Below are positions 1 to 44,964 of a DNA stretch of 44,964 bases, piece by piece (the stretch's first letter is position 1; the number at the start of each line of letters is the position of its first letter). The position numbers and the translations under genes were made by a program. Under the pieces are notes generated by a model. It ran no database searches. It was given only the letters and a program-made list of their open reading frames with translations, and had not been told where the DNA came from. Origin of the DNA: Herminiimonas sp. (GTDB lineage Bacteria > Pseudomonadota > Gammaproteobacteria > Burkholderiales > Burkholderiaceae_D); the NCBI GenBank assembly GCA_028292315.1, contig JAQGMO010000170.1:1-44964 (forward strand), given 5' to 3'.

Positions 1-691
1 AGCCCCCGTTGCGAACGGTTTTAATAATTTGAGGCGAGCGTGCATCTTCATTGAGCTTCTGGCGTAGCCGGCTGATCTGGATATCGATCGAGCGGTCGAA
101 CGGATCGGCATCGCGTCCCTGGGTCAGGTTAAGTAACTGGTCGCGGTTGAGCACGCGGTTCGGATGATCCAGGAACACCTTCAGCATGCGCAGTTCCGCG
201 CCCGACAACATGATCGCCAGGCCATCGGGACTGACGAGGTGGCGGGCGGCGAGATCGAGGGTCCAGCCGGCGAAGCGCAGGCGTTGCGGCGGCATGCCGC
301 CGGAATGTGCCGAGGGCGCGGCCTGGCTGCGGCGCAGGACGCTGCGGATGCGGGCCAGCAGTTCGCGCGGTTCGAACGGCTTGGAGAGATAATCGTCGGC
401 GCCCATTTCCAGTCCGAGGATGCGGTCCAGCGGTTGGCCGCGGGCGGTCAGCATAATCACAGGCAGGGTGGATCTGGCGCGCAGGTTACGGCACAGGGTC
501 AGGCCATCTTCGCCAGGCAGATTCAGGTCGAGCACAATCAGGTCGACGCGGCCTTCCTCGAGCGCGCTGGCCATGGCGGCGCCATTCTGCGCGGTGAGGG
601 CCTTGTAGCCATTGGTTTCAAGATATTCGGCCAGCAGCGACCGGATTTCATGGTCGTCATCGACGACGAGAATACGAGAGATGGGTTCCAT
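1..691 (-). CDS. OmpR/PhoB-family response regulator (3' end outside window)
   Basis: Reading leftward from ATG at 691, about 230 codons are open to the window edge, so the last residues are missing. Residues 6-120 form a receiver domain: acidic pocket VVDDD near residues 9-13, phospho-acceptor Asp55 in VLDLNLPG, and the conserved Lys in LSKPFEP. After a short linker comes a winged-helix DNA-binding domain (LSGAELRMLKVFLDHP, then DRSIDIQISRLRQKL and KTVRNGG), the standard OmpR_C layout. An alternative in-frame ATG lies three codons upstream at 700; neither has a clear ribosome site. It is divergent from a Spy/CpxP-like gene, which suggests an envelope-stress role, but the ligand and partner kinase are not visible. 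The kinase is probably encoded beyond the left edge. Confidence 0.93.
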   Translation of the reverse strand, partial: MEPISRILVVDDDHEIRSLLAEYLETNGYKALTAQNGAAMASALEEGRVDLIVLDLNLPGEDGLTLCRNLRARSTLPVIMLTARGQPLDRILGLEMGADDYLSKPFEPRELLARIRSVLRRSQAAPSAHSGGMPPQRLRFAGWTLDLAARHLVSPDGLAIMLSGAELRMLKVFLDHPNRVLNRDQLLNLTQGRDADPFDRSIDIQISRLRQKLNEDARSPQIIKTVRNGG

Positions 692-732
692 GGAAATCAT
701 TATCGCGAGTTCGCGCGGGCACGAACAGAAAA

Positions 733-782
733 TTTGTATCGGTTTTGTATCGACGGCCGGAAGCGAAACATTTCGATACAAA
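733..782. promoter_or_regulatory. Three copies of TTTGTATCG between divergent genes
   Basis: TTTGTATCG occurs at 733-741 and 744-752 as a direct repeat with an 11-bp period, about one helical turn. A perfect inverted copy (CGATACAAA) lies at 774-782. OmpR-family regulators typically bind tandem half-sites spaced by 10-11 bp, so this is probably the autoregulatory and target site of the adjacent response regulator. Binding is inferred, not shown. Confidence 0.6.
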
Positions 783-833
783 ATTCGCGTCTTATGAAAC
801 TTGCGGGATACATCGATAGAGCAAGATAGGTTT

Positions 834-850
834 CATGTGCGGTGCACATG
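834..850. promoter_or_regulatory. Palindrome CATGTGC-N3-GCACATG upstream of the Spy-like gene
   Basis: A perfect 7-bp inverted repeat with a 3-bp spacer ends 14 bp before the ribosome site of the Spy/CpxP-like gene. It could be an operator for a dimeric repressor or a hairpin in the 5' leader. It differs from the GGTGCAC-N3-GTGCACA operators near 35.8 and 40.1 kb, in which the half-site order is different. Confidence 0.4.
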
Positions 851-878
851 ATTTTTTAACCTTGGAAAGGACATGAAA

Positions 879-1334
879 ATGGGTAATTTTCGAAAAACTC
901 TGGTGATCGGCTTGACGGTTCTTGGTTTGGGCGCAGGCTCGTTTGCTGTCCAGGCGCAACAGGGTGCTCCGGGAGCGGGGCATGAAACGCGCGGCGAGGG
1001 GCGGCATGCCGAGCGGATGGCCAAGCGGCAGGCCGAGCTGCACGACAAGCTGAAGCTAAGCGCGAGCCAGGAACCGGCATGGTCGGCATTTACAGCTTCG
1101 ATGAAGCCGACCGGGGCCGTGAAGCGGCCTGACCGGGCCGAGTGGGAAAAGCTATCGGCGCCGGAACGGATGGAACGACGGATGGCGATGATGAAGCAGG
1201 CAGAAGGGCCGATGCAGGCAAGGCTGGCAGCGATGAAGACGTTTTATGCGCAACTGACCCCGGAGCAGCAAAAGGTCTTTAATGAAAACGTCGGCGGGGG
1301 TCATAAGCGGCACGGTGGCCATCGTCAAGGCTGA
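879..1334 (+). CDS. Spy/CpxP-like periplasmic LTxxQ protein
   Basis: A small periplasmic protein with an N-terminal signal peptide (basic start, hydrophobic core VIGLTVLGLGAGSFA, cleavage probably after VQA). The mature part is highly charged and helical, rich in Met, Arg and His, and carries two LTxxQ-like segments (LKLSASQEPAW and LTPEQQKVFNE), the hallmark of the Spy/CpxP family of envelope-stress chaperones and sensors. GGAAAGG at 864-870 is 8 nt from the ATG at 879 but only 2 nt from the one at 873, so 879 is the better start. The C-terminus is His/Gly-rich and might bind metal. The divergent response regulator and shared control region suggest the regulator controls it. Confidence 0.85.
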   Translation: MGNFRKTLVIGLTVLGLGAGSFAVQAQQGAPGAGHETRGEGRHAERMAKRQAELHDKLKLSASQEPAWSAFTASMKPTGAVKRPDRAEWEKLSAPERMERRMAMMKQAEGPMQARLAAMKTFYAQLTPEQQKVFNENVGGGHKRHGGHRQG

Positions 1335-1383
1335 TTCGACGAGGATGGAAGGGAGCAGATGATTAGCGCCCTTCACTAACAGC

Positions 1384-1419
1384 AAAAGCGACGGCCTGTA
1401 ATATGGGCTGTCGCTTTTT
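1384..1419 (+). terminator. Rho-independent terminator of the Spy-like gene
   Basis: AAAAGCGACGGCC pairs with GGGCTGTCGCTTTT across an 8-9 nt loop, with one mismatch near the loop, and is followed by a T run. It lies about 50 bp after the stop codon of the Spy-like gene. Confidence 0.8.
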
Positions 1420-1645
1420 AATTTGAAATTGTCATTGCGGCTTCCGCATTTCGAGGGCGCCGACCTGGCGCTTCGAAAACCCGGTTTTATATTTGGAGAG
1501 TCCCTAACGAGGATGACGGAAACCGGGGCTCTTGAAGTACAAACCCCGCTCCGCCATGCTCTGGCAAAATGGCGGGTGCTGGTTCAGCCCCGCGCGCTAC
1601 GCCGCACTGCAAGCGTTTCGAAGTCTCGGCGCGCAGCCCGAAGCG

Positions 1646-2101
1646 TCAACGCCAGCTGCGCCCGTCATAACCGCGATGCCCGTGTCCCCGATCCCGCCAA
1701 TGCTCGCCCCGATAGGAAGGTGCGACATACACCGGTGCGGGCCGATAATAAACCGGCGGTGGCGAATAATAGACTGGCGCGGGCCGGTAATAAACCGGTG
1801 GCGGGGCAGAATAAACCGGCTCCGGCTGGTAATAAGTCGCTGGCTGGTAATAAGTCGCTGGCGGATAATAAGTCGGTTGAGGCGCATAATATCCATACCC
1901 CACCTGATTCGCGTTGGCCCCGACCGCCGCGCCCAGCACGCCGCCCACGATCGCGCCATCGCGGCCGCCAACGGAATTCCCGACCAGGGCTCCGATCACG
2001 GTTCCCGCCACGATCCCGGCGCCGTTGTCGTACGCCAGGGCCGAGCCGGACACCGCCGCACTTGCCAGCACTGCAACTGAAATCCATTTCTTGTTGATCA
2101 T
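1646..2101 (-). CDS. Glycine-zipper envelope protein with Tyr/Pro repeat tail
   Basis: 151 residues with a signal peptide (KKWISVAVLASAAVSGSALA). Next comes a glycine-zipper segment of about 45 residues (GAGIVAGTVIGALVGNSVGG followed by GAIVGGVLGAAVG), a small-residue-rich membrane-interacting motif seen in Rick_17kDa and YMGG-type surface proteins. The second half is a low-complexity Tyr/Pro region built from units like ATYYQP and PVYYRPAP, and the tail is Arg/His/Gly-rich. The underlying DNA contains short tandem repeats around 1785-1890. GGGGAA lies just upstream of the ATG. The gene ends about 225 bp from the convergent Spy-like terminator. A structural or stress role in the envelope is likely; the precise function is unknown. 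Confidence 0.8.
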   Translation of the reverse strand: MINKKWISVAVLASAAVSGSALAYDNGAGIVAGTVIGALVGNSVGGRDGAIVGGVLGAAVGANANQVGYGYYAPQPTYYPPATYYQPATYYQPEPVYSAPPPVYYRPAPVYYSPPPVYYRPAPVYVAPSYRGEHWRDRGHGHRGYDGRSWR

Positions 2102-2126
2102 TTCATTCCCCGTCGCCGGTTGCCGC

Positions 2127-2140
2127 GATCAGAACTGATC
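2127..2140. promoter_or_regulatory. Palindrome GATCAG-AA-CTGATC
   Basis: A 14-bp palindrome with a 2-bp spacer about 26 bp upstream of the glycine-zipper ATG on the minus strand. It may be an operator. On the plus strand it is followed by T5, but no plus-strand gene precedes it, so a terminator role is less likely. Confidence 0.3.
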
Positions 2141-2183
2141 TTTTTAAGGGGCATTGGCATGTTCATACTTTACCGGGAATCGC

Positions 2184-2226
2184 AAAATAATAAAGCTACG
2201 GAAACAGACTTTTACATTTCCGTAGC
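2184..2226 (-). terminator. Terminator of the SAF-domain dehydrogenase gene
   Basis: A perfect 10-bp inverted repeat (GCTACGGAAA at 2195-2204, TTTCCGTAGC at 2217-2226) with a 12-nt loop. Read on the minus strand the hairpin is followed by TTTATTATTTT. It lies 75 bp beyond the stop codon of the dehydrogenase gene. Confidence 0.75.
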
Positions 2227-2300
2227 ACCCGTTACAACAGCGCAGCCGGACCTCCCGCGCCAGGGCCTTACCCTGAGCCGATTACCTGATCCAAGCCAAC

Positions 2301-3674
2301 CTAAGCCACTTTCGCCGCTTTCAGGTTCAACCCAAGCTCTTCCGCAAAGGTCGCTTCCATCTCGCGCCGGAACCGCACCGGCAGGGCATCCTCGCTGAAC
2401 GCCACATCGGCCCAACCGACCGTCGCGCCGGCCTTTACCGCCCGCGTCACCTTCAGCCCGTGGGCCAGACCGAGCGGCAAGCCGCCGGCGCGCAAGGACT
2501 CGTCGGCCGGCAGTAACTTGCCATAGACGGTAAACCCGCCTTCACCGTCCAGCATCTCGCCGGGCGCCAGATCGCGCTTGGCCGTCGCAACCACGTCACC
2601 GTGCCAGCAGACCGGGGCGCCGGTTGATTCGCCGCGCAGGCCGATCGACGCCACGCTGATCCCCAGTTCAAGGCCGATCAGGTGAAACGGCTTATACATG
2701 GATGAATATTTTCCACTCGGGTCTGTCACGAGGCCGTATTCCCTGAAACAGCGTTCGACGTAGTTGCTGCCGGCCGCGAAGGTCACATACACCCCCCAGC
2801 GCAAATCGCGGAACACCGGCCGCGAATCGCGTTCAAGGCTCGAGATCACCTCGACCTGGCCGCGATGCGCCAGTATCCCGCCATCTTCGCGCGGCTTCAG
2901 CACGCGCGCCAGGTCATCGACCCCCACCGATGGAAAAGCCAGGCCGCGCGGTGCGGCAAGCCCGGTGGCATTGGCCACCGCAGCCATTTCGATGGCGCTC
3001 TTGGTCCCATCCAGGAAGCTGTTGAACATTTGCGCATTCATGCCACCCGCTTTGGCATCCTCTGCCGTCAATCCGTAATGTTGCCAGACCGTATCAGGGG
3101 TCGATGCATGATACGCCGGGAGATACTTGGTCCCCTTGCCGGCGGCGATCACCTCGAAGCCGGCGGCGCGCGCCCAGTCGACCATTTCGCAAATCAGCGC
3201 GGGCTGGTCGCCGTAAGCCAGCGAATAGACAATGCCGGCGGCGTCGGCTTTGCGCTTCAACAGTGGCCCCGCGAGGGCATCCGCCTCGACATTGACCATG
3301 ATGATGTGCTTCTTGTGCTCGCAGCACGCCAGCACGTGGGCTATGCCCGCGCCCGGGTGCCCGGTGGCGTCGATGATGATGTCGATGAAGGGCGATGCAA
3401 TCAGCGCCATGCTGTCTTCTATGATTGCCGTGCGGCCGTTCCTGGCGGCCTGTTCGAGCGATCCGGTATCGAGGCGTTCCGTGCTCCAGCCGACGTTTTC
3501 AAGCGCGGCGCGGGCTCGTGCCGGCTGCAGGTCGGCGATGCCGACCAGGTGGATGCCCGGGGTGCGCGGCACCTGGGACAAGTACATCGAGCCGAATTTT
3601 CCGGCGCCTATCAATCCCACTCTTAACGGCTTGCCTTGCGCGGCGCGTGCTTCCAGTCTTGCGAACAAATTCAT
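2301..3674 (-). CDS. NAD(P)-dependent homoserine-dehydrogenase-like oxidoreductase with SAF domain
   Basis: 457 residues. The N-terminal Rossmann fold shows LRVGLIGAGKFGSMYL (around residues 17-32), the NAD(P) dinucleotide-binding glycine motif. The middle part (IIDATGHPGAG, IIMVNVEADALAGPLL, YGDQPALICEMVDWAR) matches the homoserine-dehydrogenase-like/DRL group of dehydrogenases often named in sugar-acid or polyol gene clusters. The C-terminal 100 residues look like an SAF domain (AKRDLAPGEMLDGEGG, then LPLGLAHGLKVTRAVKAG). Such proteins are sometimes mislabelled FlgA because of that domain. AGGAGA sits 6 nt before the ATG. The substrate is unknown. It follows the SulP permease by 70 bp on the same strand and has its own terminator. 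Confidence 0.82.
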   Translation of the reverse strand: MNLFARLEARAAQGKPLRVGLIGAGKFGSMYLSQVPRTPGIHLVGIADLQPARARAALENVGWSTERLDTGSLEQAARNGRTAIIEDSMALIASPFIDIIIDATGHPGAGIAHVLACCEHKKHIIMVNVEADALAGPLLKRKADAAGIVYSLAYGDQPALICEMVDWARAAGFEVIAAGKGTKYLPAYHASTPDTVWQHYGLTAEDAKAGGMNAQMFNSFLDGTKSAIEMAAVANATGLAAPRGLAFPSVGVDDLARVLKPREDGGILAHRGQVEVISSLERDSRPVFRDLRWGVYVTFAAGSNYVERCFREYGLVTDPSGKYSSMYKPFHLIGLELGISVASIGLRGESTGAPVCWHGDVVATAKRDLAPGEMLDGEGGFTVYGKLLPADESLRAGGLPLGLAHGLKVTRAVKAGATVGWADVAFSEDALPVRFRREMEATFAEELGLNLKAAKVA

Positions 3675-3745
3675 GCTTGTCTCCTGATAGTTGTCATTGC
3701 CGCCGTTGCGGCGTCTTTATTGGTCCCTGATGAATACAAACTAAC

Positions 3746-5431
3746 TTAAAAACCGGGATGCGGCAAGACTTGCCCGGGATGCGCTCGCAAAACAAGGATG
3801 GCTTCACTATCGGTTGCGAAAATATGATCGCGTCCGACAGTTTCGATCACCCCGCCGCGTTCCAGGACATCCCATACCTGCTTTTTAATCGCCGATAGGT
3901 ATAACTCGATTCCCTGCCCGCGCAAGGTGATTTGCAGCGATTCAAGCGTGTCGACGCCGGTCGCATCGATGTCATTGACCGAGCCGGCGCAAAACAGCAC
4001 GCGCCGCATCCGCGGGTCGTGGCGGCAGCGTTCGACGATGAATCGTTCCAGAGTCGACCCGGTCAGGAAATTAAGCGCGGAATCCATGCGTACCGCCAGC
4101 AGGTCGGGCGCCAGCGGCGGCAAGTCGAATCTGCCAAGGTCGCGCAAGGTGCCGTCATGGTGCTGGCCGACTTCGATAATGCGCGGATGGGTTCGGCGGT
4201 AAAGAAATGACACCATGGTCAGCCCGATTCCGGCAAACACCCCCCAGTACAGCCTCGGGGTGGCGAGCAGGGTTACCGCGAACGTCACCAGGGCCACCAT
4301 TCCGTCATCTTTCGAGAGCGTGAACAGCCGTCGAAAAGCCGGCAGATTGATCAGGCTGAACACCGGTACGATGATCATTGCGGCCAGCACTGTGCGCGGT
4401 AGATACTGGATCAGATCGGTTAGAAAAAACAGGCTGAGCAATACGCACAAAGCCGAAAAAAGCGTAGACCAGCCGCTGACCGCGCCGGCGTACAGATTGA
4501 GCGCCGAGCGCGAAAACGAGCCGCTTACCGGGAATGCGCCGTTGAAGGCGCTGCCGACCTTGGCCAGACCCTGGCCGATCAATTCCTGGTTTTCATCCCA
4601 GCGCTCATGCCGGCGCCGCGCCAGCTCGCGGCAACTGGACATGGCTTCGGTAAAGCTGACCATGGCGACGATCAGCGCGGCCGGCAATAGCTCGCGATGC
4701 AGATCAAACGAGATCGCAGGCGGCAGTTGCAGCGGCGGCAACCCGACCGGAATCGCGCCCACGATCGGTATGCCTAATGCCTCGAAATCGAGCACGCGGC
4801 TGGCGATAATGCCGAGCACGGCGACCGCCAGCATGCCCGGGAATTTCGGTGCAAAACGCTTGAGCGCAACCAGCAGGACCAATGCGACAGCGCCGGCCAG
4901 CGCGGCCAACGACAATGGCGGCGCCCCGTGAATCAGCTGCGCCGGCGCGAAGGAGCGTTCCGGCACGCCGAGCAGCGCCGGCAACTGCGACAGGATGATA
5001 ATGATCGCGGCTGCGTTGATGAAGCCGGTAACTACCGGCTGCGACACCAGGCTGACAATCTTCCCGAGCTTGAAAGCGCCCAGCAGGAACTGTATCAATC
5101 CCGCATAGAGCGATAGCCAGATTGCCAGCGCCACCCATTCAGCCGTTCCCGGTGAAGCGAACGGATAGAGCGAGCCCGATACGAGCAGGCTGGTCAATGC
5201 AACCGGTCCCACCGCCAGCAATGCCGACGATCCCCACAGCACGCCGATCACACTTGGGAGCAAGGCCGCATACAGGCCGGTTTGCGGCGGCATGCCCGCC
5301 AGCGTTGCATAGGCGATCGCTTGCGGTACGAGCACGAGTCCGACGCTTAATCCAGCCCACGCGTCCTTTCTTAGCGACGCCGGATCAGGGCGTGGCCAGT
5401 TCAGGAAGGGAAAGAAGCGCCGGATATTAAT
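3746..5431 (-). CDS. SulP-family anion permease with STAS domain, apparent ATT start
   Basis: A SLC26/SulP-type transporter: about ten to twelve membrane segments, including the family signature VLVPQAIAYATLAGMPPQTGLYAALLP, and a C-terminal STAS domain over the last 110 residues (LFCAGSVNDIDATGVDTLESL). Substrates of the family are sulfate, bicarbonate or other anions. No in-frame ATG/GTG/TTG precedes the first helix. GTG at 5335 would give 529 residues and cut into the first conserved segment. Conserved SulP-like residues (RRFFPFLNWPRPD, LRKDAWAGLSVGL) continue upstream to ATT at 5431, which has AAGGAA 6-7 nt in front of it, giving 561 residues. The frame begins directly after the stop of the upstream lipoprotein gene (5453-5455), so translational coupling is likely. 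Confidence 0.88.
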   Translation of the reverse strand: MNIRRFFPFLNWPRPDPASLRKDAWAGLSVGLVLVPQAIAYATLAGMPPQTGLYAALLPSVIGVLWGSSALLAVGPVALTSLLVSGSLYPFASPGTAEWVALAIWLSLYAGLIQFLLGAFKLGKIVSLVSQPVVTGFINAAAIIIILSQLPALLGVPERSFAPAQLIHGAPPLSLAALAGAVALVLLVALKRFAPKFPGMLAVAVLGIIASRVLDFEALGIPIVGAIPVGLPPLQLPPAISFDLHRELLPAALIVAMVSFTEAMSSCRELARRRHERWDENQELIGQGLAKVGSAFNGAFPVSGSFSRSALNLYAGAVSGWSTLFSALCVLLSLFFLTDLIQYLPRTVLAAMIIVPVFSLINLPAFRRLFTLSKDDGMVALVTFAVTLLATPRLYWGVFAGIGLTMVSFLYRRTHPRIIEVGQHHDGTLRDLGRFDLPPLAPDLLAVRMDSALNFLTGSTLERFIVERCRHDPRMRRVLFCAGSVNDIDATGVDTLESLQITLRGQGIELYLSAIKKQVWDVLERGGVIETVGRDHIFATDSEAILVLRAHPGQVLPHPGF

Positions 5432-5452
5432 GGCGAATTCCTTTCGGGAATA

Positions 5453-6565
5453 TCACGGCACCAGCGGCAGGCTGTTTGCCTGCTTCGATTTCACCGCCGG
5501 CACAACGGCACTGATCACCGAGAATCGAAACGCGGTCGCGGGATGCAGGGCGGTGTGGCTGTCGCGAACCGTCGCCGGATATTGGCCGGCAAGCCGCTTC
5601 CAGAAACCGAGGACGTTATCGATGTTGTAGCCGGCGTTGGCAAGCATGTACAGCGCCACCTTGTCCGCCGTCGAGTCGAGCACCGGTGAATAAGGTTTCA
5701 GTGCCGGCTTGAACGCATCCGCGCCCGGTCGTCCATCGCTGTCGCGGAACAGACGCAAGCTGTTAATAGTATTCCGCATTGCCGGACGCGGCCCCTGGAT
5801 CAGGGACGCATGCGCGATTTCCTTTGCCAGCACATAGGCGACTTCTTCGTCGGACCGCGCAAATTCAAGCATGCCGCGGGTAATCATCACCTGCTGGCCA
5901 TCCGCATAGCTGTTCACATAATCGGCATTGCCCAATTCGATTGCGAATGCGCAGGCCCGGGTCAGCGGAACCTCGACCGCCAGGCGGGCGCCGTCGCGCA
6001 GCACGGTGAGGTTCAGGGAAGCGCGGTCTTGCATCGCCGAACCGACCACCGCGGCGGCATCGCGTTCGGCATTCGGGCCCATCGGCATCGGCTTGTCCTG
6101 CACCGCCAGCAGCACATCACCCTGACGCAGTCCGCTGCGTGCCGCTCCGCTGCCGGGCAAGACATTCATCACCCGCAATTGTTCGCCGAGCCCGAACGCG
6201 GCCTGCGCGGCGCCGATGAATTCCTTTGAATATGAATACCGGGTTTTTGCGGTAAAGCCGGCCAGGCTGCGCGCCTGCCGCTTGCACAAGGCCGTGTTGT
6301 TGATTAATAGCGGCGCCGCGATGGCATAAAGCCGGTCATGTTGGGTCACCCAGCTGCGTAGCGTGGCAATCTGCCGGTCTGTCGCGCTGAGGACGGGTGG
6401 AGCGGGCGCTGGTACGCGTTCCGCCGGCCGGGCCGGTTGTATAACCGCTGTGCGTGGCTGCACCGGCTCTGCATCAGGCGGCGCCTTGGTCGCGCACGCC
6501 GCCAATAAAAGCAGGGAAGCGCCGCTCAGGATGGACTTGATTATCTTGATTATCTTGATTGTCAT
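5453..6565 (-). CDS. M48-like PDZ lipoprotein with degenerate zinc motif
   Basis: 370 residues. A lipoprotein signal ends in the lipobox LLAAC (Cys24), followed by a Pro/Ala-rich linker. Residues about 125-200 resemble a PDZ domain (LRVMNVLPGSGAARSGLRQGDVLLAVQDKPMP). The rest resembles M48 metallopeptidases (ITRGMLEFARSDEEVAYVLA, ALYMLANAGYN, FWKRLA, TALHPATAFR). The expected HExxH zinc motif reads KEIAH (248-252): the first His is Lys. The downstream acidic ligand region (usually E-x-E-A-D) reads DSTAD. This suggests a catalytically dead relative that keeps the fold and perhaps acts as a binding or adaptor protein. It lies 21 bp upstream of the SulP start and is probably cotranscribed with it. 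Confidence 0.82.
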   Translation of the reverse strand: MTIKIIKIIKSILSGASLLLLAACATKAPPDAEPVQPRTAVIQPARPAERVPAPAPPVLSATDRQIATLRSWVTQHDRLYAIAAPLLINNTALCKRQARSLAGFTAKTRYSYSKEFIGAAQAAFGLGEQLRVMNVLPGSGAARSGLRQGDVLLAVQDKPMPMGPNAERDAAAVVGSAMQDRASLNLTVLRDGARLAVEVPLTRACAFAIELGNADYVNSYADGQQVMITRGMLEFARSDEEVAYVLAKEIAHASLIQGPRPAMRNTINSLRLFRDSDGRPGADAFKPALKPYSPVLDSTADKVALYMLANAGYNIDNVLGFWKRLAGQYPATVRDSHTALHPATAFRFSVISAVVPAVKSKQANSLPLVP

Positions 6566-6671
6566 ACGTTGAAGTTAAAGAGGACCAATTGTTCCGGAAC
6601 GAAAGCGTACCATATTGAATCAGACCCGCTCCGGCGATGTGCATGGGAACTGATCGGCCTCCGACACTGCA

Positions 6672-6685
6672 TTGATATAAATCAA
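6672..6685. promoter_or_regulatory. FNR/Anr-type box TTGAT-N4-ATCAA
   Basis: A perfect match to the FNR/Anr/Crp-family consensus TTGAT-N4-ATCAA, centred at 6678.5. It is 107 bp upstream of the M48-like lipoprotein gene (minus) and 270 bp upstream of the small plus-strand ORF. Oxygen-responsive control of one of them is plausible, but no clear -10 element at the expected class II distance fixes the direction. Confidence 0.55.
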
Positions 6686-6733
6686 TATCATAATTCTCTT
6701 ATCAATCATAGGCTTGGGTATGGCGAATGCGAG

Positions 6734-6768
6734 TTATCCACAGAATTGTCCACTGATAATGTGGGTAA
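6734..6768. promoter_or_regulatory. Cluster of three DnaA-box-like 9-mers
   Basis: TTATCCACA at 6734-6742 is a perfect consensus DnaA box. TTGTCCACT at 6746-6754 differs at two positions. TGTGGGTAA at 6760-6768 is the reverse complement of TTACCCACA, one mismatch from consensus. Three sites in 35 bp, with mixed orientation and an AT-rich flank, recall DARS/datA-like DnaA-binding elements. No replication gene is nearby, so an origin is unlikely. Confidence 0.4.
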
Positions 6769-6953
6769 CCATGCGCTTGCCGAGTGCATCGGTATCCGGC
6801 ATATTTCCTTGCCTTGAGCGATGAAGACGGGCGCTGCTACGCGCGCGTCGCCAGTACGCCGGCCAATAAATGGAATTTTGCCGGCCGCATCTGGTCTACC
6901 CGACATGCGGTCGGTTCACGCATACCTATCGATTCACGACTTAAAGGATAGTT

Positions 6954-7151
6954 ATGACTACGAAAAATACTCCGGGCAGCGACGAAAAAGGGCAAACTCA
7001 AACAGCGCAGACGCAGACGGAAGCCGATGCAAAGTCCGTCGACGGACAATCCGGGCAGGGCAACAAGAGCAGCCACGACGCGAAGAGCCACACCAAGGCC
7101 GGCACCGATACCGGCGCCGGCGGTGGCAAGAAGCAGGAACGGCATCATTAA
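6954..7151 (+). CDS. Small hydrophilic, probably disordered protein
   Basis: 65 residues, very rich in Lys, Gly, Ser, Thr, Gln, Asp and His, with no hydrophobic segment and no recognisable domain. Composition resembles small stress-related hydrophilic proteins (KGG-like) without their repeat motif. AAAGGA at 6943-6948 lies 5 nt before the ATG, and a strong hairpin follows 22 bp after the stop, which together favour a real gene. The FNR-like box and DnaA-like boxes lie upstream. Confidence 0.55.
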   Translation: MTTKNTPGSDEKGQTQTAQTQTEADAKSVDGQSGQGNKSSHDAKSHTKAGTDTGAGGGKKQERHH

Positions 7152-7172
7152 ACGCTGGTCGGGCAGCCGGAT

Positions 7173-7218
7173 GGGGCCAGGCAAGCCGGCATGCCTGACT
7201 TCCGGCTTGCCTGGCCCC
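7173..7218. terminator. Perfect 17-bp inverted repeat (hairpin)
   Basis: GGGGCCAGGCAAGCCGG at 7173-7189 pairs perfectly with its complement at 7202-7218 across a 12-nt loop. It lies just after the small hydrophilic ORF and probably stops or protects its transcript. There is no T run on either side, so a purely intrinsic terminator is not certain. Confidence 0.55.
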
Positions 7219-7373
7219 TGTATGTAAATACAGTGCGGCGCATGCGCTCGCAAATGATGCTTTGCGAGGGATCAAGGAAAGGCTAGAATAAGACGCGCCT
7301 GTACTGCGCTTTGGGAACGTAAATGATAGTGTAAGCGGGAGCACTGCATGCCGAATCAGCCGTTCATAGCGAG

Positions 7374-8327
7374 ATGAAAAAAATTCCGCTTTACAGCAGG
7401 TCAAGCCGCCCGCCTTCGCGCGAGTCACCCGCAAAGGCACCCAGGTCCGATGCCGCGCCTAGCGTGGCGCCGGCGGTCGCGTCCGGTCCGGACGCGGCCC
7501 GGCCTGCAGGCAAAACGCGTCGGCCGTTTTTAACGCGCGCGCGGCACGTCATGGCCCGGCATGAACGCCTTCTGCTCGTCACCGGTTCCGCGCTCCTGAC
7601 CCTGCTTCTGCTGCTGGGTTATCTCGCCACTCTGCCGAAGGCGCGTGACCTCAAGCAGGACGATATCGATGCCGCCGTCCTGCACACACTCAAGAATAAT
7701 GTATTGCCGTCCCAGGAGGCCAAGGCTTTTCAGGTGATCCAGCGTTCTGTCGTCCGGGTTCGCCAGGTCGACAAGCAGGATCCGACCAAGGTGAAAGGCG
7801 TCGGCACCGGCGTCGTGGTGGTCGACAAGGGCGTGATATTGACCAGTCTTCATGTGGTCGCCGGCGGTGAGCGCATCGAGGTCGAATTCGCCGATGGGCT
7901 GAGCTCGGAAGCCACGATCGTCGGAGCCCAGCCGGAAAACGATCTCGCAGTGCTGCAGGCGAAAACCATTCCCGATGACCTGTTGCCTGCCACGCTGCGC
8001 TCAACCAAGGAACTCAGGCCCGGCGATCAGGTGATCGCGGTCGGCTTCCCGTTCGGGATCGGTCCATCGGTGACGTCCGGCGTCGTATCCGGACTGAAGC
8101 GCGAGTATCATTCGCCGGAGGGCCAGCGCCTGCTGACCAATTTGATCCAGTTTGACGCGGCCGCCAATCCAGGCAATTCCGGCGGTCCGCTGATCACCAT
8201 GGATGGCGCGGTGGTCGGGATCGTCACGGCGATACTGAATCCGAGCGTGCAGCGGGTTTTCATCGGAATTGGATTTGCGGTCCCAATTGAAAATGCGGCG
8301 GCAGCGGTAGGGACGTCGCCGTTTTAG
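7374..8327 (+). CDS. Membrane-anchored S1C (HtrA/DegS-type) serine protease without PDZ
   Basis: 317 residues. A basic, Pro/Ala-rich cytoplasmic tail of about 60 residues precedes one membrane segment (about 66-87). The periplasmic trypsin-like domain carries the full triad: His160 in TSLHVVAG, Asp190 in ENDLAVLQ, Ser269 in NPGNSGGPL. After the protease domain the protein ends at FAVPIENAAAAVG, where HtrA/DegS proteins would continue into a PDZ domain, so regulation by PDZ-peptide binding is not expected. It lies 50 bp upstream of the MoxR/DUF58/VWA operon on the same strand and may be cotranscribed. Ribosome site is weak (AGCGAG). Confidence 0.87.
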   Translation: MKKIPLYSRSSRPPSRESPAKAPRSDAAPSVAPAVASGPDAARPAGKTRRPFLTRARHVMARHERLLLVTGSALLTLLLLLGYLATLPKARDLKQDDIDAAVLHTLKNNVLPSQEAKAFQVIQRSVVRVRQVDKQDPTKVKGVGTGVVVVDKGVILTSLHVVAGGERIEVEFADGLSSEATIVGAQPENDLAVLQAKTIPDDLLPATLRSTKELRPGDQVIAVGFPFGIGPSVTSGVVSGLKREYHSPEGQRLLTNLIQFDAAANPGNSGGPLITMDGAVVGIVTAILNPSVQRVFIGIGFAVPIENAAAAVGTSPF

Positions 8328-8380
8328 GTTTGTGAAGAATCGTTTTTTCGAAATCTTTTTTCAGAATCGATCGGATCAAC

Positions 8381-9397
8381 ATGAATGAACGACACGCAGG
8401 TCGCGCCGATGTCTCGCTGCAGATGGAGCTTATTCTCTACGAGGTAAAGAAAGTCGTGGTCGGCCAGGATCATTTCCTGGAACGGGTGCTGGTCGCCATG
8501 CTGGCGCAGGGACACTTGCTGGTCGAAGGGGTTCCCGGCCTGGCAAAGACCCTGACCATCAACACGCTGGCGCGCACTATTCGGGGCACGTTCAAGCGGA
8601 TCCAGTTTACCCCCGACCTGGTGCCGGCCGACCTGGTCGGCACCCGCATCTATAATCAGAAGACCGGCGAATTCGGCACCACCTTCGGTCCAGTGTTCGC
8701 GAATCTGCTGCTGGCCGATGAAATCAACCGCGCGCCGGCCAAGGTGCAGAGCGCATTGCTCGAGGTCATGCAGGAGTACCAGGTTACCATTGCCGGCGAA
8801 AGCCACCCGGTGCCGAAGCCGTTCCTGGTGATGGCGACTCAGAACCCGATTGAAACGGAAGGCACCTATCCTTTGCCGGAAGCGCAGGTGGACCGGTTCA
8901 TGATGAAGGTTCTGGTCGGTTACCCGACCGAGGAAGAGGAATTCGTGATCGTCAACCGCGTGACCGGTCCGGCGGCGGCGGTTGCCGCGGTGTCGAGCAC
9001 CGAGCAGCTGGCGCAGCTTCAGCAGGAATGCCGTTCGGGCTACGTCGATCCTGCGCTGGTGCAGTATGCGGTGCGCCTGGTGTCGGCCACGCGCAATCCC
9101 GAACGCTATGGCGTGCCGAACGTGGCGCAATATCTTACCTACGGCGCCAGTCCGCGCGCAACGATTCACCTGGTGGAGGGGGCGCGTGCGCTGGCGTTCC
9201 TGCGCGGACGCACCTATGTTCTGCCGGAAGACATGATCGATATCGCGCCCGACGTGTTGCGGCACCGGTTGTCGCTGTCCTATGAGGCCTTGTCGGATTC
9301 GCTTACGCCGGATCAGTTGATCCACCGAATCATGAAACACATGCCCGCGCCCGAGAGGCCGCTCGAGACCCATGTCAAAGTTGACGCCGACGCCTGA
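8381..9397 (+). CDS. MoxR-family AAA+ ATPase
   Basis: 338 residues, the normal length. Walker A is GVPGLAKT (50-57), Walker B LLLADE (109-114), followed by INRAPAKVQSALLEVMQEYQ and the sensor-1 region FLVMATQNPIETEGTYPLPEAQ, all typical of the MoxR/RavA branch. The C-terminal lid contains GASPRATIHLVEGARALA. MoxR proteins act as chaperones for metal insertion or assembly of partner complexes and are nearly always encoded with DUF58 and von Willebrand A proteins, as here. The 3' end overlaps the next gene by 26 bp. Confidence 0.95.
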   Translation: MNERHAGRADVSLQMELILYEVKKVVVGQDHFLERVLVAMLAQGHLLVEGVPGLAKTLTINTLARTIRGTFKRIQFTPDLVPADLVGTRIYNQKTGEFGTTFGPVFANLLLADEINRAPAKVQSALLEVMQEYQVTIAGESHPVPKPFLVMATQNPIETEGTYPLPEAQVDRFMMKVLVGYPTEEEEFVIVNRVTGPAAAVAAVSSTEQLAQLQQECRSGYVDPALVQYAVRLVSATRNPERYGVPNVAQYLTYGASPRATIHLVEGARALAFLRGRTYVLPEDMIDIAPDVLRHRLSLSYEALSDSLTPDQLIHRIMKHMPAPERPLETHVKVDADA

Positions 9398-10307
9398 AGC
9401 CATGCTGCGGCGGCTCGAATGGACGGTGATACGCCGTCTTGATGGCTTGCTGCATGGAAATTATCAAACGCTGTTTCGCGGCTACGGCATCGATCTGGCG
9501 GACTTGCGCGAGTATCAGTATCACGATGATGTCCGTCATATCGACTGGAATGTCACTGCGCGCCTGCAGACGCCCTATGTGAGGGTGTTTAACGAGGAGC
9601 GTGATCTCAATGCCTGGTTTTTGCTGGACCTGAGCGCGTCGGTCGATTTTGGTTCGCGCGACCTGAGCAAGCGCGCGATCTCGGCCGAGTTCGTGACCGT
9701 TCTGGCGCGCGTTCTCGGACGCCACGGTAATCGGGTGGGGGCGATGTTCTACGGCACCAGCGTCGATACCGTGATTCCGGCGCGCACCGGACGGCGCCAG
9801 GCGCTGCATATCCTGCACAAGATGCAGGAGCGGCCGCCACTGACGCAGTCCGCCGCCACCAATCTGGGCGATCTGCTGAAATCGGCTTTTCAGGCGATCC
9901 CGCGGCGCTCGCTGGTTTTCGTGGTGTCGGATTTCATCAGCCAGCCGGGCTGGGCGAAGCCGTTGGCGCAGCTGGCACAGCGCCACGAGGTGATTGCAGT
10001 CCGGCTTTACGACAGCCTGGAGATGCGCCTGCCGGATCTTGGTTTACTGGTGATCCAGGATGCCGAAACAGGCGAACAATTGTTCGTAGATACGCACGAC
10101 CGCGGATTCCGCACCCGTTTCGAGGCGCTCGCCGCGAACCGCGAGGAGGAACTGCGGGAGGGCTTTCGGCATGCCGGCGTGGATGCGCTGGAACTGGCGA
10201 CCGACGATAATGTTCTGGATGCGATCCTGCGATTTGCCGACCTGCGCAAGCAGCGCAGCCGATTGGCTGCGGGCGGCAGCCTGCCTAAACACCTGGAGCC
10301 TGCATGA
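9372..10307 (+). CDS. DUF58 domain protein
   Basis: 311 residues. The DUF58 signature is clear: GIDLADLREYQYHDDVRHID, then WNVTARLQTPYVRVFNEERD and LDLSASVDFG, the last resembling a degenerate metal-ion-dependent adhesion site. No signal peptide or membrane segment. It overlaps the MoxR gene by 26 bp and the VWA gene by 4 bp (ATGA), so the three are translationally coupled. It probably acts as MoxR client or partner together with the membrane VWA protein; the process served is unknown. Confidence 0.92.
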   Translation: MSKLTPTPEAMLRRLEWTVIRRLDGLLHGNYQTLFRGYGIDLADLREYQYHDDVRHIDWNVTARLQTPYVRVFNEERDLNAWFLLDLSASVDFGSRDLSKRAISAEFVTVLARVLGRHGNRVGAMFYGTSVDTVIPARTGRRQALHILHKMQERPPLTQSAATNLGDLLKSAFQAIPRRSLVFVVSDFISQPGWAKPLAQLAQRHEVIAVRLYDSLEMRLPDLGLLVIQDAETGEQLFVDTHDRGFRTRFEALAANREEELREGFRHAGVDALELATDDNVLDAILRFADLRKQRSRLAAGGSLPKHLEPA

Positions 10308-11362
10308 ACTTCCTGTGGCCTGAAATGCTTTGGTTGATGCTGATCGTGCCGGCGCTGGTGGCGGCATATCTGATGATTTTGCGGCGCAAGAGAAAGCAGG
10401 CGTTACACTATGCCAGCTTCGCTTTGCTCAAACAGGCGCTGGGGCCGACCCAGGGCGGGCGGCGCCATGTGCCGCCGCTGCTGTTCCTGCTGGCGCTGAC
10501 CTCCATGGTGTTTGCGATCGCCCGGCCGGCCGCGGTGATTACACTGCCGTCGCAGTATGAAACCGTGATTCTCGCGATCGACGTATCCGGCAGCATGCGG
10601 GCCAACGATGTCGCGCCGACCCGGATTGCCGCCGCCGAAGCGGCCGCGCGCAGCTTTGTGGCCGCTCAGCCGCGCACCACCCGCCTGGGACTGGTCACTT
10701 TTGCCGGCACCGCGTCCGTGGTACAGGCGCCGACCCTGAGCCGGGAAGATATCCTGGCGGCGATGGAGCGGTTTCAACTGCAGCATGGCACGGCGGTCGG
10801 AAGCGGCATCCTGGTTTCGCTCAAGACGATTTTTCCCGACATCGAATTTGACCTGCGCGCCTCCAATCCGCGCCCGAACGGCCAGCGCGACGCTGCTTCC
10901 CGCAGCGGTTCGCTCGATCAGAGGCCCAAGGGCGATTCGCCTGAATTCAAGCCGGTGGCGCCCGGTTCCTACGGCTCCGCAGTCATCATCCTTCTGACGG
11001 ATGGCCAGACTACCACCGGCCCCGACCCGATCGAGGCGTCCAAAATGGCGGCGGAACGCGGGGTCAAGGTTTTCACGGTCGGGATCGGCACGGCAAACGG
11101 CGAGATCCTGGGAGCGGAGGGCTGGTCGATGCGGGTCCGGCTCGATGAGGATTCGCTGAAAAAAATCGCCAGTCTGACCAATGCCGAATACTTTTATGCC
11201 GGAACGGCGGTCGATTTGACCAAGATTTACCAAACCCTGCATTCCAAACTGGTGATGGAAAAGAAGGAAACCGAAATTACTGCACTGTTCGCGGCGGCAG
11301 GGGCCTTGTTGGCAATGCTGTCCGCATTGCTGTCGATGCTGTGGTTTAACCGAATATTGTAA
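10304..11362 (+). CDS. BatA-like membrane protein with von Willebrand A domain
   Basis: 352 residues. Two N-terminal membrane segments (about 5-25 and 57-78), a VWA domain with MIDAS motif DVSGS (93-97), LVTFAG and ILLTDGQTTTG, and a C-terminal membrane segment in the last 30 residues. An insertion of about 40 polar residues precedes the LLTDGQ strand (around residues 185-225), as in some other proteobacterial BatA homologues. It closes the MoxR-DUF58-VWA operon. The domain would face the periplasm or the cytoplasm depending on topology; homologues help assemble or stabilise envelope complexes. Confidence 0.9.
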   Translation: MNFLWPEMLWLMLIVPALVAAYLMILRRKRKQALHYASFALLKQALGPTQGGRRHVPPLLFLLALTSMVFAIARPAAVITLPSQYETVILAIDVSGSMRANDVAPTRIAAAEAAARSFVAAQPRTTRLGLVTFAGTASVVQAPTLSREDILAAMERFQLQHGTAVGSGILVSLKTIFPDIEFDLRASNPRPNGQRDAASRSGSLDQRPKGDSPEFKPVAPGSYGSAVIILLTDGQTTTGPDPIEASKMAAERGVKVFTVGIGTANGEILGAEGWSMRVRLDEDSLKKIASLTNAEYFYAGTAVDLTKIYQTLHSKLVMEKKETEITALFAAAGALLAMLSALLSMLWFNRIL

Positions 11363-11510
11363 GCATCGCATGCGGTTTAGGCCGGGCACCGGCGCTTTCC
11401 GGTAACTCAAAGCAAATTCTTATCTTCAAAAACGATACTTATGTTGAAAGATTTATGACAGGAAAGTACACTCAGGCATGGCACACAATAATTCACTTGC
11501 CGGAGCAGTT

Positions 11511-11810
11511 ATGGAAGAACAATCATTAGAAGAACAGAACTACGATCCAAATCGCCTGCTCGATGCCTTGATTAAAAAGCTGGAACTGAAAAACGATGCC
11601 GCGCTGGCGCGGGCCCTCGATATCGCGCCGCCGCTGCTTAGTAAAATCCGCCATCGGAGGTTGCCGGTCGGTGCTTCGCTGCTGATTCGCATGTATGAAG
11701 CAAGCGATCTCAGCATCAAGGAATTGCGCGCGATCATGGGAGATCGCCGGACCAAGGTCCGGATCAGTGAGGCCGATGGCAGACCGAAGACAGACGGCAA
11801 AAAAGAGTAA
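11511..11810 (+). CDS. Small helix-turn-helix protein (XRE-like)
   Basis: About 100 residues. The centre has an XRE-like helix-turn-helix (LLDALIKKLELKNDAALARA, then IAPPLLSKIRHRRLPVGAS), followed by LLIRMYEASDLSIKELRAIM. Start choice: ATG at 11511 has GGAG 5 nt upstream; ATG at 11478 would add 11 residues with a poorly spaced AGGAAAG. The C-terminal tail is Lys/Asp-rich. Its spacing from the VWA gene (about 115 bp) suggests its own promoter. A candidate anti-SD small RNA follows 80 bp downstream. The regulated genes are not evident. Confidence 0.78.
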   Translation: MEEQSLEEQNYDPNRLLDALIKKLELKNDAALARALDIAPPLLSKIRHRRLPVGASLLIRMYEASDLSIKELRAIMGDRRTKVRISEADGRPKTDGKKE

Positions 11811-11881
11811 GTTTTTTAAAAATATTAAATTTTTCTGCGCGTTGTGTTAAATGGCGCACAGATAAGCGGAGACCTTTGCGA

Positions 11882-11960
11882 TATAGTGAAGTTGTCTCCT
11901 CCTCCCGCTTCCGGGATGGATTTAGCCCGCATCGCCCATGACCGGCTGCGGGCTTTTTTT
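11882..11960 (+). ncRNA. Candidate anti-Shine-Dalgarno small RNA with terminator
   Basis: A -10-like TATAGT at 11882-11887 is followed by a probable transcript of about 70 nt from near 11891. Its 5' part contains the pyrimidine stretch TCTCCTCCTCCC, which has the CCTCC anti-SD core of 16S rRNA twice. Then comes a strong intrinsic terminator: AGCCCGCA (11924-11931), 15-nt loop, TGCGGGCT (11947-11954) and T7. There is no ORF with a ribosome site. This arrangement recalls the 'Betaproteobacteria toxic small RNA' family in Rfam, whose toxicity was linked to an anti-SD sequence. The family match is from memory of its features, not from a search. No good -35 is visible. Confidence 0.6.
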
Positions 11961-11987
11961 CGTTTTAATTGACAAATCTGCCGCTGG

Positions 11988-12875
11988 TCAGTCGTGCGCG
12001 CGCCGCATGGCGTCTCGTGTCTGCAGCGTGCGATACCAGTGCTGTACCTCAACCGGCGAGACTTTTCGTTTGCGCCACACCCATGGCAATTCATGCATGG
12101 CACGCCACAGGGCCGCTTGCCATACCTTGCGCGGGTGGGGGCGGCAGATGCGCCACGTCGCTTTCATGGCGGCGCCCCATGGCATGCGCAGCCAGGCTAC
12201 CCAGAGAGCATTGCGGATCACGATTTTCTGGCGGGCGGCGCTATCGCGCCGTGGTGACGGATAATGATGGACGGTCATATGCGCCGCATACACTATGCTC
12301 CACCCATTTGCGACCAGGTCCAGCGTCAGCAACTCTTCCTCGCCGCCGACAAAGAATTTCGGGTCATAGCCTCCCGCGTCGAGAAAGGCCTGGCGCCGAA
12401 ACACAACCGCGCAGGCAATAAAACCGAGCAGCGCCGGCCCTGGCAGGTGAGCCGACGGTAGCGGACTCGACGCCATCCGCGCGCATACCGGGTCTTCGAT
12501 TTCTTCCGGCCCCAGCAGGATGCGGGCGCACACGGCGGCTACCCGAGGGTGAGAATCGAGCAGGCCGACTGCCTGTTCCAGCGAACCGTCGGCCCACCAG
12601 GAGTCGTCATCGCAAAACGCGACATAGGGCGTCGGCACCCCTTGCACGGCGACATTGCGGGCGGCGGCGCCACCGTTGCACGGCATGGCAATCAGCCGCA
12701 CTCGCGGAAAATCCCGTCTCAGCAAGTCTGCGGTGGTATCGGTGGAGGCATTGTCCACCACCACCAGGGCTGGCCGGCACGGCAACGCGAGCATGTTCTC
12801 CAGCGTACGGCGTAATTCCAAAGCACGGTTATGCGTAAGGATTACGACCGACAGGCGATCGCGCAAGTCGCGCAT
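11988..12875 (-). CDS. Family 2 glycosyltransferase
   Basis: 295 residues. The GT-A fold of family 2 is shown by LSVVILTHNRALELRRTLEN, VVVDNASTD, GGAAARN and the nucleotide-sugar/metal motif FCDDDSWW, followed by FVGGEEELLTLDLVANGW. No membrane segment is obvious. The acceptor and sugar are unknown; the short C-terminal part is Trp/Arg-rich. A 66-residue ORF starts upstream and ends 15 bp before this ATG, so the two are probably one transcript, possibly with the erythromycin-esterase-like gene further upstream. Confidence 0.85.
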   Translation of the reverse strand: MRDLRDRLSVVILTHNRALELRRTLENMLALPCRPALVVVDNASTDTTADLLRRDFPRVRLIAMPCNGGAAARNVAVQGVPTPYVAFCDDDSWWADGSLEQAVGLLDSHPRVAAVCARILLGPEEIEDPVCARMASSPLPSAHLPGPALLGFIACAVVFRRQAFLDAGGYDPKFFVGGEEELLTLDLVANGWSIVYAAHMTVHHYPSPRRDSAARQKIVIRNALWVAWLRMPWGAAMKATWRICRPHPRKVWQAALWRAMHELPWVWRKRKVSPVEVQHWYRTLQTRDAMRRAHD

Positions 12876-12890
12876 CGGGCGCGGCAGCGC

Positions 12891-13091
12891 TCAGCTAGTC
12901 CCGGTATCATCCGTGTCGTCGGACGGCGGCATGGTTTTTTGCATATCTTCGCGATTTACGCGGTGCGGCCGGTGGGGCGCCTGCGGCGGTTCGTCCTGGG
13001 GTTCGATATGCTGATCCCCTGATTTTTTTTGCAGAATCTGGGAAAAATTTTCGATCTGGGTTCTTACCCGGTTCGGATGGTTGGATTTCAT
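12891..13091 (-). CDS. Small polar protein upstream of the glycosyltransferase
   Basis: 66 residues, rich in Pro, Asp, Gln, His and Thr, with no membrane segment or known domain. AGGAG lies 6 nt before the ATG and the stop is 15 bp from the glycosyltransferase start, so it is likely translated as part of the same operon. No function can be assigned. Confidence 0.5.
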   Translation of the reverse strand: MKSNHPNRVRTQIENFSQILQKKSGDQHIEPQDEPPQAPHRPHRVNREDMQKTMPPSDDTDDTGTS

Positions 13092-13160
13092 CGCAAGCTC
13101 CTGTTCGACTGCGGGTGAATAATGGTTTTCGGCGTCAGCAGAGACCGGGGCTGAATAATG

Positions 13161-14501
13161 CTAAAGGCCGAACGGATAGGTCTCGGGCACTTCCTCATGC
13201 TTCCAGTGTACCGAGTGATCGAGCGGCCTGACCGCGGTGGTCCGGTCGATGTGTATCACCGCATCGAACTGGCGCGACATGTCCGCATGAAAGTAATGAC
13301 TGACGCGTTCGCTGTCGGGCAAATAAATCACGCCGATTGCGCGCTCCAGTTTTTGTTCCGAAAGCGGATCCGGTACGGTAATGCGGCCGCGGATCGGGAG
13401 CATGAAGTCACCCAGGCCGGTATCGTGAAACAGGCGCTCGAAACTGTCCTGCCGGGACGGGTTTACCTTTTTCAGTTCGGGCGGCGCATCCCATTCGGAA
13501 GCCGCCGTGACCGTGCCGTCATGCGTGGTGAAACCGACCAGGTAAGATTCATCCGGATCATACCGTTCGCGTACGAGTTGTCCGAGGTTGAGCTGTCCAT
13601 GCGCGCCCATTTCGGTGGCGCGCGCATCGCCGATATGCGAGTTATGTGCCCACACCACGAGCTTGGCCCGGCTTCCCTTGCGGTCGGTGATGTGGCGGCG
13701 CAATGCATCCAGGGTATCGGCCATGTGCGTATCGCGCAGGTTCCATGACTCGTCGCGGCCGCGGAACATCGACCGGTAATACGCTTCGGCACTTTTCGCG
13801 ACCCTGGCATTCTGCTGCGCATAAAACAGTTCGTCCAGCGCGTCACGACCCTCATGCTTAAGATATCCGGCCGTGTCGGACGTTAACGCGACCAGTTGCC
13901 TGATGACTTCCTCTTCGCAATCCTTTTTCATGCCGAATGTCGCGGCGTAACCATAATGCTGCGGATCTTCGGCAAGATGGTCAAAACAGCCGTAGCGCGC
14001 GCGGGCGCGCCGAGCCGCTTCCGGATCGACCTTTTCCAGGTAGCGGATCACCGCATCCATCGAACTGCGCAGGCTATATAGGTCGAGGCCGAAGAAGCCG
14101 ACTTTCCATTGGGGCCGGACGATTTTTTCATTATGTTCGCGTAGCCAGTCGACCAGCGCGACCACTTCCGTGTTTCGCCACATCCATTGCGGAAAGCGCT
14201 CGAATCCCGCCAGCGCATCAGCCGATGTAAGGTCTTTGCTTGCATGCTGGATATAGCGGCTGACGCGCAATGCATCGGGCCAGTCGGCTTCGACCGCTAT
14301 GGCGTCAAAACCTTTTTCGGTAATGAGACGTTGACTGATTTCAGCGCGCGCCCGGTAAAATTCTTGCGTGCCATGGGTGGCTTCGCCCAACAGCACGATG
14401 GATGCATCGCCAATCTCCTTGAGCAATTGTTCACAATGCTGATTGAGGATGAACGGGTGCGCGTCTTCGCGCAATGCTTCGATAGTGGTGGCGTCCGACA
14501 T
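13161..14501 (-). CDS. Erythromycin-esterase-family protein
   Basis: 446 residues, the usual length for the erythromycin esterase/EreA-like superfamily. The motif LLGEATHGTQEFYRARAEI with its conserved Glu-His pair is near the N-terminus, followed by IAVEADWPDALRVSRYI, FFGLDLYSL and VVWAHNSHIGDARATEMG with conserved histidines of the catalytic pocket. Chromosomal members are hydrolase-like proteins that usually have unknown substrates rather than macrolide resistance. GGAGGAA precedes the ATG at good distance. The next genes on the same strand are the 66-residue protein and the glycosyltransferase. Confidence 0.85.
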   Translation of the reverse strand: MSDATTIEALREDAHPFILNQHCEQLLKEIGDASIVLLGEATHGTQEFYRARAEISQRLITEKGFDAIAVEADWPDALRVSRYIQHASKDLTSADALAGFERFPQWMWRNTEVVALVDWLREHNEKIVRPQWKVGFFGLDLYSLRSSMDAVIRYLEKVDPEAARRARARYGCFDHLAEDPQHYGYAATFGMKKDCEEEVIRQLVALTSDTAGYLKHEGRDALDELFYAQQNARVAKSAEAYYRSMFRGRDESWNLRDTHMADTLDALRRHITDRKGSRAKLVVWAHNSHIGDARATEMGAHGQLNLGQLVRERYDPDESYLVGFTTHDGTVTAASEWDAPPELKKVNPSRQDSFERLFHDTGLGDFMLPIRGRITVPDPLSEQKLERAIGVIYLPDSERVSHYFHADMSRQFDAVIHIDRTTAVRPLDHSVHWKHEEVPETYPFGL

Positions 14502-14774
14502 TGATGGTTCCTCCGCATATTTTAATTAGAGGGTCCATCAAAGACCTAGTTCGCATGAAACGCTGTTTTTGAAATGGATCCGGTGGTCGTGTTCATCATG
14601 CCGGTTCAACTGCTGTCCTCCGGCAACGGGTACGACACCAGGACTGTGGAGTCCGGGAAAGATCATCGCAGTTTTTCTTCAATTTGATTTCCGATCAGAC
14701 GCAACCTTGTTCTTAAATTCCTGCCTAACGGTCGAAGTTGTCGAAACCAGACCCGGCATTGAAGGAGGCATCGC

Positions 14775-15938
14775 ATGAGTACACCAGCCGCGACCCAACC
14801 GGATTCCCGCACGGCGCACGGCGCGCTAGCCGATGCGGCGCATGATCGCGAAGTGCCCGAGGTAGACCTGCTCAGCGCGTTGGTCATACGCGGGGTGACG
14901 CTGAGAAATCGAATTGTCATGTCGCCGATGTGCCAGTATTCCGCGCAGGACGGGTTTGCCAATGACTGGCACCTGGTCCACCTTGGCAGCCGCGCCGCCG
15001 GCGGCGTCGGCATGGTGATTGTCGAGGCTACCGCGGTGACATCGGATGGGCGGATCACACCCGGCGACGTCGGCATCTGGAGCGACGATCATATTGAACC
15101 GCTGGCCCGCATTGCACGTTTCGTCCATAGCCAGGGCGCTGTTGCTGGAATTCAGCTGGCGCATGCCGGCCGCAAGGCCAGTTGCGACTTGCCATGGAAA
15201 GGCGGCGCCCGCCTTAAAACCGCGGAGGAGGGCGGCTGGCCCGTGGTCGCGCCCAGCCCGATTCCATTTCAGGAAGATGAACCCTTACCATTGCCGCTGG
15301 ACGAAGCGGGTATCGACGGCATCGTGGACGCGTTCGAGGCCGCGGCGCGGCGTGCGTTGCGGGCCGGCTTCAAGGTGCTTGAGATCCACGCGGCGCATGG
15401 CTACCTGTTGCATGAATTTCTATCGCCTCTCAGCAATCAGCGGACCGATCAGTATGGCGGCAGCCTGGAAAACCGGATGCGGTTGCTGCTGCGCATCGCC
15501 GAGCGGCTGCGCGCGCTCATGCCGCGTGAACTGCCCTTGTTTACACGGGTCTCGGCGACCGACTGGGCCGACGGCGGCTGGGATATCGATCAGTCGGTTG
15601 AGCTGGCGCGCCGGCTCAAGAGCCTCGGCGTCGACCTGATCGATGTTTCTTCAGGTGGCACTTTGCCGACTGCGCGCATCCCGGTATCCAAGGGATACCA
15701 GGTGCCATTCGCGCGCCGCATACATGACGAGGCCGGGATCAGTACCGGCGCCGTCGGGCTGATCGCCGATCCGCAATACGCCGATGAAATCATTACCGGC
15801 GGCGATGCCGATGTTGTACTGGTCGGGCGCGAATTATTGCGCGAACCACACTGGGCGCTGAAAGCGCAGCAGGTGATCGGCGAGGAACAGGTGTGGCCGC
15901 TGCAATACGGGTATGCGGTCAAGCGGCGCATGAAATAG
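14775..15938 (+). CDS. Old yellow enzyme family NADH:flavin oxidoreductase (YqjM-like)
   Basis: 387 residues. An FMN-dependent ene-reductase of the thermophilic-like/YqjM class: Cys53 in VMSPMCQYSA (the redox-tuning Cys of YqjM), HAGRKAS, the substrate-binding pair His205 and His208 in EIHAAHGYLLHEFLSPLSN, the tract QYGGSLENR, and FMN-phosphate binding near VGREL. It has an N-terminal extension of about 28 residues compared with YqjM. AAGGAGG lies 6 nt before the ATG. It would reduce activated C=C bonds of unsaturated carbonyl compounds or detoxify electrophiles. It stands alone and converges on the phosphoesterase gene. Confidence 0.93.
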   Translation: MSTPAATQPDSRTAHGALADAAHDREVPEVDLLSALVIRGVTLRNRIVMSPMCQYSAQDGFANDWHLVHLGSRAAGGVGMVIVEATAVTSDGRITPGDVGIWSDDHIEPLARIARFVHSQGAVAGIQLAHAGRKASCDLPWKGGARLKTAEEGGWPVVAPSPIPFQEDEPLPLPLDEAGIDGIVDAFEAAARRALRAGFKVLEIHAAHGYLLHEFLSPLSNQRTDQYGGSLENRMRLLLRIAERLRALMPRELPLFTRVSATDWADGGWDIDQSVELARRLKSLGVDLIDVSSGGTLPTARIPVSKGYQVPFARRIHDEAGISTGAVGLIADPQYADEIITGGDADVVLVGRELLREPHWALKAQQVIGEEQVWPLQYGYAVKRRMK

Positions 15939-15961
15939 GGAACAAAATGTCCATGGTTCAA

Positions 15962-16780
15962 CTACGGAGCCGCAACCCGGCGCCAGTCTTTCGCCACCCG
16001 TTTAAAAATTTCCGTCGACGATAATTCGAACAGCACGCGCTCCGTGTTCCAGCTGAATCGCTCGATCGTGATCTGCGCCCGTTCGGCACGGATCAGGTTG
16101 AATGAATTCGCTTCGCCCCTGCCGCGCGTCGAGGTGGCGGTCCCGGCCTGTACCACGATGGCGGAGTATTCGCCTATTTTGTATCGCGCGGCACTGTCGC
16201 CCGCGTGACTGGCGTGCATATGGCCGGCCAGTAGCAGGTCGGCCCGGCACGCTGCGAACATTTCCATCGCCAGCGGCGCCCTCCCGACCAGGTCGCGCTC
16301 GTCATAATGAGACGGCAAGTCGAACGGATGATGGGTCACGATAATCTTGACGACGTCATCGCGGGTCGAGCACAGCAATGTCTTGGCGTGCTGAATCTGC
16401 CGGTCGCTGATTCGACCGTCCTTGATCGTCAGAGAGCGCGCGGTATTGATGCCAAGTACGGCAATTTCATCATCGACGTATACCGGCTCAAGATCGTCCG
16501 TGATGTAGCGCTGGTATTTCGCAAGCGGCGTGACGAAGCGGCTGAACAGGTTATGCAACGGCACGTCATGGTTGCCCGGCACGACGATCTGCGGCGTCGG
16601 CAAGGTATCCAGAAATTGCCTTGCCTGCTTGAATTCACGGGTCCGGGCCCGTTGTGTCAGGTCACCTGACACAACGACCAGATCGGGATGGAAGTTTCTG
16701 ACCTGGTCAGTCAGGGGCCCGATCAAGGCCTCGTCGATCCGACCAAAATGCAGATCAGACAATTGTACGATCGTACGCAT
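15962..16780 (-). CDS. Calcineurin-like metallophosphoesterase
   Basis: 272 residues from ATG at 16780, where AGAGGAAA lies about 7 nt upstream. The open frame extends further but overlaps the next gene and has no homology-like content. All metal-binding motifs are present: QLSDLHFGRID, VVSGDLTQ, VPGNHDVPLHN, VTHHPFD and LLAGHMHASH. The arrangement resembles class III cyclic-nucleotide phosphodiesterase-like or 3',5'-cAMP CpdA-like enzymes, but the substrate cannot be read from sequence. It follows the 3-hydroxybenzoate hydroxylase gene by 68 bp on the same strand. Confidence 0.88.
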   Translation of the reverse strand: MRTIVQLSDLHFGRIDEALIGPLTDQVRNFHPDLVVVSGDLTQRARTREFKQARQFLDTLPTPQIVVPGNHDVPLHNLFSRFVTPLAKYQRYITDDLEPVYVDDEIAVLGINTARSLTIKDGRISDRQIQHAKTLLCSTRDDVVKIIVTHHPFDLPSHYDERDLVGRAPLAMEMFAACRADLLLAGHMHASHAGDSAARYKIGEYSAIVVQAGTATSTRGRGEANSFNLIRAERAQITIERFSWNTERVLFELSSTEIFKRVAKDWRRVAAP

Positions 16781-16848
16781 GGGAATTTCCTCTGGTGCCT
16801 TTGCAACAAGCCAACAAGTAAAAAACAGTCCTGCAGCAAAATATAATC

Positions 16849-18066
16849 TTACGCCCGCATGGCGGGATCGGCCGCATCCAGGCAGCATTTCGGATCCCAT
16901 CCGTAGAGCCATTCGACGGAATCGTAAAACTGGTCCGGCGTCCGCCCGAGCCAAAGACTGTTGCGAACCAGCCGCTCCACACCCGCCGCATGATAGAGCC
17001 GCCCCATCTCCCGTACCGACAGTACGACGCGCGCCGTGCGGGCCACCCGAGCCGACTCGTACAGGCGGAAAGCATGCTGCAGATCGAAGTCGCATTCCGC
17101 TACCGCTTCCCCGAGTGTAACCGCATCTTCCAGCGCCATGCACGCTCCCTGCGCAAGGTATTGCATCATCGGATGCGCCGCGTCGCCGAGCAGGGTCGCC
17201 GGCCCGCTGCCCCAGCACGCGACCGGCTCGCGATCGGCGGTGCTCCAGCGCCGCCATGAGGTAGGCCGGTCCAGCAGCTGACGCGGACGTGCGTGGATTC
17301 CTTCGAAATACGACAACACTTCTTCCTTGCTGCCATCCCTGACGCCCCAGGTTTCCGTGTCGCGGCTATGGAAAGTGACGACCAGGTTATATTGCTCGCC
17401 GCCGCGCAATGGATAATGCACCAAGTGGCATTGTGGCCCGGCCCACACCACCGGCGCGTTCCAGCGCAGGTCGGCCGGCATGTCCGTCGCCGGGACCACC
17501 GCACGGTACACGACATGCCCCGAGACACGCGCATCGTCCCCGATCAGCGTGGCGCGCACCACCGATTTAACGCCATCGCAACCGATCACGGCCGCAGCGT
17601 TGAAGCGTCGCCCGTCTTCGGTTGCCACCATTACCCCGCGACCACCGACGCTGACCTCGCGCACCCTCGCCGAAACATGGAACCGGATCAGCGGGTGCTG
17701 TTGAACCGCTTGATGAATCGTGGCGTGCAGGTCGGCCCGGTGGCTGACCGCATATGGATTGCCGAAGCGGGCACGGAACGGCGCGCCGACCGGAATCGAT
17801 GCGACCTCATGGCAATCGACCGCATCCATCATGACCAGCTTGTCGGTGAATACAACCTGGCGGCGAACCTGTTCGCCGATGCCGAGCGCGTCCAGCGCGG
17901 CGAAGGCGTTGGGTCCAAGTTGCAGGCCGGCGCCGATCTCGCCCAGGCTTGTGCTCTGTTCCAGGAGATCGACCGGGATCGCAAGCCGGGCCAGCGCCAG
18001 AGCGGCCGCCATGCCGCCAATGCCGCCGCCGATGATGAGAACGGCCGGTCTCTCAGGGTGTGTCAT
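16849..18066 (-). CDS. 3-Hydroxybenzoate 6-hydroxylase-like FAD monooxygenase
   Basis: 405 residues, class A flavin monooxygenase. FAD-binding GxGxxG in LIIGGGIGGMAAALAL near the N-terminus, DG motif AVIGCDGVKSVVR, and GD motif LLGDAAHPMMQYLAQGACMA. The C-terminus (QFYDSVEWLYGWDPKCCL) matches the typical tail of 3-hydroxybenzoate 6-monooxygenases, which feed the gentisate pathway. Salicylate 1-hydroxylase is the nearest alternative. No gentisate dioxygenase or isomerase gene follows; the downstream neighbour is a phosphoesterase. GGGCGAGA lies upstream of the ATG. Confidence 0.8.
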   Translation of the reverse strand: MTHPERPAVLIIGGGIGGMAAALALARLAIPVDLLEQSTSLGEIGAGLQLGPNAFAALDALGIGEQVRRQVVFTDKLVMMDAVDCHEVASIPVGAPFRARFGNPYAVSHRADLHATIHQAVQQHPLIRFHVSARVREVSVGGRGVMVATEDGRRFNAAAVIGCDGVKSVVRATLIGDDARVSGHVVYRAVVPATDMPADLRWNAPVVWAGPQCHLVHYPLRGGEQYNLVVTFHSRDTETWGVRDGSKEEVLSYFEGIHARPRQLLDRPTSWRRWSTADREPVACWGSGPATLLGDAAHPMMQYLAQGACMALEDAVTLGEAVAECDFDLQHAFRLYESARVARTARVVLSVREMGRLYHAAGVERLVRNSLWLGRTPDQFYDSVEWLYGWDPKCCLDAADPAMRA

Positions 18067-18341
18067 TTGTCTCGCCCTTCTCAGCCCTCTGCTCGTTCGA
18101 GGCTAATGTTATTTTTTCTGCTGACCGGCGTCCCGCGCCGGCTCGGTCCGAATGGGTGGTTCCCGCGTGATTCGACCTGCAACGGAAACAGTCTTACCTC
18201 GATCGCCTGTTTCGTCAACCGAAAGCTCCGAAGCGAGCGCTTATCACGGCGTAGGCCGGCCCGTCCGTCGAATCCGGGCCGTTCTGGTAAAGTAGCCGCT
18301 TCCTCACACAATCAACAATACAAAAAATATGGAGCGCATGC

Positions 18342-19292
18342 ATGGCACGTAAGGACGACGCCTGGCGTGAAACAGGGGCGCCGCTTCACCGTCGTCTGAT
18401 TGCGCGGCACACGTCGCACCTGTCGCCGACCGCAAAGGGTATGTTGTGGACTTCAGCCGCAGGTTTACTATTCTGCGTGTTGAATATGCTGCTCCGAAAA
18501 ATGGCGATGGAACTGGATCCGTTCCAGGCGCAGTTCCTGCGCTATCTTTTCGGCTTCCTCGTGATGGCGCCGCTGATTTTTCGCAGCGGTTTTGCCGCTT
18601 TTCTGCCGACGCGCATCAGCGGCCAGTTTGTGCGCGGCGGCGTGCACGCCATCGGACTCTGCCTATGGTTTTTCGCGCTGCCTAAAATACCGCTTGCCGA
18701 CATGACGGCGATCGGCTTTACCAGTCCGATTTTCATCATGTTAGGCGCCGCATTTTTTTTCAAGGAAGCGATGCGCTGGGATCGATGGTTTGCCGCATTG
18801 CTTGGCTTCGCCGGCGTGGTGATGGTGGTAGCGCCGAAATTGTCCGGCGCGGGCGGCGTGTATAACCTTGTCATGCTCGCCTCGGCGCCGATGTTTGCGG
18901 CATCGTTCCTTATCACCAAGGCGCTTACCCGCTACGAAAGCGCGCAAGTCATCGTGCTGTGGCAAGCGCTGACCGTCACTATCTTCAGCCTGCCTATGGC
19001 ATTACTGCACTGGCAAAATCCGAGTGCCGTCCAATGGTTCACGTTTGTACTCGCCGGCATGCTCGGCAGCGCGGGCCATTACTGCCTGACCCGGTCTTTC
19101 GCGGCGGCTGACATCTCGGCCACGCAGTCGGTCAAGTTCCTCGACCTGGTATGGGCCTCCCTGCTGGGCTGGCTAGTCTTCGCGGACCAGATAAGCCAGT
19201 CGACCATGATTGGCGGCACAGTGATTTGCGGCGCCACGATCTGGATCGCCAGGAGGGAAGCACGTAACCGGACCGCCGGCATTAAATCATGA
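18342..19292 (+). CDS. EamA/DMT-family transporter
   Basis: 316 residues with about ten membrane segments arranged as two EamA repeats, the second starting near VYNLVMLASAPMFAASFLI. Features such as LLRKMAMELDPFQAQFLRYL and RSFAAADISATQSVKFLDL are typical of the S-adenosylmethionine/drug-metabolite transporter branch found in proteobacteria. GGAG lies 7-8 nt before the ATG. The N-terminal 28 residues are basic and cytoplasmic. The 275-bp region upstream is shared with the divergent 3-hydroxybenzoate hydroxylase gene. Substrate unknown. Confidence 0.88.
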   Translation: MARKDDAWRETGAPLHRRLIARHTSHLSPTAKGMLWTSAAGLLFCVLNMLLRKMAMELDPFQAQFLRYLFGFLVMAPLIFRSGFAAFLPTRISGQFVRGGVHAIGLCLWFFALPKIPLADMTAIGFTSPIFIMLGAAFFFKEAMRWDRWFAALLGFAGVVMVVAPKLSGAGGVYNLVMLASAPMFAASFLITKALTRYESAQVIVLWQALTVTIFSLPMALLHWQNPSAVQWFTFVLAGMLGSAGHYCLTRSFAAADISATQSVKFLDLVWASLLGWLVFADQISQSTMIGGTVICGATIWIARREARNRTAGIKS

Positions 19293-19417
19293 AGTGTCGA
19301 TATCGGGTGGTCGCATGTTGACCGTGATCAAATATCGGCAAGTTTGCGCTATCGACCATCAGTTTATGCGGCTGCAGTTTTGTATAGTAATAATTCCCAA
19401 TAAAGTATGGAGGCAAT

Positions 19418-19595
19418 ATGTCAGACAATCTGTCGGAACGTGGGCCGCAAGACCGCTCCAGGGTAAATGTCAACGAACAATGGGAGTTGGCGTATTGGAC
19501 AAAAAAATGGGGGGGTGACGCCTGAGCAGTTGCGTGAAGCGGTCAAGGCGGTCGGACCCTCGGCAGATGCGGTCGCCCGTAAGTTAGGAAAGTAA
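19418..19595 (+). pseudogene. DUF3606 protein gene with a +1 frameshift in a G7 run
   Basis: GGAGG lies 4 nt before ATG 19418. The frame encodes SDNLSERGPQDRSRVNVNEQ, then WELAYWTKKWG, a clear DUF3606 start, but runs into TGA at 19523. After seven Gs at 19509-19515 the next frame continues the family sequence (GVTPEQLREAVKAVGPSADA, then VARKLGK) to TAA at 19593. Six Gs would restore a 58-residue protein of normal length. TATAGT near 19383 may be its -10. Either a recent mutation, a contingency (slippage) locus, or a homopolymer sequencing error. An A7 run directly precedes the G7 run. Confidence 0.82.
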
Positions 19596-19606
19596 CCAAA
19601 TTAACC

Positions 19607-19676
19607 GATGCCCATACCGGGCATCGTGCACACCAGTCCCCGCAGGTACGGATGCGCAAGGGGTCCGGCTTTTTTT
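19607..19676 (+). terminator. Hairpins and T run after the DUF3606 gene
   Basis: GATGCCC (19607-19613) pairs with GGGCATC (19619-19625) across 5 nt. A second, weaker structure (CCCCGCA ... TGC-GCAA-GGGG, 19638-19663) is followed by GTCCGGC and T7 (19670-19676). The T run suggests termination of the DUF3606 transcript or of a short RNA. Confidence 0.5.
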
Positions 19677-20045
19677 GCCTGCGCTCAGCCAATCTCCGAT
19701 CTTATTATTTTCCCTGAAGCGTCAATTTCGATCATTGTAACCAGGCTACGATCGACGTGAAGCTGTTTCTATTTGGATGTTCTTACATAGGTAATCGCGC
19801 TATCAATAGTTTTCCAAAACCGGTAGGTTTGATTTCAAATTGTTGACTTTGAAAAGTTAATGCTATGCAACTTCCTGGAAAATGTGCAGAATGCACTGAA
19901 GCGTAACGAATTTACGGAATGTAAGCGTGTTCTTTCACTCGGTATTCAAAGCCCGCAGGGTACCTACGCATCCCGGCTAACCGCGCGCTTGAGACATTGG
20001 ACCAATTCAATTCTCCTTTCGGCTAACGCAGTGTATCTGGGCTAA
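19677..20045. other. Leader region of the hybrid kinase
   Basis: About 370 bp. A 61-codon ORF (19860-20042) stops directly in front of the kinase ATG (TAA-ATG), but it has no ribosome site and no recognisable protein features. It may be a coupled upstream ORF or chance. The rest is AT-rich promoter-like sequence (for example TTGACT near 19842) with no gene that I can support. Confidence 0.4.
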
Positions 20046-22886
20046 ATGACGACTTTGACTCTTGAACGAAAAATCCTTGCTGGTTTTTTGAGCGCAATGG
20101 CCGCCCTGGTGATCCTTGGCGGGCTTACCTGGAATCTAACAGTGCAGAGCCATAAAGCAGCTGCGCATGTTACCCATACCTATCAGGTAATCACAAGTAT
20201 TAACGACGTTGCGGCACGGCTGTTCGAGGCCGAATCGCATCAGCGTGCCTACCTGCTTACCGGCAGGGGAAACTACCTGGAACAACGTGACAGCGTGGTT
20301 CAGTTGCTTGACAGGGAAGTTGATCATATTGCTGCGATGACCCTCGACAATCCTGCTCAGCAAGCTCGCATCGCCAATCTCAAGCAGGAAATAGTCGCGC
20401 GCAAGGAGCGATTCCGGTATTTCGTTACTTTGTACCAGACCAAGGGCAGCGAAGGAATCCGAAACGAGTTCGGCAACCCCGTCGCTGGCGTGGGGCCAAC
20501 GGTATTGGTACGGCTCCGGACAGTGATGGATAGCATTAAAGCTGAAGAAATAAACCTGCTTCAAAAGCGGAAAGACATCGAAAGCAGCCATGTTGATGCC
20601 GCGCGTATCGCCTTTATCTCACTGTTCGTTTTGCTCGCCATAGTGCTGCCATTGGTGTATTTGCGGGTTCGCACTGATATTCTTGAACGCAGAAACGCGG
20701 AAGAACTAGTGCGACTGGCCGCAATACATGATCGCTCGAATGCGCAGGCGTTGACCCTGTATAACGCTGAAACCAACCGTAACAGCGTATTACAGGGAAC
20801 CCTGTCTATCCTGGCCGACAATCATTCATTCCCGGCGCTGCTGTTCTATGCCTATGAAGAATGGGGCGGCGCCTTGCGCCTCGACGCCGCGCGTGGCGCG
20901 CCGGCCGGCGCACGGACGGTAATCAAGCTGGGTGAGGGCATGGTGGGCGAAGTGGCGCAATCACTGCGCACCGTTGAAATCAATAATGCGGATGAAGCGC
21001 TTGCAGCGCTGCCGGTCGATACCGGATTCGGCATGGTCGCGCCGTCGGCTGTGCTGTTTTGTCCGGTAAGCTATCGCGGAACCTTGCTCGGCGTGATGGC
21101 GCTGGCATCGATCGGAAAACTCTCCGACCGCGACCGCAGCTTCACCGAACTGGTATGCACCCAACTGGGCGCGGCGCTGCACAATATCAAGCAATTGGAA
21201 GATATGCGTTTGCTGGCCGAACAGCTACGGGTGCGCAGCGAAGAAATTACCGCGAAAAACCGCGAGGTGGAAGAAGCCTCGCGCATGAAGAGCGAGTTCC
21301 TTGCCAATATGTCGCATGAACTGCGCACGCCGCTCAATGCAATCATCGGTTTTTCCGAAGTCATCAGGGATGGCATGGCCGGCCCGGTCAACGCTGAACA
21401 GGAAGAGTATACAAACGATATCCTGTCGAGCGGAAAACATCTTCTGGCATTGATCAACGATATTCTCGACCTCTCGAAAATCGAATCGGGCCACATGACG
21501 CTGGACCTTGATCCGGTCCATGCTGCCGAGTTGGCTGAAAGTGGCTTCGTCATCGTCAAGGAGCGCGCGCTGATCAGCCGGGTGGCGCTGACAAGGAAGG
21601 TAGAGCCCGGCCTGGACAAGCTATGCGTCGACATTCGAAAGGCCAGGCAAATCATTTACAACCTGTTGTCGAATGCGGTGAAATTCACGCCCGAAGGGGG
21701 CGCGGTCGATTTTTCCATACGCCGCGTGGGACGCGCCGAAGTCGAAAGCCATGCCGATGAGCCCGGCATCCGGATGTTCCCGCTACGCGATCCGGACTTC
21801 GCGCATTTTATTGAGATCAGCGTGTCGGATACCGGCATCGGCATTGCCCCTGACGATCTGAAACGCCTGTTTGAACCGTTTACGCAGATAGACTCGTCCC
21901 TTTCCCGCAAGTATGAAGGCACAGGCCTCGGATTGGCGATGGTTCGGCGGCTGGCCGAACTGCACGGCGGCGGCGCAATGGTACGCAGCGCCGCGGGCGT
22001 TGGTTCCTCGTTCACAGTATGGTTGCCGTGGCGCGACCCCTTGATTGAAATCGCGCCGCTGGTCATTGCGCCGGCACCGGCCCGCGCGACATTCGAGGAA
22101 GAGACCGGCAGGCGGTCCCTGACCGAGCTTCCTCCACTTGTGCTGCTGGTCGAAGACGAGCCGAACGCGGCGAAGATTTTCCGCATGCAGCTGGAAAAGG
22201 ATAGTTACCGTGTCGTCCACGCGACAAGCGCAGAGGCGGGCTTGCGCATGGCGGCGGAATTGCAGCCGGATGCGGTCGTGCTCGACATCATCCTGCCCGG
22301 CATGGATGGCTGGGAAATGCTCGCCCTGCTCAAGCAGACACCTGCTATCAGCCGTATCCCGGTCGTGATCGTCTCGATTACGAATGACGCGTCGCGCGGC
22401 TTCGCATTGGGCGCGTCACAGGTGCTGAGCAAACCCGTCTCGCAGGATGACCTCATGACGGCACTGGCCGCAATCGGTATCAACCTGGCCGGCGGTGAAC
22501 GGGTGCTGGTGGCGGATGACGATCCAAAGGCCGTGTCGCTGATATCGATACATTTGAAGGCCGCGGGCTTCGTTCCACTCGGTGCATATGGCGGAAAGGA
22601 AGCAATCGAACTGGCGATCAGCAAAAAGCCGAGCCTGGTTGTTCTGGATCTGATGATGCCTGAAATATCCGGCTTTGACGTGGTCCAGGCAATGCACTCG
22701 ACCCCTGACACCGCCGAAATCCCGATCATCATCCTGACAGCGAAAGTGCTGACCGCCAAAGACCGGGCGCGACTGGACGGCAGGGTGCAACGAGTCATGG
22801 AAAAGTCAAATTTCGATCCAAAATTATTTGACGGTGAAGTAAAGCGCGCCTTGATGGCGCGATTCCGGAAAGCCAGGATCGAATAA
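20046..22886 (+). CDS. CHASE3-GAF hybrid histidine kinase with two receiver domains
   Basis: 946 residues. Membrane segment near 10-32, a periplasmic CHASE3-like helical domain (about 40-185; SINDVAARLFEAESHQRAYL), second membrane segment near 188-210, a GAF domain (about 240-385), HisKA with His424 in FLANMSHELRTPLNAI, HATPase with N box (LLSNAVKFTPEGG), DTGIGI and GTGLGLAMV. Two tandem receivers follow: Asp747 in VVLDIILPGMDGW and Asp868 in VVLDLMMPEISGF. The first carries LSKP; in the second the usual Lys-Pro is replaced by MEKSN. Ribosome site weak. It begins a block with a stand-alone receiver and another kinase, so it probably belongs to a branched phosphorelay. The ligand is unknown. 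Confidence 0.93.
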   Translation: MTTLTLERKILAGFLSAMAALVILGGLTWNLTVQSHKAAAHVTHTYQVITSINDVAARLFEAESHQRAYLLTGRGNYLEQRDSVVQLLDREVDHIAAMTLDNPAQQARIANLKQEIVARKERFRYFVTLYQTKGSEGIRNEFGNPVAGVGPTVLVRLRTVMDSIKAEEINLLQKRKDIESSHVDAARIAFISLFVLLAIVLPLVYLRVRTDILERRNAEELVRLAAIHDRSNAQALTLYNAETNRNSVLQGTLSILADNHSFPALLFYAYEEWGGALRLDAARGAPAGARTVIKLGEGMVGEVAQSLRTVEINNADEALAALPVDTGFGMVAPSAVLFCPVSYRGTLLGVMALASIGKLSDRDRSFTELVCTQLGAALHNIKQLEDMRLLAEQLRVRSEEITAKNREVEEASRMKSEFLANMSHELRTPLNAIIGFSEVIRDGMAGPVNAEQEEYTNDILSSGKHLLALINDILDLSKIESGHMTLDLDPVHAAELAESGFVIVKERALISRVALTRKVEPGLDKLCVDIRKARQIIYNLLSNAVKFTPEGGAVDFSIRRVGRAEVESHADEPGIRMFPLRDPDFAHFIEISVSDTGIGIAPDDLKRLFEPFTQIDSSLSRKYEGTGLGLAMVRRLAELHGGGAMVRSAAGVGSSFTVWLPWRDPLIEIAPLVIAPAPARATFEEETGRRSLTELPPLVLLVEDEPNAAKIFRMQLEKDSYRVVHATSAEAGLRMAAELQPDAVVLDIILPGMDGWEMLALLKQTPAISRIPVVIVSITNDASRGFALGASQVLSKPVSQDDLMTALAAIGINLAGGERVLVADDDPKAVSLISIHLKAAGFVPLGAYGGKEAIELAISKKPSLVVLDLMMPEISGFDVVQAMHSTPDTAEIPIIILTAKVLTAKDRARLDGRVQRVMEKSNFDPKLFDGEVKRALMARFRKARIE

Positions 22887-22948
22887 TGTGCGCAGCACTT
22901 AACCGCCGGTCACTGCACCCGCAAGGCACACCGTAAAGAGGAACCAGA

Positions 22949-23365
22949 ATGGCAACCATACTTGTCGTCGAGGACAATCAGACCAGCCGCAAGCTGGCCA
23001 CGATGCTGCTCAGGCGCGCCGGTCACGAGGTTTTGCAGGCGGAGGAGGGCGCGGAAGCCATCAGGGTTGCGGGCGATTCCATGCCGGACCTGATCCTGAT
23101 GGATGTGCAAATGGCGGGAATGGATGGTCTGACCGCCACCGCAATTTTAAAGCGGAACAGGGTTACATCCGCGATTCCGATCATTGCGTTGACCGCCTTC
23201 GCCATGCGTGGAGACGAAGAAAAAATCCGCGCCGCAGGCTGTGACGATTACATCGCCAAACCATTTCACTACCCCGATTTTTTATCGCGTGTCGAGAACG
23301 CGTTGGCAGGACGTTCGAAACGGCACGCCGGATCAGACGTTCGCATCTCGCCTGCTGCCGAATAA
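22949..23365 (+). CDS. Stand-alone receiver protein (DivK/CheY-like)
   Basis: 138 residues, one receiver domain and a short basic tail with no output domain. Phospho-acceptor Asp52 in LILMDVQMAGMDG, acidic pair VVEDN near the start, conserved Thr in IALTAFAM and Lys in YIAKPFHYPDF. GAGGAA lies upstream of the ATG. It sits 62 bp after the hybrid kinase and 24 bp before a second kinase, in the same direction. Such proteins shuttle phosphate or act by protein contact, so it could connect the two kinases. Confidence 0.93.
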   Translation: MATILVVEDNQTSRKLATMLLRRAGHEVLQAEEGAEAIRVAGDSMPDLILMDVQMAGMDGLTATAILKRNRVTSAIPIIALTAFAMRGDEEKIRAAGCDDYIAKPFHYPDFLSRVENALAGRSKRHAGSDVRISPAAE

Positions 23366-23389
23366 CGCCGGCGCACACCGAATGTCGCC

Positions 23390-26095
23390 ATGAAAATTTC
23401 AGCCCGTCCGGCATCAGAGACAGTCCCTTCCCGAGGAGGTCCGCCCTGGATGGGGATTGCTTCTCGCGGTGCCCTGGTCGCCTGGCTGGTATTGCTGCTG
23501 GCGCTGGCAACGACGATGTACAGCTGGCACTACGCCAGCCAACTGGCAACCCATCATGCGGAGGAACAGGCGGCCAGGGAGCTTGACGACGTACGCAATC
23601 GCATTACCTACAGCATGAAGGCTTATGAGCAGGTGCTGCATGCGGCCGCAGCCTTCTTAAGCGCGTCCGGCGAAATCAATCGCCCGCAATGGATTGCTTT
23701 TGTCAAAGGATTGTCGCTGGCGCAGAACTTTCCGGGGATCGACAACATCGGCATCGCCCTTGCGGTTCAGGCGGTCGACAGGGAGGCGCATGAAAGCGCC
23801 ATACAGTCACAAATTTCACCGGACTATGCCATCAAGCCGGGCGGCAAACGTTCGTTCTATGCACCAATCGTCTATTTCGAACCGGTTGATGAAAATACCG
23901 GGCGCATCTTTGGGTTCGACATCTTTTCAGAGCCAAAACGGCGTGCGGCGATGGAGCGCGCGCGCGATACGGGCGAAGCGGCGCTGACCGGCAGGGTAAG
24001 TTTGCAGAGAAAATTCAATGACGGAGCGCAGTCCGGCTTTCTGATGTTTTTGCCTGCGTTTCGAAACGGCGCCCTGGTAACTACCCCGCAGGAACGGCGC
24101 GATGCCCTGATCGGATGGATCATCGCGCCCTTTCGGATGAAGGACTTCATGCTGGCGGTAATGGGAGCGCAACGCGGCCAGCCAGCGGTAAAAATAGTCG
24201 ATGTCGGCAGAGCGGGGGAGGAGGCGCTCATCTATGGCGACTTGCCGGCAAAAGACACGTCCCCGGCCGCTCCGCTCTGGGGCGGAGCGGAGACACTACA
24301 GATCGCCGATCGTCAATGGTCGGTACAGTTTTCGGTTCCGGCGTCGGCGGATCACGGGGCCGACAGCACGCCGCTCGCCATCCTGCTCTGTGGCATAGCC
24401 GTCAGTTTCCTGCTGTTTGCAACAGTCATGGCAATGGCGACCGCGCGCGCACGCGCAGTCGCACTGGCTGCTGGCCTGACGCGCGAACTGCGGCTTTCGC
24501 ATGAAAAGCTGGAGTCGAAAGTAAAGGAGCGGACTGAGGAATTGCAGACCATCCTGTCTGCCAGTCCAATCGCAATCGTGCATATAATCGGACACCAGTT
24601 TAACTGGGTTAATCCTGCGGCCGAAGCAATGATGGGTTACCCGGCGTCCGACCTGATCGGACAAAGCGCCCGAATCTTGTTCCCGGCCGAAGAGGCATTT
24701 ACCGCATTCAGCCGGAAAGTTTTGCCGGCACTGCAATCCGGCGCCGTTGCCTTCGGCCGGCATGAGATAGTGGCCCGAGACGGCAGGCGCCTGATATGCG
24801 AAGGCGTCCTCAAGCCGCTTGACCCGGCTGACCGCGCGCGCGGCGCCGTCGCGCTTTTTCAGGACATCACCGAGCGGCATCGCAATGAACAAGCGTTACG
24901 CGAGAGCGAACAGTTCAACCGTTTTCTGTTCGAAGCATCGCCGATCGGCCTTGCGTTAAGCCGAGTGGACGGTCGTTTGACGGCCGTCAACCAGGCGTAC
25001 GCCGGCATACTTGGCTACACGATCGAACAGGCAGTCGGGCTGAGCCACTGGGACGTAACGCCGACCGGATACGGCGGGCTTGAGAAGCTTCAAATGGCAG
25101 CGCTCGAAGGCCCCGCTAATTCGGCGTCTTTTGAAACGCAGTTGGTTCATCGGGACGGTCACCTGGTGCCGGTGCGGGTATTCGGTTGCACCATTGATCG
25201 CGGCGGCGAGCGCTTTATCTGGGCGGCGGTCGAAGACATCACGGAAGCGAAAACAGCGGAAAAACGGATTGATGAATACATCGAGCTAATTGAAGCGCAG
25301 AATGGGCGCCTGCTTGAAAATGACCGGGAAAAAACGGAATTCCTCGACAATATGTCGCACGAGCTGAAGACCCCGCTCAATGCCATTATCGGCTTTTCCG
25401 AATTGATGGTTGAAGGAATTCCGCAAGCGCTCGATCCCGAGCAAAAGATCTATTCGGAACAGATTCTTGAAGCGGCGCGGCATTTGCTCGAACTAATCCA
25501 AAATATCCTGACTTATACCGGCAGCGGCGCTGGCCATTTCAGTCTGCATCTGGACACGGTGGATGTAGCGCCATTCCTGGCGAGGCGCCTCGAAACCTTT
25601 AGGGCGGCCGCGGTGAAAAAGAACATTGCGTTATCCCTGTCCGTGATGCCGGAGTGCACGGTCTTTCATGCGGAACGGGAATACATGCGCACCGTTATCG
25701 ATAACCTGTTGTGCAACGCGATCAAGTTTACACCGGAAGGTGGGCGTGTTTCGCTGACAGCGGCCATGATCACCGCTGCGGAGTCGCCCGACGATACGAC
25801 GCTGAGGGAATCACCATGCATGGCGATCAACGGCTGTTGCGTCGAAATTAAAGTTACCGATACCGGCATCGGGATTACGAAGGAAAACCTCGCGCGCCTG
25901 TTCCTGCCGTTTGTCCAGATAGACGGCAAGTTCACGCGTATGGCGGGCGGCGCCGGCCTTGGCCTGGCGCTCGTGCGTAGCCTGGTTGAATGTCATGGCG
26001 GCACGGTGGATGCCGAAAGCACGGTCGGTCAGGGCAGCACGTTCCGGATACGGCTACCGTGGCGTGATCGGGGGGATGCCGCCGCCGGGTCGTAA
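23390..26095 (+). CDS. CHASE-PAS-PAS sensor histidine kinase
   Basis: 901 residues. Membrane segment about 27-47, periplasmic CHASE domain (about 80-300; FPGIDNIGIALAVQAVDR, IVYFEPVDENTGRIFGFDI), second membrane segment near 327-350, coiled coil (LSHEKLESKVKERTEELQTI), two PAS domains (about 380-500 and 510-630), HisKA with His657 in FLDNMSHELKTPLNAI, and HATPase (DNLLCNAIKFTPEGG, DTGIGI, GAGLGLALV). There is no receiver domain, so phosphate must go to a separate protein, possibly the receiver encoded just upstream or the REC-HD-GYP protein encoded convergently downstream. CHASE domains sense small extracellular molecules. Confidence 0.93.
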   Translation: MKISARPASETVPSRGGPPWMGIASRGALVAWLVLLLALATTMYSWHYASQLATHHAEEQAARELDDVRNRITYSMKAYEQVLHAAAAFLSASGEINRPQWIAFVKGLSLAQNFPGIDNIGIALAVQAVDREAHESAIQSQISPDYAIKPGGKRSFYAPIVYFEPVDENTGRIFGFDIFSEPKRRAAMERARDTGEAALTGRVSLQRKFNDGAQSGFLMFLPAFRNGALVTTPQERRDALIGWIIAPFRMKDFMLAVMGAQRGQPAVKIVDVGRAGEEALIYGDLPAKDTSPAAPLWGGAETLQIADRQWSVQFSVPASADHGADSTPLAILLCGIAVSFLLFATVMAMATARARAVALAAGLTRELRLSHEKLESKVKERTEELQTILSASPIAIVHIIGHQFNWVNPAAEAMMGYPASDLIGQSARILFPAEEAFTAFSRKVLPALQSGAVAFGRHEIVARDGRRLICEGVLKPLDPADRARGAVALFQDITERHRNEQALRESEQFNRFLFEASPIGLALSRVDGRLTAVNQAYAGILGYTIEQAVGLSHWDVTPTGYGGLEKLQMAALEGPANSASFETQLVHRDGHLVPVRVFGCTIDRGGERFIWAAVEDITEAKTAEKRIDEYIELIEAQNGRLLENDREKTEFLDNMSHELKTPLNAIIGFSELMVEGIPQALDPEQKIYSEQILEAARHLLELIQNILTYTGSGAGHFSLHLDTVDVAPFLARRLETFRAAAVKKNIALSLSVMPECTVFHAEREYMRTVIDNLLCNAIKFTPEGGRVSLTAAMITAAESPDDTTLRESPCMAINGCCVEIKVTDTGIGITKENLARLFLPFVQIDGKFTRMAGGAGLGLALVRSLVECHGGTVDAESTVGQGSTFRIRLPWRDRGDAAAGS

Positions 26096-26108
26096 GCTCG
26101 GACGCAAT

Positions 26109-27203
26109 TCACATTCCGTGCATCTGGTTTTCGGTCTCGTCGTAAATTGCGTCAAACCGATCGGCACAGCGTTTGAATGCCGCAAGTACCGCAGGGTCAA
26201 AGTGTCCCGGCTCGGTGCGCCCGTCGCCTTCCGTGATGATTTCGACAGCGCGATCATGTCCGAATGCCGGTTTGTAAGGACGGCGTGATCGCAGCGCATC
26301 ATACACGTCGCAGATTGCCATGATGCGCGCCGGCAGCGGGATCGCCTCGCCTTTTAATCCGTCCGGATAACCGGTGCCGTCCCATCGCTCATGATGGTGG
26401 AGAGCGATTTCAGCCCCCATTTTGATATACGGCGATTCGCTCTGACCCAATATTTTTGCGCCAAGCGCGCTATGGGTGCGCATGACACGGCATTCGGCTT
26501 CGTCATGCATGCCTGGCTTGAGGAGAATATGGTCCGGGATGGCGATCTTGCCGATATCATGCATCGGACTTGCATAATAAATACAGTCGGCAAAGGTGCT
26601 GTCCAAGCCTAATTCCTCGGCAAGATAGCGACAGTAGTCGCTGATGCGCCGTACATGCGTGCCGGTATCCTCATCCTTGTACTCGGCGGCACGCGTCATC
26701 GTAAAGATTGTTTCGATATAACTGTTGAGCAGGGTTGCGGTTCGCTCTTCAACTTTCTGTTCAAGCGTCTGATTGTGGGTCTGAAGGAAATCGCTATATT
26801 CTTTCAGGCGCAACAGGTTCCTGATCCGAACCCACAACTCGGCCCGGTCTACAGGTTTGGAAAGAAATTCTTCGGCGCCGGCGTTCAATCCAGCAAGTCT
26901 GGCGGACCGGTCGTCCAGTGCCGTGATCATTATGATGGGAATGTTTTTGGTACGTGGATCCGACTTGAGCCTGATCGCAACTTCGCAGCCATTTATGCCT
27001 GGCATCATAAAGTCGAGCAGGATCAGATCGATTTCATGCTGTGCGAGTACCGCTATCGCTTCTAAGCCGTCGTTCGCAGTGATGGTTTGATAACCCTCGG
27101 GCTTCAGCATGGCTTCGAGAAGCATCCGATTTTTGGGCTCATCGTCAACGATCAGGATCTGTACCTTGCGTGGCGCCCCGCTAGCGGGGTTGCTTAAGGA
27201 CAT
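26109..27203 (-). CDS. REC-HD-GYP response regulator (RpfG-like c-di-GMP phosphodiesterase)
   Basis: 364 residues. Receiver domain (about 14-130) with Asp64 in LILLDFMMPGING and Lys in FLSKPVDR, a coiled-coil linker, then an HD-GYP domain with all family motifs: DTGTHVRRIS, MHDIGKIAIPD (His215-Asp216), LHHHERWDGTGYPDGL and ICDVYDALRSRRPYKP. Such enzymes hydrolyse cyclic-di-GMP. The gene ends 13 bp from the convergent sensor kinase, so the signalling genes are packed together and this is the likely output of the block. No DNA-binding domain. Confidence 0.95.
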   Translation of the reverse strand: MSLSNPASGAPRKVQILIVDDEPKNRMLLEAMLKPEGYQTITANDGLEAIAVLAQHEIDLILLDFMMPGINGCEVAIRLKSDPRTKNIPIIMITALDDRSARLAGLNAGAEEFLSKPVDRAELWVRIRNLLRLKEYSDFLQTHNQTLEQKVEERTATLLNSYIETIFTMTRAAEYKDEDTGTHVRRISDYCRYLAEELGLDSTFADCIYYASPMHDIGKIAIPDHILLKPGMHDEAECRVMRTHSALGAKILGQSESPYIKMGAEIALHHHERWDGTGYPDGLKGEAIPLPARIMAICDVYDALRSRRPYKPAFGHDRAVEIITEGDGRTEPGHFDPAVLAAFKRCADRFDAIYDETENQMHGM

Positions 27204-27612
27204 ATCAACCTCTTTGTTAAACGCAATTGCTTCTTTAAACGATTTAGAAGTAGTGGTCTATCAACAGCCGTTCCATCTTCTCTATTTTACAATTGCGCCG
27301 CGATCACGACTGGATACATGCGGAAAATTTTACAAATTAATTATTCTGACGCGAACCAACCGTGCGATTTGATTCAATTGTAAAAATGTTTATAGGTTCC
27401 GTCAAGAAACATTAACGTCGAATAACTTATTTGTTCGAGTTAACCGTGCGTGTTATGGCTTAAAGCGCTGATCTCCAAATACCGATTTGACATTGCAAGC
27501 CTTGAAAATTGTTTCCTGCAAGACTGAACTTCTGTCTTTTATTAAGGACAAAGCTTCGCACGCAGAATTTCCATATGGAAATGAACTTTTTTAAGATTTT
27601 TGAAAGGCTTTC
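27204..27612. other. AT-rich intergenic region
   Basis: 409 bp between the divergent HD-GYP gene and the beta-helix protein gene, notably less GC-rich than its surroundings. It must hold both promoters. I could not identify a sigma-54 site, a clear operator or an RNA gene; an imperfect inverted repeat (CGAATAA ... TTGTTCG) is present near 27420. Confidence 0.5.
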
Positions 27613-29364
27613 ATGTTGCTGTTTTCCATGCCACAAGGCACGAACCGCTTGCGCAATACAGTCGCGTCGATTTTCGCGCTTGCATGTACCGTACCTGCTG
27701 TCGAGGCGTCGGCCGCTACGCTATCGGCCGGGCCCGGCAAAGCCTATCCAACGCCGTGTAAAGCCTTCGCCGCTGCCAGTGACGGCGATATCATCGAGAT
27801 CGCCGGCGGCGTCACCTACACAGGCGATGTCTGCGGTATCCCTGCGAGCAACCTCACTATTCGCGGCGTAAATGGTCGGCCGAAAATCGATGCCGCCGGC
27901 AAGAATGCATTGGGCAAGGGAACCTGGGTCGTGATTGGCAATAACGTCGTCATAGAGAACGTCGAAATGTTCGGGGCAAAAGTGCGCGATCGAAACGGTG
28001 CGGCGCTGCGGCTCGAGGGTACGAACTTCACACTGCGCGGCAGCTTCTTGCATGACAATGAAAACGGCATCTTGAGTGGAGCTAACGCAGCAAGTAATAT
28101 TCTGATCGAAACGACGGAATTCGGGCATAACGGCGGGGGAACCGGCCAGACGCATAACCTCTACATTGGCAACGTCGGCAGCCTGACTTTCCGCTACAAC
28201 TATTCGCACGACGCGGTCGTGGGCCACAACCTGAAGTCACGGGCCCGCGTCAACACCATTGTTTACAACCGTTTTTCGAGCACGCCTCCCGGTCAGACCG
28301 GTACGACGGCAAGCGGCCAGTCCAGTTATGAAATCGATTTGCCGAACGCCGGCACGTCGTATGTCATCGGCAACGTGATCGAGCAGCCGGCAGCCAATCA
28401 GAATGGGGCCATGCTCGCCTATGGCGAAGAAGGCGCGAGCAACCCGGGTCACGATCTCTATGTCGTCAATAATACGTTCCTGAATAACGACAGCTCGCGC
28501 GGTACATTTGTTTTTGTAGGACGATCGGTGGCGACTCCGGTTCTGATGCAGAACAATATCTTTTCCGGTACCGGGACGGTGAGTACCCAGGCGGATGCAG
28601 TCGACAAGACCAATTTCCGTTCGCTGACGCCGGGCTTTGTAAATCGCGCCGCTTACGATTTGCATCCGACTGCCAATCCGATGGTGATCAATGCCGGCTC
28701 GGGACCGGGCGTATCGGCCGCGGGGGTTTCGTTGAATCCGGTCGCCGAATATAAACATTTAGGTTGGGGGCAGGCTCGTCCTGCTACCGGGCAAATTGAT
28801 ATCGGGGCATATGAGGCGGCAACGGCGATGCCGGAGCCAACTTCGACGCCAACGCCCACACCTGTGCCGTCACCGACGCCGGCACCGAAACCGGTACTGG
28901 CACCCGCTCCAGCACCTAAACCGGTACCCGCACCGGCACCTAAACCGGCACCCAAACCAGCGCCCAAACCAGCGCCCAAACCAGCACCAACCCCGGCGCC
29001 CAACCCGGCGCCGGCACCAATACCCAAACCGGTCCCATCTCCCGCTCCCGTGCCTGCCACGTCGGTGAAGGTTGACCGGAGTGCGCCGAGGGTCAGGTTC
29101 TCAGCGCCGTTCAGCGGCGACCAGGTTGACGGACAAGTCCGTATTGGCGTAACGGCAAGCGATAACCGGGCTGTCGTCAGAATCGTCCTGGAAATAGATG
29201 GCAAACAAATCGCAAGCGTTGCCGGGCCCAGCTTTAGCGGTACATGGAATGCCCAGGGCCTGACAGGGTGGCATACCTTGACTGCTACCGCATATGACGC
29301 GGCAAACAACCGCGGCGGCACGAGCATTGCGGTCAAGGTCGGGGCATCGCCAAGCGGACGCTAA
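27613..29364 (+). CDS. Secreted beta-helix protein with Pro-Lys linker and Ig-like domain
   Basis: 583 residues. An N-terminal signal peptide (SIFALACTVPAVEASA) is followed by about 370 residues of right-handed parallel beta-helix character, with repeated short strands and Asn-rich turns (NNVVIENVEMFGAKV, ILIETTEFGHN, YVVNNTFLNND), typical of pectate-lyase-like or polysaccharide-binding folds. Residues about 405-480 are a PAPKPAPKP-type linker that probably spans the envelope or capsule. The last 90 residues form an Ig-like domain of the kind found in secreted carbohydrate enzymes (PRVRFSAPFSGDQVDGQV, LTATAYDAANNRGG). AAAGG lies a few nt before the ATG. No catalytic residues can be assigned. 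Confidence 0.82.
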   Translation: MLLFSMPQGTNRLRNTVASIFALACTVPAVEASAATLSAGPGKAYPTPCKAFAAASDGDIIEIAGGVTYTGDVCGIPASNLTIRGVNGRPKIDAAGKNALGKGTWVVIGNNVVIENVEMFGAKVRDRNGAALRLEGTNFTLRGSFLHDNENGILSGANAASNILIETTEFGHNGGGTGQTHNLYIGNVGSLTFRYNYSHDAVVGHNLKSRARVNTIVYNRFSSTPPGQTGTTASGQSSYEIDLPNAGTSYVIGNVIEQPAANQNGAMLAYGEEGASNPGHDLYVVNNTFLNNDSSRGTFVFVGRSVATPVLMQNNIFSGTGTVSTQADAVDKTNFRSLTPGFVNRAAYDLHPTANPMVINAGSGPGVSAAGVSLNPVAEYKHLGWGQARPATGQIDIGAYEAATAMPEPTSTPTPTPVPSPTPAPKPVLAPAPAPKPVPAPAPKPAPKPAPKPAPKPAPTPAPNPAPAPIPKPVPSPAPVPATSVKVDRSAPRVRFSAPFSGDQVDGQVRIGVTASDNRAVVRIVLEIDGKQIASVAGPSFSGTWNAQGLTGWHTLTATAYDAANNRGGTSIAVKVGASPSGR

Positions 29365-29366
29365 GA

Positions 29367-30299
29367 CTAGCGGTTTTCCTTCGTTCCGGCCGCGTGCACG
29401 GCGAGAATATCGCAAACCGCGCTATTGGCGGGGGTAGGCACCCCCTTTACGCGGCCGAGCTGGACCACGCCGCCGCTCAACCAGTTCACTTCAAGCGGGT
29501 TATTGCGGTCGAGATCATGGTGCATTGAAGATGTCATGGTTTCGGGAAGGGACTCCGCGAACGCGAGCCGGTCGTCGGCAAAATCTTCCGGCAGGTCGAC
29601 CCCATGAGCCCGGCCTACCGCGACGACCTCGCGCATCAACTGCAGCAGGAACGCACGGCTTTGCGGGTTGCGGCGTATCGGCCCGAGCGGCACGCGCATC
29701 GTCGTGGTGGCGCCGGACAAGCCGACCAGGAATACATATTTTTCCCAGATTGACTTGCGCACATCGGCGCTCAATTCGGCGTTGACTCCGGCGCGGAGCA
29801 ACGCTTCATGCAAAAAGCGCGCGCGCGCCGACTCGCGACCATTATATTCGCCGAGCACGATGCGCTGCATGGTGCCGGTCTGTCCGATCACGCCTGGCCT
29901 TGTCACCGTGGTAGCCAAGTATCCCACGCCGCCCATCACGGCGGTGTCGCCGAAGACACTGCGCAGAATGTCATCCTTGATCACACCGTTCTGCAATGAG
30001 AGTATCCCGGTATCCGGACCGATCAGCGGCAGGATCGAACGCGCCGCCGCCTCGGTATCCCATAGCTTGACCGAGAAGATAACGAGATCGACCGCTCCAA
30101 GCGTCGCGGGATCATCGGTGACCTGCACCTTCGGCAGGACAATGTCGCCCTGCGCTTTATTTTCGATCAACAGCCCATGATCGCGCATCGCCGCATAATG
30201 CGCGCCACGCGCGATAAAGTGCACATCGTATCCTGCCTGTGCAAGCCTGCCGCCAAAAAAACCACCTACGCCGCCGGACCCCATCATCGCTATCTTCAT
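29367..30299 (-). CDS. 2-Dehydropantoate 2-reductase family protein
   Basis: 310 residues. The N-terminal NADP-binding motif is MGSGGVGGFFGGRLAQAG, followed by the family-typical segments VDLVIFSVKLWDTE, ILSLQNGV and the C-terminal helical domain with SIWEKYVFLVG, the region carrying the conserved Lys. It would reduce ketopantoate for pantothenate synthesis, but many genomes hold several such paralogues that act on other 2-keto acids, and no other pantothenate gene is nearby. GGAGA is 8 nt before the ATG. It converges on the beta-helix gene with 2 bp between the coding ends. Confidence 0.87.
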   Translation of the reverse strand: MKIAMMGSGGVGGFFGGRLAQAGYDVHFIARGAHYAAMRDHGLLIENKAQGDIVLPKVQVTDDPATLGAVDLVIFSVKLWDTEAAARSILPLIGPDTGILSLQNGVIKDDILRSVFGDTAVMGGVGYLATTVTRPGVIGQTGTMQRIVLGEYNGRESARARFLHEALLRAGVNAELSADVRKSIWEKYVFLVGLSGATTTMRVPLGPIRRNPQSRAFLLQLMREVVAVGRAHGVDLPEDFADDRLAFAESLPETMTSSMHHDLDRNNPLEVNWLSGGVVQLGRVKGVPTPANSAVCDILAVHAAGTKENR

Positions 30300-30478
30300 C
30301 GTGCATTCTCCAGGTTTTTATCAGTCATTTTATCGCGTCGCCAAATCTATATCGTGCTCGCCCTAAAACGAATCAAGGCCAGCAAAGAATACCAAAGTCC
30401 GGCGAATAAAGGGCGTCGGCCCGCAACAAGGACTTGAAAGCAAGTTTGGGCGCAAGCCTGCCAGGCTCGGGGAGCGGC

Positions 30479-31321
30479 TTAGTGCGACATCAGGAGCGGC
30501 ACCGCGGTGGATTTCAGCACAGCGCGGGTGGCGCCGCCCAGGATCAATTCCCGAAATCGTGTATGGCCGTAACAGCCCATCACCAGCAAGGTCACCCCGG
30601 TGCTTTTCGCGAGCGACAGCAGGGCGTCGCCGACACTGCCGTCGGCGGAACGGATGATGATATCCACGTCGATTTGATGGCGCGCCAGATAAATCTTGAG
30701 GTCGCTGCCGGGCGGCATGCCATAGACCTCTTCCGGCTTGGCTTCCGGATTGAATATTACCGCCTCGACCATCTTCGCGCGACGCAGCAGCGGGATTGCA
30801 TTCCGGACCGCGCGCCCGGCTTCGCGGCTGGCATTCCAGGCGATCAGTATTCTTTCACAAACTTGCGTGTTGATACCGGCAAACGGAATGAGCAGCACAG
30901 GCGCACCGCAATGCAATGCCACGTATTCGGGGAAGTCGGAATTGACGATTTCGGCTTCTTCATCCGGGTCCGGTGTTCCGAGAACCACCAGATCGCAATA
31001 GCGCCCTTGCAAGCTGATAGCTTGACCGGCTTCCCCATCGATCAGCCGCTTTTCGACAACCTTCACACCGGCCATCGCCGCGATATTCTCAGCCTGTTTC
31101 AACGCACTGTCGGCCCGCTCCCGTAACACTTCAAGCCGCGATGCAAAACCCGGAACGTCCGCGGTGACGGTGAGCGTGTCATAAATAATTTTGGTTACTC
31201 CGCTTAGTCCGGCAGCAATCAGGCGGGCGTTCTCCGTCGCCGCAATTGCGGCAGCCACGTCAACTCGCGGGCCAAGATGCCGCGAATCATTGACTTGCAC
31301 CAGGATAGTCTTGTAGGCCAT
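30479..31321 (-). CDS. Tandem universal stress protein (two UspA domains)
   Basis: 280 residues from ATG 31321, which has AGGAG 7 nt upstream; the open frame runs 100 codons further but that part has no UspA similarity. Domain one begins MAYKTILVQVNDSRH, domain two near residue 155 (ILIAWNASREAGRAVRNAIP). The C-terminal nucleotide-binding-like motif is GCYGHTRFRELILGGATRAV, where the usual Ser/Thr after the last Gly is Gly, so ATP binding is uncertain. Members help survival under stress and stasis. It is divergent from the DUF5335 gene. Confidence 0.88.
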   Translation of the reverse strand: MAYKTILVQVNDSRHLGPRVDVAAAIAATENARLIAAGLSGVTKIIYDTLTVTADVPGFASRLEVLRERADSALKQAENIAAMAGVKVVEKRLIDGEAGQAISLQGRYCDLVVLGTPDPDEEAEIVNSDFPEYVALHCGAPVLLIPFAGINTQVCERILIAWNASREAGRAVRNAIPLLRRAKMVEAVIFNPEAKPEEVYGMPPGSDLKIYLARHQIDVDIIIRSADGSVGDALLSLAKSTGVTLLVMGCYGHTRFRELILGGATRAVLKSTAVPLLMSH

Positions 31322-31657
31322 CGCCATACTCCTGCCCATGAATAATTCAGGGTAGGCAAACCGGCTATGTTTGTCCAGCTGGGCGGGTGAAGCGATATAA
31401 CGCAACAGATCGTAACAATTACCGCGGCCGGCCGTAATCTTTACCGCGCAATCCGCGTCAGGCAGGGACCCAGCGAAGCGCGTTCGTACTTGATACAACT
31501 CGCCGTCGTGTGGGTTGTGGGACAGGACGATGATGCTGGCACGCCGATTGCGCTGCACCGGACAGGCTGCCTGCGACACCCGCCCGTTCAGGATCAGCTT
31601 GGTGCGCTGAGACGAATGCACTGTACCGATGGTTAATTTTATCTATGGAGAACAACC
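31322..31657. other. Divergent promoter region between USP and DUF5335 genes
   Basis: 336 bp. It remains open in the frame of the stress-protein gene on the minus strand for about 100 codons, but there is no ribosome site or recognisable domain, so I treat it as non-coding. No operator or RNA gene was recognised. Confidence 0.45.
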
Positions 31658-31993
31658 ATGGCGTTAAGGAAATTAGAGAAACAACAGTGGCATGCGTACT
31701 TCGACGGCGTCTCAAAAACTCTCGGAGGGAAGCAGGCTGAGGTAGAGGTCGACTCGCTTCAGATCGGCGCCCAGATCGAGGCCGAATGGCTGCCGCTTCT
31801 GGGGATAGTCTACGACCATAAAAGCGATATTATCGAAGTTCTGCTGGAAGGGCTGGACCATTTGATCCAAAAGCCCCAGGACGTGTATGTCGATCAGGAA
31901 GGCCTCGCGCTCACCAGTATGGAAGTGGTTGACGCCGATGACGTCCGCCAGATTATTCGTCTGCGTGATCCTTTGATGCTGCCGCCGCCGTAG
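31658..31993 (+). CDS. DUF5335 family protein
   Basis: 111 residues, soluble, full length for the family: MALRKLEKQQWHAYFDGVSK at the start, AEWLPLLGIVYDHKSDIIEV, LEGLDHLIQKPQDVYVDQEG and SMEVVDADDVRQIIRLRDPL. These are the conserved blocks I know from DUF5335 proteins. GGAGAA precedes the ATG. Function is unknown; it is commonly encoded near stress proteins, in line with the divergent universal stress protein here. Confidence 0.85.
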   Translation: MALRKLEKQQWHAYFDGVSKTLGGKQAEVEVDSLQIGAQIEAEWLPLLGIVYDHKSDIIEVLLEGLDHLIQKPQDVYVDQEGLALTSMEVVDADDVRQIIRLRDPLMLPPP

Positions 31994-32388
31994 GGGCATG
32001 AACGTCTGGTAATGTTTTCCGTTTGTTGCTAAATTCTCAGGGATGGCGTGCAAATCGTCAAATCACGCGATGGCAAATTCAAGGCTGAAAAAATTGGTAA
32101 TCAGGCGTCGGGCTGCAAGTTTTCAAAAGTGCAGATCGGCATGACCATGGGCGAAGTGTCGGCGCTCATCGGCGCGCCGGATGATATGGCGCGCCATGAA
32201 ACGGGCAAGCGCTGGATTCCGTTTTACGCGGGAATGCCGCGCAGCGAATTAATGTTCTGTATAAAGGCGAAGGCTGCCTGAGTTACACGGGCGGTAATGT
32301 CTTTGGCGGCGGCGGGAATGAACTGATCCGTATCCTTGTCAATCCCAGGGGTGGATGCCTCGACAATCAAGACCGCCGGGTCCTTGAG

Positions 32389-32414
32389 AAAAAAAGGGCG
32401 CCGATGCGCCCTTT
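32389..32414 (-). terminator. Terminator of the PEP-CTERM gene
   Basis: Read on the minus strand: AAAGGGCGC, loop of 4, GCGCCCTTT continued into a T run of seven. Perfect 9-bp stem, about 90 bp beyond the PEP-CTERM stop codon. Confidence 0.88.
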
Positions 32415-32416
32415 GC

Positions 32417-32443
32417 ATTACTTCTATTACTTCTATTACTTCT
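32417..32443. repeat. Three tandem copies of ATTACTTCT
   Basis: A 9-bp unit repeated perfectly three times next to the terminator, in the tail of the decayed gene. It is a simple sequence repeat prone to copy-number change; no function is evident. Confidence 0.85.
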
Positions 32444-32503
32444 GACGGATCAGCCATGACCGGGCCGGTCCCTGAGCATCATGCAGATGGGACCGGGGCC
32501 GGA

Positions 32504-33391
32504 TTACAGCGAATCAGCTTGCTTCTTGCCACGCGTACGTAACGACAGCATTCCAAGAAGCCCAACGCCAAGCAACGCCAGCGGTGCCGGTTCCGGTACA
32601 GGTTGCGGTTGCGCGATCTCCAGTCTTTCCTGTGCGCCGGAAAGAAGGCTGAACTGGTAGATGCCGCTGGTTAGCGAGACCGTGTGCGAGTAGGCGGTCG
32701 GCGCGCTGATGAACGAGCCGTTGCCGCTGCCGGCGGAAGAACTGGTGCTGGCATTCAGTTCCGCCGGCGCAAAAATATCGAAGAAACCGCCGGCCCCCGT
32801 CACGGTAAAGCTGGCATTCACCTGGGCGCTGGCGCCATCGCCAAGGTCGGTCGTCGTTGCGCTCAATACGGCATCCGCTATCGTGCTCAGGGTAAAGTCG
32901 GTCGGTGTCGTGACGATGAGATTGATGGTAAAACCGGTGCTCGTTCCTGCCGCGGAAGCGGCTGTCCCTGAGGGCGACAGGTGGCCCTCAGCAACGATAC
33001 TGGCGGCGCCAGGTGGAACGCCGGTCAGGAGATTGCCCGTAATGGACGAATCGCCGCGGGTGCCGAACGCTGCGAGCAGTGCCGGAGTGAAGGTATTCTC
33101 GCCGGGGAAGGGGCCTGGGCCGGCAGTGGACTGGCGCACGTCCGAACCGGTCGTCAAGGTGCCGCCGGCCGAGGCGGCATCGGGCGTCGTAGCCGCGAAA
33201 TTCGCGGAACTGCTGGTAGTCACCGTTGCGCCGCTGATGGTCACGCCGGGAGCCGAAAGCCCGGTGAGAGTCAGTTCAGTGAAATTGATATTTGCATAAG
33301 CGTAAGGAATGGCTTGCGCAGCGCCGGATACGCCGACCACCAGCGTTGTCAGCGCGGCATGCAGAAGCAGTTTTAAACGTGACGCCTTCAT
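32504..33391 (-). CDS. PEP-CTERM sorting domain protein
   Basis: 295 residues from ATG 33391 (GGAG 7 nt upstream). A signal peptide (LLLHAALTTLVVGVSGAAQA) is followed by a long Thr/Ser/Ala/Gly-rich region of low complexity. The C-terminal PEP-CTERM signal is VPEPAPLALLGVGLLGML followed by SLRTRGKK: the VPEP motif, a hydrophobic helix and a basic tail. Exosortase would cleave it and attach or release the protein, as in biofilm/exopolysaccharide systems. No exosortase gene is in this window. The upstream region has a sigma-54 promoter and a distal repeat. Confidence 0.92.
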   Translation of the reverse strand: MKASRLKLLLHAALTTLVVGVSGAAQAIPYAYANINFTELTLTGLSAPGVTISGATVTTSSSANFAATTPDAASAGGTLTTGSDVRQSTAGPGPFPGENTFTPALLAAFGTRGDSSITGNLLTGVPPGAASIVAEGHLSPSGTAASAAGTSTGFTINLIVTTPTDFTLSTIADAVLSATTTDLGDGASAQVNASFTVTGAGGFFDIFAPAELNASTSSSAGSGNGSFISAPTAYSHTVSLTSGIYQFSLLSGAQERLEIAQPQPVPEPAPLALLGVGLLGMLSLRTRGKKQADSL

Positions 33392-33448
33392 GGAAGCTCC
33401 AATGTGAGTGATTGTTTTTATCGATACCCATACCTGCAATCCATGAAC

Positions 33449-33464
33449 AGCAAGCGGCGTGCCA
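33449..33464 (-). promoter_or_regulatory. Sigma-54 (RpoN) promoter of the PEP-CTERM gene
   Basis: On the minus strand TGGCACG-CCGC-TTGCT matches the -24/-12 consensus TGGCACG-N4-TTGCW completely. Transcription would begin near 33438, giving a leader of about 48 nt before the ATG at 33391. Confidence 0.85.
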
Positions 33465-33576
33465 CTTTTATACTTATAGTTAAATCAATGGCTTGGAGTG
33501 TTGGTTGTTTTGGCGGAAACAGAAGCCTGTAAGGATTCCCGACATTTCCTCCGGCTGCCGGCTTTTCCACCGTGAA

Positions 33577-33597
33577 CCGTAACAATTTCCGTAACAA
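33577..33597. promoter_or_regulatory. Direct repeat CCGTAACAA, possible enhancer site
   Basis: CCGTAACAA at 33577-33585 and 33589-33597, period 12 bp, centred about 130 bp upstream of the sigma-54 promoter. This is the usual distance for enhancer-binding activators of RpoN promoters (for example PrsR-type regulators in PEP-CTERM systems). The bound protein is inferred. Confidence 0.5.
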
Positions 33598-33907
33598 ATC
33601 AGAGCCGCCAAAATGAAACCCGCAGGAATGAAAAGGCCGCTCACGGTTGGTTTTTCGCAGACATTGCCGCCTTTCCGGTTCCAGTGCGGAGCCAATCCGT
33701 TCAGTCGAATGCCATTTGAAAAAACCGTTGCAGCAAAGGGCTGTAAAGTGCGGCGACATGTGCATGTGGACGGGTCGTTCCCGGCCGAAGACTCAAGGCT
33801 CAAGATTCAGGGCGACGGTCGGGTTGCCGAGTTTTGAGTGGCGTCAATATCCGATTTCCCACGCGTCATACGCTAGATGTCAATTCAGTCGAACGTGCAA
33901 AGGAGCC
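33598..33907. other. Intergenic region without a supported gene
   Basis: About 310 bp. Short ORFs exist in several frames (for example minus 33803-33480, plus 33613-33837), but none has a ribosome site, signal peptide or familiar domain. I see nothing else here. Confidence 0.5.
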
Positions 33908-33941
33908 GGAGTGATCGCGCTGTCGATCACTCCACGCGAAG
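33899..33941 (+). promoter_or_regulatory. Shine-Dalgarno, 10-bp perfect hairpin, then start codon
   Basis: AAAGGAG (33899-33905) is followed by GGAGTGATCG (33908-33917), a 6-nt loop, and its exact complement (33924-33933); the ATG of the next gene is at 33942. The SD is 36 nt from the ATG in linear distance but only about 10 nt if the hairpin folds. No other SD and no in-frame upstream start exist. It may also serve as a DNA operator. Confidence 0.5.
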
Positions 33942-34880
33942 ATGATCAAGGCGAACAAGGAAACAGGCAGTCGGTCCGGCGAAGCCGCGCTCGACTGCCT
34001 GATCATAGGCGCCGGTCCGGCCGGCCTCACCGCAGCGGTTTATCTTGCCCGGTACCGGCGGCGGGTACTGGTCGTCGACAGCAATGACAGCCGCGCCTCG
34101 CTGATTCCACTTTCGCATAATTTTCCCGGCTTTCCGTACGGTGTGAACGGCAATGGCCTGCTGCAGCGCCTGAAGGAGCAACTCACGCCGTACCGGGTTG
34201 AAGTTATCAACGATACCGTCATTGATCTTGAACGCCGGGAAAATCTATTTGTCGCGCGAGCGGAAGCGCAAACATTGAGTTGCAAAAATGTGCTGCTCGC
34301 AACCGGTATTGCTGATGAAGGCACAAAGTCGGGGGTATGGAATGACGGCATCCGGAGCGGTGCGATCCGCCTGTGCGCGGTTTGTGACGCTTATGAAGTG
34401 ATCGATCGAAAAGTCGCCGTCGTTACGCGGGGCCGCGCCGCTGTCAACCACGCGTTATTCATGCGCACCTATACCGCCGACCTGACCCTGATCCATGCGG
34501 ATCCGTCTGCCCCGATCAGCGATGCGGACAGCGCGGCGCTTGCCGACGCCGGCATCGAACTGATCGAAGATCCATCCCCGGCAATTCATGCCGGCAAGGA
34601 TGGGCATGCGGTGGTTAGCACCCAGCGTGGCGAGTACCGGTTCGAGGTGGTTTACCCGATGTTTGGTTGCATGCCGCGATCCGGACTGGCGGTCCGGCTA
34701 GGCGCGCAATGCGATGACGATGGAAATTTGATTGTCGACCAACACCAGGGCACATCGATTCCGGGACTGTATGCGGCGGGCGACGTGGTGAGCGGACTCA
34801 ATCAGATCAGTGTTGCGGCCGGACAGGCTGCGATTGCGGCAAAAGCTATCCATAACAGGACTGAACACCGGTTCGCCTGA
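33942..34880 (+). CDS. Thioredoxin-reductase-like flavoprotein lacking NADPH motifs
   Basis: 312 residues, the usual size for low-Mr thioredoxin reductase. FAD-binding [18 protein letters not shown] near the N-terminus, redox-active CAVCD (about residues 147-151), and C-terminal FAD motif [23 protein letters not shown]. The NADPH half is odd: the GGGNTA-like turn reads TRGRAA and the HRRxxxR motif for the 2'-phosphate is replaced by HADPSAP. So either NADPH is bound differently or another electron donor is used. It ends 41 bp from the convergent mhpR gene. Confidence 0.83.
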
Positions 34881-34921
34881 TCCGGAGCGCAATCCGCTCC
34901 AGGAGCCTGCGCCATTCAGGT

Positions 34922-35755
34922 TTATTTCCTGGAATCGGAAGCTCCCGCCTCGAAGAGCTTTTGCTCCTGGATCAATTCGGCTATTTTTTCCACGGCCATT
35001 CGCAAAGGCGCTGCGTATTTTTGCACTGCCTGGTCGGTTGTGAGGGCACGCGTCAGGTACACCACGTTAAGAGTGGCCAACACCTTCTTCCTGTAAATCA
35101 CCGGCATCGCGATCGCACCGATTTTCTTTTCCGAGTCCCAGTCGCCGTTATTGGAACCGAAGCCGTCCTGGCGGACCCGCTTAACCAGGTTCCCGATATA
35201 GCGGGTATCACCGGCGAGGCGCGCCTGCTCATCGTCATTGGCGCGCAGCACGTGCAGGATATCTTCGCGCTCCTCTTCCGCGCAATGGGCAAAGTAAGCG
35301 CGTCCCGCCGCGGTCAATAGCATCGGCAAACGTCGGCCCACCATGGAACGATGAAACGAGAGCGGACTGAAGCGGTGCGTCGTTTCACGGATTTGCATCG
35401 CGTCGCCGCTCGGGGTGCTCAGGTCGGAAGGCCACACCACTTTCTGCAGCAGTTCGCCCATGACCGGCGCGGCGATGGTGGAAATCCATTCCGAGTCGGT
35501 GAACCCCTCGCTCAGTTCACGGACTTTGAGGGTTAGCCGATAGCTATCGTCCGATTCGCTGCGCCTGACATACCCTTCGTTGATAAGCGTTTCAAGCAGA
35601 CGGCGCACGGTAGTGCGGTGCAGTCCCGTAAGCTTGCCTAGTTCATTGCTGGTGGCGCGGCCTTTTTCCACGGTATTCAATGCGCGTAACAGTTCCAGTC
35701 CGCGAATCAGGCCGCGTACGGACTTGTATTGTGCGCCGCTTTCAATGTCAGGCAT
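34922..35755 (-). CDS. mhpR: MhpR-like IclR-family transcriptional regulator
   Basis: 277 residues from ATG 35755, equal to Escherichia coli MhpR in length. The N-terminal winged helix-turn-helix reads NELGKLTGLHRTTVRRLLET, followed by EGYVRRSESDDSYRL, then LSEGFTDSEWISTIAAP and TTHRFSPLSFHRSMVGRRLP, which I recognise as conserved in MhpR. The C-terminal effector domain would bind 3-(3-hydroxyphenyl)propionate-type inducers. The open frame upstream of 35755 overlaps the operator and is not coding. It is divergent from mhpA with a shared control region, and is expected to activate mhpA. Confidence 0.85.
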   Translation of the reverse strand: MPDIESGAQYKSVRGLIRGLELLRALNTVEKGRATSNELGKLTGLHRTTVRRLLETLINEGYVRRSESDDSYRLTLKVRELSEGFTDSEWISTIAAPVMGELLQKVVWPSDLSTPSGDAMQIRETTHRFSPLSFHRSMVGRRLPMLLTAAGRAYFAHCAEEEREDILHVLRANDDEQARLAGDTRYIGNLVKRVRQDGFGSNNGDWDSEKKIGAIAMPVIYRKKVLATLNVVYLTRALTTDQAVQKYAAPLRMAVEKIAELIQEQKLFEAGASDSRK

Positions 35756-35797
35756 GGAGTCATCCGATGGGGTCAACCCCGCTATGATACGGCGCGT

Positions 35798-35857
35798 GGT
35801 GCACTTAGTGCACACAAATGGAATAATTTTGTCGCCCGCGCCGCTTGTGCTTAATCT
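35798..35857 (+). promoter_or_regulatory. MhpR-type operator and promoter of mhpA
   Basis: The 17-bp palindrome GGTGCAC-TTA-GTGCACA (35798-35814) resembles the E. coli MhpR operator GGTGCAC-CTG-GTGCACA as I remember it. TTGTCG (35829-35834) and TAATCT (35852-35857) with a 17-bp spacer form a weak promoter that needs an activator. With a start near 35864 the operator centre is at about -58, the position described for E. coli. The block AATAATTTTGT (35822-35832) is shared with the promoter at 40124. Confidence 0.78.
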
Positions 35858-35900
35858 CTGGTCCACAACGCATTTTCGATCAGAAAAAATACACGCTTAT

Positions 35901-37580
35901 ATGGATATGCAAAACCACCTCCTCGAATCGGAAACGCATGCCGACGTTGTCATCGTCGGTGCCGGACCGGTTGGCCTCCTGACCGCAAATTACCTTGGTG
36001 CGGAAGGCATCAAGGTCGTGGTTCTCGAAAGTTTCGATGAACTGATCGATTATCCCCGCGGGGTCGGAATGGATGATGAATGCCTGCGTTCTTTCCAGGC
36101 GGTCGGACTGGCCGAAGCCGTGCTGCCGCACACGACGCCGAACCAGTGGATGCGCTTTATCACCGGCAAGGGCCGCTGCTTCGCATCGATTGAGCCGCGT
36201 ACCGACGACTTCGGCTGGCCGCGTCGCAATGCGTTCATCCAGCCGCTGGCGGACCAGGTGCTGTTCGAGGGTCTGGCGCGCTATCCGAATGTGGCGGTCA
36301 AGTTCTCGCATACGCTGGAAAGCTTCGTGCAGGATGACGGCGGCGTGACGCTGCAGGTGACGGACGGCGCCGGAAAAACGCTGCGTATTCGCTCGCAGTA
36401 CGTGATCGGCTGCGACGGCGGCCGCAGTACGGTCCGTAAAACCCTGAATATTCCCTTCGAAGGGGAAACAGATTCGAATCGCTGGATCGTCATCGACCTC
36501 AGGAACGATCCTCTCGGCACTCCGAATGCCTATATGCATTGCGACCCGTCGCGGCCCTACGTGTCGATCGCGCTCCCGCACGGTATCCGGCGCTTCGAAT
36601 TCATGCTGTTCGAGGGCGAGGCGCAAGGCGACGTGGTGTCGCCGGAAACCCTGCGCGTCATGCTCGCCAAGGTGATTCCCCATCCGGAACGGGTGGACAT
36701 GATCCGGGCCCGGGTATACACCCACAACGCCCGCCTGGCGGGGCGATTCAGGGAGAGGCGGGTGTTGCTGGCCGGCGATGCGGCGCACATCATGCCGGTA
36801 TGGCAAGGGCAGGGATATAACAGCGGAATGCGCGACGCCACCAATCTTGCGTGGAAAATGGCGCTGGTGGTGCGCGGCCTGGCGGATGCCAGACTGCTCG
36901 ACACCTATGGAGAAGAACGGCGCGAGCATGCCGCCGCCATGATCAGCCTGTCACTAACCGCCGGCAAGATTTTTTCGCCGACCAATCCGGCCGTTGTCGC
37001 ATTGCGTGACGGCCTGACCTGGTTATTGAATTACATCCCGCCGGTGAAACGCTATTTTGTCGAGATGCGGTTCAAGCCGATGCCGCGCTACCGGACGGGC
37101 GCGCTGGTATACGCCGATGGGGTCGATGCAAGTTCGCCGGTGGGCCGCATGTTTATCCAGCCGCAAGTCACGACCGCGGACGGCAGGACAGTAAAACTGG
37201 ACGACGTGCTTGGCTCGTCATTCTCGATCATTTGCTGGGGCATCGATCCGGTTTACTGGATGTCGGATGCGACGCGGGATTTCTGGAACAACCTCGGCGC
37301 AAAAATCATTTCGGTCCGCCCCACGACGCAATTGGCGTATGAAGTGGAGCGTCATTCGCCCGATCTGACCCTGATTGCCGATGCCCAGGGGCGGTTGAAG
37401 GAATGGTTCGGCAGCCACCCGTCATCGGTGGTTTTTCTGCGTCCCGACCGCTTCGTTGCCGCGATGTGCAAACCGCAGCAGGTCGATGCCACTACGGCAG
37501 CGCTGGCCGCCGTATTGCATGCCAAAAAAGGAATCGAACATGAAAGCAGCAAAGTTGCAATGCCCGTCCCACACCGCTAA
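35901..37580 (+). CDS. mhpA: 3-(3-Hydroxyphenyl)propionate hydroxylase
   Basis: 559 residues from ATG 35901, close to E. coli MhpA (554). Class A flavin monooxygenase: GxGxxG in DVVIVGAGPVGLLTANYLG, DG motif YVIGCDGGRSTVRK, GD motif VLLAGDAAHIMPVWQGQGYN followed by SGMRDATNLAWKM, and a thioredoxin-like C-terminal domain. The segment DYPRGVGMDDECLRSFQAVG is typical of MhpA. It adds oxygen to 3HPP or 3-hydroxycinnamate to give the catechol for meta cleavage. The other pathway genes (mhpBCDFE) do not follow; the next gene is a PRPP-synthetase paralogue. An ATG at 35907 is a possible alternative start. Confidence 0.88.
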   Translation: MDMQNHLLESETHADVVIVGAGPVGLLTANYLGAEGIKVVVLESFDELIDYPRGVGMDDECLRSFQAVGLAEAVLPHTTPNQWMRFITGKGRCFASIEPRTDDFGWPRRNAFIQPLADQVLFEGLARYPNVAVKFSHTLESFVQDDGGVTLQVTDGAGKTLRIRSQYVIGCDGGRSTVRKTLNIPFEGETDSNRWIVIDLRNDPLGTPNAYMHCDPSRPYVSIALPHGIRRFEFMLFEGEAQGDVVSPETLRVMLAKVIPHPERVDMIRARVYTHNARLAGRFRERRVLLAGDAAHIMPVWQGQGYNSGMRDATNLAWKMALVVRGLADARLLDTYGEERREHAAAMISLSLTAGKIFSPTNPAVVALRDGLTWLLNYIPPVKRYFVEMRFKPMPRYRTGALVYADGVDASSPVGRMFIQPQVTTADGRTVKLDDVLGSSFSIICWGIDPVYWMSDATRDFWNNLGAKIISVRPTTQLAYEVERHSPDLTLIADAQGRLKEWFGSHPSSVVFLRPDRFVAAMCKPQQVDATTAALAAVLHAKKGIEHESSKVAMPVPHR

Positions 37581-37837
37581 GGGGGCTAATTGACCTGGAC
37601 AGCACAATTGAAAACGCTGCTGGAAAGGCGAGCGCCGGCAGGCGCGCAGATCAGCGCATGCCGCGGAACTTCTTGAAAGCCCCGCTGCTCGAAACGGTCA
37701 GCGGCGCCTGAATCTAAACCGGTGATGCGACAGCGTGACGCATCTCTTGATCTGGCGAAACGGTGCAGCCGCAAAGCCGGCCCGGGCCGCCGTCGACGAC
37801 ATCGACCTGTTCCATGGCAAAACAACGCGGAACACCA
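37581..37837. other. Gap between mhpA and the PRPP-synthetase paralogue
   Basis: 257 bp without a convincing ORF. One inverted repeat, GATGCG (37724-37729) and CGCATC (37739-37744), lies about 95 bp before the next start. No T run and no clear promoter were seen. Confidence 0.45.
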
Positions 37838-38872
37838 ATGATGACAACTGCATCATTTCCTTATCCCGTCAGACCGGACGCCGCCGGATCGGATGATCTG
37901 GCCCTGTTCGCGCTCGGCGGCAGCCGCGAGTTCGGCGAACAGGTGGCGCAAGGGATGGGAATTCCCCTCAGCCGCCATGAAGAGCAGGAATTCGAAGATG
38001 GCGAGCACATGGCGCGGCCGCTGGTCAGCGTGCGCGGCAAGGATGTCTTCGTTATTCATTCCCTGTACGCCGACCGGCGCCAAAGCGGCAATGACAAACT
38101 TTGTCGCCTGCTGTTTTTTATCGGCGCGCTCAAAGATGCCGCCGCCGCACGGGTCACCGCGGTGACGCCCTATCTCGCCTATGCGCGCATCGACCGGAAA
38201 ACCCGGCCGCGGGATCCCGTCACGTCCCGCTATGTCGCCGCGCTGTTCGAGTCGGTAGGCGCCGACGCCATCGTGGCGATGGATGTCCATAATCTGGCGG
38301 CGTATCAAAATGCCTTCCGCTGCCGCACCGAACACCTTGAAGCCAACCCGCTGTTCATCAGGCATTTCAGCGCTGCGCTGGGGCCGGACGAAGAGGTCGT
38401 TGTCGTGTCGCCGGACGCGGGAGGAATCAAGCGCGCCGACCGCTTCAGGAAATCATTGGAAAAAGCGCTTGGAAAACCGGTAGGCGCCGCATTCGCGGAA
38501 AAATACCGCAGCGGCGGCGTGGTCAGCGGCGACATGCTGGTGGGCGAGGTTGGAGGAAAGCAGGCGATCATTGTCGACGACATGATCAGCACCGGCACAA
38601 CGATTGCGCGCACCGCAGCGGCCTGCCACGCTCGTGGCGCCGTCACCATCATCGCGGCGGTGTCGCACGGATTGTTCGTTGGCGATGCGAACAGCATATT
38701 ATCGGACGATGCATTGCAGCACATTGTCGTTACCGATACGGTGCCTTCGGCCGGCCGGCTCGAAGAGCGATTGAAGGCGAAGCTGACTGTATTGTCCGGC
38801 ACCGCGCTTTTTGCGTCCGCCATCCATGAAATCCATGCCGGCGGTTCGGTTAGCCGACTCCTTGAATCATGA
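37838..38872 (+). CDS. Divergent ribose-phosphate pyrophosphokinase (PRPP synthetase) paralogue
   Basis: 344 residues. Fold and motifs of PRPP synthetase: [20 protein letters not shown] with [28 protein letters not shown], the cation-binding region [21 protein letters not shown], and the PRPP/ribose-phosphate loop [13 protein letters not shown] near residues 243-256. The catalytic flexible loop (AEKYRSGGV) keeps Lys and Arg but otherwise differs from housekeeping Prs, as in the phosphoribosyl-transferring paralogues found in some proteobacteria. ATG at 37838 or 37841 is likely; 37814 is possible. The 3' end overlaps the CapA gene by 4 bp, so the two are coupled. Confidence 0.82.
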
Positions 38873-39921
38873 TGCGTCTGGCCGAACCGGCACCGGCGGC
38901 GCCCGCCATCCGTGTCATGCTTGGCGGCGATGTCATGCTCGGACGGCTCGTCGGGAGCGCCATTTCGAAATTCGGGCCGGATTATCCGCTCGGACCGATT
39001 GCCAGCCTTATGCGGCAGGCGGATATTACGATCGTCAATCTCGAATGCGCGATCACGTCCTCACGCGGACTGTGGCATGGCGCGCCGAAAGCCTTTTATT
39101 TTAGGGCGCCGCCCGAGGCGGTCGGAACGCTGGTGGGCGCAGGGATCGATCTGGTCAGCCTGGCCAATAACCATGTTCTCGATTACGGCTTCACGGGCTT
39201 GCTGGATACGCTCCATACTCTGCGTGATAGTGGCCTGCTTTACGCCGGAGCCGGCCCTGATATCGATGAAGCATTGCGTCCCGCGATAGCCGAGGCGGGC
39301 GGAGTCAGGTTAGGGATGGCCGCATTTTGCGATCATCAACAGGATTTTGCGGCACAAAAAAATAGCCCCGGGATGGCATGGCTCGACCTTGATGACGATA
39401 CGGCAACGCTGGGCGCGTGGCGCAACGCGTTAAAAACCTTACGTCAGGATCGGGTCGACTGGCCTGTCCTGTCCTTGCATTGGGGGCCGAACATGGCGTT
39501 GCGGCCGTCCGAGAAATTCAGGCGGCTTGCCCACGCCGCAATCGATATGGGATGGAAAATAGTGTTCGGCCACAGCGCCCATGTTTTTCAGGGCATCGAG
39601 ATCTATCGCGGCTGCCCGATTATTTATGCCGCCGGAGACCTGGTGGATGACTATCTTGTCGATCCGTATTTCAAGAACGATCACCAGTTATTGATTGAGC
39701 TGGAACTCGCGAAGCATGGCCTGGCGGCCATCGAACTTCACCCTGTGTTCATCGGCCGTTGCCAGACCGGACATGCCACTGCTGGGCAGGCCGCGAACAT
39801 TGCGAAGCGCATGGCCTTGCTGTGTGCCGAGATGGAGAGCGTTGTCCGACAGGATGCCGGGCAAATCCGGATAGATTGTCCGGCCGCTACGCACCCATGT
39901 AATAGCCCGTCCGAACCGTAA
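38869..39921 (+). CDS. CapA-family (PGA_cap) metallophosphoesterase-like protein
   Basis: 350 residues. CapA/PgsA-like fold with the calcineurin-type motifs [36 protein letters not shown] and [20 protein letters not shown] followed by AAGDLVDDY. No signal peptide or membrane anchor, unlike capsule-linked CapA, so it is probably cytoplasmic. It overlaps the PRPP-synthetase paralogue by 4 bp (ATGA), which suggests a joint role in phosphorylated-sugar or nucleotide metabolism rather than in poly-glutamate synthesis. Partner function is inferred. Confidence 0.85.
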
Positions 39922-40123
39922 AGATAAAGCGTCAAACTCGATGCTCATCGCATACGGTCCGGGATCTGCGGCCGCCCGAAAGATAATTCTAAAAGGCAAT
40001 CTTCATGCCCCAATGTAAAATACTTTAATTCAGGTATGTATTAAATTCGGTTTCAGTAATGAAAAAAATTGACATGGAATCGGGCCGTTTATCCTATGAT
40101 TCAATTTTGAATCATTTTCTGAC
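39922..40123. other. Gap after the CapA gene
   Basis: About 200 bp, AT-rich toward the operator at 40124. No supported gene, terminator or repeat seen. Confidence 0.45.
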
Positions 40124-40183
40124 GGTGCACTCCGTGCACATCTTTGCAATAATTTTGTTTCCCATTCGACAGGTTGTTAGACT
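40124..40183 (+). promoter_or_regulatory. Second MhpR-type operator and promoter, for the ABC transporter operon
   Basis: GGTGCAC-TCC-GTGCACA at 40124-40140 repeats the mhpA operator exactly outside the 3-bp centre. AATAATTTTGT follows at 40148-40158, the same 7 bp after the operator as at mhpA. TTGTTT (40155-40160) and TAGACT (40178-40183) take the positions of -35 and -10 with identical spacing (14 bp from operator to -35, 17-bp spacer). Predicted start near 40190, operator centre at about -58. Confidence 0.82.
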
Positions 40184-40213
40184 CGGCCAATATAACGATT
40201 TGGAGACTGCATC

Positions 40214-40378
40214 ATGGCCGACGCGGCTATACCCGCCGTTATCGGGCAATCGATGTCCCGCCCATTTCCTGCCCGGCCGGAAATCAACGCGTGCCGCGAC
40301 GCGATAAGATTGCAGCCCGCAGCAGGCAGTCACCATTTGGCGCACACATGCTGCATGGCTAAACCAAAATCACATTAA
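40214..40378 (+). CDS. Possible 54-residue leader ORF before livH-like gene
   Basis: ATG 40214 has GGAG 8 nt upstream and the frame stops at 40378, 9 nt before the permease ATG. It is Ala/Pro/His/Cys-containing, without a domain or membrane segment. It lies inside the predicted transcript and could couple translation to the permease or be chance. Confidence 0.25.
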   Translation: MADAAIPAVIGQSMSRPFPARPEINACRDAIRLQPAAGSHHLAHTCCMAKPKSH

Positions 40379-40387
40379 AAGGGATAA

Positions 40388-41440
40388 ATGGATTTACAGA
40401 TTGGTATCGTCCTTGCGCAGGACGGCATAACTTCGGGGGCAATCTATGCATTGCTGGCGCTCGCGCTGGTTCTTGTGTTTTCCGTCACCCGCGTAATCTT
40501 TATTCCGCAAGGGGAGTTCGTCGCTTTCGGCGCCCTGACGCTCGCCGCACTGCAAAGCCAGCGTGTTCCTCTTACCACGGTGCTTCTGATTGCATTGGGC
40601 GTGCTGACCTTCATTGCGGAACTGGTGACCACCCTGCGCAATGCTGAATTGCGACGCAGTGCGGGCAAACTGCTGATGGTCCATGCCGGCAAATATCTTC
40701 TGTTTCCGATTGCCGTCCACTTCCTGGCGCAGAGCCTCGCCGCACAACCAATCCCGATGCTGGCGCAGGTGGCGCTGGCGCTGCTGATCGTGATTCCAAT
40801 GGGGCCGATGCTGTACCGCCTGGCATACCAGCCGCTGGCCGAAGCAACCACGCTGGTGCTGCTGATCGTTTCGGTCGGCCTGCATTTTGCGCTGGTGGGC
40901 CTGGGTCTCGTGATGTTCGGAGCGGAAGGATCGCGCACCGCGTCATTCTCCGACGCCAGCTTTGATGTCGGCGTTACGCAAATTTCGGGGCAGAGCTTGT
41001 GGGTAGTGGGCGTTTCGGCGGCCCTGATCGCCGCGCTCTACTTCTATTTCGAACGCACGATCTCCGGCAAGGCGCTGCGCGCCACCGCGGTAAACCGTCT
41101 CGGCGCGCGCCTGGTGGGCATCGGCACGGCCCAGGCCGGCAAGCTGGCCTTTACCGTGGCGGCGGCCATGGGTGCACTGTGCGGCGTCCTGATGGCGCCG
41201 CTGACCACGGTGTACTACGAGACCGGTTTTCTGATCGGTTTGAAAGGCTTCGTCGGCGCGATTGTAGGCGGACTGGTCAGTTATCCCGTTGCCGCCGCGG
41301 GCGCGATCCTGGTCGGCTTGCTGGAATCCTATTCGTCATTTTTTGCCAGCGCCTTCAAGGAAGTCATCGTGTTTACGCTGATTATCCCGGTGCTGCTGTG
41401 GCGATCGCTCACCAGCAAGCATGTCGACGAAGAGGAATAA
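40388..41440 (+). CDS. LivH-type ABC transporter permease
   Basis: 350 residues, about nine membrane segments. LivH-like start (DGITSGAIYALLALALVLVF, then VIFIPQGEFVAFGAL) and end (TTVYYETGFLIGLKGFVGAI, then VGGLVSYPVAAAGAILVGLL). It is about 50-60 residues longer than ordinary LivH because of an insertion after the second or third helix (around residues 75-140), including a polar stretch LRNAELRRSAGK. Belongs to the hydrophobic amino acid/aromatic acid uptake (HAAT) family. It overlaps no gene but is 16 bp from the fused LivM-LivG, and stands behind an MhpR-like operator. Confidence 0.88.
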   Translation: MDLQIGIVLAQDGITSGAIYALLALALVLVFSVTRVIFIPQGEFVAFGALTLAALQSQRVPLTTVLLIALGVLTFIAELVTTLRNAELRRSAGKLLMVHAGKYLLFPIAVHFLAQSLAAQPIPMLAQVALALLIVIPMGPMLYRLAYQPLAEATTLVLLIVSVGLHFALVGLGLVMFGAEGSRTASFSDASFDVGVTQISGQSLWVVGVSAALIAALYFYFERTISGKALRATAVNRLGARLVGIGTAQAGKLAFTVAAAMGALCGVLMAPLTTVYYETGFLIGLKGFVGAIVGGLVSYPVAAAGAILVGLLESYSSFFASAFKEVIVFTLIIPVLLWRSLTSKHVDEEE

Positions 41441-41456
41441 GGGTCAGGGCATCAAG

Positions 41457-43235
41457 ATGAAAAGGAATCATATTTTATTGCTGGGTTTTGTCGCCTTGAT
41501 CGCGCTGTTGCCGATCATGCCGACCCCGGAGTTCTGGATTACGCTGCTGAATTACATCGGGCTCTACAGCCTGGTGGCGATCGGCCTTGTGCTGCTGACC
41601 GGGGTAGGCGGCATGACCTCGTTCGGCCAGGCCGCCTTCGTCGGCATCGGCGCCTACAGCACCGCATATCTGACGACGCAATTCGCCCTGTCCCCGTGGC
41701 TCGGCCTATTGGTCGGGCTGGCGCTCACCGTGCTGTCCGCCTATGTCATCGGCCTGATCACCATGCGCATGTCGGGCCATTACCTCCCGCTGGCGACGAT
41801 GGCTTGGGGCCTGTCGCTATACTACATGTTCGGCAACCTTGACTTCCTTGGCAAATATGACGGCCTGAACAGCATCCCGTCCGTGAACCTGCTTGGAAAA
41901 AATCTCAACACCGGGCGCGAAATCTATTACCTGATCTGGGCCTTCGTTTTGCTGGCGGTATTCGCCACGCAAAACCTGCTCAATTCGCGTCCCGGCCGCG
42001 CCATCCGCGCATTGAAAGGCGGCGGCATCATGGCGGAAGCAATGGGTGTGAATACCGCATGGATGAAAGTGGTGATCTTCGTGGTTGCCGCGATCTTTGC
42101 GTCGATCTCGGGCTGGCTCTATGCGCACCTGCAGCACTCGGTCAATCCGACCCCGTTCGGCCTCAACTACGGCATTGAATACCTGTTCATGGCGGTGATC
42201 GGCGGGGTCGGCCATGTGTGGGGTGCCGTCCTTGGCGCCGGCCTGCTGACCGTCCTCAAAGACGTGCTGCAAGGCGTACTGCCGAAACTTCTGGGTGCGA
42301 CCGGCAATTTCGAAATCATCGTGTTCGGCGTGATGATGATATTGCTGCTGCAATATTCGCGCGAAGGCTTGTGGCCGTTCGTCAGGAAATTATTCCCCAG
42401 CGGGCCGCCGGTGCGCGCGCCGGAATCGGCGGCGGCGCTGCCGGTGCGCCAAAAGCCGCAGCCTGGCGAACTGATTCTCGACGTGCAGGCGGTGCGCAAG
42501 GAATTCGGCGGCCTGGTTGCCGTAAATGACGTCAGCTTCCAGGTGCGGGCCGGTGAAATCGTTGGATTGATCGGCCCCAACGGCGCCGGCAAATCGACCA
42601 CATTCAACCTCGTCACGGGCGTGCTGCCGCTCACGCGCGGCACGGTGAAATACCGTGGCGCGGCAATTTCCAATTTGCCGTCGCGCGAGATCGCCAGGCG
42701 TGGCATCGGCCGCACGTTCCAGCATGTGCAAATGCTGCCGACCATGACTGTCCTGGAAAACGTCGCGATCGGCGCCCACCTGCGCGGCGACTTCCGCCCG
42801 CAAGGCGGCGTTTCCGCGAGCGTGCTGCGCCTGAATCGCGCGGAAGAGCAGAAGCTGTTGTTCGAAGCTGCAAAGCAGTTGAAACGTGTCGGGCTTGCCG
42901 ATTGCATGTACATGGACGCCGGCAGTCTGGCCCTCGGCCAGCAGCGAATTCTCGAAATCGCGCGTGCGCTTTGCTGCGACCCGGCGCTGCTCCTGCTCGA
43001 TGAACCGGCCGCCGGATTACGCTACCAGGAAAAGCAGGCGCTGGCGGACTTGTTGCGCAAACTGAAAGCGGAAGGGATGAGCATTCTGCTGGTTGAACAC
43101 GACATGGACTTTGTCATGAACCTGACCGATCGCGTGGTCGTGATGGAGTTCGGCACCTGGATCGCGGAAGGGCTGCCGGCGGAGGTACAGAACAATCCGA
43201 AGGTGCTTGAAGCCTATCTCGGTGGCGTGGAATAA
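41457..43235 (+). CDS. Fused LivM permease and LivG ATPase
   Basis: 592 residues from ATG 41457. Residues 1-320 are a LivM-type permease (LLNYIGLYSLVAIGLVLLTG, MTSFGQAAFVGIGAYSTAYL, GVNTAWMKVVIFVVAA). After a Pro/Ala-rich linker (SGPPVRAPESAAALPVRQKP) a LivG-type ATPase follows: Walker A GPNGAGKS, Q-loop GRTFQHVQML, signature LALGQQR, Walker B LLLLDEP and the switch VEHDMDFVM. The signature reads LALGQQ instead of LSGGQQ or LSYGQQ. A fused permease/ATPase is known in Burkholderiales liv-like systems. It is 9 bp upstream of the LivF gene. Confidence 0.92.
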   Translation: MKRNHILLLGFVALIALLPIMPTPEFWITLLNYIGLYSLVAIGLVLLTGVGGMTSFGQAAFVGIGAYSTAYLTTQFALSPWLGLLVGLALTVLSAYVIGLITMRMSGHYLPLATMAWGLSLYYMFGNLDFLGKYDGLNSIPSVNLLGKNLNTGREIYYLIWAFVLLAVFATQNLLNSRPGRAIRALKGGGIMAEAMGVNTAWMKVVIFVVAAIFASISGWLYAHLQHSVNPTPFGLNYGIEYLFMAVIGGVGHVWGAVLGAGLLTVLKDVLQGVLPKLLGATGNFEIIVFGVMMILLLQYSREGLWPFVRKLFPSGPPVRAPESAAALPVRQKPQPGELILDVQAVRKEFGGLVAVNDVSFQVRAGEIVGLIGPNGAGKSTTFNLVTGVLPLTRGTVKYRGAAISNLPSREIARRGIGRTFQHVQMLPTMTVLENVAIGAHLRGDFRPQGGVSASVLRLNRAEEQKLLFEAAKQLKRVGLADCMYMDAGSLALGQQRILEIARALCCDPALLLLDEPAAGLRYQEKQALADLLRKLKAEGMSILLVEHDMDFVMNLTDRVVVMEFGTWIAEGLPAEVQNNPKVLEAYLGGVE

Positions 43236-43244
43236 GGAAGCGGC

Positions 43245-43988
43245 ATGTCGTTAATTCTGGAAGTAAAAGATCTCCACGTCCGTTACGGCAAGGTGGAAGC
43301 GGTGCACGGTGCGAGCTTGAAGGTCGAGGCCGGCAAGATTGTTACGGTGATCGGCCCGAACGGCGCCGGCAAGTCGACCATGCTGAATGCCATCATGGGT
43401 GCGCTGCCGGTAACTGGTTCGGCTGATGGGCGCGTGGTATACCTCGGCCGCGACCTGGGTGGCGTGCCGGTCGAGGGCCGGGTCGCGCGCGGCATGTGCC
43501 TGGTGCCTGAAAAGCGCGAGCTGTTCGCCAGCATGAGCGTGGAAGACAACCTGCTGCTCGGCGCATATCGCCGGAAGAAGGCGGGCGAGAAAAACTTCCT
43601 TGACCAGATGGACGTGGTGTACAGCCTGTTCGGGCGCCTGAAGGAGAGGGCGAAGCAGCAGGCGGGCACACTATCGGGCGGCGAGCGGCAAATGCTGGCG
43701 GTCGGCCGGGCGCTAATGGCCAAGCCGCAGCTGTTGATGCTGGATGAACCCAGTCTTGGCCTCGCCCCGCTGATTACAAAAGAGATTTTTCACATCATCA
43801 GCGATTTGAGAAAAACCGGCGTGGCGACCCTGCTGATCGAGCAGAATGCGCGCGCGGCCCTGCAAGTGGCAGATTATGCCTACGTGATCGAGACCGGCGA
43901 TATCCAAATCGAAGGACCGGCTGCCGAGCTCGCCAATAACCCGAAGGTCATCGAGACCTATTTGGGACTGGCCAAAAAAACCGGCTAG
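43245..43988 (+). CDS. LivF-type ABC transporter ATPase
   Basis: 247 residues. Walker A GPNGAGKST, RGMCLVPEKRELFASMSVED, signature LSGGERQMLAVGRALM, Walker B LLMLDEPSLGLAP and the switch LLIEQNARAAL, followed by the LivF tail PAAELANNPKVIETYLG. It pairs with the LivG half of the fused protein. AAGGAAGC lies upstream of the ATG. A short hairpin separates it from the binding-protein gene. Confidence 0.94.
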   Translation: MSLILEVKDLHVRYGKVEAVHGASLKVEAGKIVTVIGPNGAGKSTMLNAIMGALPVTGSADGRVVYLGRDLGGVPVEGRVARGMCLVPEKRELFASMSVEDNLLLGAYRRKKAGEKNFLDQMDVVYSLFGRLKERAKQQAGTLSGGERQMLAVGRALMAKPQLLMLDEPSLGLAPLITKEIFHIISDLRKTGVATLLIEQNARAALQVADYAYVIETGDIQIEGPAAELANNPKVIETYLGLAKKTG

Positions 43989-43996
43989 GCAGGAGG

Positions 43997-44011
43997 CGCA
44001 GTCTGACTGCG
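43997..44011 (+). terminator. Hairpin between LivF and binding-protein genes
   Basis: CGCAGT-CTG-ACTGCG, a perfect 15-nt palindrome followed by GTAAAAAAG rather than a T run. It lies 54 bp before the binding-protein start and probably limits or stabilises parts of the transcript, allowing different levels of binding protein and membrane parts. Confidence 0.45.
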
Positions 44012-44064
44012 TAAAAAAGAATAACCGTAACCCTTAATTTCACAACCTCTGGAGGAGAAGACAA

Positions 44065-44964
44065 ATGAAGCAACTACGCCTTGGAGTGCTGGCAACCGCA
44101 CTGGCAACCGCTTTCCTGGCCAATACGGCCTGGGCCGATATCAAGGTAGGCGTCATTTTGCCGACCACCGGCCCCGCCGCGGCTTACGGTATCCAGGAAA
44201 AAAATGCGATTTCACTCGGACCGACCACGGTCGGAGGGCAAAAGGTCGAGTACATCATGCTGGATGACCGCACCGATCCGACGGAAGCGGTCAAGAACGC
44301 CAAGAAGCTGACCGATGAAGAAAAAGTGGATATCGTCATCGGGGCCGGCACGACCCCGACCGGCCTTGCCATCATCGATCCGCTCGTCGAGAGCAAGACG
44401 CCGCTGATTACGCTGGCGCCGTCGAAGGACATGGTCAGTCCCATGAACGACAAGCGCCGCTGGATCTTCAAGACCACGACCAACGACGACCTCGAGTGCG
44501 AAGTCCTGTTCAAGGGCATGAAAGAGCGAGGCGTCAAGCGTATCGGCTTCATCGGCTACTCCGATTCCTACGGCACCCAATGGGCGGCTATTGCGAAGGA
44601 AGCCGCGAAACGTCACGGGATCGAGGTCACGTCCGATCAATACTACGCCAGAGCCGACACCAACGTCTCGGGTCAAGTGCTGCGTATCCTGACCACCAAG
44701 CCCGACGCCATCCTGGTCGTAGGTACCGGCGCAGGCGCTGCGACGCCCCTGATCGAACTGAAGAACCGGAATTTCCAGGGTGGTCTCTACTTTACCCTGG
44801 GTGCCGTATCGCCGGACTTCGTGCGGATCGCGGGCGCCACCGGGTCCGAAGGGGTTTACGTGCCGTTTGCGGCCGTGATGGGAGTCGACCAGGTGCCGAA
44901 GAATTATCCGGCCAGGGATTCGGCTGCCAGCTTTGTTTCCGCATACGAAGCCAAGTTCGGCAAA
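44065..44964 (+). CDS. Periplasmic binding protein of the liv-type transporter (3' end outside window)
   Basis: 300 codons are visible and the frame is open at the right edge; the family has about 370-400 residues. GGAGGAG lies 6 nt before the ATG. A signal peptide (LGVLATALATAFLANTAWA) is followed by a type I periplasmic binding fold: IKVGVILPTTGPAAAYG, VEYIMLDDRTDPTEAVKNAK, VIGAGTTPTGLAII, and RIGFIGYSDSYGTQWA. Similar proteins bind branched-chain amino acids or aromatic acids. With the MhpR-like operator in front of the operon, an aromatic acid is the more likely ligand; this is inference. Confidence 0.92.
   Translation, partial: MKQLRLGVLATALATAFLANTAWADIKVGVILPTTGPAAAYGIQEKNAISLGPTTVGGQKVEYIMLDDRTDPTEAVKNAKKLTDEEKVDIVIGAGTTPTGLAIIDPLVESKTPLITLAPSKDMVSPMNDKRRWIFKTTTNDDLECEVLFKGMKERGVKRIGFIGYSDSYGTQWAAIAKEAAKRHGIEVTSDQYYARADTNVSGQVLRILTTKPDAILVVGTGAGAATPLIELKNRNFQGGLYFTLGAVSPDFVRIAGATGSEGVYVPFAAVMGVDQVPKNYPARDSAASFVSAYEAKFGK

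What the first reader, a model, noticed from the sequence alone, without database searches (positions are those of the whole stretch)
11882..11960. Candidate anti-Shine-Dalgarno small RNA
A -10-like box, a 70-nt transcript with TCTCCTCCTCCC near its 5' end and a strong intrinsic terminator, and no ORF. The CCTCC core, present twice, could pair with Shine-Dalgarno sequences or mimic the 16S rRNA 3' end. This recalls the betaproteobacterial toxic small RNA family. It lies beside a small HTH protein that might control it.
Basis: partly seen in the sequence, partly recalled or inferred. Interest (0 to 1): 0.68.

Follow-up and report, generated by a model that had tools for sequence, protein, structure and literature searches.

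The report
Small RNA likely blocking ribosome-binding sites
This stretch most likely encodes a tiny regulatory RNA, a slightly odd relative of a known betaproteobacterial family, whose exposed end can stick to the ribosome-binding sites of nutrient-uptake genes; it is a good annotation of a known kind rather than a surprise.

Summary
Window 11893-11961 (+) is a full-length but sub-threshold match to Rfam RF02278, "Betaproteobacteria toxic small RNA": 47.8 bits, cut-off 50, E 6.9e-9, 2.9e-8 genome-wide. It is one of ten copies in its own genome. 48 of 60 genomes searched (own included) have a match. GUCUC is identical in 112 of 112 copies, and hairpin 1 shows compensatory changes.

From published work on relatives, above all Bordetella S17, it most likely pairs its free 5' end (UGUCUCC), with Hfq, to ribosome-binding sites of uptake and catabolic genes. 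It is probably no general 16S mimic or true toxin. In its own genome, 22 of 54 ORFs behind GGAGACA are solute-binding proteins, against 3 of 26 behind other GGAGNNA sites. Yet genomes with and without the RNA do not differ in such sites.

This copy is divergent: no second CU-rich loop, no -35, and no operator of the kind seen before 67 of 113 copies. It lies 82 nt behind a small HTH gene and may be cut from that mRNA. HTH genes and these RNAs lie together more often than chance; control is unproven. Expression was not testable.

The parts
11893..11961 (+). small RNA, divergent RF02278-type, about 69 nt
   Evidence: cmscan 47.8 bits, model 1-64 of 64; same place found genome-wide and with own model R1, which was built with this copy included, 54.8 bits
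11893..11902 (+). Site 1, UGUCUCCUCC: conserved 5' anti-ribosome-binding-site stretch; the first 7 nt are unpaired in the predicted fold
   Evidence: the 10-mer is identical in 64 of 112 copies; G2-C6 invariant in 112 of 112; fold; function from PMC11722255
11900..11920 (+). hairpin 1, short CUUC loop without the usual CU-rich Site 2
   Evidence: fold; 84 of 112 copies have CTCC or CCTC inside hairpin 1
11924..11960 (+). intrinsic terminator hairpin and T run
   Evidence: fold; sequence
11882..11887 (+). -10-like TATAGT, 5 nt before the RNA start, a usual place in this family; no -35 seen
   Evidence: TANNNT lies 3-8 nt before the RNA in 57 of 112 copies against a mean of 14.9 (maximum 26) in 200 shuffles
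11868..11873 (+). GGAGAC, complementary to GUCUCC of Site 1; in a longer transcript it would close Site 1
   Evidence: fold of 11811-11964, z -4.80, 0 of 200 shuffles as good
11511..11810 (+). small HTH protein of 99 aa (or 110 aa from 11478); possible host mRNA of the RNA
   Evidence: ORF; no Pfam match; weak HigA-like match, E 0.011, under that model's cut-off; 11 matches in the own genome, and 279 of 294 genomes of the family (own included) have one at E <= 1e-8
3672..3684 (-). candidate target site in the same window: GGAGACAAGCATG at the start of an oxidoreductase-like gene (about 2301-3674)
   Evidence: pattern search, ORF read; the assignment to the DRL_cat family, which one of 54 ORFs matches, is my inference; targeting is inference

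Best explanation
11893-11961 encodes a short trans-acting regulatory RNA homologous to the RF02278 / double-hairpin family. Its unpaired 5' end UGUCUCC pairs with ribosome-binding sites of the form GGAGACA and blocks translation of a set of uptake and catabolic genes, probably with Hfq, acting alongside nine sister copies. SHOWN HERE by computation: homology, copy number, conserved core, compensatory changes in hairpin 1, terminator, and the kind of gene that carries GGAGACA before its start. SHOWN ELSEWHERE for relatives: transcription, processing, Hfq dependence and direct repression by Site 1. INFERRED for this copy: that it is transcribed, from its own -10 or by cutting of the HTH mRNA, and that it shares the sisters' targets through Site 1 only.
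For: Full-length CM match. Ten copies in the own genome; 48 of 60 genomes, own included, have a match. GUCUC invariant in 112 of 112; hairpin 1 pair 3 is C-G in 74, U-A in 34, U-G in 3, broken in 1; pair 1 is U-A in 106, A-U in 4, U-G in 2 (the register was chosen to maximise pairing, and the copies were found by the model). S17: paired mutations showed direct repression through Site 1 in a reporter, and 70 of 91 candidate targets carry complementary sites (PMC11722255). ncS27: over-expression attenuates growth; 55-80% of predicted interactions of the double-hairpin RNAs fall at the start region (PMC5688073 passages). Own genome: GGAGACA makes up 87 of 725 GGAGNNA-N3-9-ATG matches, against 6 of 276 for the backward patterns; 22 of 54 ORFs behind GGAGACA match TctC, DctP or Peripla_BP_6 against 3 of 26 controls, one-sided p 0.007.
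Against: The score is under Rfam's cut-off, and the gathering scan of the window found nothing. No -35 (by eye), no match to the shared operator in the window, and no Site 2 loop. Genomes with and without any RF02278 match do not differ in GGAGACA-ATG density (48 against 12 genomes, p 0.48; net of the backward control p 0.22), so GGAGACA is at least partly just an ordinary Shine-Dalgarno form. The locus is not conserved in place: no copy lies within the roughly 1.5 kb held downstream of the VWA gene in the 20 homologous loci L132-L151. No expression data for this organism.
Confidence: 0.78

Rival explanations
1. A 3'-end-derived version: the RNA has no effective promoter of its own and is cut by RNase E from the mRNA of the HTH gene. 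In the uncut mRNA, GGAGAC (11868-11873) closes Site 1, so cutting would switch the RNA on.
For: HTH stop at 11810, RNA at 11893, same strand, no terminator listed between on that strand. Fold of 11811-11964 z -4.80 with Site 1 paired. Same arrangement behind a small protein at a sister copy in the own genome (L070, RNA 96 nt after the stop) and twice in another genome (L196). S17 is cut by RNase E from a longer form.
Against: A -10-like box stands at a usual place of the family. In genus g5 the RNAs behind HTH genes carry the family operator upstream and so probably have their own promoters. The order HTH to RNA is not constant.
Confidence: 0.3
2. A general anti-Shine-Dalgarno or 16S-like RNA that damps translation of most mRNAs, a true toxin or growth brake.
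For: CCUCC core; family named for toxicity when introduced into E. coli (PMC4603805 passages); ncS27 over-expression slows growth.
Against: [quoted passage not shown] coli and acts on particular mRNAs; the conserved stretch includes UGUC, outside the CCUCC core; ten copies in one genome sit badly with strong toxicity (inference).
Confidence: 0.1
3. A decayed, silent copy: the family fold and core persist but the gene is no longer transcribed or used.
For: Sub-threshold score, no -35, no operator, lost Site 2, not conserved in place.
Against: The 5' core, hairpin 1 and terminator are all present and the strand folds better than 200 of 200 shuffles.
Confidence: 0.12

Closest known systems
Rfam RF02278, Betaproteobacteria toxic small RNA (B. 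cenocepacia ncS03, ncS05, ncS27, ncS62; 'double-hairpin RNAs')
   Same: Length, two hairpins, 5' UGUCUCCUCC, terminator, several copies per genome
   Different: 2.2 bits under cut-off; short CUUC loop instead of a CU-rich loop; no shared operator; stands behind an HTH gene
Bordetella pertussis S17 / S17S (PMC11722255)
   Same: Site 1 and the likely RBS-pairing mechanism; its candidate targets include transporters, a MerR regulator and an acyl-CoA dehydrogenase family gene, kinds also seen behind GGAGACA here (MerR by eye, the others)
   Different: Site 2 absent here; S17S comes from a 190-nt precursor by RNase E, not shown here
Herbaspirillum seropedicae Hsnc059, 063, 086, 107 (PMC7011215)
   Same: RF02278 RNAs of another betaproteobacterium, in a paper on predicted sRNAs and their expression
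   Different: Scores 59.6-64.7 bits, over the cut-off
Alphaproteobacterial cuckoo RNAs CcsR1-4 with CcaF1 (PMC10253847, PMC8625941); Rfam ar14 (RF02344)
   Same: Short RNAs behind a small-protein gene; the ar14 model also carries CUCCUCCUCCC
   Different: Other class of bacteria; ar14 matches at only 17.9 bits against 58.8 needed; DUF1127 protein, not HTH. That ar14 and CcsR belong together is recalled, not from a call

Membership tests
RF02278 Betaproteobacteria toxic small RNA | Score at or above the curated gathering cut-off (50 bits) | tested here: not met
   47.8 bits; none in the gathering scan
RF02278 Betaproteobacteria toxic small RNA | Full-length match to sequence and structure model | tested here: met
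   model 1-64 of 64, E 6.9e-9
RF02278 Betaproteobacteria toxic small RNA | Conserved 5' single-stranded UGUCUCC | tested here: met
RF02278 Betaproteobacteria toxic small RNA | CU-rich loop in hairpin 1 (Site 2 of S17) | tested here: not met
   loop CUUC; 28 of 112 copies also lack CTCC/CCTC there, so it is not universal
RF02278 Betaproteobacteria toxic small RNA | Intrinsic terminator as hairpin 2 | tested here: met
   (not listed by the simple scan)
RF02278 Betaproteobacteria toxic small RNA | Transcribed as an RNA of about 57-92 nt, as in B. cenocepacia | not testable with these tools
   no RNA data for this organism
RF02278 Betaproteobacteria toxic small RNA | Inhibits growth when over-expressed | not testable with these tools
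   needs an experiment
S17-type RBS-pairing sRNA | Complementary sites at ribosome-binding sites of uptake and catabolic genes | tested here: inconclusive
   for: 22 of 54 against 3 of 26 solute-binding proteins; against: presence or absence of the RNA in 60 genomes made no difference to site density
S17-type RBS-pairing sRNA | Hfq dependence | not testable with these tools
   needs an experiment
ar14 (alphaproteobacteria) | Match to RF02344 at its cut-off | tested here: not met
   17.9 bits against 58.8, E 0.21

The most novel reading that the evidence does not exclude
HTH gene and RNA form one regulatory module: the anti-RBS RNA is made from the 3' end of a transcription-regulator mRNA, its pairing site is closed by GGAGAC in the uncut transcript and opened by RNase cleavage. 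This would be a betaproteobacterial counterpart of the CcaF1-CcsR cuckoo loci, arisen several times by placing RF02278 units behind small-protein genes.
Probability: 0.15. Interest if true: 0.55.

Novelty: new variant of a known kind. Interest (0 to 1): 0.3.

Why it matters
The gathering cut-off misses this copy and others: six of the ten own-genome matches are under it, so annotation that relies on it would undercount a large sRNA family. If the target signal is real, up to nineteen copies per genome share one anti-RBS end aimed at uptake genes while differing in promoter and second loop, a natural case for asking how many near-identical sRNAs divide one regulon. The enriched company of HTH genes is an open lead on their control.

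Tried and rejected
Control by the HTH protein. In 20 genomes, 9 of 99 HTH matches lie within 2 kb of one of 133 RNA matches, where uniform placement gives 0.66. For cold-shock genes it is 1 of 73 (Fisher one-sided p 0.03 for 2 kb, p 0.06 for 0.5 kb). I chose the 20 from genomes with RF02278 matches and left out the two richest, G005 and G022, to keep the row list uncut. The order is mixed (same strand before or behind, and divergent), so this is an association without mechanism. Only L009 (Noviherbaspirillum suwonense) came back from the named genome collection for the HTH protein, and no RNA was found in it by Rfam at E <= 0.01 or by R1 at E <= 1.

Conservation in place: the VWA gene upstream has strong homologues (E <= 1e-40) in 12 of 60 genomes, own included. 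None of the 20 loci L132-L151 has the RNA within the roughly 1.5 kb held downstream; L143 has two copies upstream of its VWA gene, and a third lies about 3 kb downstream of that gene (L199). The best homologue outside the own genome (L198, 74%) has other genes there.

Operator: I first thought of a CysB/SsuR-like site, from memory. In five genomes, the R2 hits away from RNAs whose DNA I looked at lie before small proteins and other genes; none that I looked at was an obvious sulphur gene, so the idea was dropped and the regulator is unknown. Paper search gave nothing that I used.

Model R1: RNAalifold on the MAFFT alignment gave only 3 pairs, so R1 is nearly sequence-only; pair counts were made by script. 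The first PWM script mis-scored rows shifted by a base and was replaced. There 69 of 113 copies match the operator core (recounted); L031 and L123 look like chance matches, which leaves 67. Some of the other 44 show the block by eye, so 67 is a lower bound. 49 rows went into R2.

GGAGACA as proof of targeting: RNA copy number correlates with its density (Spearman 0.38 over 60 genomes, 0.46 in the 36 of one family; not corrected for kinship or G+C), but presence against absence does not.

Full report
WHAT IS THERE. The strand folds into two hairpins with UGUCUCC free (11893-11899), -29.3 kcal/mol, z -3.32. By eye no -35-like hexamer stands at the right distance, and the consensus scans listed neither this promoter nor this terminator.

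FAMILY. At Rfam's gathering cut-offs the window gives no match. With E-values, RF02278 matches 11893-11961 over its full length with 47.8 bits (cut-off 50), E 6.9e-9; the next best E-value in that stretch is 0.062 (anti-hemB), and ar14 has 0.21. The own genome (4.8 Mb, 402 contigs) has ten matches at E <= 0.001, four over the cut-off; the window copy has E 2.9e-8; 0 of 14 control genomes match. A second model, built from 35 copies that included nine of these ten, finds the same ten. Of 60 genomes (the own one and 59 relatives), 48 have a match and 40 one over the cut-off, with up to 19 per genome. Some lie in tandem, for example three within 440 bases in L107.

CONSERVATION. I collected 113 copies; one (L067), without the full core, was dropped, leaving 112. 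Positions 2-6 (GUCUC) and 9 are invariant; position 10 is C in 74 and U in 38. The pair that position 10 forms in hairpin 1 is C-G in 74, U-A in 34, U-G in 3 and broken in 1; position 8 pairs as U-A in 106, A-U in 4 and U-G in 2. These include changes on both sides that keep the pair. Two cautions: the copies were found by models that favour this core, and the script chose the register with most pairs.

HOW THE WINDOW COPY DIFFERS. 84 of 112 copies have CTCC or CCTC inside hairpin 1; the window copy and its sisters L069 and L070 instead have CTCCTCCTCCC running into a short hairpin. At least 67 of 113 copies carry a conserved block of some 46 bases ending at the -35 position, GNTATTC-N8-ATATCTGATATC-N4-AAT-N2-AAATTGGAC or AAGCAGAC; of the ten own-genome copies five do. 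The window has no match (E up to 10). A common upstream motif was noted for three of the four B. cenocepacia copies (PMC5688073 passages); its figure was not seen, so I cannot say whether it is the same.

TRANSCRIPTION. Two routes are open. TANNNT lies 3-8 nt before the RNA in 57 of 112 copies against 14.9 in shuffles, and the window's box is among them. The RNA also lies 82 nt behind the stop of an HTH gene on the same strand. Folded from that stop onward, GGAGAC at 11868-11873 pairs with GUCUCC of Site 1 (z -4.80, 0 of 200 shuffles). A sister copy in the own genome stands behind a 102-aa small-protein gene with a weaker match to the family operator upstream (E 0.006), and the same arrangement, with strong operator matches, occurs twice within 2.3 kb of another genome (L196). 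So RNAs of this family can stand just behind small genes. Whether they are cut out of the mRNA is inference.

THE HTH NEIGHBOUR. It has no Pfam family, only a weak HigA-like match, E 0.011, and matches to solved chains no better than E 0.077; 'HTH' rests on these weak matches. It belongs to a large set: 279 of 294 genomes of the family (own included) have a match, 11 in this genome. In 20 genomes chosen for having RF02278 matches, 9 of 99 HTH matches lie within 2 kb of one of 133 RNAs (0.66 expected under uniform placement), against 1 of 73 cold-shock genes. In genus g5, 6 of the 12 HTH loci fetched have the RNA about 0.4-0.9 kb behind. Order and strand vary elsewhere. The association looks real; control is unproven.

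MECHANISM. The best evidence is from relatives. In B. pertussis, S17 is cut, in large part by RNase E, to a 67-nt form; its level depends on Hfq; and it represses BP2158 through Site 1, shown by paired mutations in an E. coli reporter. 70 of 91 candidate target genes have complementary sites, and the identified genes include 32 transporter-related genes or operons. Two of four further candidates tested in that reporter were not affected. It did not impair exponential growth of E. coli (PMC11722255: outline with abstract, Results and Discussion read). In B. cenocepacia three double-hairpin RNAs (ncS03, ncS05, ncS27) are raised in biofilm, starvation and glucose medium, and ncS27 over-expression slows growth (PMC5688073 passages); a review reports effects of NcS27 on substrate use (PMC10987360 passages). 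Here I asked whether the complement of the free end, GGAGACA, marks particular genes in the own genome. GGAGACA-N3-9-ATG occurs 87 times (6 backwards), 12% of 725 GGAGNNA sites against 2% of 276 backward ones. Two sites count twice and one lies in an RNA copy, which leaves 84; of these I read the first 69 in listed order. 54 have an ORF of 60 aa or more: TctC 14, DctP 4, Peripla_BP_6 4, plus two acyl-CoA dehydrogenases and two AMP-binding enzymes. Of the first 40 control sites with other GGAGNNA, 26 have such an ORF: TctC 2, DctP 1. 22 of 54 against 3 of 26 gives one-sided p 0.007, taking the three families as disjoint; for TctC alone p is 0.048. The ORFs were not curated and include chance frames, more so among the controls, so the contrast may be overstated. 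Against the reading: density of GGAGACA-ATG is no higher in the 48 genomes with the RNA than in the 12 without (p 0.48), although it rises with copy number (Spearman 0.38). Part of this signal is therefore simply ribosome-binding-site usage.

VERDICT. An ordinary but correct find: a divergent, sub-threshold copy of a known sRNA family, one of ten in its genome, most likely an RBS-covering regulator of uptake genes. Strictly it fails two tests of RF02278 (cut-off, CU-rich loop), so I call it a variant that works like the family. Searches for papers on this family: (listings; searches list part of what they found). Of PMC4603805, PMC5688073, PMC7011215, PMC10987360, PMC10253847 and PMC8625941 I saw passages only. 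The 2012 paper that named the family is not held and the 2019 NcS27 paper was not read. I did not meet the HTH association or the arrangement behind small-protein genes in what I read, but I ran no search for either, so I make no claim that they are unpublished.

Noticed in passing
L110:236-281, L071:258-303, L107:660-705 and others (A2, 49 rows): A conserved block of about 46 bp (GNTATTC-N8-ATATCTGATATC-N4-AAT-N2-AAATTGGAC/AAGCAGAC) stands before at least 67 of 113 RF02278 copies and before some small-protein genes; its regulator is unknown.
   Followed up: partly
L070:1096-1404, L196:335-568 and 1166-1540, L169:1108-1413: Small proteins of about 77-124 aa ending in a motif like AAELRxxAxR, under the same kind of operator, with an RF02278-type RNA in the 3' region (weak, 21.5 bits, in L169).
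   Followed up: partly
L072, L086, L104, L118, L119, L031 upstream regions: A second upstream type, TTGCGATGCACAAT followed by a CTATAATT-like box, lies far enough upstream to give a longer precursor, as with Bordetella S17.
   Followed up: no
L003, L106 (second copy), L120, L129, L097 upstream regions: A third upstream type, like TACCGTATTTTTAC-N-TATTGCGGTGCACCA, before other copies of the RNA.
   Followed up: no
   Followed up: no
window 8381-11362: MoxR-type ATPase, DUF58 and BatA-type VWA genes upstream of the HTH gene.
   Followed up: partly
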